Both the position numbers and the translations under genes were made by a program. 64,000 bases of DNA from Entophlyctis helioformis (lineage: Eukaryota > Chytridiomycota > Chytridiomycetes > Chytridiales > Chytriomycetaceae): positions 1 to 64,000 of the forward strand of contig JAHLKH010000094.1 of NCBI GenBank assembly GCA_025526915.1, given 5' to 3'. Below, piece after piece: positions 1 through 64,000 of this stretch (position 1 is the stretch's first letter; each line of letters opens with the position of its first letter). The notes beneath the pieces were generated by a model. The model was not told where the DNA came from, searched no databases, and saw only the letters and a list, made by a program, of their open reading frames with translations.

Positions 1-2173
1 GTAGCGGATGCAGTGGCTGCTGCTGCTGTGCCTATTGCATTGGTTGCCAAAGGAGCCTGGCCAGACGGTGCTGTTGCTGCGCCAGACGGCGTGGCTTGCG
101 TTGCCTTTGCAAGAAATGCAGCGCCACTGCCACCACCAGAGTTGGATCCAGGCCCAGTACTCGATTGTGCCGATGGTCCAGTAGACGGCGGGCCGGCAGA
201 GGTAGGGAATCCTCCAGACGCGTTTGTCACGGTGCCGCCCATTGCTGGGTTGTGACGGCGGCTCGGTGGGGGCTGTGCATATTGGGCCGGCAACGGGAGG
301 CCGGCTAACTGTAGGCCAGGTGGGCTCGTGTTGGATGGCAGCATATGGCCATTCATGGCGGGGATACTGTGGCGTGTACCGGTTGCGAATACAAGTTGTC
401 CTGACGTACTCCAGGCCTGGGCAGACATGGACAACAGCTTTGAAGGCCGATATGCAACAGAATCGACATGCTGCACACAAAACTGGCGATCCTTTGAGCA
501 TGTCCAAAGGATGGATGGATCTCGCCAATACAAGCCTGGTGGTGGATGCAGCAGGGCAAAGCCCCGAGAACGGTCAATCAGTTGAGTGTGAAGGACTCGC
601 AATCAAACGACTGACCTGTTGCGATATTAGTGTGCTCTTCCAACGAGAATTGCGGGACAAACGGCCGTGAGACATCCCAAATGTGGACACGAAAGTCCGT
701 CGACATTGCACATGAAGCGATTTGCAGATCGAACCCGGGCCGCCAGCCGAGACGCGACACAGGCGCAATGGTCTGCACAGTATGGAGCGGCTTGCGACTC
801 TCCGACTTGGTGTCCCACACCTTGATGGCACGGTCACGGCCGCCGCTGGCCAGAAGACGCCCATTGGCATGCCAGTCGATTGAAAGCAGCAGACTGTTGT
901 GTGCGCTCCACTTGCGCTCAAACTGACTCGGATTTCGAATGTCCCACTTTTGGATACTGCCACTCTCAAACGCGGCTGCAAACTCATCGACTGAGATGGG
1001 GTTGAACTGAACGTCACGAACGCTCTCGGCGCGGCCCTCAAAGGTCAGCGCCGATGCACCTTTTGCTCTCAGATCCTGGGCATTAGTGCAAAATCGGACA
1101 CAACAGAGTGAGTAATCGGCAACGCATGCTTTGGCGCACAGCATGGAGGGCATGGATGGCATGGATGGCATACCCAGAGTTTTACAGATCCGTCTTGTGA
1201 TGCAGACAGCAGAATAGGCCTGGATGGATGGAAACACACGCGGTTGACCGCTCTTGAATGCTCGACCAAAACACAGTCTACACGGAACAAACCGGCGAGT
1301 GATCAGCAGTCCCATTGAATGCAGTCGGAGGAGCAACAAGAGGCCAATGCTATGCACGTCTCGTCGTGACGGCAAAGAAAGGACAAACAGCCAGCAAGCA
1401 GTACTGACCCAGCTTGTCTTCCGATGCTCGTTCAAGATCCCACAAAACCACGGCGCCATTGGTAGCGGTTGCAATCACACTCTTTGCGTCTATGGTTGTA
1501 AGCAACCTCGATGTTGTCAGCCTCGCACTGCGCAACCTGTCAACCATGCAGACACCAGTCTCGGGCAGCAGCAAGACTTACATGAGCCAGCCCATCTTAC
1601 GTCGTTGCTGCTGTAGTTTTGGTTCAGCTTGACACCAACGCGAAGGTTGTGGACCTCGCTGATCTCGTCTTGGCCGACACGCAAGATCATGAGCACCTCC
1701 CTGCCGGCCACAACGGCATGTTCGGCATCTGGCGAGGCTGATATGGCACTCGTTGCGCCGTGCAAGGCTGCGGTCATGAGACGTTGGCGACGCTGTTGGT
1801 GCCGATGCGACTGAAATGGATGCTGCTGGTATTGCAGCTGCCCATTCTGGCCAGTCAGCTGGTTGGCTGAAGGGCGCATGAGGGATGCCAATCCAGATGT
1901 TGCTGGCAACGGGACGGCAGAGAGCGCGCTCGTCTGTCCTGGTCCTGGTCCTGGTCCTTGTGTCTTGGTTTGGCTGAAGGATTGCCCAGCATGCACACTG
2001 CCCTGGGTGGTGTTTGTGCTGCTGGTGCTGCTGGTGCTGGCCAGGCCAGATGCCGGCAATGACATTTGCAGGACGCTGGCGTATGACGGAAGGATGGGAG
2101 TCTGTGCGGTGCTGGTGGCCCTGCTGCCAGACATTCCTGCAGATGCCGACGACCCTGACGTTGAACGGTCCAT
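1..2173 (-). CDS. WDR24: WDR24/Rtc1 (Sea2) homologue, SEA/GATOR2 subunit; C-terminus outside window
   Basis: Minus-strand beta-propeller protein of the SEAC/GATOR2 complex, which acts on the vacuole or lysosome surface upstream of TORC1. WD motifs follow each other across several exons: a first blade ending near 1590 (LNQNYSSNDVRW), then IATATNGAVVLWDL (about 1440-1480), CFHPSRPILLSASQDGSVKLW (about 1175-1240), VRDVQFNP with SIQKWDIRNP, and LLASGGRDRAIKVWD (about 800-850). Order and wording match WDR24 closely. A further exon (about 20-555) continues with DPSILWTCSKDRQFCVQH and a Gly/Ser/Pro-rich linker and runs off the window. The N-terminus is low complexity; I chose the ATG at 2173 because upstream codons overlap the divergent MOCS2A gene. 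One splice junction near 1580 does not keep phase, so a missing base or another site is possible. Confidence 0.85.
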
Positions 2174-2195
2174 CACAACGCGGCCAACTTCCACC

Positions 2196-2471
2196 ATGTT
2201 CGTCAAACTGATGTTCTTCGCAAGCGGACGAGAGCTCGCTGGCTGTTCCGAGGACACTCTCGACTTTGCTGGTGTGGAGCAAGTGTCTGTGCCCGAGCTG
2301 TTGGCGGCACTCGAACTGAAGCATCCGGCCTTGGCTCGCATTCTCGGATCCAGCATGTTGGCCGTCAACATGGAGTATGTGGATGCACGGGGCGTCTCGG
2401 ACAATGGCCAGCAAGTGATGGTCCGGCAGGAGGACGAAGTGGCTGTTATCCCGCCTGTCAGCGGCGGATGA
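2196..2471 (+). CDS. MOCS2A: Molybdopterin synthase sulfur carrier subunit (MoaD/MOCS2A)
   Basis: Encodes 91 residues with a ubiquitin-like fold. The protein carries sulfur as a C-terminal thiocarboxylate to the large molybdopterin synthase subunit during molybdenum cofactor synthesis in the cytosol. Visible family features are the N-terminal strand MFVKLMFFASGRELAG, the central ALELKHPAL, and the C-terminal DEVAVIPPVSGG, whose terminal Gly-Gly is the essential feature. The start at 2196 (ACCATG) gives the normal family length; the upstream in-frame extension to 1863 is antisense to WDR24 and not conserved. Intron-less. Its start lies only 22 bp from the proposed WDR24 start on the other strand, implying a very compact shared promoter. 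Confidence 0.92.
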   Translation: MFVKLMFFASGRELAGCSEDTLDFAGVEQVSVPELLAALELKHPALARILGSSMLAVNMEYVDARGVSDNGQQVMVRQEDEVAVIPPVSGG

Positions 2472-2554
2472 GCTTGGATGGTGATGTTGGTCCGTGGCGG
2501 ATAATGAAGACCAACGCATGGCTTGGCCAGCATCTCGCACGATAGTAGCTTCGA

Positions 2555-3118
2555 GTCAGCGGCCAGCATGGCAGGATCGCCGCCGTCTGGCTTGTGTGTC
2601 AAGGAGAGCAACCAGTGTCCAACGAGCAGACACCACAGCGGTAGATCTGTGTGTGCATGATCGTGTCAGTTGGTGGATGGATGGATGGATGGATGGATGG
2701 ATGGATGGCATATCTAGACGCACATGGGCATCTCCAGACGACTGCAGATGCCTGATGAGAGAGTCCTCAGTCACAGTCTGCCAGCCACCTTGGCTTGTAA
2801 AGTCAATGCCGAGTGCCAAGACATTAACGGGAATGTCGCCCTCTGACTGATCGACAGAGTGGCTCTGAGATGCACGAGATGCACGACAGCAAGCACCAAG
2901 CCACGCAGACACACCTTGCACGCATCGCGGCTCTGCATGAAGCCATCCAGTCACGTGCTACTGACGTGACCCGACTGCCACGCAATGATTTCCAACGTCG
3001 ATTGATTCGATCGGCGATTCTCCCAATCGACCTTGCCGGTCACTGAGCAATCTAGGTATGTGCAGTGGCATGCTCGCAGATGCACATCGCCCACTGGCAC
3101 TCCATGCTGGCTGCTGAC
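2555..3118 (+). mobile_element. MITE-like terminal-inverted-repeat element, copy 1
   Basis: This 564-bp non-coding block starts with GTCAGCGGCCAGCATGG (2555-2571) and ends with its near-perfect inverse, CCATGCTGGCTGCTGAC (3102-3118), with one mismatch. Its reverse complement recurs almost identically at 28404-29007. It contains a (TGGA)n microsatellite of about nine units (2674-2708) and two CACGTG-type sites (2950-2970). No open frame encodes a recognisable transposase, so it would be non-autonomous. I see no clear target-site duplication. The right end lies 15-42 bp from the possible starts of the Crinkler-like gene. Confidence 0.75.
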
Positions 3119-3132
3119 CCGACCGCCATGGT

Positions 3133-6100
3133 ATGATACGGTGGCCGATGTCAGCACCGATGGGAAAAAGGAGAGGCGACAAAGGCAACAAGGCGGGCAA
3201 GACCCCACCCGGTGACCACGAGCAGACGGCCTCTTCGTCGGCAACTGGTGCGGCAGTCGCCGTGACTCCAGAACAGCCTCAAGTGCCGAGCATCGAGGTG
3301 CGCTGCCTGTTTGGATAGCAGCCAGCCATGTAGCTGTTCCCACTAACTCCTCCAGCAGGATGACATTGCCCAATCATTGGCGAATCTTAGTTTCGACGAG
3401 ATGAGAGCAGCTGCCATCAAAGCCGCTACTGAAGCTGCCCGTGTCAAAGCCGAAGCTGCCCGTGACAAAGCGAAGCTGCCCGTGACAAAGCCGAAGCTGC
3501 CCGTCTGAGAGAAGAGAATCGGAAGAAGGACTTGGTGATCACCGGGATGCTGTCCTCTGCGGAGCGAGTCCCAAGTCCCAAGGCCCACTCTCAACAAACA
3601 AGTGCCCATGTCTCGCAATCTGTACTCGAAGGATTCACTCAGGCGCTGGTGGACAGGAAGCGTGTTATCCCGACGCTCCTAAACTACATCGACCAAGTCG
3701 CCTCCCTTTGGCCGAAAAAAGCGACGACGTCGTGGATTGCTCCACTCATCATTCTGGTGCAAGGCAGCGGAATGGGCAAGTCTCGTTCCATGCGCGAGGC
3801 CGCGAACCACAAGTTCTCGTTCTATGTCTGTCTCCGAGACCAAGCAGAGAAGGCGTATCCATACCGTAGCGTGATCGCCGACATGTTCGCGCAGACAAAG
3901 CCTCACAAGTTCACATTCGAATGCGTTCGGTTTCTTGCTGGATGCATCGCCCATCTGACGGAGGCGGTCAACAGCAGCATCAAAGAGGCGGATCAGTCAG
4001 GCGACATCAGTCGGCTGCTGACAATGACATCATGGATCAAGCGGCAGATAACCGATGATGGCGGCCGCGTCTTCTGGGGCGAGATTGAAGCCACCATTGG
4101 CAAGCTCGATGACCAAGATGTTTTCAGCAGCCTTCGTCAAGATTCTCCCACAGGATCATCGCCTCAACCCGGTGAGTCCATACAAGATGCTTTGCTCATT
4201 CCATGCTCAACCGTCTTTTTCAAAGTACACTTGCCTCTAACACTTCATTTGACTGTTGGGATGCCTGCTCATGTGACAGTCAATACCAGTCGCACTTCTC
4301 GTAAAGGTGCCATCACTGCAGTGTTCACATCGCTCCTCGATGAGCTCAAGACTGCCCTCCAGCAACTCAGCATCAGCCGCATGTCGGCCTTTGTCAAGAC
4401 GACCGGCGTGAATAAGCTCGAGGAGATCTTTCCGACGCAAAATCTCGCCAGGCGCTTCTTTGCTGCACTGGATACACGCTCATTGATCAAACTTGACACA
4501 ATCCTCAGCAACTCAGCTATGAAAGCCGTTTTCGACGCTCTGCAGCATGGCGGCCACGCAAGACTCGTCGAGGACATGCAATCCTTCAGAATGCATGGCC
4601 GAGCCGCACTCCTGTTCATGTTTGACGAGGTGGCAGCGCTCTTACCGCCAGCTGGTTCTCAACAGCAAGCCAGCGACACCGGCCAAAAGACAGTCAAGTC
4701 ACAGCTGGACCAGCTACGCGAGGTCCTCGGTTGCTTTCCATACTCGGATAACCATGGCGTGGTCTCGATCTGGGCCGACACCAACATGTCCATCACCAAG
4801 ATTGCACCAGTCAGCATCCCACCGGCCAACTCCTTGCGAGCTATAAATGCAAACAGCATTCCCGATCCATTCTGCGGCATCTTTTTCTGGGATCTTGTCC
4901 CTGGCCCCACCACATTCAGCCCTGCACACCAATCCATCAAGGAGGCGTTTGCAGCCAACAAGGAACTTGCGAGCTTTTTCAACAATCTCGATCTTCAAGC
5001 TCGACTCTGGGGGTCACTTCGCATGCTCGGCCGGCCGCTCTGGAGGACGATAGACTCGGATGGTCATGATCGGAGCTTCTCAGGCTTGATCAGCATCGCA
5101 CTTCACAAGATTTGCTGCACCGCCTCTGATCCACACTTGGTCTTGACTGGCAGTTCCAGGGAGGATGCCAAGCTTGCGTACCTCGCATTGGCCAACGCGC
5201 GTCTTTGCCTCAACATTGCAGGCAGCCTCCACTTGACCTCATTGCTGACGGCCAAGCACATGGCCATTTGCACAAACATTAGTGCTCAGCGGGATATGAT
5301 GACGGTTTTCTACCCGTCTGATCCCATTCTTGCCGAGGCAGCAGCATCGGCTCTGAGAGGCAAGGGCGAATACTGGAGTCTGTTCATTGGCCACCTCTCA
5401 ACAGTCATGCAGGACGGATACATGGATGCTGGTGACCGCGGCGAACTTGTGGCTCGCATCTTGCTGTTGATGGCCATGGATGACGCAGCGCAGCGACAGA
5501 ATTCCAATTGTGGCCGCACAATGCCTGTGTCTGTCCGCGTCCTTCTCGAGTCACTGTTTGATGACATCAAGCCCAAGCTGGATGATTATCCTCAAGCCCT
5601 ATCAGCGAATCCTTCCAAAACTCGAGGTATCTCATCATGCATGCACTGGCTGATTTGCACAACTGACACGCTGCATTTCATATCTTGTGCAGGCAGCAAG
5701 GCGAAAGGCGTCATGTCAGCTCAGGAATTTGATCAGCTCATGGGCGGGTTGATCTTTTTCAACCATTTTGCCTACGCGGTCAATGGCCATTTTGATGGCA
5801 TTCTCCAGCAGGCATTTGTGCGCTGTTCTGCCATTTGCTGCCAAGTCGGACAGGCCGCTGTGGATCTTGTCATCCCAGTGTATCTGGCCGAGTCAGACTC
5901 GTTTACGGCGATTCTGATCCAAGTCAAGAACAAGAAGGCGTCAGAATCGCCTTCAAAGGCAGCCTCTATCACGCCAGGCAAGGCAAACATTGGCAAGGAT
6001 GAGACGCACCTTCCATACGTAAGTCTCTTTCTTAGCCTTGGGCAGGAGTCTACGCGTCTTGAGCTTTGCCTGGACAAATCAGAGAAAGAGGTCAGTTGCC

Positions 6101-6404
6101 ACTTGTTGACATGCATCTTATGCATCTCATGCATTTGGCTGATCTCTGCTTGCTACACTTGCAACTCTGCTGTTCTTTTTGTGGCATACAGCAAGTGCCC
6201 ATTTTTGCTGGTGGACTTGATGTCTACAAGCCATTGAGCAAAGAGAGTACTCTGAAGAAGGCGGTGAAGGGGCTTATGGATGATCCCAAGTACCAACATA
6301 TCCAGAGTATCAACGAGCAAGGCTGGCTCTGTGTGCGTGATGGCATGTCTTTTGATGCTTGTCTGCTGGAATCTGACTTTTACATGCTGACTATTCTGTT
6401 GTGA
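3133..6404 (+). CDS. Crinkler-type P-loop NTPase fused to PD-(D/E)xK nuclease-like domain
   Basis: Large multi-exon protein of roughly 950-1000 residues. Exon 1 starts at an ATG at 3133, 3148 or 3160 and ends at the GAG before 3299; a short intron leads to a coiled coil of EAARDKA-type repeats (about 3400-3520). A Walker A motif, QGSGMGKS (about 3760-3783), is followed by a Walker B-like LLFMFDEV (about 4609-4632). The C-terminal domain has IPVYLAESDSFTAILIQVKN (about 5869-5931), a PD-(D/E)xK nuclease-like core. Introns are likely at about 4170-4280, 5625-5695 and 6090-6190. This architecture is known for Crinkler-class proteins of oomycetes, chytrids and some basidiomycetes, some of which act as effectors. 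I see no signal peptide and no LFLAK-type header, so secretion is not supported. The coiled coil shifts frame near 3471, where one repeat lacks a base. Function is inferred from domains only. Confidence 0.72.
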
Positions 6405-6590
6405 TACAGGAGGGAAATAAGGCGATTCTGAACTAGCTCACCGCATCCAGTGCTTCTGGGCTTGGATACATCCAACACATGAACAGCCACGAAGGAACTT
6501 GCAGACGAACAACACCAATGAACAAGTAACAATGGCTCCAGAATGGACTGGCAGATATTCTTGTCAAAGATGGAATCAGAGACAGCAGCC

Positions 6591-9500
6591 TTACATGGTC
6601 GCCAAGAGTTCAAGATGGCGCTTGAACCTGTTGGTTGGGGCAGCAGGCAGATTCTCGACCACGACAGCATTGTTGAGCGTCGCTGGACTTGCAGCAACTG
6701 CATGAACAGGCCCATCAAGCTGACCACTGGCCGGGCTCTCCTGATAAGAAAGATGTGCCACATTCGCATCGTGATGCTCTACCAAATGCGATACAAGAGG
6801 AGGACGAGGTGAGCTTGGCTTGTCATCCTGGTCCCAAGTGTACTCCACAGACAGGCGGCGAGCAGCGGGGGAAGGCGGACATGAGATGTGCTTGATCTGT
6901 CGCAAAGGGGACGCCTGCGGCTGTTTGGCCTGCTCCCAAGATTGCCGTTTTGCTTTGGCAAACTCAGCCACACTCTCCAAGGTAACGCCAAGGCTGGCCC
7001 ATCCCATATGGGTAGCAACGGGGCGGGGGTTGACACGGTTATTCTCATGGCCACAGCAATGGCCCAATGCATGCAAACGCATATACCTCGTTTCAAGCTC
7101 ATGGATGGTGAAGCCTTTGCTGCCACCCTCTCTTGTGGGAAAGCAAGCATTCACAAGTCGCGCCTCCATTCGCGTCTTTGGCTGCTTGTGCACATCCCAG
7201 TTTTCAAACAGGCCAAGGTAGAACTGCGCGTCACTTGCGCGATCCAGCCCCGAGCGCGTTTCCATTTCAGCAAAACACACGCCGATCGAGCCATACACGA
7301 GACGCAAGAACACATCACTGAGGCCAGTGTTTCCGCGAAGCTCGGCCACAACATCAAATGTAGCAGAGTCGCCAAGCATGGCGCTGGCGTAGCACCTTGC
7401 CTCTGGCTTTTTCTGGTTGGTGTGCACAAATGCGTATCAGCTCATTCATGCCAAGACTCTGTCATTGGCAAAGTGCTTGCAAAACATACCTGGCCATACT
7501 CGTCCAGCATGCGATGCCAAAATGCAGTTGCAATGGCAGGCGGCTGATACACGGCTTGAACGCTTGCTTGCATGGCTGACAACGTTGATGCCGTCTCATT
7601 GGCCAATCGACAGGCAAGCATTTGACGAGCGACCAGCAGCAAAATGATAAAGGCTTCCATGTCCGCAACACTTGCAAAGGTCTTTGTAAAGCGCGGCTGC
7701 TCCAACTTGTTTGGCGACTGCAAGGACGACCTTTCGGGCATCAGAGGAAAGAGTTTTCGCAGCCAACCCCGCAGCCGTCCATCATACAGTTGCCATGATG
7801 CATACACCAGAAACTGGCCGAGATCCCATGGGTGACTCTGTATGGCTGTTTCCGTCAAGCGATCAAAGTCGTTCAGCAGCCAAGATAGTTGCGTGTTTGG
7901 GGCAATGTAGGCCGTGTTGCGACTCAGTTGGACTAGACGCTCATCAAGGCGGATCGTTGGAAGCCCAAGCTGAATGGCCATTGTGGGCTGCACTGAGGAC
8001 TGCCTTGGTGACGCGTCATGAGCGGCAAGCGAGACAATGCTATAGACAGCATCCACAAGACGCCTTGGAAAGAAGAGCGGTGTGTCTGGCAACCAAACAG
8101 GCCCTAAACAGCATCGCATTAGAAGTTGGCCCGATTAACAGCCACATCTCATCAACGTTGCATGCATGTACCCGACAGACTGATAGCGAGAAGTCTCAGT
8201 GCAGAAGCCATCCCGTCTTGGCAAATCATCAGCGATCCCTTGAGGAACTGCAGTCTGGTGTAATGCTCCTGTTGTGTCGAGCCAAATGGCAAACACATTG
8301 GCCGGCGCATGATCAGACTATCCTGCTCTGCAAAAGGCATCGAGATCGAGGCACGATACTATACCATGCGGGTTTGAATCCACAGCTGCTGGGTGTCCAG
8401 TGTTGCCAACGCAGGAAGAATTGCGTCCGACTCTTCAATAGCCTGCGCGTAGCTGTGAATCGCCTCGTGAATTGTGTCGCCATCCTTGCGTGTCTGCAGC
8501 AGTCGCCAAGCTAAACGAAAATGAACCTCGAGCTGCAGAGAAAGTCGAGAAAGAGACCGAGTGATGGTATGGCCTGCCGTCAAAGTGCACGCCGGTTCAA
8601 CGGCGCGATCCAGAGCCGTCACGGCTGCCCTTAGCCAGTCGATGCTTTCGCGCATCGTTCGGAACCCAGTCTCAACAGATGCCACGGCACTAAACGTCCA
8701 TGCATATGCCCCGCCGTGTCAGGCGTACTTGCTTGTGCAGCGAGGGATAGCCACATCAGCCAATGCCACGCATCGATCGATACCTGGCAGTTTGTCTTGA
8801 CATGGTAAAGTACTGAACAAGCTGGATATGGACCGATATTGGAGCAGACACGCCCTCAATGGACGCAACGAACGCGATATGGTCAACCAGCTGATCCTTG
8901 CAGCTAGCTTGCAAAGCAGCATGCCGCTGAGGATCGCACAGCAGCGAGAGCAGACGCTCTGCAATTGGCCAGAACTCTGGAGGACACTTTTCCTTTTTCA
9001 AAGCGTAGCGAAGGCTGGACATGCATGTTTCGGCACCACAAGAGTGAGGACAATGCTGCAAGGTCAGACTCAAGGAGTACATACAACGTACTCTTGCATT
9101 TTGGTGACAATAGCCTGAATATCACTGTGGTCGTTGGTGGACACGAGATGCACGATATGCAGCCTGATTGCTATCGGCCAGTTCTGAGCGTTAGCTGAGC
9201 CGTCTTGGTCAGCAGTCAGTCGCGCTCAGACTCTCACCTCTGGACAGATATGCCACCTTGTCCGTTTTGGAGTTTGACACCATGCTGAAGTGATAAAGAC
9301 AGGGTCGTGCATGGCCATGCACCGTCAGTGTGTGATCTGCCAAGAGTCTGCACAGCAAGCCAACGGCAGGTTGTCGTGGAGTGAAGACGCACGATTCGCA
9401 TATCTTGATGGCCATGGCAGTCTTGCCCTGGCATTCGTACACATCAACAAGCGCACCGACAGCCTCGGCACCGAACGGAACCATGTCCAGATGCTTGATC

Positions 9501-9890
9501 AGAAAGAACTCTGCTTCACGCAGGCAGCCAAGCCGCTTGAACGCAAGAGCGGCAGTCAGAAGAGCGGCCGGTGGTGGCAATGGAGACAGCTGCGTGATGT
9601 CGTGCGTGTGCTGGCCGTTGCTGTCAGTCCACCCGGTCGTGCTCGCGGACGTAACGGCGGACGGGACTCACAGAATGCAGGCGGTTGTGAGAAAAGACGC
9701 TGCCGGACAGCAGAGAAGGCTGCCGCTCCGCCACTGGACGCTGGGCAACTTGAGAAGACTGCACCAGGAAGGCCACGACGTCCTCGTGTGAGCGAAGCAT
9801 AGCTGTGCTGCAGGGTGTCTGATCTCGCAATGATCTTGGCGGGAGAGCCGCGTCCAGTTTATGAGGGGCAGGCAATTTGGTGTGCTTCAT
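6591..9890 (-). CDS. Multi-exon helical-repeat (TPR-like) protein, function unknown
   Basis: Open frames on the minus strand line up as one gene of about eight exons, with a start at 9890 (or the inner ATG at 9800) and a stop at 6591. The first intron is clear: donor after RLHS near 9671, acceptor before LSPLPPPAALLTAALAFKRL near 9590. Segments such as LGCLREAEFFLIKHLDMVPF, GALVDVYECQGKTAMAIKIC, PPEFWPIAERLLSLLCDP and HFRLAWRLLQTRKDGD have the amphipathic spacing of TPR-like helix pairs. The C-terminal exon (6591-7400) ends in a polar, Pro/Ser-rich tail. I do not recognise the family; a scaffold in a larger complex is possible but unproven. It converges on the Crinkler-like gene, with 186 bp between the stops that hold nothing recognisable. 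Confidence 0.55.
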
Positions 9891-9950
9891 TGGCTGGATG
9901 TCGAATTCATGCTACGAACATGATGGGGCAGACGAGCAAAGAGCTGCAGT

Positions 9951-10864
9951 TCACCTGTCCTCGTCCTCTGCAGCATCTGCAAACTGATCGTCTGCCGAAA
10001 CTTGAGCTACAGCGCCTTCGCAGTCGCCATTGGCATCGGCTGGACGCGCTTGGGCTTGAGGATCAGGCTTTGTTGCGACGCCAAAGACAGACTCGAGATG
10101 CGCCAATGCAGCCTGTTCATGTACATGCAGTCAACATACCAGCAGCACGCCAAGGTCATTGCGCGGGTATTACCTGGCCAATCTCGCTCATCTCCAACGC
10201 CTGGGCAGCCTGCGGATCGAACGCCCACTCGGCAGCATCGCCCTCTGCCCCAACGCCCATGCTGTTGTCATCGTCGTCATCGTTGTCCGAGTCTGGATGC
10301 AAGGCTGCACATTCGCAGATTGCCTGGTAAATGTCGTCCACGGACGCTGCATCTGCGGGCACAATCCGCATCTCGCACGGCATCATGTCTTCGTCGTCGT
10401 CGTCGTTGTCGTCTTCGTGCCCGGCATCTTCAGCACGTTGCAAGCTGTCGTCTTGAACCTGGCAGTAGATGCACGGCCCTCCAGCCACAGGATCGCCCTG
10501 CCGAGACAGTGCGTGCATGACAATGCTGCGATAGTCGATCCAGACGGCAACTGGCTTCTCTGGTGCATACCAGATCAGATGGCTGTCGGCAGGCATGGCA
10601 TGTGGTCAGGGTTCGCTCATGCGACTGTGAACGTGGCCGCCTCTGGTACGCATCGCCTGCTTACCTTTCAGCGACGTACAGGTCGCCAACCTCTGGGAGC
10701 TCAGTAGACAGCGCCGGAAGCGGGTCAAAGAGCAGACGGACATTGGCTTGCACATGTCTCACCACCGCCTTGCCTTCTCCAGCAGCAGCCCCAAGGGAAG
10801 TGCTGTTTTCAGCGCCGGCAGTTGCTCTGGAGATCAGGTCGGGCTTGTTCACCGAGACAAACAT
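9951..10864 (-). CDS. CLNS1A: pICln / methylosome subunit (CLNS1A homologue)
   Basis: Chaperone that binds Sm proteins and presents them to the PRMT5 methylosome during snRNP assembly. The first exon (10864 to about 10670) carries the N-terminal PH-like strands and ends in GDLYVAER, continuing after an intron with SHLIWYAPEKP and VWIDYRSIVMHALSR, which match the pICln family. Then come CIYCQVQ, two long Asp/Glu tracts and the conserved EMRIVPADAASVDDIYQAICECAALHPD. A last short exon, ending at 9951, supplies the acidic DDQFADAAEDEDR end. The final intron does not keep phase exactly, so one border is uncertain. The gene is divergent from PPCDC and shares a 230-bp promoter region holding the recurrent TIR/CACGTG module. 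Confidence 0.85.
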
Positions 10865-10895
10865 CTAGGAAAGCGTACCGTACCATGACCCAAGA

Positions 10896-11047
10896 GTCAG
10901 TAGCCGCATGAACGGCCAGTGGACGATGCGTATCCACGAGCATGCCACTTACAAGGTTGTGAGTGTGAAGTCAATGGGTCAGATGGTCGATGTGGAAATC
11001 ATTCAGTGAAAGGCGGGTCACGTCTGTACCACGTGACTGGACGGCAG
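10896..11047. promoter_or_regulatory. Recurrent TIR/CACGTG module between pICln and PPCDC
   Basis: Begins with GTCAGTAGCCGCATG, a variant of the TIR of the 564-bp element. It goes on with CGAGCATGCCACT and GGAAATCATT, both also present in that element, and ends with paired sites GTCACGT and CACGTGACTGG (11017-11040). On the pICln side a GGTACGGTA 9-mer lies just outside the TIR. Its position between two start codons (32 bp to pICln, about 54 bp to PPCDC) suggests a bidirectional promoter. Function is inferred from position and recurrence. Confidence 0.6.
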
Positions 11048-11093
11048 GCCAATCAGCGGCATATTCTCAGCCTTGCCGAATTGCCCAACGATC

Positions 11094-11955
11094 ATGAGTG
11101 TGAACGTGCTGGTCGGCGTCACTGGCAGTGTGGCAAGCATAAAGCTTCCTCTGCTGGTGAGGCACATCAAGGAGACGTTTGCTGTACGTCGCTCAGGTGC
11201 TTGCGCAACATCTCGACAGCCGAGTGGTGGAGAATAGCAACTCACACATGCGGCCATCGTGTGCAGCCAAGCGTGGAGGTCAAGGTCGTTGCCACCAAGC
11301 CGGCACTCCACTTTTTCAACGCGGATGACCTCGGCCCAGCAACACCCCTGCTGACTGATGACGATGAGTGGGCAATGTGGACAAAAATGTCGGATCCGGT
11401 GCTGCACATTGAGGTATGCCGACTCTGGCCAACAGGCAGCATGCATCCTGGCGTGCATGCAGTGCCAGCTCCACAAGGACGGAAACGGCTGACGCCACAT
11501 TGGACAGCTTCGTAACTGGGCAGACGTGTTTGTGGTTGCACCGCTGGATGCCAACACCATGGCAAAGGCAGCCAATGGCTTATGCGACAACTTGCTGGTA
11601 AGATTGTGGGCTGTCTGGCCCACCTTGCGTTGCAGGATAGCATGCACGCTTGAACTGAACACGCTGTGCATTGAAGACGTGTGTGCTGCGCGCTTGGGAC
11701 CAGTCCAAACCAGTGGTCATATGCCCTGCCATGAACACGCACATGTGGACGCATCCATTGACAGCTCGCCACCTGAGTCTCCTCCAGAACGATCTGGGGT
11801 ACATTGTTGTCGATCCCGTGTCAAAGCTGCTCGCATGTGGCGACTTGGGCATGGGCGGCATGGCAGCACCGGCCGACATTGCACTAGCCGCATCGGTGGC
11901 ATACAAGGCGTTTCGATCAGCATCAGCAACAGCAGCCCCTGACTCAGCGGCATGA
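11094..11955 (+). CDS. PPCDC: Phosphopantothenoylcysteine decarboxylase (PPCDC/CoaC, Hal3-like)
   Basis: Flavoprotein that decarboxylates 4'-phosphopantothenoylcysteine to phosphopantetheine in coenzyme A synthesis. Four phase-0 exons fit exactly: 11094-11183, 11267-11413, 11508-11597 and 11677-11955, giving 201 residues. Family features include the N-terminal nucleotide-binding LVGVTGSVASIKLP, the FMN-region WADVFVVAPLDANTMAKAA with GLCDNLL, and the catalytic-loop motif PAMNTHMW, with the substrate-clamp region ACGDLGMGGMAAP near the end. The length is that of single-domain PPCDC and lacks the acidic tail of yeast Hal3. It is transcribed divergently from pICln. The duplicated segment copy A begins only 70 bp after its stop. 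Confidence 0.93.
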
Positions 11956-12025
11956 CCAGCTTCTTATAGAATGGTAGCAAGCAGTGCCATAATACACGTT
12001 CATGGTCACACATCGCGATCGTCGT

Positions 12026-12040
12026 GCAGATGGCCGACAT
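12026..12040 (-). pseudogene. UBC9 5' fragment carried by duplication copy A
   Basis: The minus strand reads ATG TCG GCC ATC TGC (MSAIC), exactly the first five codons of UBC9 at 37226, and then diverges at the edge of the duplicated segment. The UBC9 upstream sequence is present as well. In the new place this start opens a 107-codon frame (12040 to 11717) that runs antisense through the 3' end of PPCDC and resembles nothing I recognise. Confidence 0.85.
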
Positions 12041-12603
12041 TCAAAGTGTTGCCTTGCCCGGTGTGGGGGAAACCGGTTGCCGATGAGATATGGGCCAAGA
12101 CGGCTGCCTGTCTGTCTGGCAGTCTGTCCAGTGGAGCAGCAGCAGCGTGGACAGGACATGCTGGACTCTGCAGGCTCTCTTGGATCTGCCTGCTGGCCAC
12201 GGCTGGCATCCAGCGGGCTGGTGCGACCGGCACAGGCACCTTGCAGAGCGAACGGAGATGCCCGCACTGAGCAGCCGCGTCTGGCATGCACACAGCTTGG
12301 TGGGTTGCTCGCAGACACTGGTCCCAAGCGGCATGCACACACACACACACATACACACATACTGGCTGCCTCCATTGAGCGCGACGAGACCGCCGTGGAA
12401 TCAGCTGGATCCCTCGATGCAGCCACTCCTTCGGCCGCACGACGGCCGTGCATTGTTCCCTCGGCTGCACGCTGACGCCGCGTCTGTGGAGCATTCTTCC
12501 GGGCATTGTTCCAGCGGCTCGTGTGCGGCCGCAGCGCAGCCTGGTTAAATATCGTGCATCTCTGCCTGACTGTCTCGGTCAAGTCAATCGTCCATCAACC
12601 AAC

Positions 12604-13079
12604 ATGTGAGTGTCGCTCGCTGCCTTGCTGGCTCGAGACTCGAGTGCCAGCAGGCTCGTGGCGTTGCTCACCATCCGACACTCACACACACACACAGGTG
12701 CAGAAAGGTCAACTGTAGCAAGTGCGGCAAGCCCACGTGGGCAGGCTGGTAAGGCCGTTGTCGCTGATGCAGCGAGACAGACGGGCAGCGTCGCCAACTG
12801 ACCTTGCTGTGCCTCGTGGCCTGTGTCTCGTGTCTCATGGCCCGTGTCTCGTGTCTCGCGGCTCGATCCACAGCGGCCAACACATCGAGTCGGCGCTCGC
12901 TGACGTCCCCAAGGACCAGCGCTGCACTTGCCCTCGCGACGGCGGCAGGTGAGCATCTCGCTGTCTGTCTGTCTCTCTGCGTGTCTCTGTCTGTCTCTCT
13001 GCGTGTCTCTCGATCCACTGCCCACGGCCCATTCTTGCAACTCACACAAGCTGACACCAGTGGATGCTCTGTCATGTAA
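12604..13079 (+). CDS. Small conserved fungal Cys-rich protein, copy A (start codon split by intron)
   Basis: Four exons fit with exact phases: AT (12604-12605), 12698-12748, 12874-12948 and 13061-13079, encoding 48 residues. The protein begins MCRKVNCSKCGKPTWAGCG and continues with HIESALADVPKDQRCTC. This resembles a family of tiny fungal proteins that share CxxCGKxTWxGCGxH and a later CxC; their function is not known to me. The four Cys plus His could bind zinc. Intron 1 falls inside the start codon, AT|G. The introns carry CA and CTGTCT microsatellites. An almost identical copy lies at 37795-38269. Upstream is the duplicated UBC9 bidirectional promoter. Confidence 0.8.
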
Positions 13080-13294
13080 TGCCATGCAATGCCATGCAAT
13101 GCTGCAGCTGATCCAGCAGTCGCCACTCCACCAGTCGCCACTCCACCACAACAGCCTCCACCACACCGAACCCCTCTCACACACACACAATGAATACCGG
13201 CCTGTCCCTTGATTCATTCCAGATGCACACATAGACCCACTGCAGACCCACTACAGACCCATTGCAGATACACACTCTCCAGACACGCCACTGG

Positions 13295-13890
13295 TCACTG
13301 CTTGTTGCCGCACACAAAGAAGCGCACAGTGCTGGCGATCGGCGTGCGGCACAGAGGACACGCCTTGCAGCCGCCCAGCGAGCCTTCGTCGTCTGAATCC
13401 ACGTCGGACGAGTCGGTGGCAGACTCGGCGCCAGACCCGCCAGATCCGTGCGGCCTGGCAGGCACCAGCTTCTCGATGCATGCGCCGCACACGGCAATGT
13501 GGCCACAAGGAACCAGCACGATGCGCACCGGCTGGATGAGACACACGGCACACATGATCGTGTCCAGGAGTGTGGGCACGGCCGCGACAGGCGATGGTGT
13601 CTCACGCTGCATCGTCGTCGTCTTCTCCTGCTGCTGCGGTTGCTGGTTTGTGCCGTGCGGCTCGCTTCTGGCATCCTCGGTGTCCGTCATGTCCTCGGCC
13701 GCAAGTGCCTGCTCGTGGTGCTCGTTGGTGCACAGATCCAGGCTGGCCAGCTCGTCTGCGATCGTGCGAGACGTGCTTGCGCTGCAGTCAGAGCCATCCG
13801 TTGCCAGTGTCGATGAGGCTGCAGAGAGCAACGGCGATCCCGTGTCGTCAGGGGGCTGGCCGTGAGACGCTTGGACTGCCGTGCCAGGCG
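13295..13890 (-). pseudogene. RING-finger protein, copy A, 5'-truncated
   Basis: The C-terminal half of a C3HC4 RING protein: MCAVCLIQPVRIVLVPCGH, AVCGACIEKL, an acidic Ser/Asp linker, then CKACPLCRTPIASTVRFF, ending in FVCGNKQ. RING domains of this MULAN/IAP-like type usually give E3 ubiquitin ligase activity. The frame is open up to the duplication edge at 13890, where homology to copy B (38501-39688) stops. No ATG-led N-terminal exon is evident beyond the edge; the first inner ATG, at MTDTEDARSEPHG, could still make a short protein with the full RING. It may therefore be a truncated paralogue and not a dead gene. The next gene, an MFS transporter, starts 126 bp away on the other strand. 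Confidence 0.65.
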
Positions 13891-14015
13891 TCGGTGACCG
13901 ACAACGCCCCCTGCGCAACCAACCTTCGGAAGCATCTCCGCTCCGTGTGGCTCAGCTAAAATTCGTTCCGTCATCAATTACTCCCCCCTCGCAACAACTT
14001 GCCCAACACTGCAGC

Positions 14016-16258
14016 ATGTCCAGGAAGCCGCCCACACCGTTGCCCTTCTTCAGGGTCGTCGTAGTCTCTGTCGGCATGTTCTGTAACTCGTAAGCCTCGC
14101 CTGATGCCCTTGTTGATGCTCTCGTGGACGTCGCTTGGACGCTCTGCTCTGCTCGGCAAGCAGGCCGACGTTTTGAGAACCGGACTGACGATGGCTTCTG
14201 CACCATGTGCCATGGGCCAGGTTCATTGCAACGGTGCTGTTACCCTTCCTGACCTTTATGGTGTCCGACTTTCAGATCGCCGACAGGCCAGAGGACATTG
14301 GGCGTTACAGCGGGTAGGTGCTGCCTGCCGCCACCCCTTGCCAGTCATCCCTTGCCAGCCACCCCTTGCCTTCGAAGGCTCATCTTTGCAAATTGTGGCT
14401 CATCAACCCATGCAGATATCTGGTCTCGTCGTTCATGGTCGGGCAGCTCCTCTCCTCCTATCTTTGGGGCCTGGCCTCTGATTGCTACGGCCGCAAGTTC
14501 ATCATCGTGTTCGGACTGTTCTCGACCGGCGTCTCGTTCCTCATGTTTGGCTTCTCGACGTCGTACTCCATGGCCATCACACTCCGCTTCATCAGCGGCA
14601 TCTTGAACGGTGTCATTGGAGTGACCAAGACGTACCTGAGGTGCGCCGCAGACCTCTTGTTGTGCGATGCATACGCATAGTCTGCTGGATCTGTAGCGAT
14701 GCTGACAACACATTTCGCATGCAGCGAGCTTACGGACGAGTCCAACCAGGCTCAAGGGTTTGCGATCCTGGGCGTCAATCGTGCTGTGGGCATGATCATC
14801 GGCCCCATGGTTGGTACGTGCCAAGGAGCTGCCTGATGATTGCAATAGTGCGCACACTGACCATCCGTCACTTGCCAGGTGGCTTCCTGTGCATGCCTGC
14901 AGACAAGTACCCTTGGCTGTTTCCCAAGGGCAGCTTATTTGACATGTATGTCTCGCTGGACATTTGCCAGCACGTTGGGAGTGCTGACAGTCTGTGTGCA
15001 ATATGACCGCTATAGCTACCCCTATGCTCTTCCATGCATCGTGGGATTCATGGTTGCGATGTTTGGTGCCGTATCTGGGTGGATTGTGCTCGAGGAAACG
15101 CGCACGTCGAGCAGCAGCTCTCAGTCATGCGAATCGATGCGTGTTCACGAGATATCCAACAGCAGCAGCAGCAGCAGCAACGAACAGACACCTCTGTTGG
15201 GAAGCCGACAGGAACCATGCACCGTTCCTTCGTGCGCAAGTGCAGGCGAGCTGCCGGCGGCCAAGCCCCGCCCGTCCTTGCTACAGACGCTGTCTGACAA
15301 GCAAGTTGCACTGCCGCTTCTTCTCTTTATGCTCGTGAGCGCAACCTATATCCAGTTTGACGAGTTGTTTGCTCTTTGGTCCCGCCTACCCATCGACGAG
15401 GGCGGTCTCAACTTCACGTCGACGGAGCAGGGGATCGCCTTCACCATTGCAGGCATATGTCTGCTCGTTTACCAGCTCTTTTGTTTTGCCCCGATCGAGC
15501 GTGCTCTTGGCTGTCTTGGCGCTTTCCGCGTTGGTCTCCTGATCTCCATCCCCTCGTTCTTCCTGCTGCCCATGGCTGCGTTTGTTCGCTTGGAAGACGA
15601 CAGCGACGCTCCAGACGGCATGGACGGTATTGACCAGGATGGCACACCGGTCCACGCGAAGCGATTCCAGCTGTTCATGTGGGCATGCGTCGGCCTTGCG
15701 CAACTTTTGCGGACAGTCGGTGGCCTGCAGGCATTCACAAGCACGTTCATCATGATCAGCAACTCTGTGCTGTCCAACTCCCGCGGTTCTTTGAACGGCA
15801 TCGGCCAAACACTTGGTGCACTCGGCAGGTATGCCATCCAAACTCTTCTTGCCGTTTGTAGAAGCGCTGCTGACATTGTGACTCTTTATAGAACAATCGG
15901 CCCAATCTGTTGCGGCACTCTCTTCTCGTGGTCGCTGCAAAACAACCTTGGGCCGCCGCTCGACTACCACTTTACTTTTATCGTACTGGCCGTGCTTGTG
16001 CTTGCTACGTGGTGCATCAGTTTACTCGTGGATGACTCCATCAACAGCCGCAAGAGCGAAACAGACGACTTTTGTGACAGCAGCTTGGGGGTCTCGCAGC
16101 CGACCCATCAGGATGCGACTGAAAATTGCCCACACGACAGCCGTCTGTCCACTGTGATTGTGGGATCGCAGCAGGACGTGCAAGACGTGCAAGACGAAGG
16201 ATTCTCTGAATGGGAGGATGAGGAGGCGCAGCAACCCAGAAAGCCTGCCCAACATTAA
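14016..16258 (+). CDS. Major facilitator superfamily transporter, ZIFL/Tet-like DHA1 family
   Basis: Twelve-helix membrane transporter of about 540 residues. All seven exons keep phase: 14016-14089, 14221-14313, 14416-14640, 14725-14813, 14879-14945, 15016-15828 and 15892-16258. Helix 1 is RVVVVSVGMFCNSFIATVL. The MFS signature between helices 2 and 3 is visible as GLASDCYGRKFIIVFGL, followed by LRFISGILNGVIGVTKTYL and NRAVGMIIGPMVGG. A long Ser/Gln-rich cytosolic loop (about 15100-15270) separates the two halves. The second half contains SNSRGSLNGIGQTLGALGRTIGP, typical of the zinc-induced-facilitator-like group. The C-terminus is acidic and hydrophilic. The substrate is unknown; relatives export organic anions, zinc chelators or drugs. 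The ORF also stays open through the last intron. Confidence 0.88.
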
Positions 16259-16302
16259 CTTACAGCCAATGAACCAGGCGATCATCATGTATTCATGTCT
16301 TC

Positions 16303-17925
16303 TCATTCAGACTCGCTGCTTGGAATGCCGTCAGCTGCGATATCATCCGTCAAGTTGGATGAGATTATCGCAATATTGTCCCGATGGATGACAAAGTCCG
16401 AGTCCATGTAGCCAAGCAGATCTGCAATGGCTGAGCTCTTTGCGCCACGGATGCGCTGAATCTCGGCCGAGTTGTAGTTGACCATGCCGTGGGCAACCAC
16501 TACGGCACGCGCCGTCGAGCCACCTCTCGGCTGGGGCTCGGCAACACGAGTCATAATTCGCACAGCCTGCTGGGCATTGAATGTGCCTTCGATGCCCGTG
16601 ATGCCTGCGGCAAAGAGAGAGCTCTTTTGCTTGGCAATGGCACGGACTGCACCGGCGTCAATGTAGATGTCGCCGGCCGGAGCAAGGCCGTGACGAATCC
16701 ACCACTTGCGATCCACCATGCGGTCTGTCTGAGGAAGAAAATGCGTGCCGATCGTGGGTTCAAAGGGGAGGGCGGGGTTCTCTGCAGCGGCGTCTCTGTG
16801 CGCCTGAATCTCGCCAATAATGTCCAGAATTAGGTTCGGCTTGGAGCCGATGCTGATGACCATGGCGCATCCTCGTGCTGTGGCCAGCTCGGCCGCAATC
16901 AGCTTGGTGACCATGCCGCCTGTGCCAAGCGACGAGCCTGGCGAAGAGACTGTGACTGTTGGATACAAAGTTTCGGCCTGCCGTCAGCTAACCAAAGTGC
17001 AACGATGCATGCAGGCTGATGGACAGACCTTGCTCGCGCAGTCGTCGAATGTCTCTGACGACACGGACGGCTGTTGCGTTGGGATTGACGCGCGGATTGT
17101 CCGTGTACAACGCATCAACGTCTGTAAGCAGAAACAGGTAGTCTGCGTTCACCATGCCCGCAGCGATTGCCGATAGGGAGTCGTTGTCACCAAAGCGGAT
17201 CTCTGCGTTGGAGACCGAGTCGTTTTCGTTGATGATGGGCACCACGTTAAACTGAATGAGCTCGCGCAGGGTATTGCAGGCATTGAGATACTGCGAGCGC
17301 TGTTGAGCCGCAAAGGCATGTTAGGTTTACACAAGGATGGAAAGCAGGAGCTTGCATCGCCTGAATGTCTGCGAGCACCGACCTCGGCCAGGTTGTCTCT
17401 TGTCAGCAGAATCTGCGCAATCGGCACTTCGTATTGCGAGAATAACGTATCGTAGAGTGCCATCAGGCGGCCCTGGCCGACGGCAGCAACAGCCTGCGCA
17501 AGGGTAGCATGCGACAGAGTCGTCAGTGTGTGCATGCTCCAAGCGATCTGGCGGCATCCTGCCACGATCACAACCGATCCAGCGTTGCGAACCTGCACTT
17601 GCGACAGATGCTTTGGGCGCTTGGACAGCGCCAGCCTGCGCAGACCGACACCAACAGCACCGCTAGAGACAAGCAGCACGTTGTGGCCGAGCGAGCGCAG
17701 CTTGACGACCGTTTCAACCAGCAGGGACAGGCTCGCCAGCTTGGGCATGAATGTGCGCTCGTCGCAAATGGACGATGTGCCAAGCTTGATGACGAGTGTC
17801 AAGCCACGCTGGCCTGGTCCTCCAGACGGCGACGTGGCCGTCGGTGTCGCTGGCACATGCGTTTGAGCTGGGCCGGCAGCAGCTCCTGCGGCAGCGGCAT
17901 GACCTGACGCCGCTTGATGGCTCAT
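16303..17925 (-). CDS. PRO1: Glutamate 5-kinase with C-terminal PUA domain
   Basis: Phosphorylates glutamate in the first step of proline synthesis. Exon 1 (17925-17593) carries the amino-acid-kinase start [16 protein letters not shown] and [16 protein letters not shown]; exon 2 (17493-17383) has [18 protein letters not shown]; exon 3 begins at 17299 with [20 protein letters not shown] and contains [15 protein letters not shown] and [13 protein letters not shown]. The last exon (from about 16980) holds [20 protein letters not shown] and a PUA-type segment, [20 protein letters not shown]. Length and order match fungal glutamate 5-kinases with PUA. The N-terminal 40 residues are Ala/Pro-rich. 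The third intron (about 16980-17030) has clear ends but does not keep phase, so one base may be missing. It converges on the MFS gene with 44 bp between stops. Confidence 0.92.
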
Positions 17926-18050
17926 TCACGGCAATGTTTTCGTTTGCTTGGGTAACGTTTCAATAGCCGTGCGGCCATGAACACATATTTGCACATATAT
18001 AAACGGGCGGAATATGATATACATTGAAGTCAGGTCACAAGAATCAGCAA

Positions 18051-21000
18051 TCAATCCTTGGGCTCGTCATTCTGTATCTCGACAATGGCGCTATGATGGT
18101 GTTGTACAGAAGGATCACTTGATGCAGAGGGGCCGTGGTAGCGATGAACAATGGGAGGTATGGATGCAGGAGAGGCCGTTGCTGCGTGAAGCGGCTGTTG
18201 CGCTGCTGTTGGGAGTGGTGGAAGGGCGTGCTTGTGCGCGGCTGGCAGTGCATCTGGGCCGTGTCGATGCTGGGTGGGTGCCGAATCTGGAGCATGAACA
18301 GTCTGGCGCGTGCCCATTTCGTCCTCGTCTCTGGCTTGCAACCACGGCGGTTCTTTCCCGTTGCTACTGCTGCTAGTGCTATTTCTGCTGCTGCTGGTGC
18401 CTGCCTCATCGCGATCGGCATGGGCTTGGTTGCTGCCTCGGACATCTGTCTCGCCTGCGTATGTCTCTTGCTCATGTTTCCTGCCATTGCTGCTGTGGTT
18501 TGGACTGCTGCGGCGATCTGGATTGCTGCGATTGATGATGCTGCTGCTTGTTGAAGCCTCGCCGTCGATTGCAACAATGTATGCAGCCATGGGAGCTGTG
18601 CCATGGTACGAATCACGCATGGCGCGAGATGCTCGCCGGTCGCTCTGATCTTCTGGCGGCTCCTCGTCCTCCAGTATCACCTCCTCATCGTCCTCGTACA
18701 TTGAAAACGGCTCGTTGCGTCCTTCCTCAATGTCGCCGAGTGAGAATTGCCGCGAGACAGACCGCGTCACAAGACTCGTCACCGTGGCAATCATGCTGCT
18801 TCGACGTCGTGGGCCACCAGGACTCTGCGGCCCGATCATCTGGCCCGTATCCGTGTCATGTAGATCAACCAGGGTGACGCCTTGGTAGCGCGATTTGGAG
18901 AAAAGGTGCGCCAGCTGTTTCGCTGCTCCGAGTGTGTTGGGATGGTGCGGCCCGAGCAGCTTCTCGTACATCTTTTTAGACTTTAGCAAGATTGGGATAG
19001 CGTCCGCGAACAGATCCAGATGAAGCGCATGCGGGATCTCCGTGTTGAGTCGCTGCTCAATCGACATGACCACTTTGCGGATCGGCTCGTTGCGGATCTT
19101 GCGCTTTTCAGCAGCTCGCGCACGCCATTTGAAGATGGCAATGACCGTCTTGAGCGTGGATTTCTCTGAAAAGGGCGGGCAACACTGGTTAGTTTTATGC
19201 GAATGCCAATTCAGTTGGACCGACTCTCTTGCATAGCGCTGTTTGCTTACCAACACGATTCTTTGAGCAAACAAACCGAGTGCAATCGGCCGCCGAGGGA
19301 ACCCCCCGTCAAAGTGCACAGTGCGGTTCGGTCAGCCAAGCTGCCGACAAAATCAGCAAAAGATGCAAGAGCACGTACGATGAGCGCCAAGTCAAGGCCA
19401 AGTTCGCGAAGCCCCTGCAGCACCTCAACCACATTCACAATAGACCGAAACTTGCGCGTCGACTTGTGTCCTGTGCGAGCGACCATTTCGTTCTTGAGAC
19501 GGTCCCACGCACGCATGCATGCTTCTGCCTCCAGGATGCTTGGATCAACATACGATTGCGGCCCCTTGGGCACAGCAATAACAGCGATGCCGCGGGTCTG
19601 CTTAGATTTTCGTCGATCCAGTGATGCGCCAGTTGCTGGAACGCCAGAGCCACGCCGACCCGATGCACCCTCGGGCGAGAGTGCAACCGAGCCACGCCGT
19701 GACTGGTCCATGCTAAGAGATGCTGGGAAGCTTGGTTGACGCGTCTTTGCAAAGCTCTCTCGCTTGGTCACTGCCCTTGAGAGCGCAATGCTGGACCGTC
19801 GCGATCCTGTGGCGACACCAGGGTCTGGCACTGAAATGCTTGGGGTGGTTGTTTGAGACGAATGCGATGACTGCAGCAACTGCTGCTCCTGGTCTACCTG
19901 ATCGTCCACCTGCACCTCCACCTGCACCGCCACCTCACCTGCACTTGAACTGCTGGCAGCATCTGGTTTTCGTCTGTCTGCTGCTGCTGCTGTTGCTGCT
20001 TCTCTGTTTGGGACTGATCAAGTCCTTCTTGCAGGTTCTGTGCCTGCGTTTGCATATCCTCGTCTTCGGTCGTCCGAGATGACATGTTGGGAGTGCTGTC
20101 GTCCAGAGACTGCGAAACCGTCATGCCTGGGATGAGCTGCGCCTTGATGGAGGATCGCTGCATGGACGACTCCATGTCAGAGACTTGGTCGTATGCCTCA
20201 GAGTCTGCCATGTCCTGCGTCGATCGGCCAATGTTGACGCCCAGCAGCGAAGATACAGAGTAGAGACGCCGCGTTTCGACCAGCGGCGACAGCAGCATGA
20301 CCTCTTGCTTGAGCATCTGGTTGATGGCCGAAACGGCTTGGTTCTTGGCGTTATCGACCGTGTTTACATCCAGAAGCTGCCCGCCACGTCCATGCAACGA
20401 GCTTGCGACCGAAGATGCCGAAAGTGACACTGACAGATCTCCTGTACCAGACAGCAATCTGTTGGAGCCATTTCCAGACTGGCGGCGCAGCATGCGGAAC
20501 GACTCGCCCTTGAGAGACGGGCGCTTCTGGAGGCCTATGCTTTCTCGATCGGCACCGCTGCGCGCGCTGTAGAGGTTGCTTGCATTGCTGGCAGTGCTGT
20601 CACGCGGCGCTGGCGATTCCTCGCTTGGTGCATCCAAGTGCACAACAACAGATATGGACGGAGGCTCCTGCGTGATCTGGATAGCATGGTGATTCGACGC
20701 GTTGCCGTGTCCAGAAACAGCAGACGAAGATGGAGCTCCTTGTCCCGGCATTTCCGACGCCATGTTAAAGGCGGTTGCTGGAGGCGGTTGCGGCCGGCCT
20801 TTGGTGTTCTCGATCAACGCTGTGCGATGAGCGAGCTCGCCCCCGATTCCGGCACCGAATGGGCCGACTGACGCTCCATGTCCAGCAGGGAGAACATCGT
20901 CGTGCATTTCGGTTGCAAGGCCAGTGTGCGAGAGCATGAACCCCGAGGTCACCGTTGGTGAGATTGGCGGCCGACCGAGTGCCGAATGCAACGCAGCGGC

Positions 21001-22743
21001 ATTGGTGCCTGCAGCAGTTGGAGAAACAGTGGCAGGAGCGGCGACAGAGGCGGCGGTGGAGGCTGCTGTGGAGATTGCACCTGGCGCACCGCTCACACGA
21101 AACGTTCCATGCCCTGAACCATGCGTACCCAGCTGGCCAGGCAGTCCAGACCGTGACGTGCTGGGCGAGTCTGTCGAGAGAGGGATAAAGTGACGATCGC
21201 CTTCCGCATGTGCTTGCCGTTTGGAGTTGACGCGAGCGAGTGGAGAGTGGGTCTCTGCATGCAATTCCAAATGATGCTGGTGGGACTGCTGGGCAAGTGT
21301 CTGCGGCGATGGCTGCGACATGGGATCCACGTCTGTATTGGCCGGGTGGACGCGCCTCATTGAGAACTTGGACACTAGCCGATGCGTCTGGTCGGATGCA
21401 GATGCTCCCACGGGAGGCGTTTGGACGATCGTCTGTATGGCTAGGTCGCGATCCCATTTGTTGTTTGGCGTGATGCGCCGCAAAGAGTGCTTGGACGTGA
21501 TGCGGCTCATGACATCCTCAAATCCACCCTCTGCAGAGGCAGCTGAGAGGGATCCCGATGCGGCGGCTGTTGCCATGAGCAGTCTGTTGCTGCTCTTATT
21601 GCGCGAGTTTTGGCGATTGATGCCCCGGCCCAGTCCAAGCAGCGAGTTATGAGACCCGCTCACGTTTCCACCATCCGCTGCACTTTCGCCGAGACGGGAT
21701 CCGCCGCCATGATCACCTGCATGAACCGGCACATTCCGATCAGACACAACGACGGTGCTGTCCGGCATGACGATACAAAGCAGAGTGATCATGAACCTAC
21801 CTTTGCCGTTTCGTGCTCCTTTTTGTGTGAGAGACGACTGGCTGGATTTGAGCTCATCGTTCAGCCCCCGAGGTATGTCCTTGGTGCCAACCACGTGTCC
21901 TGTTGCCCCACCGCTTAGTTTGCTCCCTCCCTTTGCTCCACTTGAGCTCGTGCCGCTTGTGAGATCGTCTGCCGATAGAGAGAGCCGCCGACCCCGCGTT
22001 GTGACTGGCCGAAGCCCGTGATGATCATTCACGGTTGTACTCCGGCCGACTCCAAGTGCTCTGGCAGTGCTTTGGTTCGAAGCGCCAGTCGTGCTGTCTA
22101 TGCCTAGCGATACAGACCCTGCTTCTTCGACAAATGCTGGCTGAGGGTGTCCTTGCGGCACGCCACCATGGCCTTTCCTGCTGCCACTTGCGGCACTTGC
22201 GGCGTGCTTTTCGCCGCTGGCACCGCCAATAACAACTTGACGACCGCTGCCGTTGAGACTCTTGTGGCTTCCAGCGCTTCCGAGACTGTCTTGGCTTGCT
22301 TCGTGGCTCTTCTTTGACGCGCCAATTGATGCGCGAACACCCTCGTGGGCTGTGGTTGGATGCTGGTGCTGATGCTGGTGCTGATGCTGATGCTGGTGCT
22401 GATGCGGGTTAAGATTTGAGTGCGGGCGCGAGTGCGAGGCTGCCGAGTGCTTGTCTATCTGGTCGAGACTTCCGCCTTCTTGTATCGAGATGGTTGGTGC
22501 CGGCAGCCGTGTCTGCGTTGATGCCGAGAATGCAGCGTGCGGCCGCGAGCCGGCATCGCCGTCACCAGTCGCGTTTTTGACCATGTGTAAAGCAGCGCCT
22601 GTGCCACCGATGGGATAGCCAAGGGCCCGCTGAGTGTCGGTGTGGTCCACGAGGCCCCCGCTATCGACAACCACATCCGACAGGGCCACGACGTCTTCGA
22701 CGTCCTCGTCTTCTTCCGCAAATGGGTCCCGGTTGCTGTCCAT
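18051..22743 (-). CDS. Large, mostly disordered Ser/Gln-rich protein of unknown function
   Basis: Roughly 1,450-residue protein in at least three exons. The first runs from the ATG at 22743 (MDSNRDPFAEEDEDVED) to about 19950. The second covers about 19930-19380, with a possibly folded segment around DPSILEAEACMRAWDRLKNE and SIVNVVEVLQGLRELGLDLA. The third covers about 19170-18051 and contains EKSTLKTVIAIFKWRARAAE and a tetratricopeptide-like LLGPHHPNTLGAAKQLAHLF. The rest is low complexity: His-Gln repeats near 22370, a poly-Gln run near 19990, many RRxS sites and a Ser/Asn/His-rich tail. The two short helical regions are the only part likely to fold. I do not recognise the family. It starts close to the 3' end of NAXE, on the same strand. 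Confidence 0.6.
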
Positions 22744-22911
22744 AATGCTCTGTATGATTGCAACCAAGCCAAGCTGTGGCGGTGACTGGACGTGGAACGA
22801 GCGACTGCGATTGTGGTCTTTTTTAATAATACGATGGCAAGCTGCGTCCGACGCCAATGCTTGTAGCAGAGGCACTGGATCCTTCAGATGGACCGAAAGT
22901 ACCACATGCAC

Positions 22912-23969
22912 TCATTCAACATTGTGCAAGTCAAGGACCTGGTCTGATCCAGGATAAGCGGGAATGTCGAGGCTGAACTTTTGAGCTAGCAAGTCTGGGA
23001 CAAAGCGGCCACCAAGGTAGTGGTACTTGAAGGGATAGTTGCGTACCCCTAGCTTTGGGGCGGTGAGTGACACGAGCATCTCCGGAACAAGACCCAGACC
23101 ATTGGCATTTCCTGCCAAGCATCCCCATTTGCAAGTGTGCATGTCAGCCTGTGGTGCGGCTGATCGCCAAGGCTCAACATCAATCCCGACCTGCTTCGAC
23201 ATCCCAGCCCGACGGGATATCGATCGACACGATTGGTTTTCCACACACCCGCAGAGCCTGGATGCATTTCCAGAGTAAGGTTCGAGCATTGCATGGCGAG
23301 AGCGGACAGCGACAGCTCATGCAAACAACCTACACTGATAAGCGTGTCAAACGGAGGGCGTATCTCGCCGCTGAAGCTGAACCCTGTCGTGCGAATGCAT
23401 TCGTGGAATGAGCGGCGGCGCTTGGCTGGCCAATCGGCGAATGTACCGAGGGAAGATACCAAAGATGCCGTCCAGCACCAGATCTGACTGTGCAAGGGTG
23501 TGCTTGAAGTCTTGAACGAACGGGATGCCATATGCGGTGCATTGCTTCACCAAGTTCTGCCATTGACCAGACGTCAGGCTGGGCTGCTTGATACGGCGAG
23601 CAAGCTGGCATGCGTACGGGATCTCACAATGTACAGATCTTTCTTGGGCTGCTTGGGGTAGAAGACCGTCGGCCTGAACCCGAACAGAGCCAGGTGCCGT
23701 GCAGCAACGAGAGCGTCGCCTCCGTTGTTGCCAGGGCCCGCACAGACAAGACGCAGCCATGCGAAGTCGGGCTGTATACTCGTGCGACGGCCTGCGAAAC
23801 ACTCAAGCCAGCAAGCTCCATAAGCTGGTCGATGGAGAACCCGACAGATGGGCCCATCAGTTCGACGTCGATGGTCTGTGCAAGCGCCTGCCCAATGTGC
23901 TGCGGTGCAGGTCGAGTCAGCGAGCCGCCGATGTCACTGACGGCGTCCAACCCACGCGCACACCTTCAT
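22912..23969 (-). CDS. NAXE: NAD(P)H-hydrate epimerase (NAXE/AIBP family)
   Basis: Repairs NAD(P)HX by interconverting its R and S epimers, working with the ATP-dependent dehydratase. Exon 1 is only ATG AAG (23969-23964); a 64-bp intron leads to exon 2 at 23899, which reads [20 protein letters not shown] and [19 protein letters not shown], the family N-terminus. Later exons contain the glycine-rich [13 protein letters not shown] loop (about 23740), [20 protein letters not shown] and [13 protein letters not shown]. The last exon has [20 protein letters not shown] and [12 protein letters not shown], as in human and yeast homologues. Several short introns separate these. It is divergent from the La gene across 236 bp that hold another copy of the TIR/CACGTG module. 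Confidence 0.9.
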
Positions 23970-24029
23970 GCCCTTCGTTGTTTGGTCGCTTTTCCGTCAA
24001 GATTGTTCGCGTCCGACACATGCTGCCAT

Positions 24030-24197
24030 CTAGTCACGTGAGCTTCACGTGGCAAGCAAGCCACCTTCAAAACTTTTTTGTTCTGACGAGGGCTGCTCAC
24101 GATCGACCCAACGGATCACATTGCAAAGGCTCGTGGATGTGCGTCGTCCACCGGTGGTGCATGCTGGCGGCTGACCCTACGGCCATGGTGTGATTTG
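24030..24197. promoter_or_regulatory. Recurrent TIR/CACGTG module between NAXE and La
   Basis: Read towards NAXE: a GGTGTGATT 9-mer near 24187-24195 (plus-strand reading), the inverted end GCATGCTGGCGGCTGAC (about 24158-24174), and paired sites GTCACGTGA and TCACGTGGC (24033-24053). The TIR side lies 32 bp from the La start and the CACGTG side about 64 bp from the NAXE start, the same polarity and spacing as at pICln/PPCDC. The function is inferred. Confidence 0.6.
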
Positions 24198-24205
24198 CTG
24201 CTCAG

Positions 24206-26006
24206 ATGGCGAGCGACGAGACCAAGACGAACATATTTGTGCAGCTTGCGCACTACCTGGGCAATGCGGCCATCAAGGGCACGATTGCACAGCTCCCAAA
24301 GTCCTTTTCTGGCGCTCCGCTTCTTGCGCAAGGATGTACGTTTGCCTGGCCCTGCTCTGGCCGCAGTGCACTGCGCAATGGCAGGCTGCGGCGCCAATGA
24401 GGTCCATGAATGGCGCCAATGCCGTGCCGAATGCCCTGCCGAATGCCCAGCCATGGATTGGTGAAGCTGATCGCCATGACAGGGTTCCCAATTGCCGACC
24501 TTGCGGCCTTTAAGCGCATGCGCAGCCTCACCAAAAACCCGCAGGACATTGTCGCATCGGCGCAGTTTGTGCCAGGTCTCTTCGAGATCAGCCCCGATGC
24601 CCAGCACATTCGTCGCACCAGAGAGTTTGACGCCGATGCAGTCGTAAACGAGCTCGCCAACTTTGCGCTTGCTGCCGGATATGCCATCGAGGCCACTGGC
24701 TTCGACGACGACGTCTCGACCGCCGAAGTCAGCAGCTACTTTGCTCGCTTTGGCCCTGTAAACCGCACCGTGGCCATGCCAGGATCCACATGGGACTCGA
24801 GAAACAGAGTACGTCAAAGATCAACGCTTTGGACGCAGTGCGGCTTGGCTGACCAGGCAGACGTGGACTCTGAGCAGTCCTCGTTTCTGATCGAGTTTCA
24901 AGGCGTCGACAGCATGGTCAAGGCGCTGGCCGCTTCGCACACGTACGAGGATAGCCATCTGCAAGTGCGCGCTCGCACGTGAGTCTTCCACCGGGTGACT
25001 GTGCGGCAGGAGGCGCCATGACAAGTTTGGCCAGCCGCTGACAAACCTTGCGATATCGGAATCGATGCATGCGCAGTAAGCCAGATGCAGGCGTGCTGCC
25101 CGCCATTGCGGCCGCTGCAAACGCGTTTCCAAAGAACAGGGTTGTGCACTTTGAGATATCATCAGAGCCAGACACTCTCTCCCAGAGCACGCTCAAGGTA
25201 TGCTGGTACCTGGACACGCATGGACTAGAAGTCTCCAGCTTGCTGCTGGACCTCGGCTGACCCGTGGCACAACATTGCAGGCACTGTTTGAGCAATTCTC
25301 AAGCGTGAAGCTTGTCGACTACATCAAGGGGGCACGCTCTGGCCACGTGCAGTTCAAGCAGGCTGTTGCAAAGGACATTGTGAACGTGATTGCACATGCC
25401 GGCGGAGTTCAGGTTCTTGACGAGCCCGTCCGTGTGCGCGCTCTGGAGGGTGAGGAGGAGCGGCTGTACTGGCTGGTGGCGCAGGAGCGCCAAAAGTCAA
25501 TGCCCGCCGGCACGATCGCGGGGCTTCGCGCAGAGGACCTGGCACATGCAGCGCGGTTTTCCAAGGCGGCGATGAAGCTCAAGACGGGCAACATTGCTGG
25601 AAGGCGCGGCCACAAGGGCCGTGATGCAAGCAAGACTGGACTGCGGTACCATCAGGCAGCAATCGCCGGCGGGACGAGCGCCGGCGCACAGGCCATGGCC
25701 ATGGATAGCGACGAGCATGCAGACGACGAGACCCCGTCAAGCCTCGGCGAAAGGGGCACAGCGTCTGACGATGTGGTTCGTGCAGTGCTTGGTGTGCGCA
25801 AGACGCGTCTTGGGTCCGGCAGTCAGTCCAGTGCATCCGTGTCCAAGGCCAAGAGCAAGGCCAAGGCGAAGAAGGGCAAGGCCAAGGGCAAGGGCAAGGC
25901 AGGCAGCAAGGGTGGTGCTGGCCAGCGCGACGGAAGTGGATCTGCCGCTGGAGGCGATGGGATGTCGGGCATGGATGCAATCGAGTCCATGTTTGCCCGG
26001 ATCTGA
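24206..26006 (+). CDS. La-type RNA-binding protein (La motif, RRM, xRRM-like)
   Basis: Binds the 3' oligo-U of RNA polymerase III transcripts and helps their folding and maturation in the nucleus. Exon 1 (from 24206) reads MASDETKTNIFVQLAHYLGN, the start of a La motif, which is completed after an intron by LVKLIAMTGFPIADLAAFKR and DAQHIRRTREF. An RRM-like segment (FDDDVSTAEVSSYFARFGPV) follows, then after two further introns a second RRM-like domain, NRVVHFEISSEPDTL and ALFEQFSSVKLVDYIKGARS, resembling the xRRM of genuine La. The C-terminus is a Lys/Gly/Ala-rich basic tail (about 25850-25960) ending in MDAIESMFARI. The stop TGA overlaps an AATAAA signal. The RRMs are diverged, so La versus LARP7 is not settled. 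A Wss1-like gene follows within 70-100 bp on the same strand. Confidence 0.85.
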
Positions 26007-26110
26007 ATAAAAGAGGCGGCGATGGGGAGAGCAGTGGCGGCGCTTCCGGCAAGATCAGTCCAAGAGACAACGAGTTTATCGGCTCGTTAAGGGTCCTGTC
26101 CCGCAAGAGC

Positions 26111-27339
26111 ATGCCGGAGCAGGCGCTCGAGCTGCTGCAGCGGATAGCGGCCCACGTCCGTCCGATCATGAAGAGCCGGGCACTGCAGGTCGGCGAGGTG
26201 GAAGAGTTCTTTCCAGCCAACGAAGGGCTGCTGGGCCTCAACGTCAACCGAGGCCGCACCATCCGACTGCGACTACGGCCAGCGTCCGCCGAGTCTTCGT
26301 TTCTGGGCTTCGAGGATGTGCTCGGCACCATGCTGCACGAGTTGACACACAACAGTGAGGCATGGCTCACTCGGGCTCAGATGGTGGAGGATGTGTTTGC
26401 ACTGACGACTTGGGCGACTTGGGCATGCGTGCTGCAGTCCACGGCGCACACGATGCCAAGTTCTACAAGTACATGGACGGGCTGTGGGACGAGTACGAGC
26501 AGCTGATGGCGTCTGGATTCCAGCCCGAGGGTGCGCGGCTGGGAGGCAAGCGGATCGAGAGCGAGGCGGTCGCCAAGGCAGCAGCACTGGCGTCGGCCGA
26601 GAGGCGCAGACGCATCAATGCCATCATGCTTCCTGCAGGCGGTCGTCGGCTGGGGGGCTCGTCATCGTCGGGATCGTCGGGCTCGTCGGGATCTGGCTCG
26701 GCCGGTGGGCTGTCGCTTGGACAGCTCGAGGGACTGCTCACGCCAGCACAGATGGCAGCAATGAGCGCAGAGCGGCGAGCCAAGGACCAGATCTGGTGCG
26801 GAAGCTGCGAGGGGCATGCAGACAATACCAGCAATGCCAACCATGCGGCTGGTTCTGCTGGTGGTGTAAAGCGGTCGCGAGACGATCGCCAACATGCTGA
26901 TGCGAACCAGAACGAGGAATGCGTGGGAGGCGGGTCGCTGCACGGTGTTCCGCCTCCCCACTCGGCACCATTGCCCAACGCACTGCGCACGCCTCGATCG
27001 CCAGTGCGTGCAGCAGTCATGGCGGCCCTGGATCGCGCTGGACAGCAGCCATTGCCCAAGAAGGCTGCCAAGAGAACGGCCAGGCCAATCTCTCAACAGC
27101 ATCAGCAGCATCAGCAGCAGAAGCCACAGCGACAGAGAATCTCTGCAGACTCTGCAGATGATGCAGCAAGCCGCGCGCAGAGACCACGCCACGGCAACCA
27201 TGATCCCGAGCCAGATGTTGTGCACGAGCGCGGGCCGTGTTGGACGTGTCCCGTGTGCACAGTCATCAACACACCACTGGCTCTCCAATGCGAGTGCTGC
27301 TTGGGCATTCGGCCACACAACAGCAATGAACCACAATGA
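26111..27339 (+). CDS. WSS1: Wss1/SPRTN-like WLM-domain metalloprotease with RanBP2 zinc finger
   Basis: DNA-dependent protease that degrades DNA-protein crosslinks. The WLM domain shows FFPANEGLLGLNVNRGRTI, FEDVLGTMLHELTHN with the HExxH zinc motif (HELTH), and after one intron (about 26356-26440) HGAHDAKFYKYMDGLWDEYE with the third zinc ligand. The C-terminus carries a RanBP2-type finger, WTCPVCTVINTPLALQCECC, followed by a few residues, as in fungal Wss1. Between them lies a Ser/Gly- and Gln-rich linker. Homology begins before the first in-frame ATG: RDNEFIGSLRVLSRK is encoded from about 26060 but has no ATG in frame after the La stop at 26006. So an upstream exon, a missing base or a non-AUG start is likely, and the start given here is a minimum. 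Confidence 0.86.
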
Positions 27340-27425
27340 GCGTGCGATGGCATGCACTCTCCTGTGTTCATTTGATGTCAAGCGGAGAGATGCGGCGATG
27401 TGGCCCAACAGGCATGCAGCTGCTT

Positions 27426-28386
27426 CTACAATGCGGCCGTGTTCCAGATATCGTCGTAATGAGAAAAAAGGCGGCGAAGGCCGCTTGCTTCTAAAGCCAT
27501 TTCATCAACTGTGCGAGGAGGCCGATCCGAGTCTGGGCCGGCTGTCGAACGCATGCGCTCCAGCTTCTGCTCAAACTTTTCCGCCGCCTCGGCATCTCCA
27601 GCCCGCTTTGCACTCTCGACACCAAGCTGCGTTTCCTTTTTGTTGATCTCGGGATAGATGTCGTCGTTGTTCATCCAGTCACCATGGTGGCGTGGGATGA
27701 TGTGGATGTGCACATGGGGCACGGACTGGCCGGCGGCGGGACCGTCTTGGAGCGTGATGGTGAGCGACTCGGCGTTGTACTGCCGCTCGATGGCTTTGGA
27801 TATGGTGTGTGCGCTAAGCATCAGATCTGCAACTTCGTCCGAGGAGAGGTCATTGAAGCGAGCCACGACTCGGCGCGAGATGACGAGAACGTCTGCATGG
27901 TCCGATGGAAATGCACACCAGATCCAGCGCACGGATGGAGCGTGTCAGTCGGCAGTCGGCCCCGCCAGTCTCGCAGGGTTGCAGAAGGAGGCATGTCCGT
28001 GTCCGCACTTACGGCCGCTATTCATGGACAGTCACGGGAGCCGCGGCCCGTTCGGACGAGGGGCGGCGTGCAAGTTGGTCAATACAAGCAACCGACGGCC
28101 ACGACAGAGACACCGCCATCGAAGCTGGCCGCTAGAGGTCTGCTGCTGGACAGATGTGTTGGCGTGTCTCGCAGTGCTTCTGCCCGCTGCATAGCGCCGC
28201 ACACACGGTCGCACGCCATTGAGCCAGCACGCCATTGAGCCAGCACGCCAGACGACGGCCGGCCAAGAGAGGCAAGCGAGAGACTCACGGTACAATGGGC
28301 TTGAGGTTGACGAGGCCAAACGACAGCTTCGACGTGAAGAAGATCTCGCTCGAGCGAATCGGCCACGTTGCAAAGTGGAACGTCAT
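27426..28386 (-). CDS. FHIT: FHIT-like bis(5'-adenosyl)-triphosphatase (HIT family)
   Basis: Hydrolyses Ap3A and related dinucleotides. Exon 1 (28386-28289) encodes MTFHFATWPIRSSEIFF and SKLSFGLVNLKPIVP, matching the FHIT N-terminus. The long last exon contains HADVLVISRRVVARFNDLSS, DEVADLMLSAHTISKAIERQ, LQDGPAAGQSVPHVHIHIIP with the HxHxH histidine triad, and the C-terminal ALEASGLRRLFSHY. The intron between has a good GTGAGT donor, but the acceptor phase does not fit, so either a small exon lies inside (28288 to about 27920) or a base is missing. The start codon lies just 18 bp from the end of the second TIR element, so that element must supply most of its promoter. It converges on WSS1 (stops 86 bp apart). 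Confidence 0.86.
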
Positions 28387-28403
28387 CCTTTGCACAAAGG
28401 AGG

Positions 28404-29007
28404 GTCAGCAGCCAGCATGGAGTGCCAGTGGGCAATGTGCATCTGCGAGCATGCCACTGCACATACCTAGATTGCTCAGTGACCGGCAAGGTCGATTGGG
28501 AGAATCGCCGATCGAATCAATCGACGTTGGAAATCATTGCGTGGCAGTCGGGTCACGTCAGTAGCACGTGACTGGATGGCTTCATGCAGAGCCGCGATGC
28601 GTGCAAGGTGTGTCTGCGTGGCTTGGTGCTTGCTGTCGTGCATCTCGTGCATCTCAGAGCCACTCTGTCGATCAGTCAGAGGGCGACATTCCCGTTAATG
28701 TCTTGGCACTCGGCATTGACTTTACAAGCCAAGGTGGCTGGCAGACTGTGACTGAGGACTCTCTCATCAGGCATCTGCAGTCGTCTGGAGATGCCCATGT
28801 GCGTCTAGATATGCCATCCATCCATCCATCCATCCATCCATCCATCCATCCATCCATCCATCCATCCATCCATCCATCCATCCATCCACCAACTGACACG
28901 ATCATGCACACACAGATCTACCGCTGTGGTGTCTGCTCGTTGGACACTGGTTGCTCTCCTTGACACACAAGCCAGACGGCGGCGATCCAGCCATGCTGGC
29001 CGCTGAC
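28404..29007 (-). mobile_element. MITE-like terminal-inverted-repeat element, copy 2 (inverted relative to copy 1)
   Basis: This 604-bp block is the reverse complement of 2555-3118, bounded by GTCAGCAGCCAGCATGG (28404-28420) and CCATGCTGGCCGCTGAC (28991-29007). The length difference is almost wholly a microsatellite: about 19 CATC units (28813-28888) against about nine in copy 1. Paired CACGTG-type sites lie at 28552-28572. No transposase frame is present. It fills the space between FHIT and VTC1, and a GGTATGATA 9-mer lies just outside its right end (29021-29029). Confidence 0.75.
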
Positions 29008-29070
29008 TCGAACCGAACACGGTATGATAGGTGGCAACTTGATATTGATGCAAGATAGATATGGGGGGTT

Positions 29071-29704
29071 TCACTGGTTGCGGTAGACAAACTGCAAGGC
29101 AAAGTTGATTGCCACCGACAGCAGAACGAATGTGATCAGCACAAGCGCTCCGATCATGTCCTCGTAGTCGAGGCTCTTTTCTGGAGATGCACGCCGGCGG
29201 CCATCCATTCATCCGTTCGTCCGTTTGTCCATGTTTGAGAGCGAAAAGTTGCGAGTCAGTCCGTGCCCATGATGAGCATCCAACCGGCCATCCAGCCAGC
29301 ATCGGACGCACCTTTCTTGGCCAGCCGGTCCGCACGAATGTGGAACTGGATGAGCGAGTAGAGCATGAAGGCCACTGCGACAATCGCAAACACAACGCCG
29401 GAGATCTGCGCTAACATGTCGCCAAAGTTCAAGAGGCCGACGGCCACTGCTCCAAGCGTCAGGCACACTGTCCACAAGCGAGTCAGCCAGTTTCAGTCGG
29501 TCAGTCAGTCGGCAAGCCGTCCAGCAGCGGCGAGTAGCAGCTAGCAGCCGCAGCAGGCGGCGTGAAAGTCAGGCCATACGCTAGCCAGACCGAGGGATGC
29601 CCATGCCGTTACTCACGCTGCAGCCAGGACAGAAACGTCCTCTCATTGGCAAAGAAGCCCTTTGGATTGGGCGGCGGAACGGCCGGTGCCTGTGCAGCTG
29701 GCAT
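29071..29704 (-). CDS. VTC1: Vtc1-like vacuolar transporter chaperone subunit (DUF202)
   Basis: Small membrane subunit of the VTC complex, which makes polyphosphate from ATP at the vacuole membrane and moves it into the lumen. Three exons fit exactly: 29704-29617, 29467-29312 and 29180-29071, giving 117 residues (yeast Vtc1 has 129). The N-terminus [17 protein letters not shown] carries the conserved ERTFLxW motif. Three hydrophobic helices follow: [34 protein letters not shown] and [19 protein letters not shown]. No SPX or catalytic tunnel domain is present, as expected for the small subunit. Confidence 0.92.
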
Positions 29705-29745
29705 GTTGTGTGGTGCGATGTGAAGGTGAAAAATCAACTGGAAAT

Positions 29746-32700
29746 TCACTTTGAAACGTTTTTGCGGCGTGCAATGCGGTAGCCATCCGGCCCCGGCCTG
29801 TTGTTGAACGTGGGCGCCGACAGTGTCCGAGACAGATCGTCGTCGTCGTCGTCATCCTCATCGTCGTCATCATCATCATAATCATCATTATCGCCGCGAC
29901 TATCCCTGGCATTCTTGCCCACTCTCATCCTGCCCGTGTTGCTGCCGCCCTCCATCTCCGATCCTTTCACACCTTGCAATCTGCGCTCTGGCAAACGGTC
30001 AATGCCACGATCTGCGCCGTGTGGGGAGCGAGCAACACGGCCACCGCCACGATTGTCTTGCGTATAGGGGCCAGCTGGGTCAGAACGACGGACTGGTCTG
30101 CTATCACGATCCCAAACCTGGTCGCGTTCATATGATCGGCTGCTGTGGTCCCTGCCATCCCGACTGCGTGCAAACGACCGCTTGTTGTCGCCATCGTTGT
30201 CGCTGTTGAGACTTTGGCTGTGATCAGCTTCACGGCTCTGGTCGCGCTGCCCGTCTGCACGACTGCTGCTGTTGCCAAAAACAAACTCGGACTCGGGTCG
30301 GTCACGCAGCACGCGCAGCTCGCTCTGGTCAGCCGGAATCTTGAGCGTGCGGCACAGAGACAGTCCCAGCCGCACATGGCGCAGGAGCAACTTGGCGCGC
30401 ACCATCTCAGGCTCGTCGCCCAGCCTGCCTTGAATAAACTCGTCCAAAGCCACATGGGACAGCCGGATGCCCTTTCGAAGGAGCTGAATGTCCATGCGGT
30501 CGCGCTGAACATCCTTTGCCTGTCCGCTGCCGTCATCAGATTCGCCAGGATCGGCCAGAGGCTTGTCACCAACCGGCCGTCCGCGCTCGATCTGGCGCTC
30601 AAAGCGACGAACGGGTGCTTCGACAAGCACGTCCCGCTCGCTCATAACCACGCGGCCAGCATCGGCCCATGCCTTGCATGCAACGGCTGTCGCAAGGCGG
30701 TTGAGCACCTCGCGGAATCCAAAAATGACATCTTCGCCACCCTTGCCGCCTTTGCGAGCAGACGCAGATCCCTTGGCATACAGCTCGCGAGACCGCTCCA
30801 GCCACTTGTCTTGCACTTCCGTCGACTCTAGTACGGCAAGCGAGCACGCGCGCATGCCCAGCTGGTACGTGTACTTGGACGGGGTGGATGTGGCGATTGT
30901 CCACACATTGTCATACTGCTTCGCAGACAAGAGCAGAGACGCGACAGCATGCATCAACACCCCGTCTGTACGAACGCCGAGCTGCTGGGTGCAGATGTCG
31001 TACCAATGTTGGCCAAGAGCAGGATACCGTAGGCGGGAGGCGAGATGGACGAGCAGAGTCAAGATCTGCGTGTTGACCGTGATGTGGATGGGCGGGAGTC
31101 CTGCAGGCAGCTGTGTATCACTGGCGGTGCCGTCTACAGATTCGGCATTGAGCGCTGGCTGCTGTTCCTGTTGCTGAGCCGCCTTGTGACGATTCGCGGC
31201 ACTCCACGGCGTCGATGACTTGGATGCGGATGACTCCCAGCCTGTCTTGCCGCGGAATGGCTCGAGATGAGATGTGGGTAGTTGCAAGAACGCGGCAACA
31301 AAGGGGAGAGTGGACTCGGCGTGGCGACGCTCTCCCGATCTGATGCACAGCAGCAGATACTGAGAGAAGAGTTGGCCATCAATGGTAACGGGGTCCGCCG
31401 ACTGCGAGATGCTTGGACGAGTCAAGTCTTCTGGCGCGTCGTCGTTTGCAGCTTCCTTGCCGTCCTTGCTTTTGAGTCTGTTGCTGCCTTGGCTCGCGTC
31501 GCTGCTGTTGTTGCTGCTGCCTGATCCAGGTTGCTTGGGCTGTTCCTTGGACGGCTTGGCGAGGCTGGAGGATGGCGCTTGTCCAGCGGCCGAATAGGAT
31601 GCGACATGGCGGAGAGCAGCGTTCCAAATGGTTGTACCACGCAGGAACCCGCTCTGACTTGCGACTTGCGCGCACATGCCGATCATGATGCTGTATGTCT
31701 TGGTGTCCGCCAGAACAACGGGACGAACCATGCGCGGCAAGCTGCTTCCGTCCATGCCATCATCGTCTTCTGCCGAAATATCAAATCCACGCCGAGACTG
31801 CTTCTCCGCATGGTTCCTGGATGCTATGAGCGCAGCAAACGCAGTCTGTGCAGAGATGCTGGAAGTATGGACGCGCTTGTATATGCTAAATGCCTGGTCC
31901 AGACCGCCGGCGTGCACACACGAAGCGCAAACATTGAGCATCGCGTTCGTCTGCGTCAAGTTCTGCTCCATCTCCGACCACAGCTCAGTCGCCATGTGGA
32001 GCAGCTTGCCGTGCTCAGTCGTCTTGGTGTTGGGCAGGGCAAAGGCAAGCGACGAAATGCTCTGCAGCAGACACGTGTATCCCTGCGGCGACGGTCTGAG
32101 GCGACGCTTTTGCATCTGCAAAGTGGTGGTTGCCCAATGCTGTGAGTTCAAGCCCAGCCAACAGAGCCATGCACACATCGGCGGCAAGCGAGTGCCGCAC
32201 CTCCTTGTACATTTCGAGGACAAGATCGTGCCGGCCCTTCTTGCCAAGGGCTGCAAACAGCGTGCCAAAGACGTGCTCGTTGCCGGCTCCCGTGTGCCTT
32301 CGCAACAGATCGCATGCCTCGTCGGCCGCATTGCGCTTGATCACCATGTTCGAGACCTCCCTGGACAGCAGAACGGGATCAGAGAACCAGAGCACTCGAT
32401 CGGCAGCCTCGTCCATGTCGCTCTTGCCGCTGCCATTGCTGCCTCTTGGCTTCCAGGATTGGCTGTCTCGTGCAGAGCCCTTGCTGCTCTTGCTGCTCTT
32501 GCTGCTCTTGCTGCTCTTGCTGCTCTTGCCGTCATCATTGAGCAAATGGCGGGGTGCTGTGCCTCGAGGCTGTGCGCCAGTGCTGCTGCTTCTGCTGCTG
32601 CGAGTGAAGCCGGTGCGGGCAGCCGGTGCGTTGGCATCGTCGAGCTCGTCAACGTCGTCAACGTCGTCGGCGTCGTCGGCGTGGTCGTGGGCAGCACCGG

Positions 32701-32914
32701 CCTTGCCATCTCGGGAGTCTTGGAGGATGGATGCTGCCGGCTGTGACGAGGGCGGCTTCCGCCGGTCCGAGTGTCCAAGCACAATGCGCAGCTTGTCCCG
32801 CTTCGACAGGATTGTGCGTCTCTGGTGCAGCACCAGCATCTGCGATGCAACATGGCTGGCCTGTGCTGCCGTTGTCGCTGCCCTTGCACTCAAGCGCAGC
32901 ATCAGCGTCAGCAT
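29746..32914 (-). CDS. PPR-like mitochondrial RNA-binding protein, about 1,035 residues
   Basis: Two exons, 32914-32177 and 32115-29746, joined in phase 0 by a 61-bp intron. The N-terminus MLTLMLRLSARAATTAAQAS looks like a mitochondrial presequence. A Ser/Lys low-complexity run (SSK repeats, about 32490-32525) comes before the helical part. Pentatricopeptide-like helix pairs are visible: DEACDLLRRHTGAGNEHVFG, TLFAALGKKGRHDLVLEMYK, MLNVCASCVHAGGLDQAFSI and TKTYSIMIGMCAQVAS. A long polar linker lies around 31400-31560, and the C-terminal 200 residues are rich in Arg, Asp and Ser with an acidic run. Fungal PPR proteins of this size serve mitochondrial mRNA stability or translation, or are ribosome subunits; I cannot tell which applies here. 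Confidence 0.7.
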
Positions 32915-33458
32915 CGGAATCTGTAAAAAAGAAAAAGTTCGGCGGCCCTTTGTCTGATTCGTATCGCTGCCACGACAGATGGCACACACTTGCACACACT
33001 TGCACACACTTTCAGACAATGCGATGGTCTGGCTGCCTCAGAGTCAAGAGCCGGCTGCGTGTGAATCACGGGCGGATCGGTCCGGCCAGCAACCTTGTCA
33101 TGGCTCGTAACGGCTCGTCACATCCAGACTCGGCATGGCTCTGCATGGCTCTGCATGACACGGAATGAGGTGTCACATGACTGCATGCAGCATCCACCCA
33201 CCGCCATGCACTGGCAGAGTTCCGCTGGCCGTGACGCGTTCGGGGCCAGTGGCTCGAGCCAATTTGTGGGCGATGTGACTCATTGGCCGTCAGCTGCCGT
33301 CATTGATGAATGGCTCGATCCTCGGGCAAGACCGACAGCTCAGAATCGAACAAGTGCCGCGAGCAAGACAGCGGCGATCCGGGCTTAAAACCGACGCCTT
33401 GCCCCCGCCCCCCGTCCTGCAGCCCGCCCCCTCCACACCCCCACATCAACGTCCTTGC
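32915..33458. other. Divergent intergenic region between PPR-like and cyclin genes
   Basis: This 544-bp stretch without a convincing gene separates two divergent starts. It holds three near-tandem CTTGCACACA units (about 32988-33012), a GGCTCTGCAT repeat pair (about 33134-33157) and a CT/CCC-rich stretch (about 33400-33450) next to the cyclin start. I see no TIR module here. Confidence 0.6.
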
Positions 33459-34656
33459 ATGGCCGTCGTCTCGTCCGCCATCATGCTCTCCGTGCCCATC
33501 CTGCTCGACAATGCGCCTTCCTCGACTCCGGCATCGGCGCCAGCACCATCAACCCGCAGCGACGCTGCTCGTCACACGCACAAGCGCAGCCTCTCAGCAT
33601 CAGACTCGCCTCTGCCGCATGAGCTTGCGCAGTCTGCGCCGACATCGGCACCCAAGCGACCACAGCATATTAGTCCGCAAGCCGCCTCTTATGGCCGTGC
33701 TGCCCAACCAACAGACGTTCGCCTGCCTGCGCTGCACCAAATCATCGCACAGCAGCAGCAGCAGCAGCAGCAGGCACAGCGACAGTCGGCAAGCCGTCTC
33801 GGCTCTCTGTCTGATGCCCACAGCAGACTCGCCCTTCTCGAGAACCTTGTCGGTACGCTTGCCCCCCCCCCCCCCCCCCCCCCCCGTGTCATGTCCATGT
33901 CATTCCGATTTTCGATTCCGCTCTGCCGTTTCGAGCCTTGACTGCTCCATTTCAATCGTGACGCGTTTCGACTCATCATTGTTGCGTGTGCTGACACCGA
34001 CTCTTGCTCTGCGCCATCTCGCAGACGTGGCTGTGTCCATGATCAATGCGCTCGACACGGCAGACATGTCGGCCCAGTCCACCACGCCAACACGCATCTT
34101 TGTCATTGAGATCATGCGCAGAGTCCCTGCGACGTTTTCGACCGTGGCTGTTGCGCTCCTGTACCTCCATCGATTCATGCACACCCTCAACCGCCCGTGC
34201 GCCGTGGCACACCACCGCCTCGCCGACTGCAGCGCCTATCCCGCGCCGCCCCACCCATTGGCAGCAGAACACCTGCCGGAAACGCCAACACACTCTGCGT
34301 CGACGCCGTCGTCCTCTTCCTCCACACGATGCGGCCGCCGCATGTTCCTCGCGTCGCTGATCCTTGCACACAAGTATCTCGCTGAACCCGTCGTGGATAC
34401 AAACGTCTGGGCATTGCGGCTGGGTCTGGACCCAAGCGACGTCTTCCAGTCCGAGATGCTCCTGCTCACGGCCATCGACTACTCGCTCTTTGTCCGTCTC
34501 GAGGTCTATGGCGCATGGATCATCTCGCTCATGGCCTTCAACAGCATGCCATCACTCCCGATTTCTCCGCAGTCGCCGTCCCTTGCGATCGAGCAGCTAA
34601 CTCTGGCGCCGCTGTCTGTTGCTCAATCCCGGCGTGTACAGACCGTCTCATCATGA
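33459..34656 (+). CDS. Cyclin (Pho80/PCL-like, cyclin box)
   Basis: Two exons in phase, 33459-33852 and 34025-34656, encode 341 residues. Exon 1 is disordered, with a poly-Gln run (about 33751-33773) and Ser/Pro/Ala-rich parts. Exon 2 holds a single cyclin box: VPATFSTVAVALLYLHRFMH, MFLASLILAHKYLAEPVVDT, NVWALRLGLDPSDVFQSEML and LLTAIDYSLFVRLEVYGAWI. This order (ALILAxKYLxD, then ExxLLxAIDY) fits Pho80/Pcl5-type cyclins that pair with a Pho85/CDK5-like kinase. A Pro/Ser/Thr insertion interrupts the box between helices 1 and 2. The partner kinase and target are unknown. The intron begins with a run of 24 C. The 244 bp to the AUH stop hold repeats of GCCATGCT only. Confidence 0.82.
33862..33885 (+). 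repeat. Poly-C run in the cyclin intron
   Basis: Twenty-four consecutive C begin ten bases after the 5' splice site of the cyclin intron. If unspliced, it would be read as poly-Pro. Confidence 0.95.
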
Positions 34657-34900
34657 CAGAGTCGTGACGCATATACAGTCACACTCGCGACTCCACGCCC
34701 GCATCTCTCCACTGCGTCCTTTGCTGCGTCCTTTGCTGCGTCCTTTGCTCCTTTCTCTCTGTGCCATGATTCAATACCACTTCTTACATAATCATCCGCC
34801 CTGCAGCCATGCCGCCATGCTGCCATGCTGCCATGCAGTCCTGCCGCCATGTCTAGCCGCGTGCAGTTTGACCCAGTTCATTGCCGAGCTCGGATGCCGT

Positions 34901-36385
<1,485 letters not shown>

Positions 36386-36535
36386 TCAGAATCCCAGATG
36401 CTGGGCAAGTCGGATCTGGCCAGCGTCATTCATTCCTTCTGTTCATGCCCCCTGCTCCAGGAGTGCCTGGCAACCCTTCCAGCGGCGCCATGCCCAACAC
36501 ACACACACACACACATGTCCGATGCACCAATCTAC

Positions 36536-37226
36536 TCAGTCGACGGACCGGTTGGCGGCCGTCTGCCTCTTGATGCGCTCGTCGTAGGCCGCCCGATCCT
36601 TCTTGAACAGCACATATGCGTCCGACTGGGCCGGCGAGTTGGGGTTCGGCTCGTCAAGCAGGCTCTGGATGCCCAGCAGGATCTGCTTGATGGTGATGGC
36701 CGGCTTCCAGTCCTGGTCCTCATTGACGATGGACAGGCAGACGGTGCCAGACGGGTAGACGTTGGGGTGGAACAGCGCCGGCTGGAACTGGCACTTGGGC
36801 GGCTTCTGGGGATAGTCTTCTGGGAAGAACATCTTGAGCTTGAATGTGCCGCCCTCCCATATTGTCCCTGTCTTGCCTGCCACCCAGGCGCCATCCAGGC
36901 GCTGGTCAGCCTGCCTGTACTCCAGCCTGCATGCCATACCTGCGTGCCTGCCTGCACACTTCCATGCCTGTCCGCCTGCTGTCGGACACGCCCTTGTCCG
37001 CCTCCAACTCACCTGGAATGCCAACGTCCCAAATGAGGAGGTTCAGCGAGTTGTCTGGGTTCTTGGCCGGCCTTGCATAGAACCCGAACGCTGTCCGAGC
37101 CAGTGTCAGTGTGCCAGGCGCAGACCAGGCGGATGCTGTGTCCCAGCCAAGCCGCTGTTTCTTACGGTGGTCTTTGCGCCAGAGCTTGCGCTCCTCTGCT
37201 AGTCTGGCTTTGCAGATGGCCGACAT
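36536..37226 (-). CDS. UBC9: SUMO-conjugating enzyme Ubc9 (UBE2I)
   Basis: E2 enzyme that accepts SUMO from the E1 and passes it to substrates. Exon 1 (from 37226) reads [20 protein letters not shown], exon 2 [20 protein letters not shown], and the last exon [20 protein letters not shown] and [20 protein letters not shown] with the HPN motif, then the catalytic Cys in [20 protein letters not shown], ending after [16 protein letters not shown]. The basic N-terminal helix is the Ubc9 hallmark that separates it from ubiquitin E2s. Exons join in phase at the first junction. The first five codons and the promoter are duplicated at 12025, and the duplicated block begins inside this gene's exon 1. 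Confidence 0.94.
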
Positions 37227-39096
37227 TCAAAGTGTTGCCTTGCCCGGTGTGGGGGAAACCGGTTGCCGATGAGATATGGGCCAAGACGGCTGCCTGTCTG
37301 TCTGGCAGTCTGTCCATCGAGCTGGAGCAGCAGCAGCATGGACAGGACATGCTGGACTCTGCAGGCTCTCTTGGATCTGCCTGCTGGCCACGGCTGGCAT
37401 CCAGCGGGCTGGTGCGACTGGCACAGGCACCTTGCAGAGCGAACGGAGATGCCCGCACTGAGCAGCCGCGTCTGGCATGCACACAGCTTGGTGGGTTGCT
37501 CGCAGACACTGGTCCCAAGCGGCATGCACACACACACACACATACACACATACTGGCTGCCTCCATTGAGCGCGACGAGACCGCCGTGGAATCAGCTGGA
37601 TCCCTCGATGCAGCCACTCCTTCGGCCGCACGACGGCCGTGCATTGTTCCCTCGGCTGCACGCTGACGCCGCGTCTGTGGAGCATTCTTCCGGGCATTGT
37701 TCCAGCGGCTCGTGTGCGGCCGCAGCGCAGCCTGGTTAAATATCGTGCATCTCTGCCTGACTGTCTCGGTCAAGTCAATCGTCCATCAACCAACATGTGA
37801 GTGTCGCTCGCTGCCTTGCTGGCTCGAGACTCGAGTGCCAGCAGGCTCGTGGCGTTGCTCACCATCCGACACTCACACACACACACAGGTGCAGAAAGGT
37901 CAACTGTAGCAAGTGCGGCAAGCCCACGTGGGCAGGCTGGTAAGGCCGTTGTCGCTGATGCAGCGAGACAGACGGGCAGCGTCGCCAACTGACCTTGCTG
38001 TGCCTCGTGGCCTGTGTCTCGTGTCTCATGGCCCGTGTCTCGTGTCTCGCGGCTCGATCCACAGCGGCCAACACATCGAGTCGGCGCTCGCTGACGTCCC
38101 CAAGGACCAGCGCTGCACTTGCCCTCGCGACGGCGGCAGGTGAGCATCTCGCTGTCTGCGTGTCTCTCTGGTGTCTCTGTCTGTCTCTCTGCGTGTCTCT
38201 CGATCCACTGCCCACGGCCCATTCTTGCAACTCACACAAGCTGACACCAGTGGATGCTCTGTCATGTAATGCCATGCAATGCAATGCCATGCAATGCTGC
38301 AGCTGATCCAGCAGTCGCCACTCCACCGCGATCTGTCCACCACCACTCCACCACAACAGCCTCCACCACACCGAACCCCTCTCACACACACACAATGAAT
38401 ACCGGCCTGTCCCTTGATTCATTCCAGAGTGCACACACAAACCCACTGCAGACCCACTACAGACCCATTGCAGATACACACTCTCCAGACACGCCACTGG
38501 TCACTGCTTGTTGCCGCACACAAAGAAGCGCACAGTGCTGGCGATCGGCGTGCGGCACAGAGGACACGCCTTGCAGCCGCCCAGCGAGCCTTCGTCGTCT
38601 GAATCCACGTCGGACGAGTCGGTGGCAGACTCGGCGCCAGACCCGCCAGATCCGTGCGGCCTGGCAGGCACCAGCTTCTCGATGCATGCGCCGCACACGG
38701 CAATGTGGCCACAAGGAACCAGCACGATGCGCACCGGCTGGATGAGACACACGGCACACATGATCGTGTCCAGGAGTGTGGGCACGGCCGCGACAGGCGA
38801 TGGTGTCTCACGCTGCATCGTCGTCGCCTTCTCTTGCTGCTGCGGTTGCTGGTTTGTGCCTTGCGGCTCGCTTCTGACATCCTCGGTGTCCGTCATGTCC
38901 TCGGCCGCAAGCGCCTGCTCGTGGTGCTCATTGGTGCACAGATCCAGGCTGGCCAGCTCGTCTGCGATCGTGCGAGACGTGCTTGCGCTGCAGTCAGAGC
39001 CATCCGTCGCCAGTGTCGATGAGGCTGCAGAGAGCAACGGCGATCCCGTGTCGTCAGGGGGCTGGCCGTGAGACGCTTGGACTGCCGTGCCAGGCG
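37211..39096. repeat. Segmental duplication, copy B (probable source)
   Basis: About 1,886 bp aligning with 12025-13890 in the same orientation, 25.2 kb away. Here both edge genes are whole: UBC9 continues to the left and the RING gene to the right. Copy B is therefore the likely donor. Differences include the number of CTGTCT units near 38155 and a CGATCTGTCCACCA insertion near 38327. Confidence 0.92.
37795..38269 (+). CDS. Small conserved fungal Cys-rich protein, copy B (start codon split by intron)
   Basis: Same four-exon structure as copy A: AT (37795-37796), 37889-37939, 38065-38139 and 38251-38269, encoding the same 48 residues starting MCRKVNCSKCGKPTWAGCG. The coding exons show no difference between copies, while introns differ by small indels, which fits either recent duplication or selection on the protein. 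Here the gene is in its ancestral setting, divergent from UBC9 (570 bp between starts) and convergent with the RING gene. The Cys/His pattern could bind one zinc. Role unknown. Confidence 0.8.
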
Positions 39097-39688
39097 ACGC
39101 TGATGCTGATGATCCAGACAAAGTCGAGACAGAAGGTGGTGGACGTGGGGCAGCACGCTGTCGGCGCAAAGGAGGCTCGGTCCACACACCATGAGACCGG
39201 ACAGCGCCTGCACTTGGGGCTGCACTTGGGCTGCACTTGGGCTGCAGGATGGCGACGGATACCAGATGCAGTCGTCGCCAACGCGTGAGACGTCGCATTG
39301 CGCGTTCCTGGTGCCTGGCGGCCGCTGTTTGGACCCGAGGTACCTGAGCGAGACGACGTCGGCAGACGGGGTTGCACCCATGCTGGAGCTGGCCGATTGT
39401 CTCTCGATGTCGGTGTACGCTGCTCGTCTGGCGGAGCATCGCAGTTGTCGGCGGCTTCACGATCCAGAGACAGCTCATGACGACGAGCTGTGGGATGCGA
39501 TGGGTTGCCGCGTGAGACAGAACGACCTTGGTGGCGTGGGCCTGCCTCCGTGTTGGCTGGACGGCCTCCGTGGCGGCCAGACGATCTTGTGGCATGGTTG
39601 GCGGGTCTGCTGCCGCTGCCATGTCGGCGTTACTGCTGAGCAGAAGAGACACGCCAACACCAACACCTTCAACCAGCGTGCGCAACAT
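38501..39688 (-). CDS. C3HC4 RING-finger protein (putative E3 ubiquitin ligase), copy B
   Basis: The longest frame runs from an ATG at 39688 to the stop at 38501 (395 codons), but the N-terminal third is poorly defined and may contain introns. The C-terminal RING is clear: MCAVCLIQPVRIVLVPCGH, AVCGACIEKL, and after an acidic DSSDVDSDDEGSLGGC spacer CPLCRTPIASTVRFF. The unusually long gap between the second and third zinc-ligand groups holds Ser/Asp-rich sequence. RING domains of this kind usually act as E3 ligases. The middle is Ser/Thr/Gln-rich. It diverges from the Pet191 gene across the TIR/CACGTG module at 39755. Copy A lacks everything upstream of 39096. Confidence 0.68.
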   Translation of the reverse strand: MLRTLVEGVGVGVSLLLSSNADMAAAADPPTMPQDRLAATEAVQPTRRQAHATKVVLSHAATHRIPQLVVMSCLWIVKPPTTAMLRQTSSVHRHRETIGQLQHGCNPVCRRRLAQVPRVQTAAARHQERAMRRLTRWRRLHLVSVAILQPKCSPSAAPSAGAVRSHGVWTEPPLRRQRAAPRPPPSVSTLSGSSASASPGTAVQASHGQPPDDTGSPLLSAASSTLATDGSDCSASTSRTIADELASLDLCTNEHHEQALAAEDMTDTEDVRSEPQGTNQQPQQQEKATTMQRETPSPVAAVPTLLDTIMCAVCLIQPVRIVLVPCGHIAVCGACIEKLVPARPHGSGGSGAESATDSSDVDSDDEGSLGGCKACPLCRTPIASTVRFFVCGNKQ

Positions 39689-39738
39689 TTCAGCAAGGCG
39701 GCGTGTTCCAGATCGTCCTTGAAACTGGCCAGCGAGTC

Positions 39739-39856
39739 AAGCCACGGCCCAAGAGTCAGCAGCCTGCATGCACCGTCAGTGTACGATGCACAGCTATGGG
39801 GATCCACATGCAAGTGCGTGGCTGTCGGATCACGTGATGTGACACGTGACTGGATG
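39739..39856. promoter_or_regulatory. Recurrent TIR/CACGTG module between RING gene and Pet191
   Basis: CCCAAGA then GTCAGCAGCCTGCATG (from 39755) match the module upstream of pICln (CCCAAGAGTCAGTAGCC at 10889). Paired sites ATCACGTGA and CACGTGACTGGATGG lie at 39829-39857. A weak form of the outer 9-mer (GGCTTGACT on the minus strand) is present. The CACGTG end is about 60 bp from the Pet191 start, as at PPCDC and NAXE. Function inferred. Confidence 0.6.
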
Positions 39857-39912
39857 GCTCGCCAACATGCCACGCCAATCAGCTGTTGACTCTCAAACCA
39901 ACAACTCATCCG

Positions 39913-40432
39913 ATGCCGTCCTGCCAGCGCTTCTTTGACGAGTTTGCACAGTGCCTCATGGCATCCGAGTGTGTCCGCTCGTACGGCAAGCGGCCGCAAG
40001 AGTGCGTCGAGTCGCTGCTCAAGGCCAAGCTGTATGACCGCTGGCAAAAGAACCCGGCCACTGTGCCCCCGGGCGGCATTGCCATCCCAGAGCCAGAGCC
40101 GTTTGCCCCTGTTGAATGTGCCGTGTCGCATCAGTCATACATGGAGTGCAAGATTCACCTGGTGAGAGTCGCTGGACTGGTGGCTGGCTGCTCAGCCGAT
40201 GGCTGGCTGGTCGACTGCTGTCTGCTGTCTGCTGGCTGCTGGCTGATGGCTGATGGCTGGCTCGCCAACCGACCTTGCCATGCAGATGAACCCGCGCAAG
40301 AGATTCCGCACGCCGTATGGTGGCGCTCCACCCAAGCACGGAGAGCATGTGTTCAACGACGATCTTGGGGCGGAGGCAGCAGAACAAGAGCGGCTCGAGC
40401 AGGAGCAGTATGCGAAGCAATACAAAAAGTGA
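39913..40432 (+). CDS. PET191: Pet191/COA5-like cytochrome c oxidase assembly factor with an insertion
   Basis: CHCH-type protein of the mitochondrial intermembrane space needed for complex IV assembly. Exons 39913-40161 and 40286-40432 give 131 residues. The N-terminus MPSCQRFFDEFAQCLMASEC and VRSYGKRPQEC has the family spacing C-x9-C-x5-C-x10-C. The second half shows C-x9-C (CAVSHQSYMEC) and, after the intron, NPRKRFRTPYGG, which corresponds to the MRKRFRG motif of Pet191. Between the two halves lies a stretch of about 35 residues rich in Pro and Lys/Glu that ordinary Pet191 proteins lack. A Glu/Gln-rich tail ends the protein. The start is the first ATG after the promoter module. Confidence 0.86.
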
Positions 40433-40495
40433 TGCTCTGGAAGCCGTTTATTTGCGTCCGAGTGAGATGGATCAGAGGTGGATCGGGCAGGGCAG

Positions 40496-43400
40496 TCACT
40501 TGGCAATAATATGCGAGAGTGCGTGCATGTGCTCCACCCATCTGAGCTGGCGTGCTCGCTCGAGTCCCTTGGCTGCGGTGTGTGGTCGAGCCGCAAAGGT
40601 GTTGCAATGTGTATCAGTGGCCATGGCACAACGGGCGAATCTGGATCTCTGCGCCAACTTACGTGTCTTGCACAGAGCCGCGCAACAGATGGAAAGGTTC
40701 TTGACGACGCCAGCATCCTTGGTATTCTGCATGTGGTGGATGACGCTGTCCACAACCCCCAACTCTACAAACCGTTCAGCATGAGCCGCGTCTGTTTGTT
40801 CATCTGGTTAGTCTAGGCGGCTGCATATTGCGAAGTAAGCGCATCCGTGCATGCTACCAACCTGCGTGCGCACAGAGCGTAATGCAGTGCGCAGTGTTGC
40901 CGATAAGCCTGGCGTAGTCGCCCCGATCGCGTGACTTCAATAGCTGTGCAAGAACCTCATATCCAGACCCAACACCGCCCGTTTCTGGCTTCTGGCCAAG
41001 CCAGTGGGCAATTTCTCCCGTCTTGACTCGCTTCCCAACCCATACGCAAAGCAGCTGCACAGCATTCGTGCAGGTTTCGTGGTCTGCATTGCCAGGACTG
41101 CCACTGTCCGCCACCAAAACACGCTCGAGACCGAGTGCTGCCCACTGCCTGGTTATTGCGCTCGCCGCTGTGTCTTGATCCGTTTGGCTCAGCTTGGCGA
41201 GCAGCCGATACGCGGGTCCAGTAAGAGCGCCGTCAGAAAGCGTGATACAAGCCACGGTATCGTCAAACAGCTGGCCAATGCTAATGTCTGCATTGTAGCC
41301 CCCTTTGCAAAGCGCAAGGATATTGTGCATGGTGGCGAGAGACGCCTCCAGAAGCTGGACTTGCGTGTCTTTGGTTGCATGGACTGCCTGCCATTTCACG
41401 GATCCGCTGGATAAACGGGAAACGGTGCTGTGGATTTGGGTCGCCAAGGCGCCAATGATGCTACACGACTTGACGGTCATGGCTCGACTTGCAGATGTCA
41501 GCAGCGACAACTTCATCAAGCATCGCGTTGCGCTTGCTTTCCGTTGCAGTTCTTGCCCGATTCCAGCGGCTGGATTGCTCTTCAGAGCCACCATGCCGAC
41601 CAAGGCGTCTGCCAAGGCCCATGGAGACACGCCCCATTGCTGCATAAGGACAGAGGGCGGTTTGGACGGCGACGACGGTGCAGCAAGCTGCTGCTCAACA
41701 ACCGCCAATGCATGCTGATGAGTGTCAATGGGTCTTGCAAGCGCCAGACTCTCCAGAAGCGTGTATCCCAGCTTGGCGCCGTGCGGACCCGTTTGCGCAA
41801 ACTCGTGCTTGGCAAATGCCTTGTCGCAATCAAGCAAGATGGCCAGCAACTCGACGATAAGCGGTTCAACTAAAGAGCCACTCTTGCGATTGGACGACGA
41901 TCCGCATGCCATTCCCGCCAACTCCTCGATTCTCTTGCTTGCTTGGCGCGCATTCTCGGGACAGCCACGACACGCCTCCACCACCACGTGAAGAGCGCCA
42001 ACACCAACGGCCTCGTCAGACGACGCGGCTTTGATAAACCCGAACAGCTGATCGATTCCGCCGATGCGACGCAGGCTGTGTTTCAGGACTGGCTGTGTCT
42101 GCAGAATCTTGACGAGCAGCCTGGCTTGCGTCTCAATGGTATGGACACGTACGCTGTCACTTTGGCCTGTCGATCTGCCAGGCTTGGCCGGCTGCTTGCT
42201 AAATTCGGCAAGTATGCCCCGCAGCAACTGCTCGTCCATGGCCTTATCTTGATTGGTTTCCAGATTGTCGCGCGCTTGCTCCTTGGCCAGCTCCTCCTGC
42301 CGCATCTCTGATTCCTCGCGCGTGATGGCTGCAATGACTTGATCGACATCGGCCACAGACACGTCGGCTTTGGCTGTGTTGGGGCTCGAAAGCAGCGACT
42401 TGACACGCTCGGCATCCGCGCGAGCCTGGTCAAACTGCCCAAGTCCGCGGTACGCGTCGATTCTGCGCCACAGTGCCTTGACAAGGCATGGATCCAGCTC
42501 GAGAGCAGACGTGCAGTCGGACAACGCAGATGTAAAGTCGCGCGTCTTGAGAAAAGCGAATGCGCGGTTGGTGTACAGCTTGGGGTCGACTGGAATCGGC
42601 AGTGGCTTGAGAATGCGGTCCAAGAACGCAAAGGGATCCTTGATCGCGTCCATGTTGTCGCTACAATCTTCGCCAGGCTTGAGAGGCAATGGTGCAGAAG
42701 AGGGCGGTGCCGATGTCAGGTGCAGGTCCTGCGGCGGTGAGATACTTGTCTCAATGGCTTGAGTATACAGACTGATGGCTTGCTTGTAACGGCCAAACTT
42801 GAACTCGGTGTTTCCAGCCTCTCGGAGTGCAGCGACTTTATCATGGACAACCTGAACATGGCGTGGCGTGGATGGCTTCTTGTCTTTGGTCTTTGCAGTA
42901 GGCTGTGGTGGGATGGATGGCTCTGAGGACGGGCTGGCCTGTTTCTCATCGTTGCTGCTCGTGGCGATGGGCTCGTCCTCTGCCTCGTCATCCAAATTGT
43001 CCCATTTCGAGTAGTCGATGACGCCTGGCTTTGCCGTCTTTGCGGGAGTCTTGGCCTGTTTGGGCTTGCTCGTCTTTGGTTCAACTGACGCGACCCTGGT
43101 CAAGGGAGTCGCGTGCGAGATTGGCGCGTCTTGCGAACGCGATGCTGCCGACGACGACGACGTTGTTGTTGCTGCTGGATGCTGCGGCATTGACGCTATA
43201 GGAGGCTCGCTAGCAGGCGCAATGCTGCTAGATAAATGCGGCGCATGGGATGCCTTGGTGTCTGCAATTGGTGGCTTGTTGATGACGGTCTTGTTAGCGG
43301 TGACAACGTCTTCCTTGTAGGTGCCTTTGAGGATAGCATCCATCTGCGAGGCTGTCGACGCAAGAAGGACAGAATGCCAGCCGGTCGGTCAGCAAGCAGG

Positions 43401-43512
43401 CAAGTGCCCAGAAGCAGAAGGGCCATGTCCAGGGCCACGCAGCAAGGGGCGCACCAAAACTGTCCACAAAGTCTTCAAACTCGTCCAGCTCGGCAACGAG
43501 TTTAGGGTCCAT
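40496..43512 (-). CDS. TTC12: TTC12 homologue (TPR/armadillo), axonemal dynein assembly
   Basis: TTC12 helps preassemble dynein arms for motile cilia. Exon 1 (from 43512) reads MDPKLVAELDEFEDFVDSF and joins in phase, after an intron, to QMDAILKGTYKEDVVTANKT with VINKPP, matching the TTC12 N-terminus. The main exon (to 40854) contains the TPR block AALREAGNTEFKFGRYKQAI, LYTNRAFAFLKTRDFTSALS and LVKALWRRIDAYRGLGQFDQ, then armadillo-like helices to its end. Two short last exons add DEQTDAAHAERFVELGVVDS and LERARQLRWVEHMHALSHII. Length (about 880 residues) is longer than human TTC12 because of Ser/Pro-rich linkers after the N-terminus. Its presence points to a flagellated fungus. UNC45-type chaperones share TPR plus armadillo, but the N-terminal motif favours TTC12. 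Confidence 0.78.
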
Positions 43513-43566
43513 CTCGCAGTTATTTTGCAGTTTTAAGGAAGGGAGAGCTCGGTTGGCTGAGATGAG

Positions 43567-43812
43567 ATGAATGACGGAACCTTTGCCGCGCTGGAAGTGG
43601 CAGTCGAGCAGGATGCACTCGTTGAGCAGGCCGACTGGGACGCGCTTCCTTCTTGGACCCACATCCACTCCAGCCGCCAACAGGCACCATGCAGCTTCCT
43701 GCCGATAATCAGACGGCCCACGGCACTTGCTGCCGACGCCTTGGGAGGGCAGCCTGCAATGCTCGCAGTTATTGCTGCCAAAGTACGAGCTTGGAGCGTC
43801 TTCATTCGGTAA
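43567..43812 (+). CDS. Small ORF, hypothetical (81 residues)
   Basis: An ATG-led frame fits neatly into the 325-bp gap between the TTC12 start and the SPT4 stop: it begins 55 bp from the divergent TTC12 start and ends 25 bp before the convergent SPT4 stop. The product (MNDGTFAALEVAVEQDALVE, then an Ala/Ile/Val-rich end) is not recognised. Its placement suggests a real gene sharing the TTC12 promoter, but a competing minus-strand frame covers the same bases. Treat as tentative. Confidence 0.35.
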   Translation: MNDGTFAALEVAVEQDALVEQADWDALPSWTHIHSSRQQAPCSFLPIIRRPTALAADALGGQPAMLAVIAAKVRAWSVFIR

Positions 43813-43836
43813 ACCCCTCCTGGTCGGGCTTCGACG

Positions 43837-44184
43837 CTAGTCTCGAGCGCTTCCATCGCGCGCAGAGTACTTGATGCCACGATCGGCGAGCATGTCCTGG
43901 ATTCCTTCCGGCAACCGGCCAGCGACCCGGATGGCATACATGCCTCTGGTGAACTTGTCGACCCGCTGCCAACGGGCGACCCAGGAGGCATCTGGCCGCA
44001 TCATGGCGATGACGCCGTCGTAGTTGGCGGATGTACATTCGAGCATGCGGTCTGTCGTGCCCTTGAAGCGCAGCACCTCTTCGCAGTTGTCGCAGCCGTC
44101 TCGCTTGAAGCTGGCCTGGGCCTTGATGAGCGAGCACAGCAGGCAGGCCCGGAGCTTGCGCCTGTCTGCTGGTATTTCGGCCAT
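43837..44184 (-). CDS. SPT4: Transcription elongation factor Spt4
   Basis: Small zinc protein that pairs with Spt5 (DSIF) to promote RNA polymerase II processivity. It is a single exon of 115 residues. The N-terminal zinc site is clear: LRACLLCSLIK and DGCDNCEEVL, four cysteines in the Spt4 spacing. TSANYDGVIAMMRPDASWVA and KFTRGMYAIRVAGRLP match the conserved core. I chose the ATG at 44184 because it opens right before the homologous region; upstream in-frame codons lack an ATG. It is divergent from the Integrator 11 gene, with 56 bp between starts. Confidence 0.94.
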   Translation of the reverse strand: MAEIPADRRKLRACLLCSLIKAQASFKRDGCDNCEEVLRFKGTTDRMLECTSANYDGVIAMMRPDASWVARWQRVDKFTRGMYAIRVAGRLPEGIQDMLADRGIKYSARDGSARD

Positions 44185-44240
44185 GTGCAGCGAGTGTGCA
44201 AGTGTGACGGTTTGTCGCTGTTCCGAAAACCCACTCAATC

Positions 44241-46424
44241 ATGCTGCAGGCCAGCTCGTCGTCGATTCGTGTGGTGCCGCTCGGGGCCGGCCAGGACGTG
44301 GGCCGCTCGTGCGTGCTGGTGTCGATGGGCGGCAAGAACATCATGTTCGACTGCGGCATGCACATGGGCCACTCGGACCACCGCCGCTTCCCAGACTTTG
44401 CGTACATCTCCAAGACGGGCGACTTTACGGGCACCATCGACTGCGTCATCATATCGCACTTTCATCTCGACCACTGCGGAGCGCTGCCCTACTTCACCGA
44501 GATCTGCGGGTACAACGGCCCCATCTACATGACGCATCCGACCCGCGCCATTGCCCCGATCCTGCTCGAAGACATGCGCAAGGTTGTGGTCGAGCGCAAG
44601 GGCGAAACAGACTTTTTCAACGCCGCCGACATCAAGAACTGCATGCGCAAGGTCATCCCCGTGAGCCTGCTCGAGACCGTCTGGGTCGACGCCGAGCTCG
44701 AGATCCGCCCCTACTACGCCGGCCATGTGCTGGGAGCAGCCATGTTCTACGTGCGTGTCACGGACGGATACGGCGTGTCGCAGTCGGTCGTGTACACGGG
44801 CGACTACAACATGACGCCTGATCGCCATCTCGGCCCTGCCCAGATTGAGCCCTGCGAGCCCGATCTGATCATCACCGAGACAACGTATGCCACCACGATC
44901 CGCGACTCGAAGCGTGCCCGCGAGCGCGACTTTCTCAAGCGCGTGCACGACTGTGTGAGCAAAGGCGGCAAGGTCCTCATTCCCGTCTTTGCGCTGGGCC
45001 GTGCCAGGAACTGCTGATCCTGATCGAGTCGTACTGGCGTCGCATGGACGATCTGTCGGAAAAGGTGCCCGTGTACTTTTCGACCGGCCTGACCGAGCGC
45101 GCCAACGAGTACTACAAGCTGTTCATCTCGTGGACCAACGAAAACATCAAGCGCACGTTTGTGGAGCGCAACATGTTTGATTTTGGCCAGATTCGCGGAT
45201 GGGAGCACTCGTACGCAGACGAGCCGGACCCATGGTGCTGTTTGCGACGCCAGGCATGCTGCACGCAGGCACGTCGCTCGAAGTGTTCAAGAAATGGTGC
45301 CACAACGACAGGAACATGATCATTCTGCCGGGATACTGCGTTGCTGGCACGGTCGGTGCCAAGGTGCTTGCTGGTGAAAAGGTCATTGACATGGACCGAT
45401 TCACCAAGCTGCACGTCAACATGCAAGTCAACAACCTGTCGTTCTCGGCGCACGCCGATGCCAAGGGCATCCTGCAGCTCATTCGCATGTCGCGTGCCAA
45501 GAATGTCATGCTTGTGCACGGCGAAAAGCACAAGATGGCCAAGCTGAGGACACGCATCGAGCGCGAGCTGGGCATTTGCTGCTTCGATCCGGCCAACGGT
45601 GTCACTGTCCATGTTCCGACCGAGACCAAGATCCCCGTGTTGGCACACGCGTCTCTCGTGTCAGCAGCATATGCCAAGGAGCGGCCGACGCTTGCTGATT
45701 TGCAGCAGCCCCAACAGCAGCCTCACAGCAGTCTGAACCAGCAAGTGACACTCATATGGACACGGATGAGGATGGCACGGCAGCGATTGGTCTTGACACG
45801 AGCCGGGTCCAGCCCATCCGCTCTGTCCCTCTCGACGCGGCCATGGTGATTGAGCCACCGCGCACCGAGACAGTCATTACCACGGCTCCTGCGCAACAGC
45901 CACAGTCGCAGCCCCTTGCAGCGAAAGCAGCGCCAGCCACTGCAATGCATGCCCCTCTGGTATCCAGCCGTATGGTGCCCGCGCAGATCCGCCTGTTCAG
46001 TCTGGAGGACTCGAAGCTTGCCGGCCAAGTGCAGACGCCCAGCCTGTCGCTCACCATCTCCAAACTGTACAATCCGATGGTGCTTCTATCCGCGTCCACG
46101 TCCGCATCTGCATCGGCCGTCAATGGATCCAATCCAGCAGCAGCAGCAGCAGCACATGCATCATCTGCGACACCTGATCTGACAGCACATGAAATCCAGC
46201 GCATGGCTCTGGCTCGCGTGCACGACAAGCTGCGGTCTGTGCTGTTCGACATGCAGGGCATTCCTGTGGCGCTCGAAGACAAGGGACTGCTGGTGTGTGT
46301 GGGCGAGACGGTGCGCGTGTACCACAATACCAAACGTGCATGCACGCTGGACGTGTCATGGAAGGAAGACGACGAGACGCTGGCAGTCAAGACGCTGGCA
46401 CTCGTCAACCAGGCGCTGAACTGA
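44241..46424 (+). CDS. INTS11: Integrator complex subunit 11 (CPSF73-like RNA endonuclease), frame breaks
   Basis: Metallo-beta-lactamase/beta-CASP RNA endonuclease, the catalytic subunit of Integrator. The N-terminus [20 protein letters not shown] and [20 protein letters not shown], then the zinc motif [15 protein letters not shown] (about 44452-44496), are nearly identical to animal INTS11. [60 protein letters not shown] and [19 protein letters not shown] complete the catalytic core; the C-terminal half is Ala/Gln-rich then folds again ([20 protein letters not shown]). The reading frame shifts near 45010, 45230 and 45750, each consistent with one missing base and with no splice signals. I take these as sequence errors. 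CPSF73 (Ysh1) is excluded by the N-terminal wording. Confidence 0.9.
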
Positions 46425-46506
46425 CGTGCTTTGCTTGCCCGTCGACGAGTAAACATGTGCTGGCTGTTAAGTGCATCCTGCTTTGCGCCACATTGGCTTC
46501 ATTACA

Positions 46507-48474
46507 TCATGGCTCGTCGTCGCTCTCGCCGTCCAGCAAAAAGTCGCTAATCTGCTCGCGCATCTTGTCGCGCGACATTCTCTGAGCAGCCGCACGGCCA
46601 ACGTATGCAGGCAAGATAGCAGACCTGAGCCCTTGGCCGGCACTGCTCTCGTTTGATGCCGTTGCTGCCTGTCGCTGTTGCTCGGCCTTGATATCACGCG
46701 CGACATTGCGGCAGGCGTAGCACAGCAGAGGAAACAGGTCGATCCCAGCGGGTATTGCTGCTGAGCGCGACGGTGTTGACGAGCAGCAACCCGCAGTGTT
46801 GGGTCCTTGTCCTGTCTGGCAACAAGCACCGCCGGCATCCTCAGATCCAGAGCCACAGCAATTCGAGCTAGTTGTGGATGAAGATGCTTCTGTCAACGAC
46901 GACGCGGCTGCTGCTGCTGCTGCTATGCCATCCGAGAGCTTCAATGCACCAAAGCCATCAAACTCGTCCACCGGCCTGGCAGTCGGAACATGTCAGCATC
47001 AGAGTCAGAGCCAACGTTTCGACACGCAAGAAACGCACCCTTCGCAGAGTGGGCATGTCTTCTTGTCCATGTAGTCTGTGTTGATCTTGAACGCCGTCCT
47101 TGCGACTGTGCTGACCGTTGCCGAGAATGTCTTTTCAAGCCCCATGATAAAGTCTGTGCACAAGAGACTGTCAGCAAGCAGGGCCAGACTAAAAGCACCG
47201 CTTGACCGTTACAACGTCCAAGAGCGGCCGACCCACCTTCAGAGATGTGATTGATGCTCGTCTTGAGTGGCAGCTTGGTAGTCAGCGTCGGGTGCACAAC
47301 CGTGTTGAGATGCATCAGGTGCGCGTAAATGCCCAGCTCCTTGGCCAGGACGTCGCGCATGGGACGCAGGAGATACACACCATCGTGCCACGGCGTGTCG
47401 CCAATGTCTGCCGGCAGCGACAGTCCGCGGCCTTTGCTCGTGTTGGCAATGACGCGGATCGCCACCCGTGTGGCATTGTCGCCTATGAGAAGAGCGTTGC
47501 AGTTGAAACGACGCGACTCGCGCAACAGCAGACGGAGCGTCCACTGGCTGAGCACATCCTCCTTGGAGTTCATCTTGCCCAGCGACTCGAGCATGTGCAG
47601 CAATGCTGTCTTGCGGTCTGCTAGTGCGGCCAGATCAGCAGGTGGGCCGCCAGCCACACGCAGACTCGCCTTTGCTGTTGCCATGGCAAACGAGTCAGTT
47701 CTGATTGCATCCACAAGGGATTGCGCCAGACCGTCGTTCACGCACCAGCGATGGCGTCAGCCGAGCCGTCGAGTGCAATGAGCGACTCTCGAGGATCAAA
47801 GGCTGTGGTTGTGTCAGAGTCTGCATCCAGGATCGACTCGATCGGCACGACCGTGAGCTCGATGCCGGGATAGGCGTCGACCATGGCACGGATCTGCGAC
47901 AGCGAATCGGGGTTGCCGAGAACGGCCGACTGATCGACGTAGCACACCCGGTAGTAAGGGAACCGGACCGGCTTGCGGACGTTGGCCGGCAGAGGCTTGA
48001 CAAAGTCTGCGAGTGCGTTCAGCATCACTCTGTCATCCAGCGCATCGGTCAGCCTGGGTCGTCTGCGCATATGCGGGAGCGAGGGGGCGACGGACCTGGA
48101 GGACGCACCGCCGGTCAGGCCGAGCATGAGGCGAGAGCCCTCGGGCAGCGGCGACTTGGACAGGTTGGCCCTGAAGCGATGGGCGACCGAGTCGAGGAAG
48201 CAGGACCTGGCCGGATGCCGCTGCATGTCAGCGACGAAGGCATTGAGCAGCGACGAGAAGCGACGAGCAGCACGCACCGACAAAACTCGGCCGACTTGAT
48301 CATGACCGACGGCTTGACGGCCTTGCACTTGTTGCACAGCCCCTGCTTGAGGGCACGGCCGGACGTCGGTTTGCGGCGGGCAGCTGTTGCTGCAGTCGCA
48401 GTCTCGGCCGTTGAAGCAGTCGTTGTTGCAGTCGCAACTGGCTCGTCGTCATCGCTGTCACGATCGCAGACCAT
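46507..48474 (-). CDS. CTU2: Cytoplasmic tRNA 2-thiolation protein 2 (Ctu2/Ncs2)
   Basis: Partner of Ctu1 in thiolation of the wobble uridine (mcm5s2U34) of Lys, Glu and Gln tRNAs. Exon 1 (48474 to about 48263) ends in GLCNKCKAVKPSVMIKSAEF, a zinc-binding Cys pair, and splices to CFLDSVAHRFRANLSKSPLP and LMLGLTGGASSRS, the degenerate PP-loop region of the family. FPYYRVCYVDQSAVLGNP follows. Later exons hold LESLGKMNSKEDVLSQWTLR, NCNALLIGDNATRVAIRVIA, VYLLRPMRDVLAKELGIYAH and a C-terminal zinc segment with KKTCPLCEGC. The last exon ends in SRDKMREQISDFLLDGESDD, typical of Ncs2. Four or five introns separate the parts. It converges on INTS11. Confidence 0.9.
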
Positions 48475-48539
48475 TGTCGCTCAGTTGCAGGCAAAGAAAG
48501 TGTACAGGCTCAGTTCTCTTTCATTAGGCTACGAGCTGG

Positions 48540-49276
48540 CTACTTCTTGGCCGAACCAGGACCGGCGAGCACGCTGCCAATGTCCTTTCCCCTCAACTTG
48601 ACGCCGAGCACACGCTCCATCTTGGCGAGGATCTGCTGGTTGGGGTTGGCGGCCTTGCCGGTCTCGTAGTCGTTGACGACGGACGGCTTCTCGTTGATCT
48701 TGGTGGCAAGGTCCTTTTGTGTGAGAGACTTTGCCTGGCGGCCCTGCTGGATGGCCTTGGCCACGCTCATGCCGACACGCTCGACCTTGAAGTCCTGTGT
48801 GCGGTTGCAGGGCAGTGTCCGTCGCAGGGCAGGGCAGTTGTTCCGTTGCGTTCCGGTGCGTTCCAGAATGTCGCCATTTTGGCGGCGTGGCGTGGAGGGC
48901 AGAACCACAGAATCACACCGCCGGCCGCAGTGGAGCAGCAGCAGCAGCAGGGCAGGAGCGGCACAGACGGCACAGGCGGCACAGGCGCAAACAGGCAACA
49001 TGTGAGCGGGCAGGTCGCACTGGGCAGCAGACGCACGAGACAGCCACGCAGGCAGCAGACAGCAGCACGCAGACGCACCTCGGTCTCTCTGTCGATCTTG
49101 GCGGCCTTGGAGGCATCCACGCCAACATGGTTCTGGTTCAGGCCAGTCTTCTTCTCCGACGAGATGGTGCCGCCGGAGCGCTGTGCGGCCGTGAGCGCCT
49201 CGGTGGTGCGCAGCGCCTTGCCCGTGTCGGGGCGCTTGCGGATAACGGTGACATCGTCCCAGCCAACGTTGGACAT
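48540..49276 (-). CDS. MBF1: Multiprotein bridging factor 1
   Basis: Transcriptional co-activator that links activators to TBP and also limits frameshifting on collided ribosomes. Exons 49276-49079 and 48794-48540 join in phase 0 to give 150 residues, the usual length. The N-terminus [20 protein letters not shown] and the helix-turn-helix [20 protein letters not shown] with [20 protein letters not shown] are diagnostic. The protein ends [19 protein letters not shown]. The 284-bp intron is long for this window and holds GC-rich CAG-type repeats. Confidence 0.95.
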
Positions 49277-49376
49277 GCTGCGGGTGGTGTGCGGGTGGTT
49301 TTGGTTTGGTTTGGTTGAGTTGGTTCAACCACGTTTTAAAGCAAGTGACCAATGCGTCACCTGACGACTGTTACCG

Positions 49377-49829
49377 CTACAACTCGGCCATGTCATCAGG
49401 CGTTGGAATGCCAGCGTGTCCGTCGTTGCAGTGATTGCACTGGCCGTACGGCCACAGCCACGTTGCGACTTGGCAAGATGCGCACCGCACGGGCTGGCTT
49501 GCCATTGGTGGTTTTCCCAAACCACTCGCCATCATGTACACAAAGCCACACGACTTTGCGGGGATCTGCTCGAGCAGATGCTTGTGGATGCCAAGAGAGT
49601 CTGGCTGGCGGAGAATGTGCTGCTGCGACTCGTGAGCTGCCTTGAGACCGGCCAGGAGCTGATGTGGCGTGCGACCGCGCAGATCTCGCGAGGTCCTTGG
49701 TGCCCGCTCAACCCGCAGATCTGCCAGGGCAGCTGGAGTCTTGCCGCTCCATTCCTCAGGCGATCGCATGTCTAGGGCGTCAACAGCCAGCAACCGGCTG
49801 TGACAAAGTGGTGTGCAGACAGGCTTCAT
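49377..49829 (-). CDS. Hypothetical protein with C-terminal zinc-ribbon-like Cys pairs
   Basis: Single-exon frame of 150 residues from an ATG at 49829. The N-terminal half is polar (MRSPEEWSGKTPAALADLRV); the middle looks helical (TPHQLLAGLKAAHESQQHIL). The C-terminus has two Cys pairs, CASCQVATWLWPYGQCNHC, that could bind zinc. No family is recognised; a mitochondrial or nuclear zinc-ribbon protein is possible. Overlapping plus-strand frames exist, but this one has the best protein-like composition and spacing, ending 101 bp from the MBF1 start on the same strand. Confidence 0.45.
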   Translation of the reverse strand: MKPVCTPLCHSRLLAVDALDMRSPEEWSGKTPAALADLRVERAPRTSRDLRGRTPHQLLAGLKAAHESQQHILRQPDSLGIHKHLLEQIPAKSCGFVYMMASGLGKPPMASQPVRCASCQVATWLWPYGQCNHCNDGHAGIPTPDDMAEL

Positions 49830-49904
49830 TCAAGGCATGGATGCATCACAAAGCCACGGCGGCCGACGCGAGCCATTATCCCGCATGTCGGCCCGACACG
49901 ACTC

Positions 49905-50336
49905 TTAGCGAGGGCGGCCGTCGAGGTTGGCACGGCGACGGCGGGCAATCTTGAGGAACGGACGCAAGGTGCCAACGCCGTAGATGGCCGTCAGGCCGGC
50001 CCACTTGCCGACGATGCCGAGGGGCATCTGGGCCCACACGCCATAGCTGACCACGGCGGCGGTCTCGACGAGGTGGACTGCGCCAATGACGAGCGCGAGG
50101 ATCTCGCCACCGCGGCGGCCGCCGATAAACGAGCGCAGATACTCGAGCGGTGCCGGGAGCGTCTCGACGGCGGCGAGCGAGTACAGCGTTGCGTAGAAGA
50201 CGGATATGTTTGCAGTTTGCTTGAGGGTCGGCAGGACAAACAGAGCGTCCTTGCTGTCGCCGGCCGCGCTCGCCGGGGTTGGCTGCGTTGCATCCGCCGT
50301 GTCGGGCTTGTCCCCTTCCTTTCGTCTGACGACCAT
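49905..50336 (-). CDS. Small membrane protein, unknown (DUF4499/TMEM254-like?)
   Basis: Single-exon frame of 143 residues from the ATG at 50336. After a polar, Thr/Ala-rich N-terminus come three or four hydrophobic stretches: SVFYATLYSLAAVETL, GGEILALVIGAVHLVETAAV and GIVGKWAGLTAIYGVGTLRP, and a basic end KIARRRRANLDGRPR that suggests a cytosolic C-terminus. The pattern recalls small DUF4499-like membrane proteins, but I cannot confirm this. It is divergent from IFT70, with only 53 bp between start codons. Confidence 0.6.
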   Translation of the reverse strand: MVVRRKEGDKPDTADATQPTPASAAGDSKDALFVLPTLKQTANISVFYATLYSLAAVETLPAPLEYLRSFIGGRRGGEILALVIGAVHLVETAAVVSYGVWAQMPLGIVGKWAGLTAIYGVGTLRPFLKIARRRRANLDGRPR

Positions 50337-50389
50337 TCCAGTAACCTCGCGAGTTGTTTAGCAAACCCTGACGACAACACTCAGGCACG

Positions 50390-53300
50390 ATGGCAGCACC
50401 AGCAACAGCAGTGCGCATGCAGACAGGGATGGGCCGCGGACTGCAGACGGGCAGCGCATCCAGCGCACCGGCATCGTCGGCGATAACGCCCACGTCGTTC
50501 CTGCAGATCCCAGAGGGCAAGTACACAGCGACCATCTACGGGTTCATTCGCGACAACCGCTTCCACGATGTCATCAAGATCCTAGCCAACGAGATCCAGG
50601 TGTCGCCCAAGAGCCGCGCGGCACTGAGTCTGCTGGCGTACTGCCACTACCAAGTGCAGGACTACCATTCGGCGTCTGACTGGTATGTGCGTGTGTCGGT
50701 GTCTGTGTGTCTGTTGTTGTTGTTGCTGTTGCTGTTGTTGGCGTGGTGGTCTGACGGCTGCCGGCCGCGTTCATGTCGCGTCTGCCACACCACATCACAC
50801 ACTACACACCACACACGGGCATGCGGCCCTGCAAACGCGACAGTTACGAGCAGCTGGTGCGGCTGTTCCCGGAAGTCAACGACTACAGACTCTACTACGC
50901 GCAGTCACTGTTCAAGGCCGGCAACTACGTGGCATCGCAAAAGGCGTGCCAGAACGTGGATGCGCCGCAGCTGTCGGGCAAAGTGGGTCGAGTGTGCCTC
51001 GCCATCATGCATCTCCGGGTCTCGTCCCGTCCTGTCCCGTGTCAACTCAGCACTGACACGCGCATATGGGCACATGCCGATTGGTCGTCACAGATTGTCA
51101 AGCTGCAGGCGTCCATCAAATACGAGATGGACGATCTGGCAGGCTGCAAGGCACTGGTCGACCAGCTGCCGCAGGACGACTCGGACAAGCTCGTCAACGA
51201 AGCGTGTCTTCTCTACAAGGTGCAGTGAACGCCATGCACACCAAAATCTGATCCGCACAATGGCAGTGTGAAGGGAGAGAATGAGAGGAGTGGGACACTC
51301 ACGCAGAGTGGAATGTATGCAGGAAGCCAAGTACGACGAGGCGTGTGCAAAATACTTGGATGCGTCCAAAATGGTCGGCTATCGCGCCGAGCTGTCGTAC
51401 AACATGGCGCTGTGCTTCTACATGATGAAGCAGTATGTGCCGGCGCTCAAGAACATTGCCGAGATTATCGAAAAAGGCATCCGCGATCATCCCGGTGAGT
51501 CTGGCTATGGCCGAGCAGATCCAAAAGGTGTCTGACTAGTTGACTGACGAACTGACTGGCGGATGGATGAATGGACGAGCAGAGCTGAGTGTTGGCATGG
51601 CAACCGAAGGCATCGAAGTGCGCAGCGTGGGCAACTCGCAGCTGCTGCACGAGACGTACCTGGTCGAGGCATTCAATCTCAAGGCGGCCATCGAGTACCA
51701 CCTCAAGAACTGTGGGTGCTGCTGTTGCTTTAGTGTTGAGCCGTGAGGCCCGATGGCCCTCCCTCTCCGCCTTCCACAGTCTGACCGTCTGGCAAACGCG
51801 AAACCTTATCAAACCAGACGAGGCAGCGAGAGAGGCACTCACCGATATGCCGCCGCGCCAAGAACACGAGCTGGACCACGTGACATTGCACAACCAGGCT
51901 CTCATGAACATGGATGAGGATCCCACGGGCGGGTTCGAGAAGCTCGGGTTCCTGCTGCAGCAAGTGCCGTGCCCGCCCGAGACGTTTGGCAACCTGCTGC
52001 TCCTGTACGTCAAGTACGATTACCTGGACTCGGCCGCCGATCTGCTGGCCGAGAACACGCACATTGCTGCCACAACGCTCAGTCCTGTAGGTGGCCCAAC
52101 CCAGCCAGCATGGTCCCAGGCACGGTAGTGCCACACGTCTCTCACCTACTCACTCTCTGCCTCGCCCCCTAACCATCCATCGCGAAACAACACGGCAAAA
52201 CAGTACCTGTACGATTTCCTTGAAGCCACGCTTCTCAAGCACACGTCGCCCGAGGAAGCATACAAAAAGTTTGACGATCTGGCCAACAAGCACATTGATA
52301 TCCTGAGACGGCACACGAAGCAGGTGCAAGAGGCTCGGTCGAACCACGACGAAGAGGCGGTCAAGCGCGTTGTGACCGAGTACGACGAGGCGTCGACAAG
52401 TACATTCCGATCCTGATGGCGCAGGCCAAGATCTACTGGGACATGGAGAACTACGGCATGGTCGAGAAGATCTTTCGCAAGTCGGTCGAGTTTTGCAATG
52501 AGCATGACGTGTGGAAGCTTAATGTCGCCCATGTGCTGTTTATGCAAGAGTCCAAGTACAAGGAAGCCATTTCATTCTACGAGCCGATTGTCAAGAAACA
52601 CTATGACAATGTTGGTGCATAGTGCTGTTGTTGTTATGGTTGTAGGGGGACGAGTGCTGAATCACATCGGCATGGACATCTAACCACACGCTGCACGCCG
52701 CACACGATCGCCACAGATCCTCGACGTTACAGCCATTGTGCTGGCCAATCTGTGCGTCTCGTACATCATGACGTCGCAGAACGAAGAGGCAGAGGACCTC
52801 ATGCGACGCATTGAAAAGGAAGAAGAGCGCGTGGCCTACGAGGACCCACCAAACGCACGTACCATTTGTGCATCGTCAACCTCGTCATCGGCACGCTCTA
52901 CTGCGCCAAGGGCAACTACGAGTTTGGCATCAGCCGTATCATGAAGTCCCTCGAGCCGTTCAACAAAAAGGTGGGAGGATGGCAGAGAGGGCGAGTGATG
53001 TGCACGTTGGCCGCCCGCATGCCATCAGTGCAAAGTTGGTTCTTCAAAGAGGGCTGACAATGGATCGGTGGATCGGTGGATCGGTGACTGTGGCGCGACC
53101 AGCTGGGCACCGACACGTGGTTCTATGCCAAACGTGCTTCGTGTCGCTGTTTGAGACGCTCGCCAAGCACATGATAATCCTCAAAGACTCGGTGTTCCAA
53201 GAGATCCTCGAGTTTTTCGACAACTGCGAGATCCATGGGCGGCATGTGCCCGTGGTGATTGATCCGCTGTCGCCAGACGCGAGCCAGAGCCCGACGGGAC

Positions 53301-53472
53301 ATCGCACTGCCGGAAGTGGTGGTGGTGGTGGTGGCAGTGGCGGAGGTGGCGGCGCGGTGGCCAGGCGGGGCAGGGCGGCGGGAACACGGACAATGTGTTT
53401 GACTCGTCGCACAACTCTGTGAGCTCCGAGGCACGCATGCTCAAGAGTCTGTTCCTTCGTCTGTACGAGTAG
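50390..53472 (+). CDS. IFT70: Intraflagellar transport protein IFT70 (TTC30), frame breaks
   Basis: TPR superhelix that wraps IFT52 in IFT-B and is needed to build flagella. About eight exons. The N-terminus carries ATIYGFIRDNRFHDVIKILA and SRAALSLLAYCHYQVQDYHS, then EQLVRLFPEVNDYRLYYAQS, KLQASIKYEMDDLAGCKALV, YDEACAKYLDASKMVGYRAE and LSYNMALCFYMMKQYVPALK. GNLLLLYVKYDYLDSAADLL, YWDMENYGMVEKIFRKSVEF and YEFGISRIMKSLEPFNKK close the match. A Gly-rich insertion lies near 53320-53370 before a final SEARMLKSLFLRLYE. Frame shifts near 52393, 52857 and 53380 each look like one missing base in otherwise perfect homology. This is a strong marker for a zoosporic fungus. Confidence 0.93.
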
Positions 53473-53585
53473 AGGCGGCTGCATTCGAGAAGCTGATCTG
53501 CATTCAAGGTGGGATGGGGCGGATAGAAAGTGCACCGGCCAATAAGAGAGAGCGAGAGACGAAGACGAATAAAGTGCCAGCATCG

Positions 53586-53690
53586 GGATGGCCGCACCGT
53601 GGCATCGGCTGCTTGGACCCTGGCCGCTCTCCTTGACACACTCGCCAGACGGCGACGATCCAGCCACGCCAGAGCACCTCAACAGCATCG
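53586..53690 (+). repeat. Partial, diverged copy of the TIR element (microsatellite-side half)
   Basis: CCGCTCTCCTTGACACACTC, GCCAGACGGCGACGATCCAG and CCACGCC match the right part of the element at 28945-29000 with a few changes. A GGGCATGATA sequence, similar to the GGTATGATA found outside other copies, follows at about 53692. The SGNH-hydrolase start is 74 bp further. Confidence 0.65.
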
Positions 53691-53763
53691 CGGGCATGAT
53701 ATCACGGCGTGTGCTGCTTCAACTTGCCTGAAAACCTCCCGACCGCAGCCGACTGCGACTGGA

Positions 53764-55051
53764 ATGGCAGGCTTTGGCACCGCATTCACCACGTTTGTCG
53801 ACGCAACCCGCGCATGCCTGCAGGCCTTCCAGGTGTACGTGTGGCAGCTGCTGGTCGCTTGGCTGGCATGGACGGCCGGCCACCGCCACTGTGCGCAGAG
53901 CCCCAAACGGCTTCTCCAACGCCATCCTCATCTTGGGCGACGACACTGCTGCCGGTGTTGGCGACACGGCAGCCAACATCGGCGCCATTCCAGGCAAGCC
54001 GTCCGGCCGCTTCGTCAGCGGCGCTTTCAGCGCACCCACCCGCTGCCCTCCATCCATGACTGTATTGCTCACTCGAGCACACACCCTGGCCACGGCCATG
54101 CTGTCCAGCAGGGCTTGCAAGACACCTGCAGTACGCGCTGTTCAAGGAAGCCAAGATCAAGCAGACCTGGCACATTTACAGCTGTGGCGTGGCCGGATCC
54201 ACATCCAACGACTGGCTGCCGACTAGGAAAAGGTCCGTTTGGGATCGTTTGGTTGCCGATCATGCACGCAACGACTCGTGCGTGCCATTCGATGCACTCG
54301 TATTCATGTGAGAGGCGGCTTGGACAGGAGGCATCGCAAGGACAGACGCACTTTGAGCGCGTGTTTGCAAAGGAAAAGTACACGGCTGCTCAAGTCGTCA
54401 TTCTGCTGCTTGGGTTCCAGGACGGCAGGTATGCCAACCGGGCTGGGCTGGCTCGCAACGCATTTTGCACAAACTGACTGGACGGCTCAGGTCAGAGGCC
54501 AAAGGGGGCAAAGAGATCTCGCCAGAGCAAACCGTCGGCAACATCAGCGCGATATGCAAGGTGCTGCTGAGCATGGGCAAGACGGTCTTCTTGTGCCCCG
54601 TGCCCACCTATGGAGACGAGTCTGTCAGCGATGCTCTTCTGGAACAGAACATGCGACGCAACGAGATGATCCAAGAATACATTGGACACGGGTGGTCTGG
54701 CCGAGACGAGCGTCGTCTACTCGGCAGCCATGCTGGCCCGTAGCTAATGCACGCCATGATAAAATAGCGACAAGGACAGGCTATTGTTTGCCGGGCCACA
54801 GATTGACGCGCTCAACTTTGAGTACCGCGTGCCCCGCTACTATGACGAGCGCGACGGCCAGCATTTCAACGCAAAGGCATGCACTCGTTTGCGCAATCGA
54901 TGCTCTCTGATCGTGACAGCGGCCACTGACACTGTGGGCTGGCTTCCTTGTGCAGGGCTACGAGAAGTTTGGCAAAGACTTTGCCGACGTGCTCGTCAAC
55001 CGCCTGGTCAAGATTGAGTTTGGCAAGTTCTCCAAGCATCTAGGCCTGTGA
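53764..55051 (+). CDS. SGNH-hydrolase-like protein with N-terminal membrane anchor
   Basis: Multi-exon gene. Exon 1 starts MAGFGTAFTTFVDATRACLQ and continues with a hydrophobic segment AFQVYVWQLLVAWLAW, a likely signal anchor. Exon 2 has the strand-turn NAILILGDDTAAGVGDTAAN, where GDD takes the place of the GDS nucleophile motif. Later exons read KQTWHIYSCGVAGSTSNDWL, VVILLLGFQDGR (in place of the GxND block), SMGKTVFLCPVPTYGDESVS, and near the end VPRYYDERDGQHFNAKAYEK, where DGxHFN resembles the DxxH catalytic pair. The fold is SGNH-like, but a missing Ser in GDS makes esterase activity uncertain. The substrate is unknown. Exon borders are approximate; introns are 60-90 bp. Confidence 0.62.
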
Positions 55052-55150
55052 TCCTGGCTGTGAGCGGTCTTGGCAGCCGTCGGACAGCCATCGCGCTGCC
55101 TGAATGAATCCGCGGGTTTCCCGCCGTGTGATCGTGCACAAATCATCGCA

Positions 55151-56913
55151 ATGAGTCGGCAGCTCGCATTTGCCGGCACAACGTCGCTGCTGGCCAGGGC
55201 TGCGGCTCGGCCAGGCGCATGGACGGCACCGGCTGTCACTGTGTCTGCTTCCGCTGCTGCCACCGCCGCTGCCCTGCGCAGCACCAACCCCAACGGCCCC
55301 GCCCACGTTGGCCCCTGGACGGCACACACCGTCCAATGCCGCTCGTTTCGGCCGCCTTGTATGTGACCGGGCCAATGGTGAATGTCGGCCGCAGGCAACT
55401 GACCAGTGGCTTGTGCAGCCAGGAGCAGACCGCTGCGCCGTGTGTCTGCGGCAGGAGATGCCTCTGCCGCCCCGCTGCCAGAGCAGGAGGTGCAGCTGCA
55501 GGCTCCGGCGGCACACCAGCCCATCGATCCAACCATGACGGCAACCAACACCGTGCCGTTGATGCCGTCTGCGTCCACCATTGTCCAGTCGCCCTTACCA
55601 GAAGTCGTCAGCGTTCCCGTCCGAGTGCGGCCGTCGGCCTCGGCCGACACTCTGCAGGACGACGACGCAGCACGATCCGTCCTCGCACACCCCGCCCTGG
55701 TTGTGATGCGGCAGATCGAGATGCTCAACGTCTTTATTGGCTACGAGCAGGCCAACAAGTACGCCATCAAGAACCCTGCTGGCGAAGACGTTGGGTTCAT
55801 TGCCGAGGACGACACCACGTTCACGGGAAGCATGATCCGCCAGTTCATGGGCACGCGCCGCGCGTTCAAGGCCGTCGTGCTGGACCGATCCGGCAACGTT
55901 GTGCTCAAGATCAACCGACCCATCAAGTGGCTGCTGAACAGCACCATGACCATCCACGATGCGCACGACAACCTCATTGGCGAGACCAAGCAGTAAGCAT
56001 CCTTGTCTTGCGTGTATCCAGCACCTCTGTGCTGACCACGGCCGTGCTGGCTGTCGGACAGAGTGTGGAACCTTATCCGCCGCAAGTACCAAGTGTTTAT
56101 CAAGCGCAAGCAGTTTGCAGAGATTGACGGCGAGTTTTGGACATGGGACTTTGGTCTGCGGGGCGAGCAGGGCGAGCTGCTTGGATCCGTCAACCGCAAC
56201 TTTGTGGGCTTTGCGCGCGAGATCTTCACGGACACGGGCCAGTACGCCGTGCACATGGACAGTGTGGGCCACGAGTCGCGCGAGCTGTCGCTGGACGAGC
56301 GCGCCGTGATGCTCGCGACAGCCATCACCATTGACATTGACTATTTCTCAAGACACTCCAACTCTCAGTAAGACGCGCCAGTGGCAGGCATTGCCTGCAT
56401 CCTTGGCCATGCCTTGCCTTGATGCAGTTCTGACCAGCCATGCACTGCACCGTGCCTGTGCATGATTGCAATCGCAGTGGAGGCATCATGCCGATCCCGA
56501 TGGTGATGGGCGGTGGTGGCGGCAGTGGTGTTCCAGCGCCAGCACCAGACGCATTGCCGATGCCCAGTTCAGGTATTGGCGGCGGCGGCGTCCCGCTGCC
56601 CATTTTTGTTCCAGGAGTCGGCATGGGTGGCGGCTCAGGCGCCAGCGGCCAAGACGCGGGCGGTGTCTCGCCGGGACCGACAGGGATGCCTGGCTCGGCT
56701 GCCGACGGAGGCTTGCCAAGTGGATCGGATGCTGGCTTTGGGCCAGACGCGAGCACAGGAGCGGGAGGCGCATCCGGACAAGACGCGGGGGTGAACCAGT
56801 GGGGCGAGTCGCCGTTCCTGAGCGACAGCGAGGCGGGAGTGACGTCGAACGACGACACGAGCAGCTGGGGCGAGATGTTCAGCTGGGTCAAGGACCAGAT
56901 CGACGACATGTGA
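55151..56913 (+). CDS. AIM25: Phospholipid scramblase family protein (Aim25-like)
   Basis: Scramblase-fold protein, probably mitochondrial. The ATG at 55151 opens an Ala/Arg-rich presequence (MSRQLAFAGTTSLLARAAAR). The scramblase domain covers LAHPALVVMRQIEMLNVFIG, YEQANKYAIKNPAGEDVGFI, RRAFKAVVLDRSGNVVLKIN and, after an intron, RRKYQVFIKRKQFAEIDGEF, GSVNRNFVGFAREIFTDTGQ and YAVHMDS. The last exon (about 56480-56913) is a Gly/Pro-rich tail with repeated GSGASGQDAG-like units and an acidic end WGEMFSWVKDQIDDM. Fungal Aim25 proteins have a similar tail. Three to four introns. Activity in lipid scrambling is not proven for this branch. Confidence 0.87.
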
Positions 56914-56995
56914 GCAGGCGGGCGACGATCGTGCGAATGAACGGTTGCCGGGAGTTGCCGCCTTTATCGCACAACCGCCTTTCTCTGGCTCGATC

Positions 56996-57582
56996 ATGCT
57001 CGACGTAGATATGGCGTCGGCGTATGCCGCAGCGGTGGAGAGCGAGTCGCTGTGGATGGCGGATGCGGCAGCCATGCGCTGGCGCAGGGGCCGGCAGGCG
57101 GTCGCGGCACGGCCGGGCCCGACGCCGCAGCACCGAGTGCGGCAGCGCCAAGTGCAGCAAGTGCAGCAGCAACAGAAGCAGCACTGGCAGATGGCGCACA
57201 CGATGCCCGAGTGCGACGACCTGTTCGAGGCCGAGCTCGTGCAGGCCATGGCGATGGGCGGGCGGGGCACCTCGGCCAGGCACCGCCCAAGACGATCTGC
57301 AGCCTGGCGGGCCCGGGCAGCAGCCAGCACCAGCAGCAGCACCAACAACAGCACCACCAGCAGCAGCACCAACAGCTCGCATTCAATCGCACGAATGCGT
57401 CGGCAGCGGCGCTGTGGCGGCTGCGGCTGGTGACGGGCCACATGGCGCATCCCGGCGCGCACGGCAACCAGCACGCGCACGCCGCGACGCTGGCTGCGGC
57501 TGCGCAGGCGCACCGACGGCCGCTGCCGCCCCCGCCGCCTGCGCTGCCACAGCGGCCACAGCGGCCGCAGCGACCGCAGTGA
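56996..57582 (+). CDS. Gln/Ala-rich hypothetical protein, possible frame break
   Basis: A frame starting at the ATG at 56996 (MLDVDMASAYAAAVESESLW) runs with Gln-rich helix-like sequence to MPECDDLFEAELVQAMAMGG. Near 57280 the coding pattern continues in the next frame through QHQQQHHQQQHQQLAFNRTN and AALWRLRLVTGHMAHPGAHG, ending in a Pro/Gln-rich tail at 57582. A missing base or a small intron could link the two. No family recognised. Base composition is highly GC-rich, and long open frames on the opposite strand make the coding status doubtful. Confidence 0.4.
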
Positions 57583-57618
57583 CCGCAGCGACCGCAATAA
57601 ACTTTGCATCCAAATCAC

Positions 57619-58344
57619 ATGCCACGCGACAACCATTCCGCGCCCACGCTCGGCGACATTGTCGAGGGCGACGTCGACTCGACCGAGACGCCGTTCCGCT
57701 ATCTGGGCTATGCCGCCCGCCTGCGCACGCTGGCCATGGCCGGCTCGCGCTACCTGGCCTACACGTCCGACGTCGGCGAGGCCTTCCGCCCCGTCGTGCC
57801 GCGCTCCGTCGTGAACGCCGCTTACGGCATCTCGTTTGCCTGTGAGTTGGGCGAGCGGCTGTTGGTGCTGTTGGTGCTGTTGTTGGTGCTGTTGTGCACC
57901 AGACACACACACATATGCTGACTGGGGCATGCTCCCGCAGACGTCGGCGCCGACATCATCTACGAGGGCTACAAGTCGCACCACAGAGGCGACAGCCAGA
58001 CCGAGCTGGCCCGCGCAGTCACGCAGCGGACCATCTTCCAGGGCCTGGCCTCGCTGCTCATTCCCGCCATCTCCATCCACACCGCTGTCGACCTGACCGC
58101 CAAGGCGCTGCGCAACAGCAAGCCCGGCATGCTGCGCACCTGGGGCCCCACCACCGTCGGCCTGCTGGTCATTCCCGCCATGCCGCTTGTCGACCACCCC
58201 GTCGAGTCGGCCGTCGAGTACGCCTTTGACGCCGCGTGGCCGCTTTCGGCCGACGCCAAGATGCGCGCCGCGGCTCATCACCACCACCACAACCACCACA
58301 ACAGCTCCAGCCACGCCGCATCTGCCGAAAAGAAGAACCAGTGA
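57619..58344 (+). CDS. MTFP1: Mitochondrial fission process protein 1 (MTFP1/MTP18)
   Basis: Inner mitochondrial membrane protein that supports fission. Two exons in phase, 57619-57841 and 57941-58344, give 208 residues. EGDVDSTETPFRYLGYAARL and RTLAMAGSRYLAYTSDVGEA, FRPVVPRSVVNAAYGISFAY and VGADIIYEGYKSHHRGDSQT are close to the family consensus; hydrophobic helices LASLLIPAISIHTAVDLTA and PTTVGLLVIPAMPLVDHPVE follow. A His-rich tail (AHHHHHNHHNSSSH) ends the protein and could bind metal, though low complexity alone may explain it. The ATG at 57619 is preferred because the upstream in-frame codon is TTG. Confidence 0.9.
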
Positions 58345-58689
58345 GGGTCTTGTCCACGCACAAATGCCATCCGTCCGCCCTCGTCTTGGATTCCCGTCGG
58401 TTCTCGCCATGCCCCATCTCCTCTCCTCCCTCATACTGCCCATCCTCATAAACCGCGCCGAATGCGGTGCGGTGCACCGTCTGTGATGCCCGATATCTAT
58501 CTGCCGACGCCAACAACAAGACCAGAGATGTGCTTCTTGGACGCCACACACGCCATATCATGCAACAATAAAGAGGCTGTTTCATTTATGAGATCAACAG
58601 TAACGAAGGAGAGGGCGGTGCGAATGTGCAAGAGGTGGAGAGTGGGGAGTGGGAGTGGGGAGCGGACAAGAGAAAGGAGCGGCGGGCGA
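58345..58689. other. Convergent intergenic region between MTFP1 and CDS1
   Basis: 345 bp between two stop codons. It contains an AATAAA near 58567 on the plus strand and a GTGGGGAGTGGGAGTGGGGA stretch near 58645-58664. Long frames on both strands here are shadows. I see no gene. Confidence 0.6.
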
Positions 58690-60252
58690 CTACAACAGCT
58701 GCACGCCTTGGCCAGTCAGGGCTTCTCCCAATTGCCGGTACAGCTCAAGCTGCTCGTCAAGCGTGAGGTAGGTGACCGCGGTTTGCAGCACAGCGCCGGC
58801 CGTGATGCCGCCCGTGCCAATGAAGCTCTGGATGTAAATAAAGGAAAAGACGCCCATGATGAACTGGCAGTCCATGCGGTCCGTGAGACCACCGTGGCCG
58901 GGGATCGAGTCGCCAAAGTCCTTGATCTTGAAGGCGCGCTTGACACCCGACGCGAAGAAGCCGCCAAACGGCGCAATGAGGGATGCGAACGCGGCGAGGA
59001 CGAGGGCGTGGAACTGGAGCGGCATGAGCGACACGGTGCGGATGATGAGCGGGCCAGAAATGACCGACGACGGGAGCACGGTCGAGAGGAACAGGGTGAT
59101 CCAGCGCAGGAGGCCGGTTGCCTGGGCAGGCAGATCGTACGGCACAGTCACAAACACGGGGTTGACGGGACAGTTCACGGCCGTGCCCATGTTGGTGGTG
59201 ATGCTGTCCATGGGGCAGATGAGGTAGTTGTACGAGGCAAAGACGGACGAGATGAAAAAGGCAAAGATGAACGTGAAGATGAAGCCGCCGATGAAGCCCT
59301 CCCAGGTCTTCTTGGGCGACAGCTGGATGAGCGGAGTGCGGCCCCAGAAGAAGCCGCAGACGTAGGCCATGATGTCGTTGCAGATGACGAGCGAGACGGG
59401 CAGCACGAACCAGATGAGGCCCTCAAAGATGTTGTTGACAATGAAATGCGACTGCACGACAACAGGAGGAGAGCCATGTGCGTCCAGCAAAAGTGCGAGA
59501 ACTGGAACTTGTAGTGGTTCTTTTTGAGATTGAGCACAAAGAGCACCAGGCCGCCGCAGTAGAGCAGGAACGAGATGATGCGGTGGTGCGTGGCGAGCGG
59601 CATGAGGAACGCGTCGACAAAGACGAGCGGCTTGAAGTAGTGGATGATGGACTCGCCGTACAGAAAGTAGTTGGTGGAGACCAGAAAGTACCAGTGCAGC
59701 GATCGCAGCCAGGGCAGCTTGCGCTCGCGCGAGGGGAGGATGCCGATGTTGATGACTTCGCGGTACACGATGGCTTGGATGGCGCCAACGAGGGCAATGA
59801 CCCAGACGTGGCCGGCCATGAGGATGGCGGCAAAGCCGCCGATCATGACAAACGTCCAGAGCGAGCGCACCCAGGCGTTGCGCCACTTTTTAGCGGTCGG
59901 CTCGTCTGCAAGCAGGGTGACGAGCGGCTGGCCCTGGGACTGGCCCTGGGACTGGGGCTTGCGACTGGGATTGACCCGCGGCACCGGCAGACGGCGAAGA
60001 AATTGAAGCGGCGGCGGATGCATGTGAAGACGGAGGGGCAGCTGGGGAGGTGGTTGCCGGCGACGACGACGGCGACGGCGACGAGGACAAGGTGGACGAT
60101 GAGGGCGTTGCGGGCGTTGCGGGCGTTGCGGGCGAGTGGGCAAACAAGGGCGAGGCCGTGGGCGTGGTGGGCGTGGCGGGGGCGGGCGGCGGCGTGGAGC
60201 GGCCGTGGGCGTGGTTGGCGTGGGCGAGCGGCGGGCTTTTCGGCCGGGCCAT
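58690..60252 (-). CDS. CDS1: CDP-diacylglycerol synthase (phosphatidate cytidylyltransferase), frame breaks
   Basis: Integral ER enzyme that makes CDP-diacylglycerol from phosphatidate and CTP for phosphatidylinositol and other phospholipids. The core reads RSLWTFVMIGGFAAILMAGH, VYREVINIGILPSRERKLPW, QSHFIVNNIFEGLIWFVLPV, NDIMAYVCGFFWGRTPLIQL and SPKKTWEGFIGGF. The CTP-transferase signature KRAFKIKDFGDSIPGHGGLT with DRMDCQ lies near 58870-58945. Eight or more hydrophobic helices are visible. The frame breaks once near 59459 (one base short between LLL and VVQSHF). A second break near 59950 separates the core from a Ser/Pro/Ala-rich N-terminus starting MARPKSPPLAHANHAH at 60252. Intron signals are absent at both places. 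Eukaryotic Cds1-type, not the mitochondrial Tam41. Confidence 0.92.
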
Positions 60253-60348
60253 GACGGGCGATGAGGCGACGGTGTGAGGTGGTTGTGGGGAAACGCAGAG
60301 AATTGAAAGCGGCGGTTTGGGTGCGGCGTGCGGGTGTTGGACCAACAA

Positions 60349-60408
60349 GAACACGCACAAGAACACGCACTAGAACACGCACTAGAACACGCACTGAAAG
60401 ACGCACTA
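60349..60408 (+). repeat. Five-unit 12-bp tandem repeat
   Basis: Units close to GAACACGCACTA repeat five times in the 195-bp gap between the CDS1 start and the P4-ATPase stop. The last unit is changed to AAAGACGCACTA. Downstream on the minus strand this is the CDS1 upstream region. Confidence 0.85.
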
Positions 60409-60447
60409 GAAGACCAGCACGCGGGATGCAGCCGCTTCATTCACGCA

Positions 60448-63400
60448 TCAGTCGCTCTCCTGCGGCGGCTCGCTCTGCTCCAGCTGCGCCTCCAGGTCCG
60501 GCTGCTTCTGTCGGTGCGCTGGCGGCGGCCCGCCTGACCCAGACACCGACCGCGACTGCGACCGCGATGCAGATGCAGATGCAGATGCAGATGTCGATGC
60601 CTGCGCCGAGTGGCCCGGCGTGCTCGGCCAGGCCTCGGCATTCATGTCGCCCTCCATGCCCACAGGCGGTGGTCGCACACTCAGTGCGGCTGCTGGGCCG
60701 TGCATCGCCAGCTGCACAGACGGCGCAATCGACGACGACTGGTCCGTGTCCAGCCCCAGCCCTTGCTCGTGCTCTTGCTCGGCCGACCCAACCGGCTGGA
60801 TGTCTTCGGCCAGCTCGTCCAGCGTGCGCATCGCTGGCTGCGGCGTGTGTCCTGCCCCGTCAATCCCCTCGGTCGAGTTGGTGTTGGACCGCGACCCAAT
60901 GTGCAGCACGTTTTGCAGACGCGACGACAGGTTGCGCAGCTTGTCGGCTGCCGATGGCGATCGCCCTTTGCGTGTGGTGCGCCGCACATCCCCGCCATTC
61001 ACGTCAATCCGCGTGCTGTGTTGCGCAACATGGCCACACGGTCGCATGCCGTTGCACATCGGTCAGCTGCTGCCATCTAGTTCAAGGCACAACACATGAC
61101 ACGCGTCTTACCGAACAGTCGGCGTAATCACGTCCGACATGCCAGAGTCTTGCGAAAACGCAAATCCCGTGTTGGCCACCAGTCCGCCGTTGTCGCCCAT
61201 AAACACCAGGCTCGATGCTCGCGCCGATCGCGCCAGGTTGACGTTGGGCGGCTGGTTGTGTGCAATGCGCCGGACAATCTGGCTGGCGTAGTTGACGCTC
61301 GTCTTGATGACGTTGCTGAACGATGTGCGCCGTGCGCGGTGATCGCCCTCAACCGCTAATGTTCCACTGGCTGTTGTGGATGCTCCTGCTGCGCCACCAG
61401 CCGCTACGCCGGGACTGGCTGCTGCCCCTGTTGCTGCCGAATCGCCTCCCACGCCAAGACGGTTGGTGGACGCAATCGCTGCACCGAATCCATCCGTCGA
61501 CACGCCAATCATATCCGCATTGGACGTGCCCGTGGTCGGCGCACTCGATCCTCCCAGATGGGTAGCCGCTGCAAACGCTGCCGCTGCGTGTCTTGCTGCT
61601 GCCTTGGCTGATGCTGCTGCTGACCCTGCAGCCGACTTGGTCTCGGACAGCTTCTTGGGACCCTGCGGCTCGGCAACTTTGGACGCACGCTCGCTTTGCA
61701 GCAGCATATCTGACCGCGTGCGCTTGATAGGTCCCAGCCCAGAAGCCTCGTCGGCATTGTCTCCGCCCGATAGCTTCTGCAGCTCCACCTCGGACTTGTT
61801 GCGCTTGAACCCATCCTGCTGATCGTCATGAATCTTTTCGTGCGAGGCGGCGGTGGATTCGGGTTGGTACAACACATTCTGCGTCGAGACCTTGCTGGCT
61901 TGCTGGCTGCCGCCGGGCTGCTCAAGGTCAAGCGACAGCTGCATCCCCTCTTTCCACTGGTACTTTTGGATCTCGCGCACAATGTCCGTATCCGTGGGCA
62001 TAAAGTACTGCTGCACAAACTTGAACGCGACGCGCGGAAACAGACCCGTGACAACCGACAGCACCACGCACAGGTAAAACTGCGGCGTGCGGAACAGAAT
62101 TTGGATGAGGCCGTATGCAGGCGTGCTTGGCTGTGACGCGTACAGCAGCACATACCCCGTCCAGACCGCCAGTGTTGGCCACAGGGCAATGTGGGTCGTG
62201 TACGTCCAGCTGCACCAGTTGAGGACCGCGTACAGGTTGATGATGAAGATGGCCGAGAACGAAATGGTCGTGCCCATGCTCTCGACACCCATGTCATAGC
62301 CGTTCGGATGCACGGATTCGTCCATGAACAACAGGAACCCGAAAAAGTAGCACACCAGCGACTGGAAGATGCCGTCTGCGACACACCGCCAAAACTGCTC
62401 CATGTTGTAGAGCGTTTGGCGGATGCCCTTGAGGTACAGTTGCGGGACTTGCAGCGAGATGCGGTCGTTGACGTCCTGATCAAACGAGCCAATGAAGAGC
62501 GTCGGCAGGAGCGAAAACACGGTATTATAAAACATTCCGTATGTAAAGTCTGTCACCAGACCAGCCGAAAAGCTGTATGGGATTGCCAGTCAGTCAGGCA
62601 ATCAGTCAGTCATCGGCCCCAAACCACACGATTCTGCTGCCAATCGTCCGCTCAGGCGACGCTCGGCTTACCCGCAGTAAAACTGGTGCCAGAACAGAAT
62701 AAACAGCCACACGACGTTCTTGTAAAAGTAGTTGAGCACCAGCTGCGAGGATCTCAGATACGCCCAGCGTCCATGAACCAGTAAAAGACGCGATAGGAAC
62801 CGGAACTGCCCAATGGCATAGTCCGACGCCATGACGGCCTGCATGCCCTCCTTGCCACGAATGCCCACGCCGATATCCGCTTCCTGGATCATGGACACGT
62901 CGTTGGCGCCGTCGCCAATGGCAAGACACATGGCACTCAGACCCTTGCGCACCAGCTGCACAACCATGGCCTTTTGCAGGGGCGACACGCGGCAACAGAC
63001 CACGGCACGGCATCGGCAGCCGAGCTCGAGCAGCAGCTGCTTGCATGTTGGGTCGAGTGCAAACTTGAGCGAGTCGCCGTCAATGATCATGCCATAGTCG
63101 CGGCCGTCCATGGGTGCCCCCGAGACGGTCCAGAACCGGCACAGTGCCTCGCGGAGCTGGCAGAGTGTGTCTTCGTGCGACTTGGACTTTATGACAATCA
63201 GGATCATGTCGCGCTTGAGGAGGTTGCAAGCAAAGCCAATGTTGATGGCTGTCTCCATCTTGTCGCCCTGCATAGTGGGATGCAAGGTGGATCGTGCCAG
63301 CCGTCAGTCATTCGTGCTCTGCGGATGCAAATGGGGCGGCAAGCCTGCCAGGGCTTTGCAATCAAAGCGTACCGTCAGCACCCAGATCTTGATGCCTGCC

Positions 63401-64000
63401 TTGGCCAGCGTGCCCACACACTCTGGCACACCGTCCTGCAGCTTGTCTCAATGGCCGTCGCACCCATCAGGGTCAGATCGCGCTCAATCAGATCCGCCAC
63501 CGCATCGCACTCTGCGTCGCGGTTCTCAATCGCCGACTGCGCCACCAGATACTTTTCCCGCCATTCCTGGTACTCTTGCTCAGGGATGATGCGGTACGCC
63601 AGACACAGTGTCCGCAGGCCCTCGTTGGCGAACATGGACAAATGGTTGGACGTTGCCTCGCACAGCGCGGGATCGTTGTTGGCGCTCAGACGCTCGTAAA
63701 TGACAGAGTCGGCGCCTTTGCACATGAGCAGGATCTCGCCCTCGGGACGCCGCACAAACACGCTCATGCGCTTGCGGTCCGAGTTGAACTCGATGATGCT
63801 GAGGATCGTGTACGACCGCGGGACGCCCATGACGTCGACATCCACCTCATTGTCCACGCGGCGCAGGCATGCGAATCCCGTGTCTTTGGCTGCACTCACG
63901 AGCGCGGCCTCGTCGGGCGACTGCGCCTTGTAGATGATATCGTTGGGGTTGTCCTTGTCGGGCTTTTCAATCAGAACCGTGTGGCAGACGGCAAGGAGCG
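60448..64000 (-). CDS. P4-type ATPase, phospholipid flippase (DNF1/2-like); N-terminus outside window
   Basis: Moves aminophospholipids from the outer to the cytosolic leaflet. The window starts within the nucleotide-binding domain ([35 protein letters not shown]). Then come [18 protein letters not shown] after an intron, the hinge [20 protein letters not shown] and [20 protein letters not shown], and helices 5-10 from [20 protein letters not shown] to [20 protein letters not shown]. The C-terminal tail is very long (more than 400 residues), Ala/Ser/Gly-rich, with repeats of SAS near 60580, and is reached through an intron at about 61115-61010. One frame break lies near 63448 (one base missing). 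The DKTG phosphorylation site would be just beyond the right edge. A Cdc50-type partner is expected but not in the window. Confidence 0.93.

What the first reader, a model, noticed from the sequence alone, without database searches (positions are those of the whole stretch)
10885..11094. A recurrent bidirectional promoter-like module with fixed polarity between unrelated gene pairs
Three unrelated divergent pairs (pICln/PPCDC, RING/Pet191, NAXE/La) share a compact module: a GTCAGC..GCATG end facing one gene and paired CACGTG-type sites facing the other. The spacing is similar each time: 32, 67 and 32 bp from the GTCAGC end to one start codon, and 54-64 bp from the CACGTG end to the other. Two more full copies (2555-3118 and 28404-29007) place the GTCAGC end 15-42 and 18 bp from the Crinkler-like and FHIT starts. 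The recurrence suggests a mobile or strongly conserved bidirectional promoter unit in this genome. I know of no described fungal promoter class with this layout.
Basis: partly seen in the sequence, partly recalled or inferred. Interest (0 to 1): 0.85.

Follow-up and report, generated by a model that had tools for sequence, protein, structure and literature searches.

The report
Shared promoter module of a chytrid
In the genome of one chytrid fungus, many unrelated genes carry close copies of the same long DNA block, usually with paired protein-binding sites at a set distance, just in front of their start codon, which looks like a shared promoter that is sometimes copied from gene to gene.

Summary
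The genome (Entophlyctis helioformis by a 100% protein match) holds 1009 near-matches to the 16-base core against 87 for the reversed pattern. Sampled copies have an ~88-bp conserved block (box1), a loosely conserved spacer, then usually CACGTG E-boxes, paired at 10-12 bp pitch. Polarity is fixed: outward coding begins at the GTCAGC side in 53 of 61 copies, with the called start codon 9-60 bp away in 36 of 53 (control 12 of 53). The other side is not fixed: 3 of 34 right starts lie 40-80 bp from the E-box, and only 40 of 61 right genes diverge. So it is mainly a start-proximal promoter module of ONE gene, often shared with a divergent neighbour. A decayed spacer and lack of clear subfamilies favour selected regulatory DNA, sometimes copied between promoters, over a plain transposon, which is not excluded. 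A 3-bp periodicity in box1 (a 15-codon upstream reading frame on the gene strand) is unexplained; indel lengths argue against coding. No expression data and no related genome were available.

The parts
10871..10954 (+). Focal copy, box1; GTCAGC-type end faces the minus-strand gene starting at 10864
   Evidence: profile hit E 5.6e-21; sequence
11019..11035 (.). Focal copy, E-box pair CACGTC/CACGTG, 11 bp pitch
   Evidence: sequence read; CACGTG at 11030
11049..11053 (+). CCAAT word on the side of the plus-strand gene starting at 11094
   Evidence: sequence read
39727..39813 (+). Copy E, box1, facing the minus-strand RING gene (start 39688)
   Evidence: profile hit E 1.8e-17; RING by Pfam
39831..39848 (.). 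Copy E, E-box pair, 12 bp pitch; Pet191 start at 39913
24129..24200 (-). Copy D, box1, facing the plus-strand frame starting at 24206
   Evidence: profile hit E 4.1e-14; frame
24035..24051 (.). Copy D, E-box pair, 11 bp pitch
3064..3146 (-). Copy A, box1, facing the plus-strand frames starting at 3133/3148
   Evidence: profile hit E 1.5e-21; frames
2952..2957 (.). Copy A, E-box (one canonical; partner reads CACGTC)
28384..28458 (+). Copy B, box1, facing the minus-strand FHIT-like gene (start 28386)
   Evidence: profile hit E 1e-16; FHIT by PDB sequence search
28565..28570 (.). Copy B, E-box (one canonical; partner reads CACGTC)
28636..28926 (+). High-copy dispersed repeat (R) inside composite B; the same repeat lies inside A at about 2636-2886
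   Evidence: query part 257-547 matches many other places at about 80% (69 rows, 40 of 278 candidates scored)
28923..28996 (-). Box T at the inverted end of composite B (in A: 2566-2639, +); a lone box T lies at 53596-53669(-)

Best explanation
It is a start-proximal promoter module present in roughly 900 copies in a chytrid genome. Shown: box1 (~88 bp) sits just upstream of the start codon of the gene on its GTCAGC side, in one orientation; E-boxes, paired at 10-12 bp pitch in most copies, begin about 165 bp from box1's gene-side end, behind a poorly conserved spacer; the genes served are unrelated. Inferred: two bHLH dimers bind the E-box pair side by side, about one helical turn apart, and drive transcription that starts in the spacer or in box1, so that box1 is core promoter and/or 5' leader of the GTCAGC-side gene; where the next gene diverges, the same E-boxes (with a CCAAT word in a minority) may serve it too. 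Copies are now and then spread by ectopic duplication or gene conversion between intergenic regions and then held near one consensus by selection.
For: 1009 places against 87 in the reversed control. Meta-profile of 65 copies: outward coding begins at the GTCAGC edge, on the far side only after 250-400 bp. Left gene diverges in 53 of 61, 23 of 27 in the subset chosen only by the 16-mer. Called start 9-60 bp from GTCAGC in 36 of 53, control inside genes 12 of 53. E-boxes: two or more in 41, one in 15, none in 10 of 66; none in 62 of 66 on the other side; first at median 165 bp (quartiles 158-172); pitch 12, 11 or 10 bp in 33, 6 and 5 of 44 gaps. On contigs C1-C22, 13 of 22 exact core words have a perfect pair 112-162 bp away on the expected side, 0 of 22 on the other. 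Box1 is about 83% conserved per column and 73% identical pairwise, while the spacer aligns only moderately better than shuffled sequence (8.0 against 4.8, sd 2.0), as expected if box1 and E-boxes are constrained.
Against: No expression, binding or comparative data. 10 of 66 copies lack a canonical E-box. 5 of 61 left flanks call the opposite strand and 3 are unclear. In 17 of 53 the called start is outside 9-60 bp, and start calls are heuristic. The spacer is still alignable above chance, and a few copies (focal copy, C150:42001, C72:24843) share it closely, which fits common descent of the whole block. Many copies were chosen by similarity or by the exact 16-mer, which inflates conservation.
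Confidence: 0.6

Rival explanations
1. A dispersed short transposable element (MITE- or SINE-like, perhaps ~340 bp, box1 at one end, box T at the other) inserted upstream of many genes; the copies are mostly decaying, some exapted as promoters, as mouse RSINE1 did with its E-box pair.
For: Hundreds of dispersed copies; recent copying to new places in three groups; box T often follows in the same orientation; two of the three groups begin at about the same box1 column (12) by BLAST; star-like relations without clear subfamilies also fit one old burst.
Against: One orientation and 9-60 bp from start codons is unusual for insertions; box1 and spacer should decay alike but do not; the third group begins near column 28 and the right edges of the three groups all differ: after box T, beyond 1.4 kb, at an inverted box1 end. 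Target-site duplications were not seen by eye in A and B, but no systematic search was made.
Confidence: 0.25
2. A strictly bidirectional promoter unit with fixed distances to both starts.
For: Both neighbours diverge in 35 of 61 copies against 11% at random points; spacing fits on both sides in the three window pairs; some loci hold two facing box1 copies around shared E-boxes.
Against: The right neighbour runs the other way in 15 of 61 and is unclear in 6; right start 40-80 bp from the E-box in 3 of 34; on C1 two copies in the same orientation lie 3.2 kb apart in front of two genes.
Confidence: 0.07
3. Box1 is conserved because it encodes a 15-codon upstream reading frame (MLADVRRPLAVHAGC) in the 5' leader, a translational switch shared by many mRNAs.
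For: Conservation has period three in columns 39-73 (p 0.00025 in 34 copies; p 0.002 in 61 overlapping copies); frame intact in 29 of 61; synonymous share 0.46 against 0.36 expected; in-frame ATG upstream of the stop in 46 of 61, against 13 and 36 in the other two registers.
Against: Only 3 of 14 length changes are multiples of three, among 57 matches; in-frame stops not rarer than in column shuffles (0 of 45 against 0.8 expected), and 3 of 34 have one; the opposite strand shares the same third positions and gives 0.43 against 0.35; no evidence that box1 is transcribed.
Confidence: 0.08

Closest known systems
Tandem E-box (E1-E2) elements bound by CLOCK:BMAL1 (PMC3043000, passages read)
   Same: Two E-boxes with a short fixed spacer (there 6 or 7 bp; here mostly 6, also 5 and 4), about one helical turn apart, where two bHLH dimers bind together in a spacing-dependent way.
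   Different: No 88-bp companion block, no fixed place before start codons, an animal clock factor; the binding protein here is unknown and was not searched for.
RSINE1-derived circadian enhancers of mouse (PMC8240256, passages read)
   Same: A dispersed repeat that carries an E-box pair 6 bp apart and supplies regulatory sites to many loci; star-like copy relations.
   Different: There the E-boxes matured after insertion and only a subset of copies is bound; here most sampled copies have canonical E-boxes and sit in one orientation at gene starts.
Divergent-pair (bidirectional) promoters of fungi with CCAAT and E-box words (from general knowledge)
   Same: Short intergenic region between divergent genes, E-box and CCAAT words.
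Short dispersed elements (MITEs, SINEs; from general knowledge)
   Same: Hundreds of related copies, some recently copied.
   Different: No common right end among recent copies, conservation concentrated in blocks, fixed place relative to starts.

Membership tests
Bidirectional promoter | Lies between two divergently transcribed genes | tested here: inconclusive
   both diverge in 35 of 61 copies, right gene opposite in 15, unclear in 6; random points 11%
Bidirectional promoter | Drives transcription both ways | not testable with these tools
   no expression data
   left 36 of 53 within 9-60 bp, right 3 of 34 within 40-80 bp
MITE/SINE-type transposable element | Defined ends shared by copies | tested here: inconclusive
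   recent groups: left edge near column 12 in two, near 28 in the third; right edges all differ
MITE/SINE-type transposable element | Target-site duplications | not tested
   only looked at by eye in copies A and B
MITE/SINE-type transposable element | Even decay along the element | tested here: not met
   box1 0.83 mean column conservation with variance 7.6 times binomial; spacer barely above shuffled; part of the unevenness is ascertainment by the 16-mer
Tandem E-box element of the E1-E2 type | Two E-boxes with a 6-7 bp spacer | tested here: met
   spacer 6 in 33, 5 in 6, 4 in 5 of 44 gaps
Tandem E-box element of the E1-E2 type | Cooperative binding by bHLH dimers | not testable with these tools
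   no binding data
Conserved-peptide uORF | Reading frame kept through length changes | tested here: not met
   3 of 14 length changes are multiples of three
Conserved-peptide uORF | Third-position variability | tested here: met
   0.91, 0.78, 0.68 by codon position, p 0.00025; strand not resolved
Structured RNA | Consensus fold with covariation | tested here: not met
   no consensus fold on either strand, single-sequence energies equal to shuffles; no Rfam match in the window
Footprint of a long C2H2 zinc-finger array | Genome encodes a tandem array of many fingers | tested here: inconclusive
   47 fingers listed, at most two adjacent; 150 of 166 candidates scored and weak fingers are missed

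The most novel reading that the evidence does not exclude
One promoter-plus-leader cassette is copied from gene to gene in this fungus, so that some 900 unrelated genes share both an E-box pair and one ~88-bp leader whose 3-periodic core is a 15-codon upstream reading frame: a joint transcription and translation switch installed by ectopic copying.
Probability: 0.1. Interest if true: 0.9.

Novelty: new variant of a known kind. Interest (0 to 1): 0.6.

Why it matters
A promoter element of this length and copy number with one fixed place before start codons did not turn up in seven full-text searches (open-licence papers only). If confirmed it opens gene regulation in chytrids to direct test and gives a natural case of one promoter spread to hundreds of unrelated genes.

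Tried and rejected
Structured RNA: no consensus fold on either strand; no Rfam match and no tRNA in the window. Terminal inverted repeats of an ~8 kb transposon: inverted box1 pairs on C472, C475 and C150 looked like this at first, but the 7-kb segment between them carries a WD40-type frame (read by eye), its flanks recur in swapped combinations, and the other rows listed show no such pairing. Conserved peptide: periodicity yes, frame retention no. Long zinc-finger array: none seen. Functional regulon: of 30 left-gene exons given to Pfam (30 of the 48 listed), 22 matched at E<=0.001, all in different families, 2 of the 22 only below the curated cut-off (L075, L088), 8 had no match. Unbiased stretch: 50 kb of contig C60 had no box1 hit at E<=0.01, against five in the 64-kb window, so density is patchy or the window is rich. 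Of 30 loci fetched for the exact 16-mer, 29 had a box1 profile hit at that place; L050 did not. Loci for the places with one or two mismatches were not fetched, so 'about 900 copies' (1009 minus 87) is an extrapolation.

Rows dropped before counts: 104 profile hits became 73 distinct, 65 with enough flank; 5 duplicates and hits under 24 bits were left out for the 66; one copy per recent-duplicate group was kept for the 61; the 61 are a different set (duplicates, weak hits and short flanks left out). Copies in facing pairs (L038, L053, L062, L065, L073) count once each although they share an intergenic region. In one search, 9 near-identical strings of the 43 standard-length matches were left out, leaving 34. 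In one search, 22 box1 places and 61 E-box-pair places (17 of them of a separate GATC-spaced type) on C1-C22 were entered by hand. About half of the copies were chosen by the exact 16-mer, which inflates conservation there; the 35 of 61 not so chosen give the same codon-position pattern.

Full report
What was checked. The words GTCAGC and CACGTG are no more common in the window than chance (69 against 74 expected, 17 against 35), but the longer module is real. Self-comparison of the window finds five related copies, and a profile built from 22 aligned sequences less two (window copies included) scores them at E 4e-14 to 1.5e-21.

Where it comes from. A window protein is 100% identical to a hypothetical protein of Entophlyctis helioformis, a chytrid. 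The assembly has 29.57 Mb in 482 contigs and the window is C94:1-64000.

How common it is. The 16-base core with up to two mismatches has 1009 places (481 plus 528); the reversed pattern has 87. Of the 30 loci fetched for exact matches, 29 have a box1 profile hit at that place, L050 does not. The excess of about 920 is therefore likely to be mostly true copies, but places with mismatches were not fetched. The 50 kb of C60 that I could fetch had none.

Anatomy. Box1 is 88 columns with mean conservation 0.83 and very uneven columns. The spacer that follows aligns only moderately better than shuffled sequence (mean score 8.0 against 4.8). E-boxes follow, the first at a median of 165 bp from the start of box1: two or more in 41, one in 15, none in 10 of 66 copies; on the other side 62 of 66 have none and farther right 64 of 66 have none. 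Successive E-boxes are 12 (33), 11 (6) or 10 (5) bp apart. Beyond them 17 of 56 copies have CCAAT within 130 bp (6 have ATTGG), and a minority have a second conserved block, box T, mostly in the same orientation. A count on contigs C1-C22 agrees: 13 of 22 exact core words have a perfect E-box pair 112-162 bp away on the expected side, 0 of 22 on the other. Genome-wide the E-box pair pattern has 275 plus 272 places (the strands overlap) against 3 plus 2 for the reversed pattern, but some belong to a separate GATC-spaced type.

Relation to genes. With a codon-usage score trained on seven window frames, the outward coding signal begins at the GTCAGC edge and on the far side only after 250-400 bp (65 copies). 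Per copy: left gene diverges 53, opposite 5, unclear 3; right gene diverges 40, opposite 15, unclear 6; both diverge 35 of 61, against 11% of 600 random points. Among the 27 copies left from the 16-mer sample the left figure is 23. The called start lies 9-60 bp from GTCAGC in 36 of 53, against 12 of 53 for the same call made inside the genes; on the right 3 of 34 lie 40-80 bp from the E-box. So polarity and spacing belong to one gene. The start calls are heuristic, without gene models or transcripts.

Which genes. Of 30 left-gene exons given to Pfam (of 48 listed), 22 matched, all to different families: ion channel, M24 peptidase, radial spoke head, glutathione synthase, V-ATPase AC39, Sac domain, phospholipase/carboxylesterase, Erv1/Alr, IFT140 propeller, Med21, mitochondrial carrier and others; two of the 22 are below cut-off. 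No common function is visible.

How it spreads. Apart from a few groups, copies show no clear subfamilies: similarity in box1 does not predict similarity in the spacer (r 0.08; 44 of 500 permutations as high), though a few copies, the focal one among them, share their spacers closely. The exceptions are instructive. Two promoters 3.2 kb apart on C1 share a block 99.5% alike over 189 bp and 88.5% over 340 columns in all, in front of different frames, one a mitochondrial carrier, the other without a Pfam match. Three copies on C35 and C9 share over 1.4 kb at 93-95%. Window copies A and B share 611 columns, inverted. The left edge is near box1 column 12 in two groups by BLAST and near 28 in the third; the right edges differ altogether. 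I read this as ectopic duplication or gene conversion rather than one transposon with fixed ends, but the shared left edge of two groups speaks for the transposon reading and the cases are few.

An unexplained feature. Conservation inside box1 has a period of three in columns 39-73 (0.91, 0.78, 0.68; p 0.00025 in 34 copies; p 0.002 in the overlapping 61-copy set; no periodicity in columns 1-28, p 0.73). On the gene strand this frame reads ATG...TGA, 15 codons plus stop, intact in 29 of 61 copies, and substitutions in it are more often synonymous than expected (0.46 against 0.36). But only 3 of 14 length changes among 57 matches are multiples of three, stops are not avoided beyond chance, and the other strand shares the third positions (0.43 against 0.35). 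A DNA-binding array that reads triplets would also give period three (my inference), but no long C2H2 array turned up. I leave it open.

Mechanism. Shown: position, polarity, order, E-box pitch, gene diversity. Inferred: cooperative binding of two bHLH dimers at the pair, by analogy with E1-E2 elements, where spacers of 6 or 7 bp are preferred and binding depends on spacing (PMC3043000, passages); transcription starting between the E-boxes and the start codon; box1 as core promoter and/or leader. Mouse RSINE1 shows that a dispersed repeat can carry such a pair (PMC8240256, passages). Seven full-text searches for the species or genus, with or without 'promoter', and for chytrids or fungi with bidirectional promoter, E-box, cis-regulatory motif, promoter motif and mobile promoter showed nothing on this in the rows and abstracts listed; searches list only the first 10 of about a thousand and 745 papers.

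Noticed in passing
window 1-3146; L010 (C150:60200-68706), L009 (C472), L011 (C475): A ~7-kb segment with a WD40-type frame is bounded by inverted copies of composite A; it recurs in four contigs in part or whole at about 98%, with flanks in swapped combinations, as if the segment inverts by recombination between the arms, or as an assembly ambiguity.
   Followed up: partly
window 12025-13897 and 37211-39103: A ~1.9-kb direct duplication, 97.9% identical, 25 kb apart in the same orientation.
   Followed up: no
C2:179307/185700, C3:172072/178523, C14:145594/152065, C22:105551/111965: A different E-box pair, TCACGTGGATCACGTGAC, occurs in couples 6.4-6.5 kb apart, perhaps the LTRs of a retrotransposon.
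   Followed up: no
window 28636-28926 and about 2636-2886: A high-copy dispersed repeat (278 first-look candidates, 40 scored) lies inside composites A and B.
   Followed up: partly
L055, L056, L064 (C35 and C9): Three module copies with over 1.4 kb of shared right flank, including a frame that by eye resembles a PD-(D/E)XK nuclease; not tested.
   Followed up: partly
L038, L053, L065, L073: Intergenic regions with two box1 copies facing each other around the same E-boxes, as if each divergent gene had its own box1.
   Followed up: partly
window 53596-53669(-): A box T without a box1 profile hit nearby, so box T also occurs alone.
   Followed up: no
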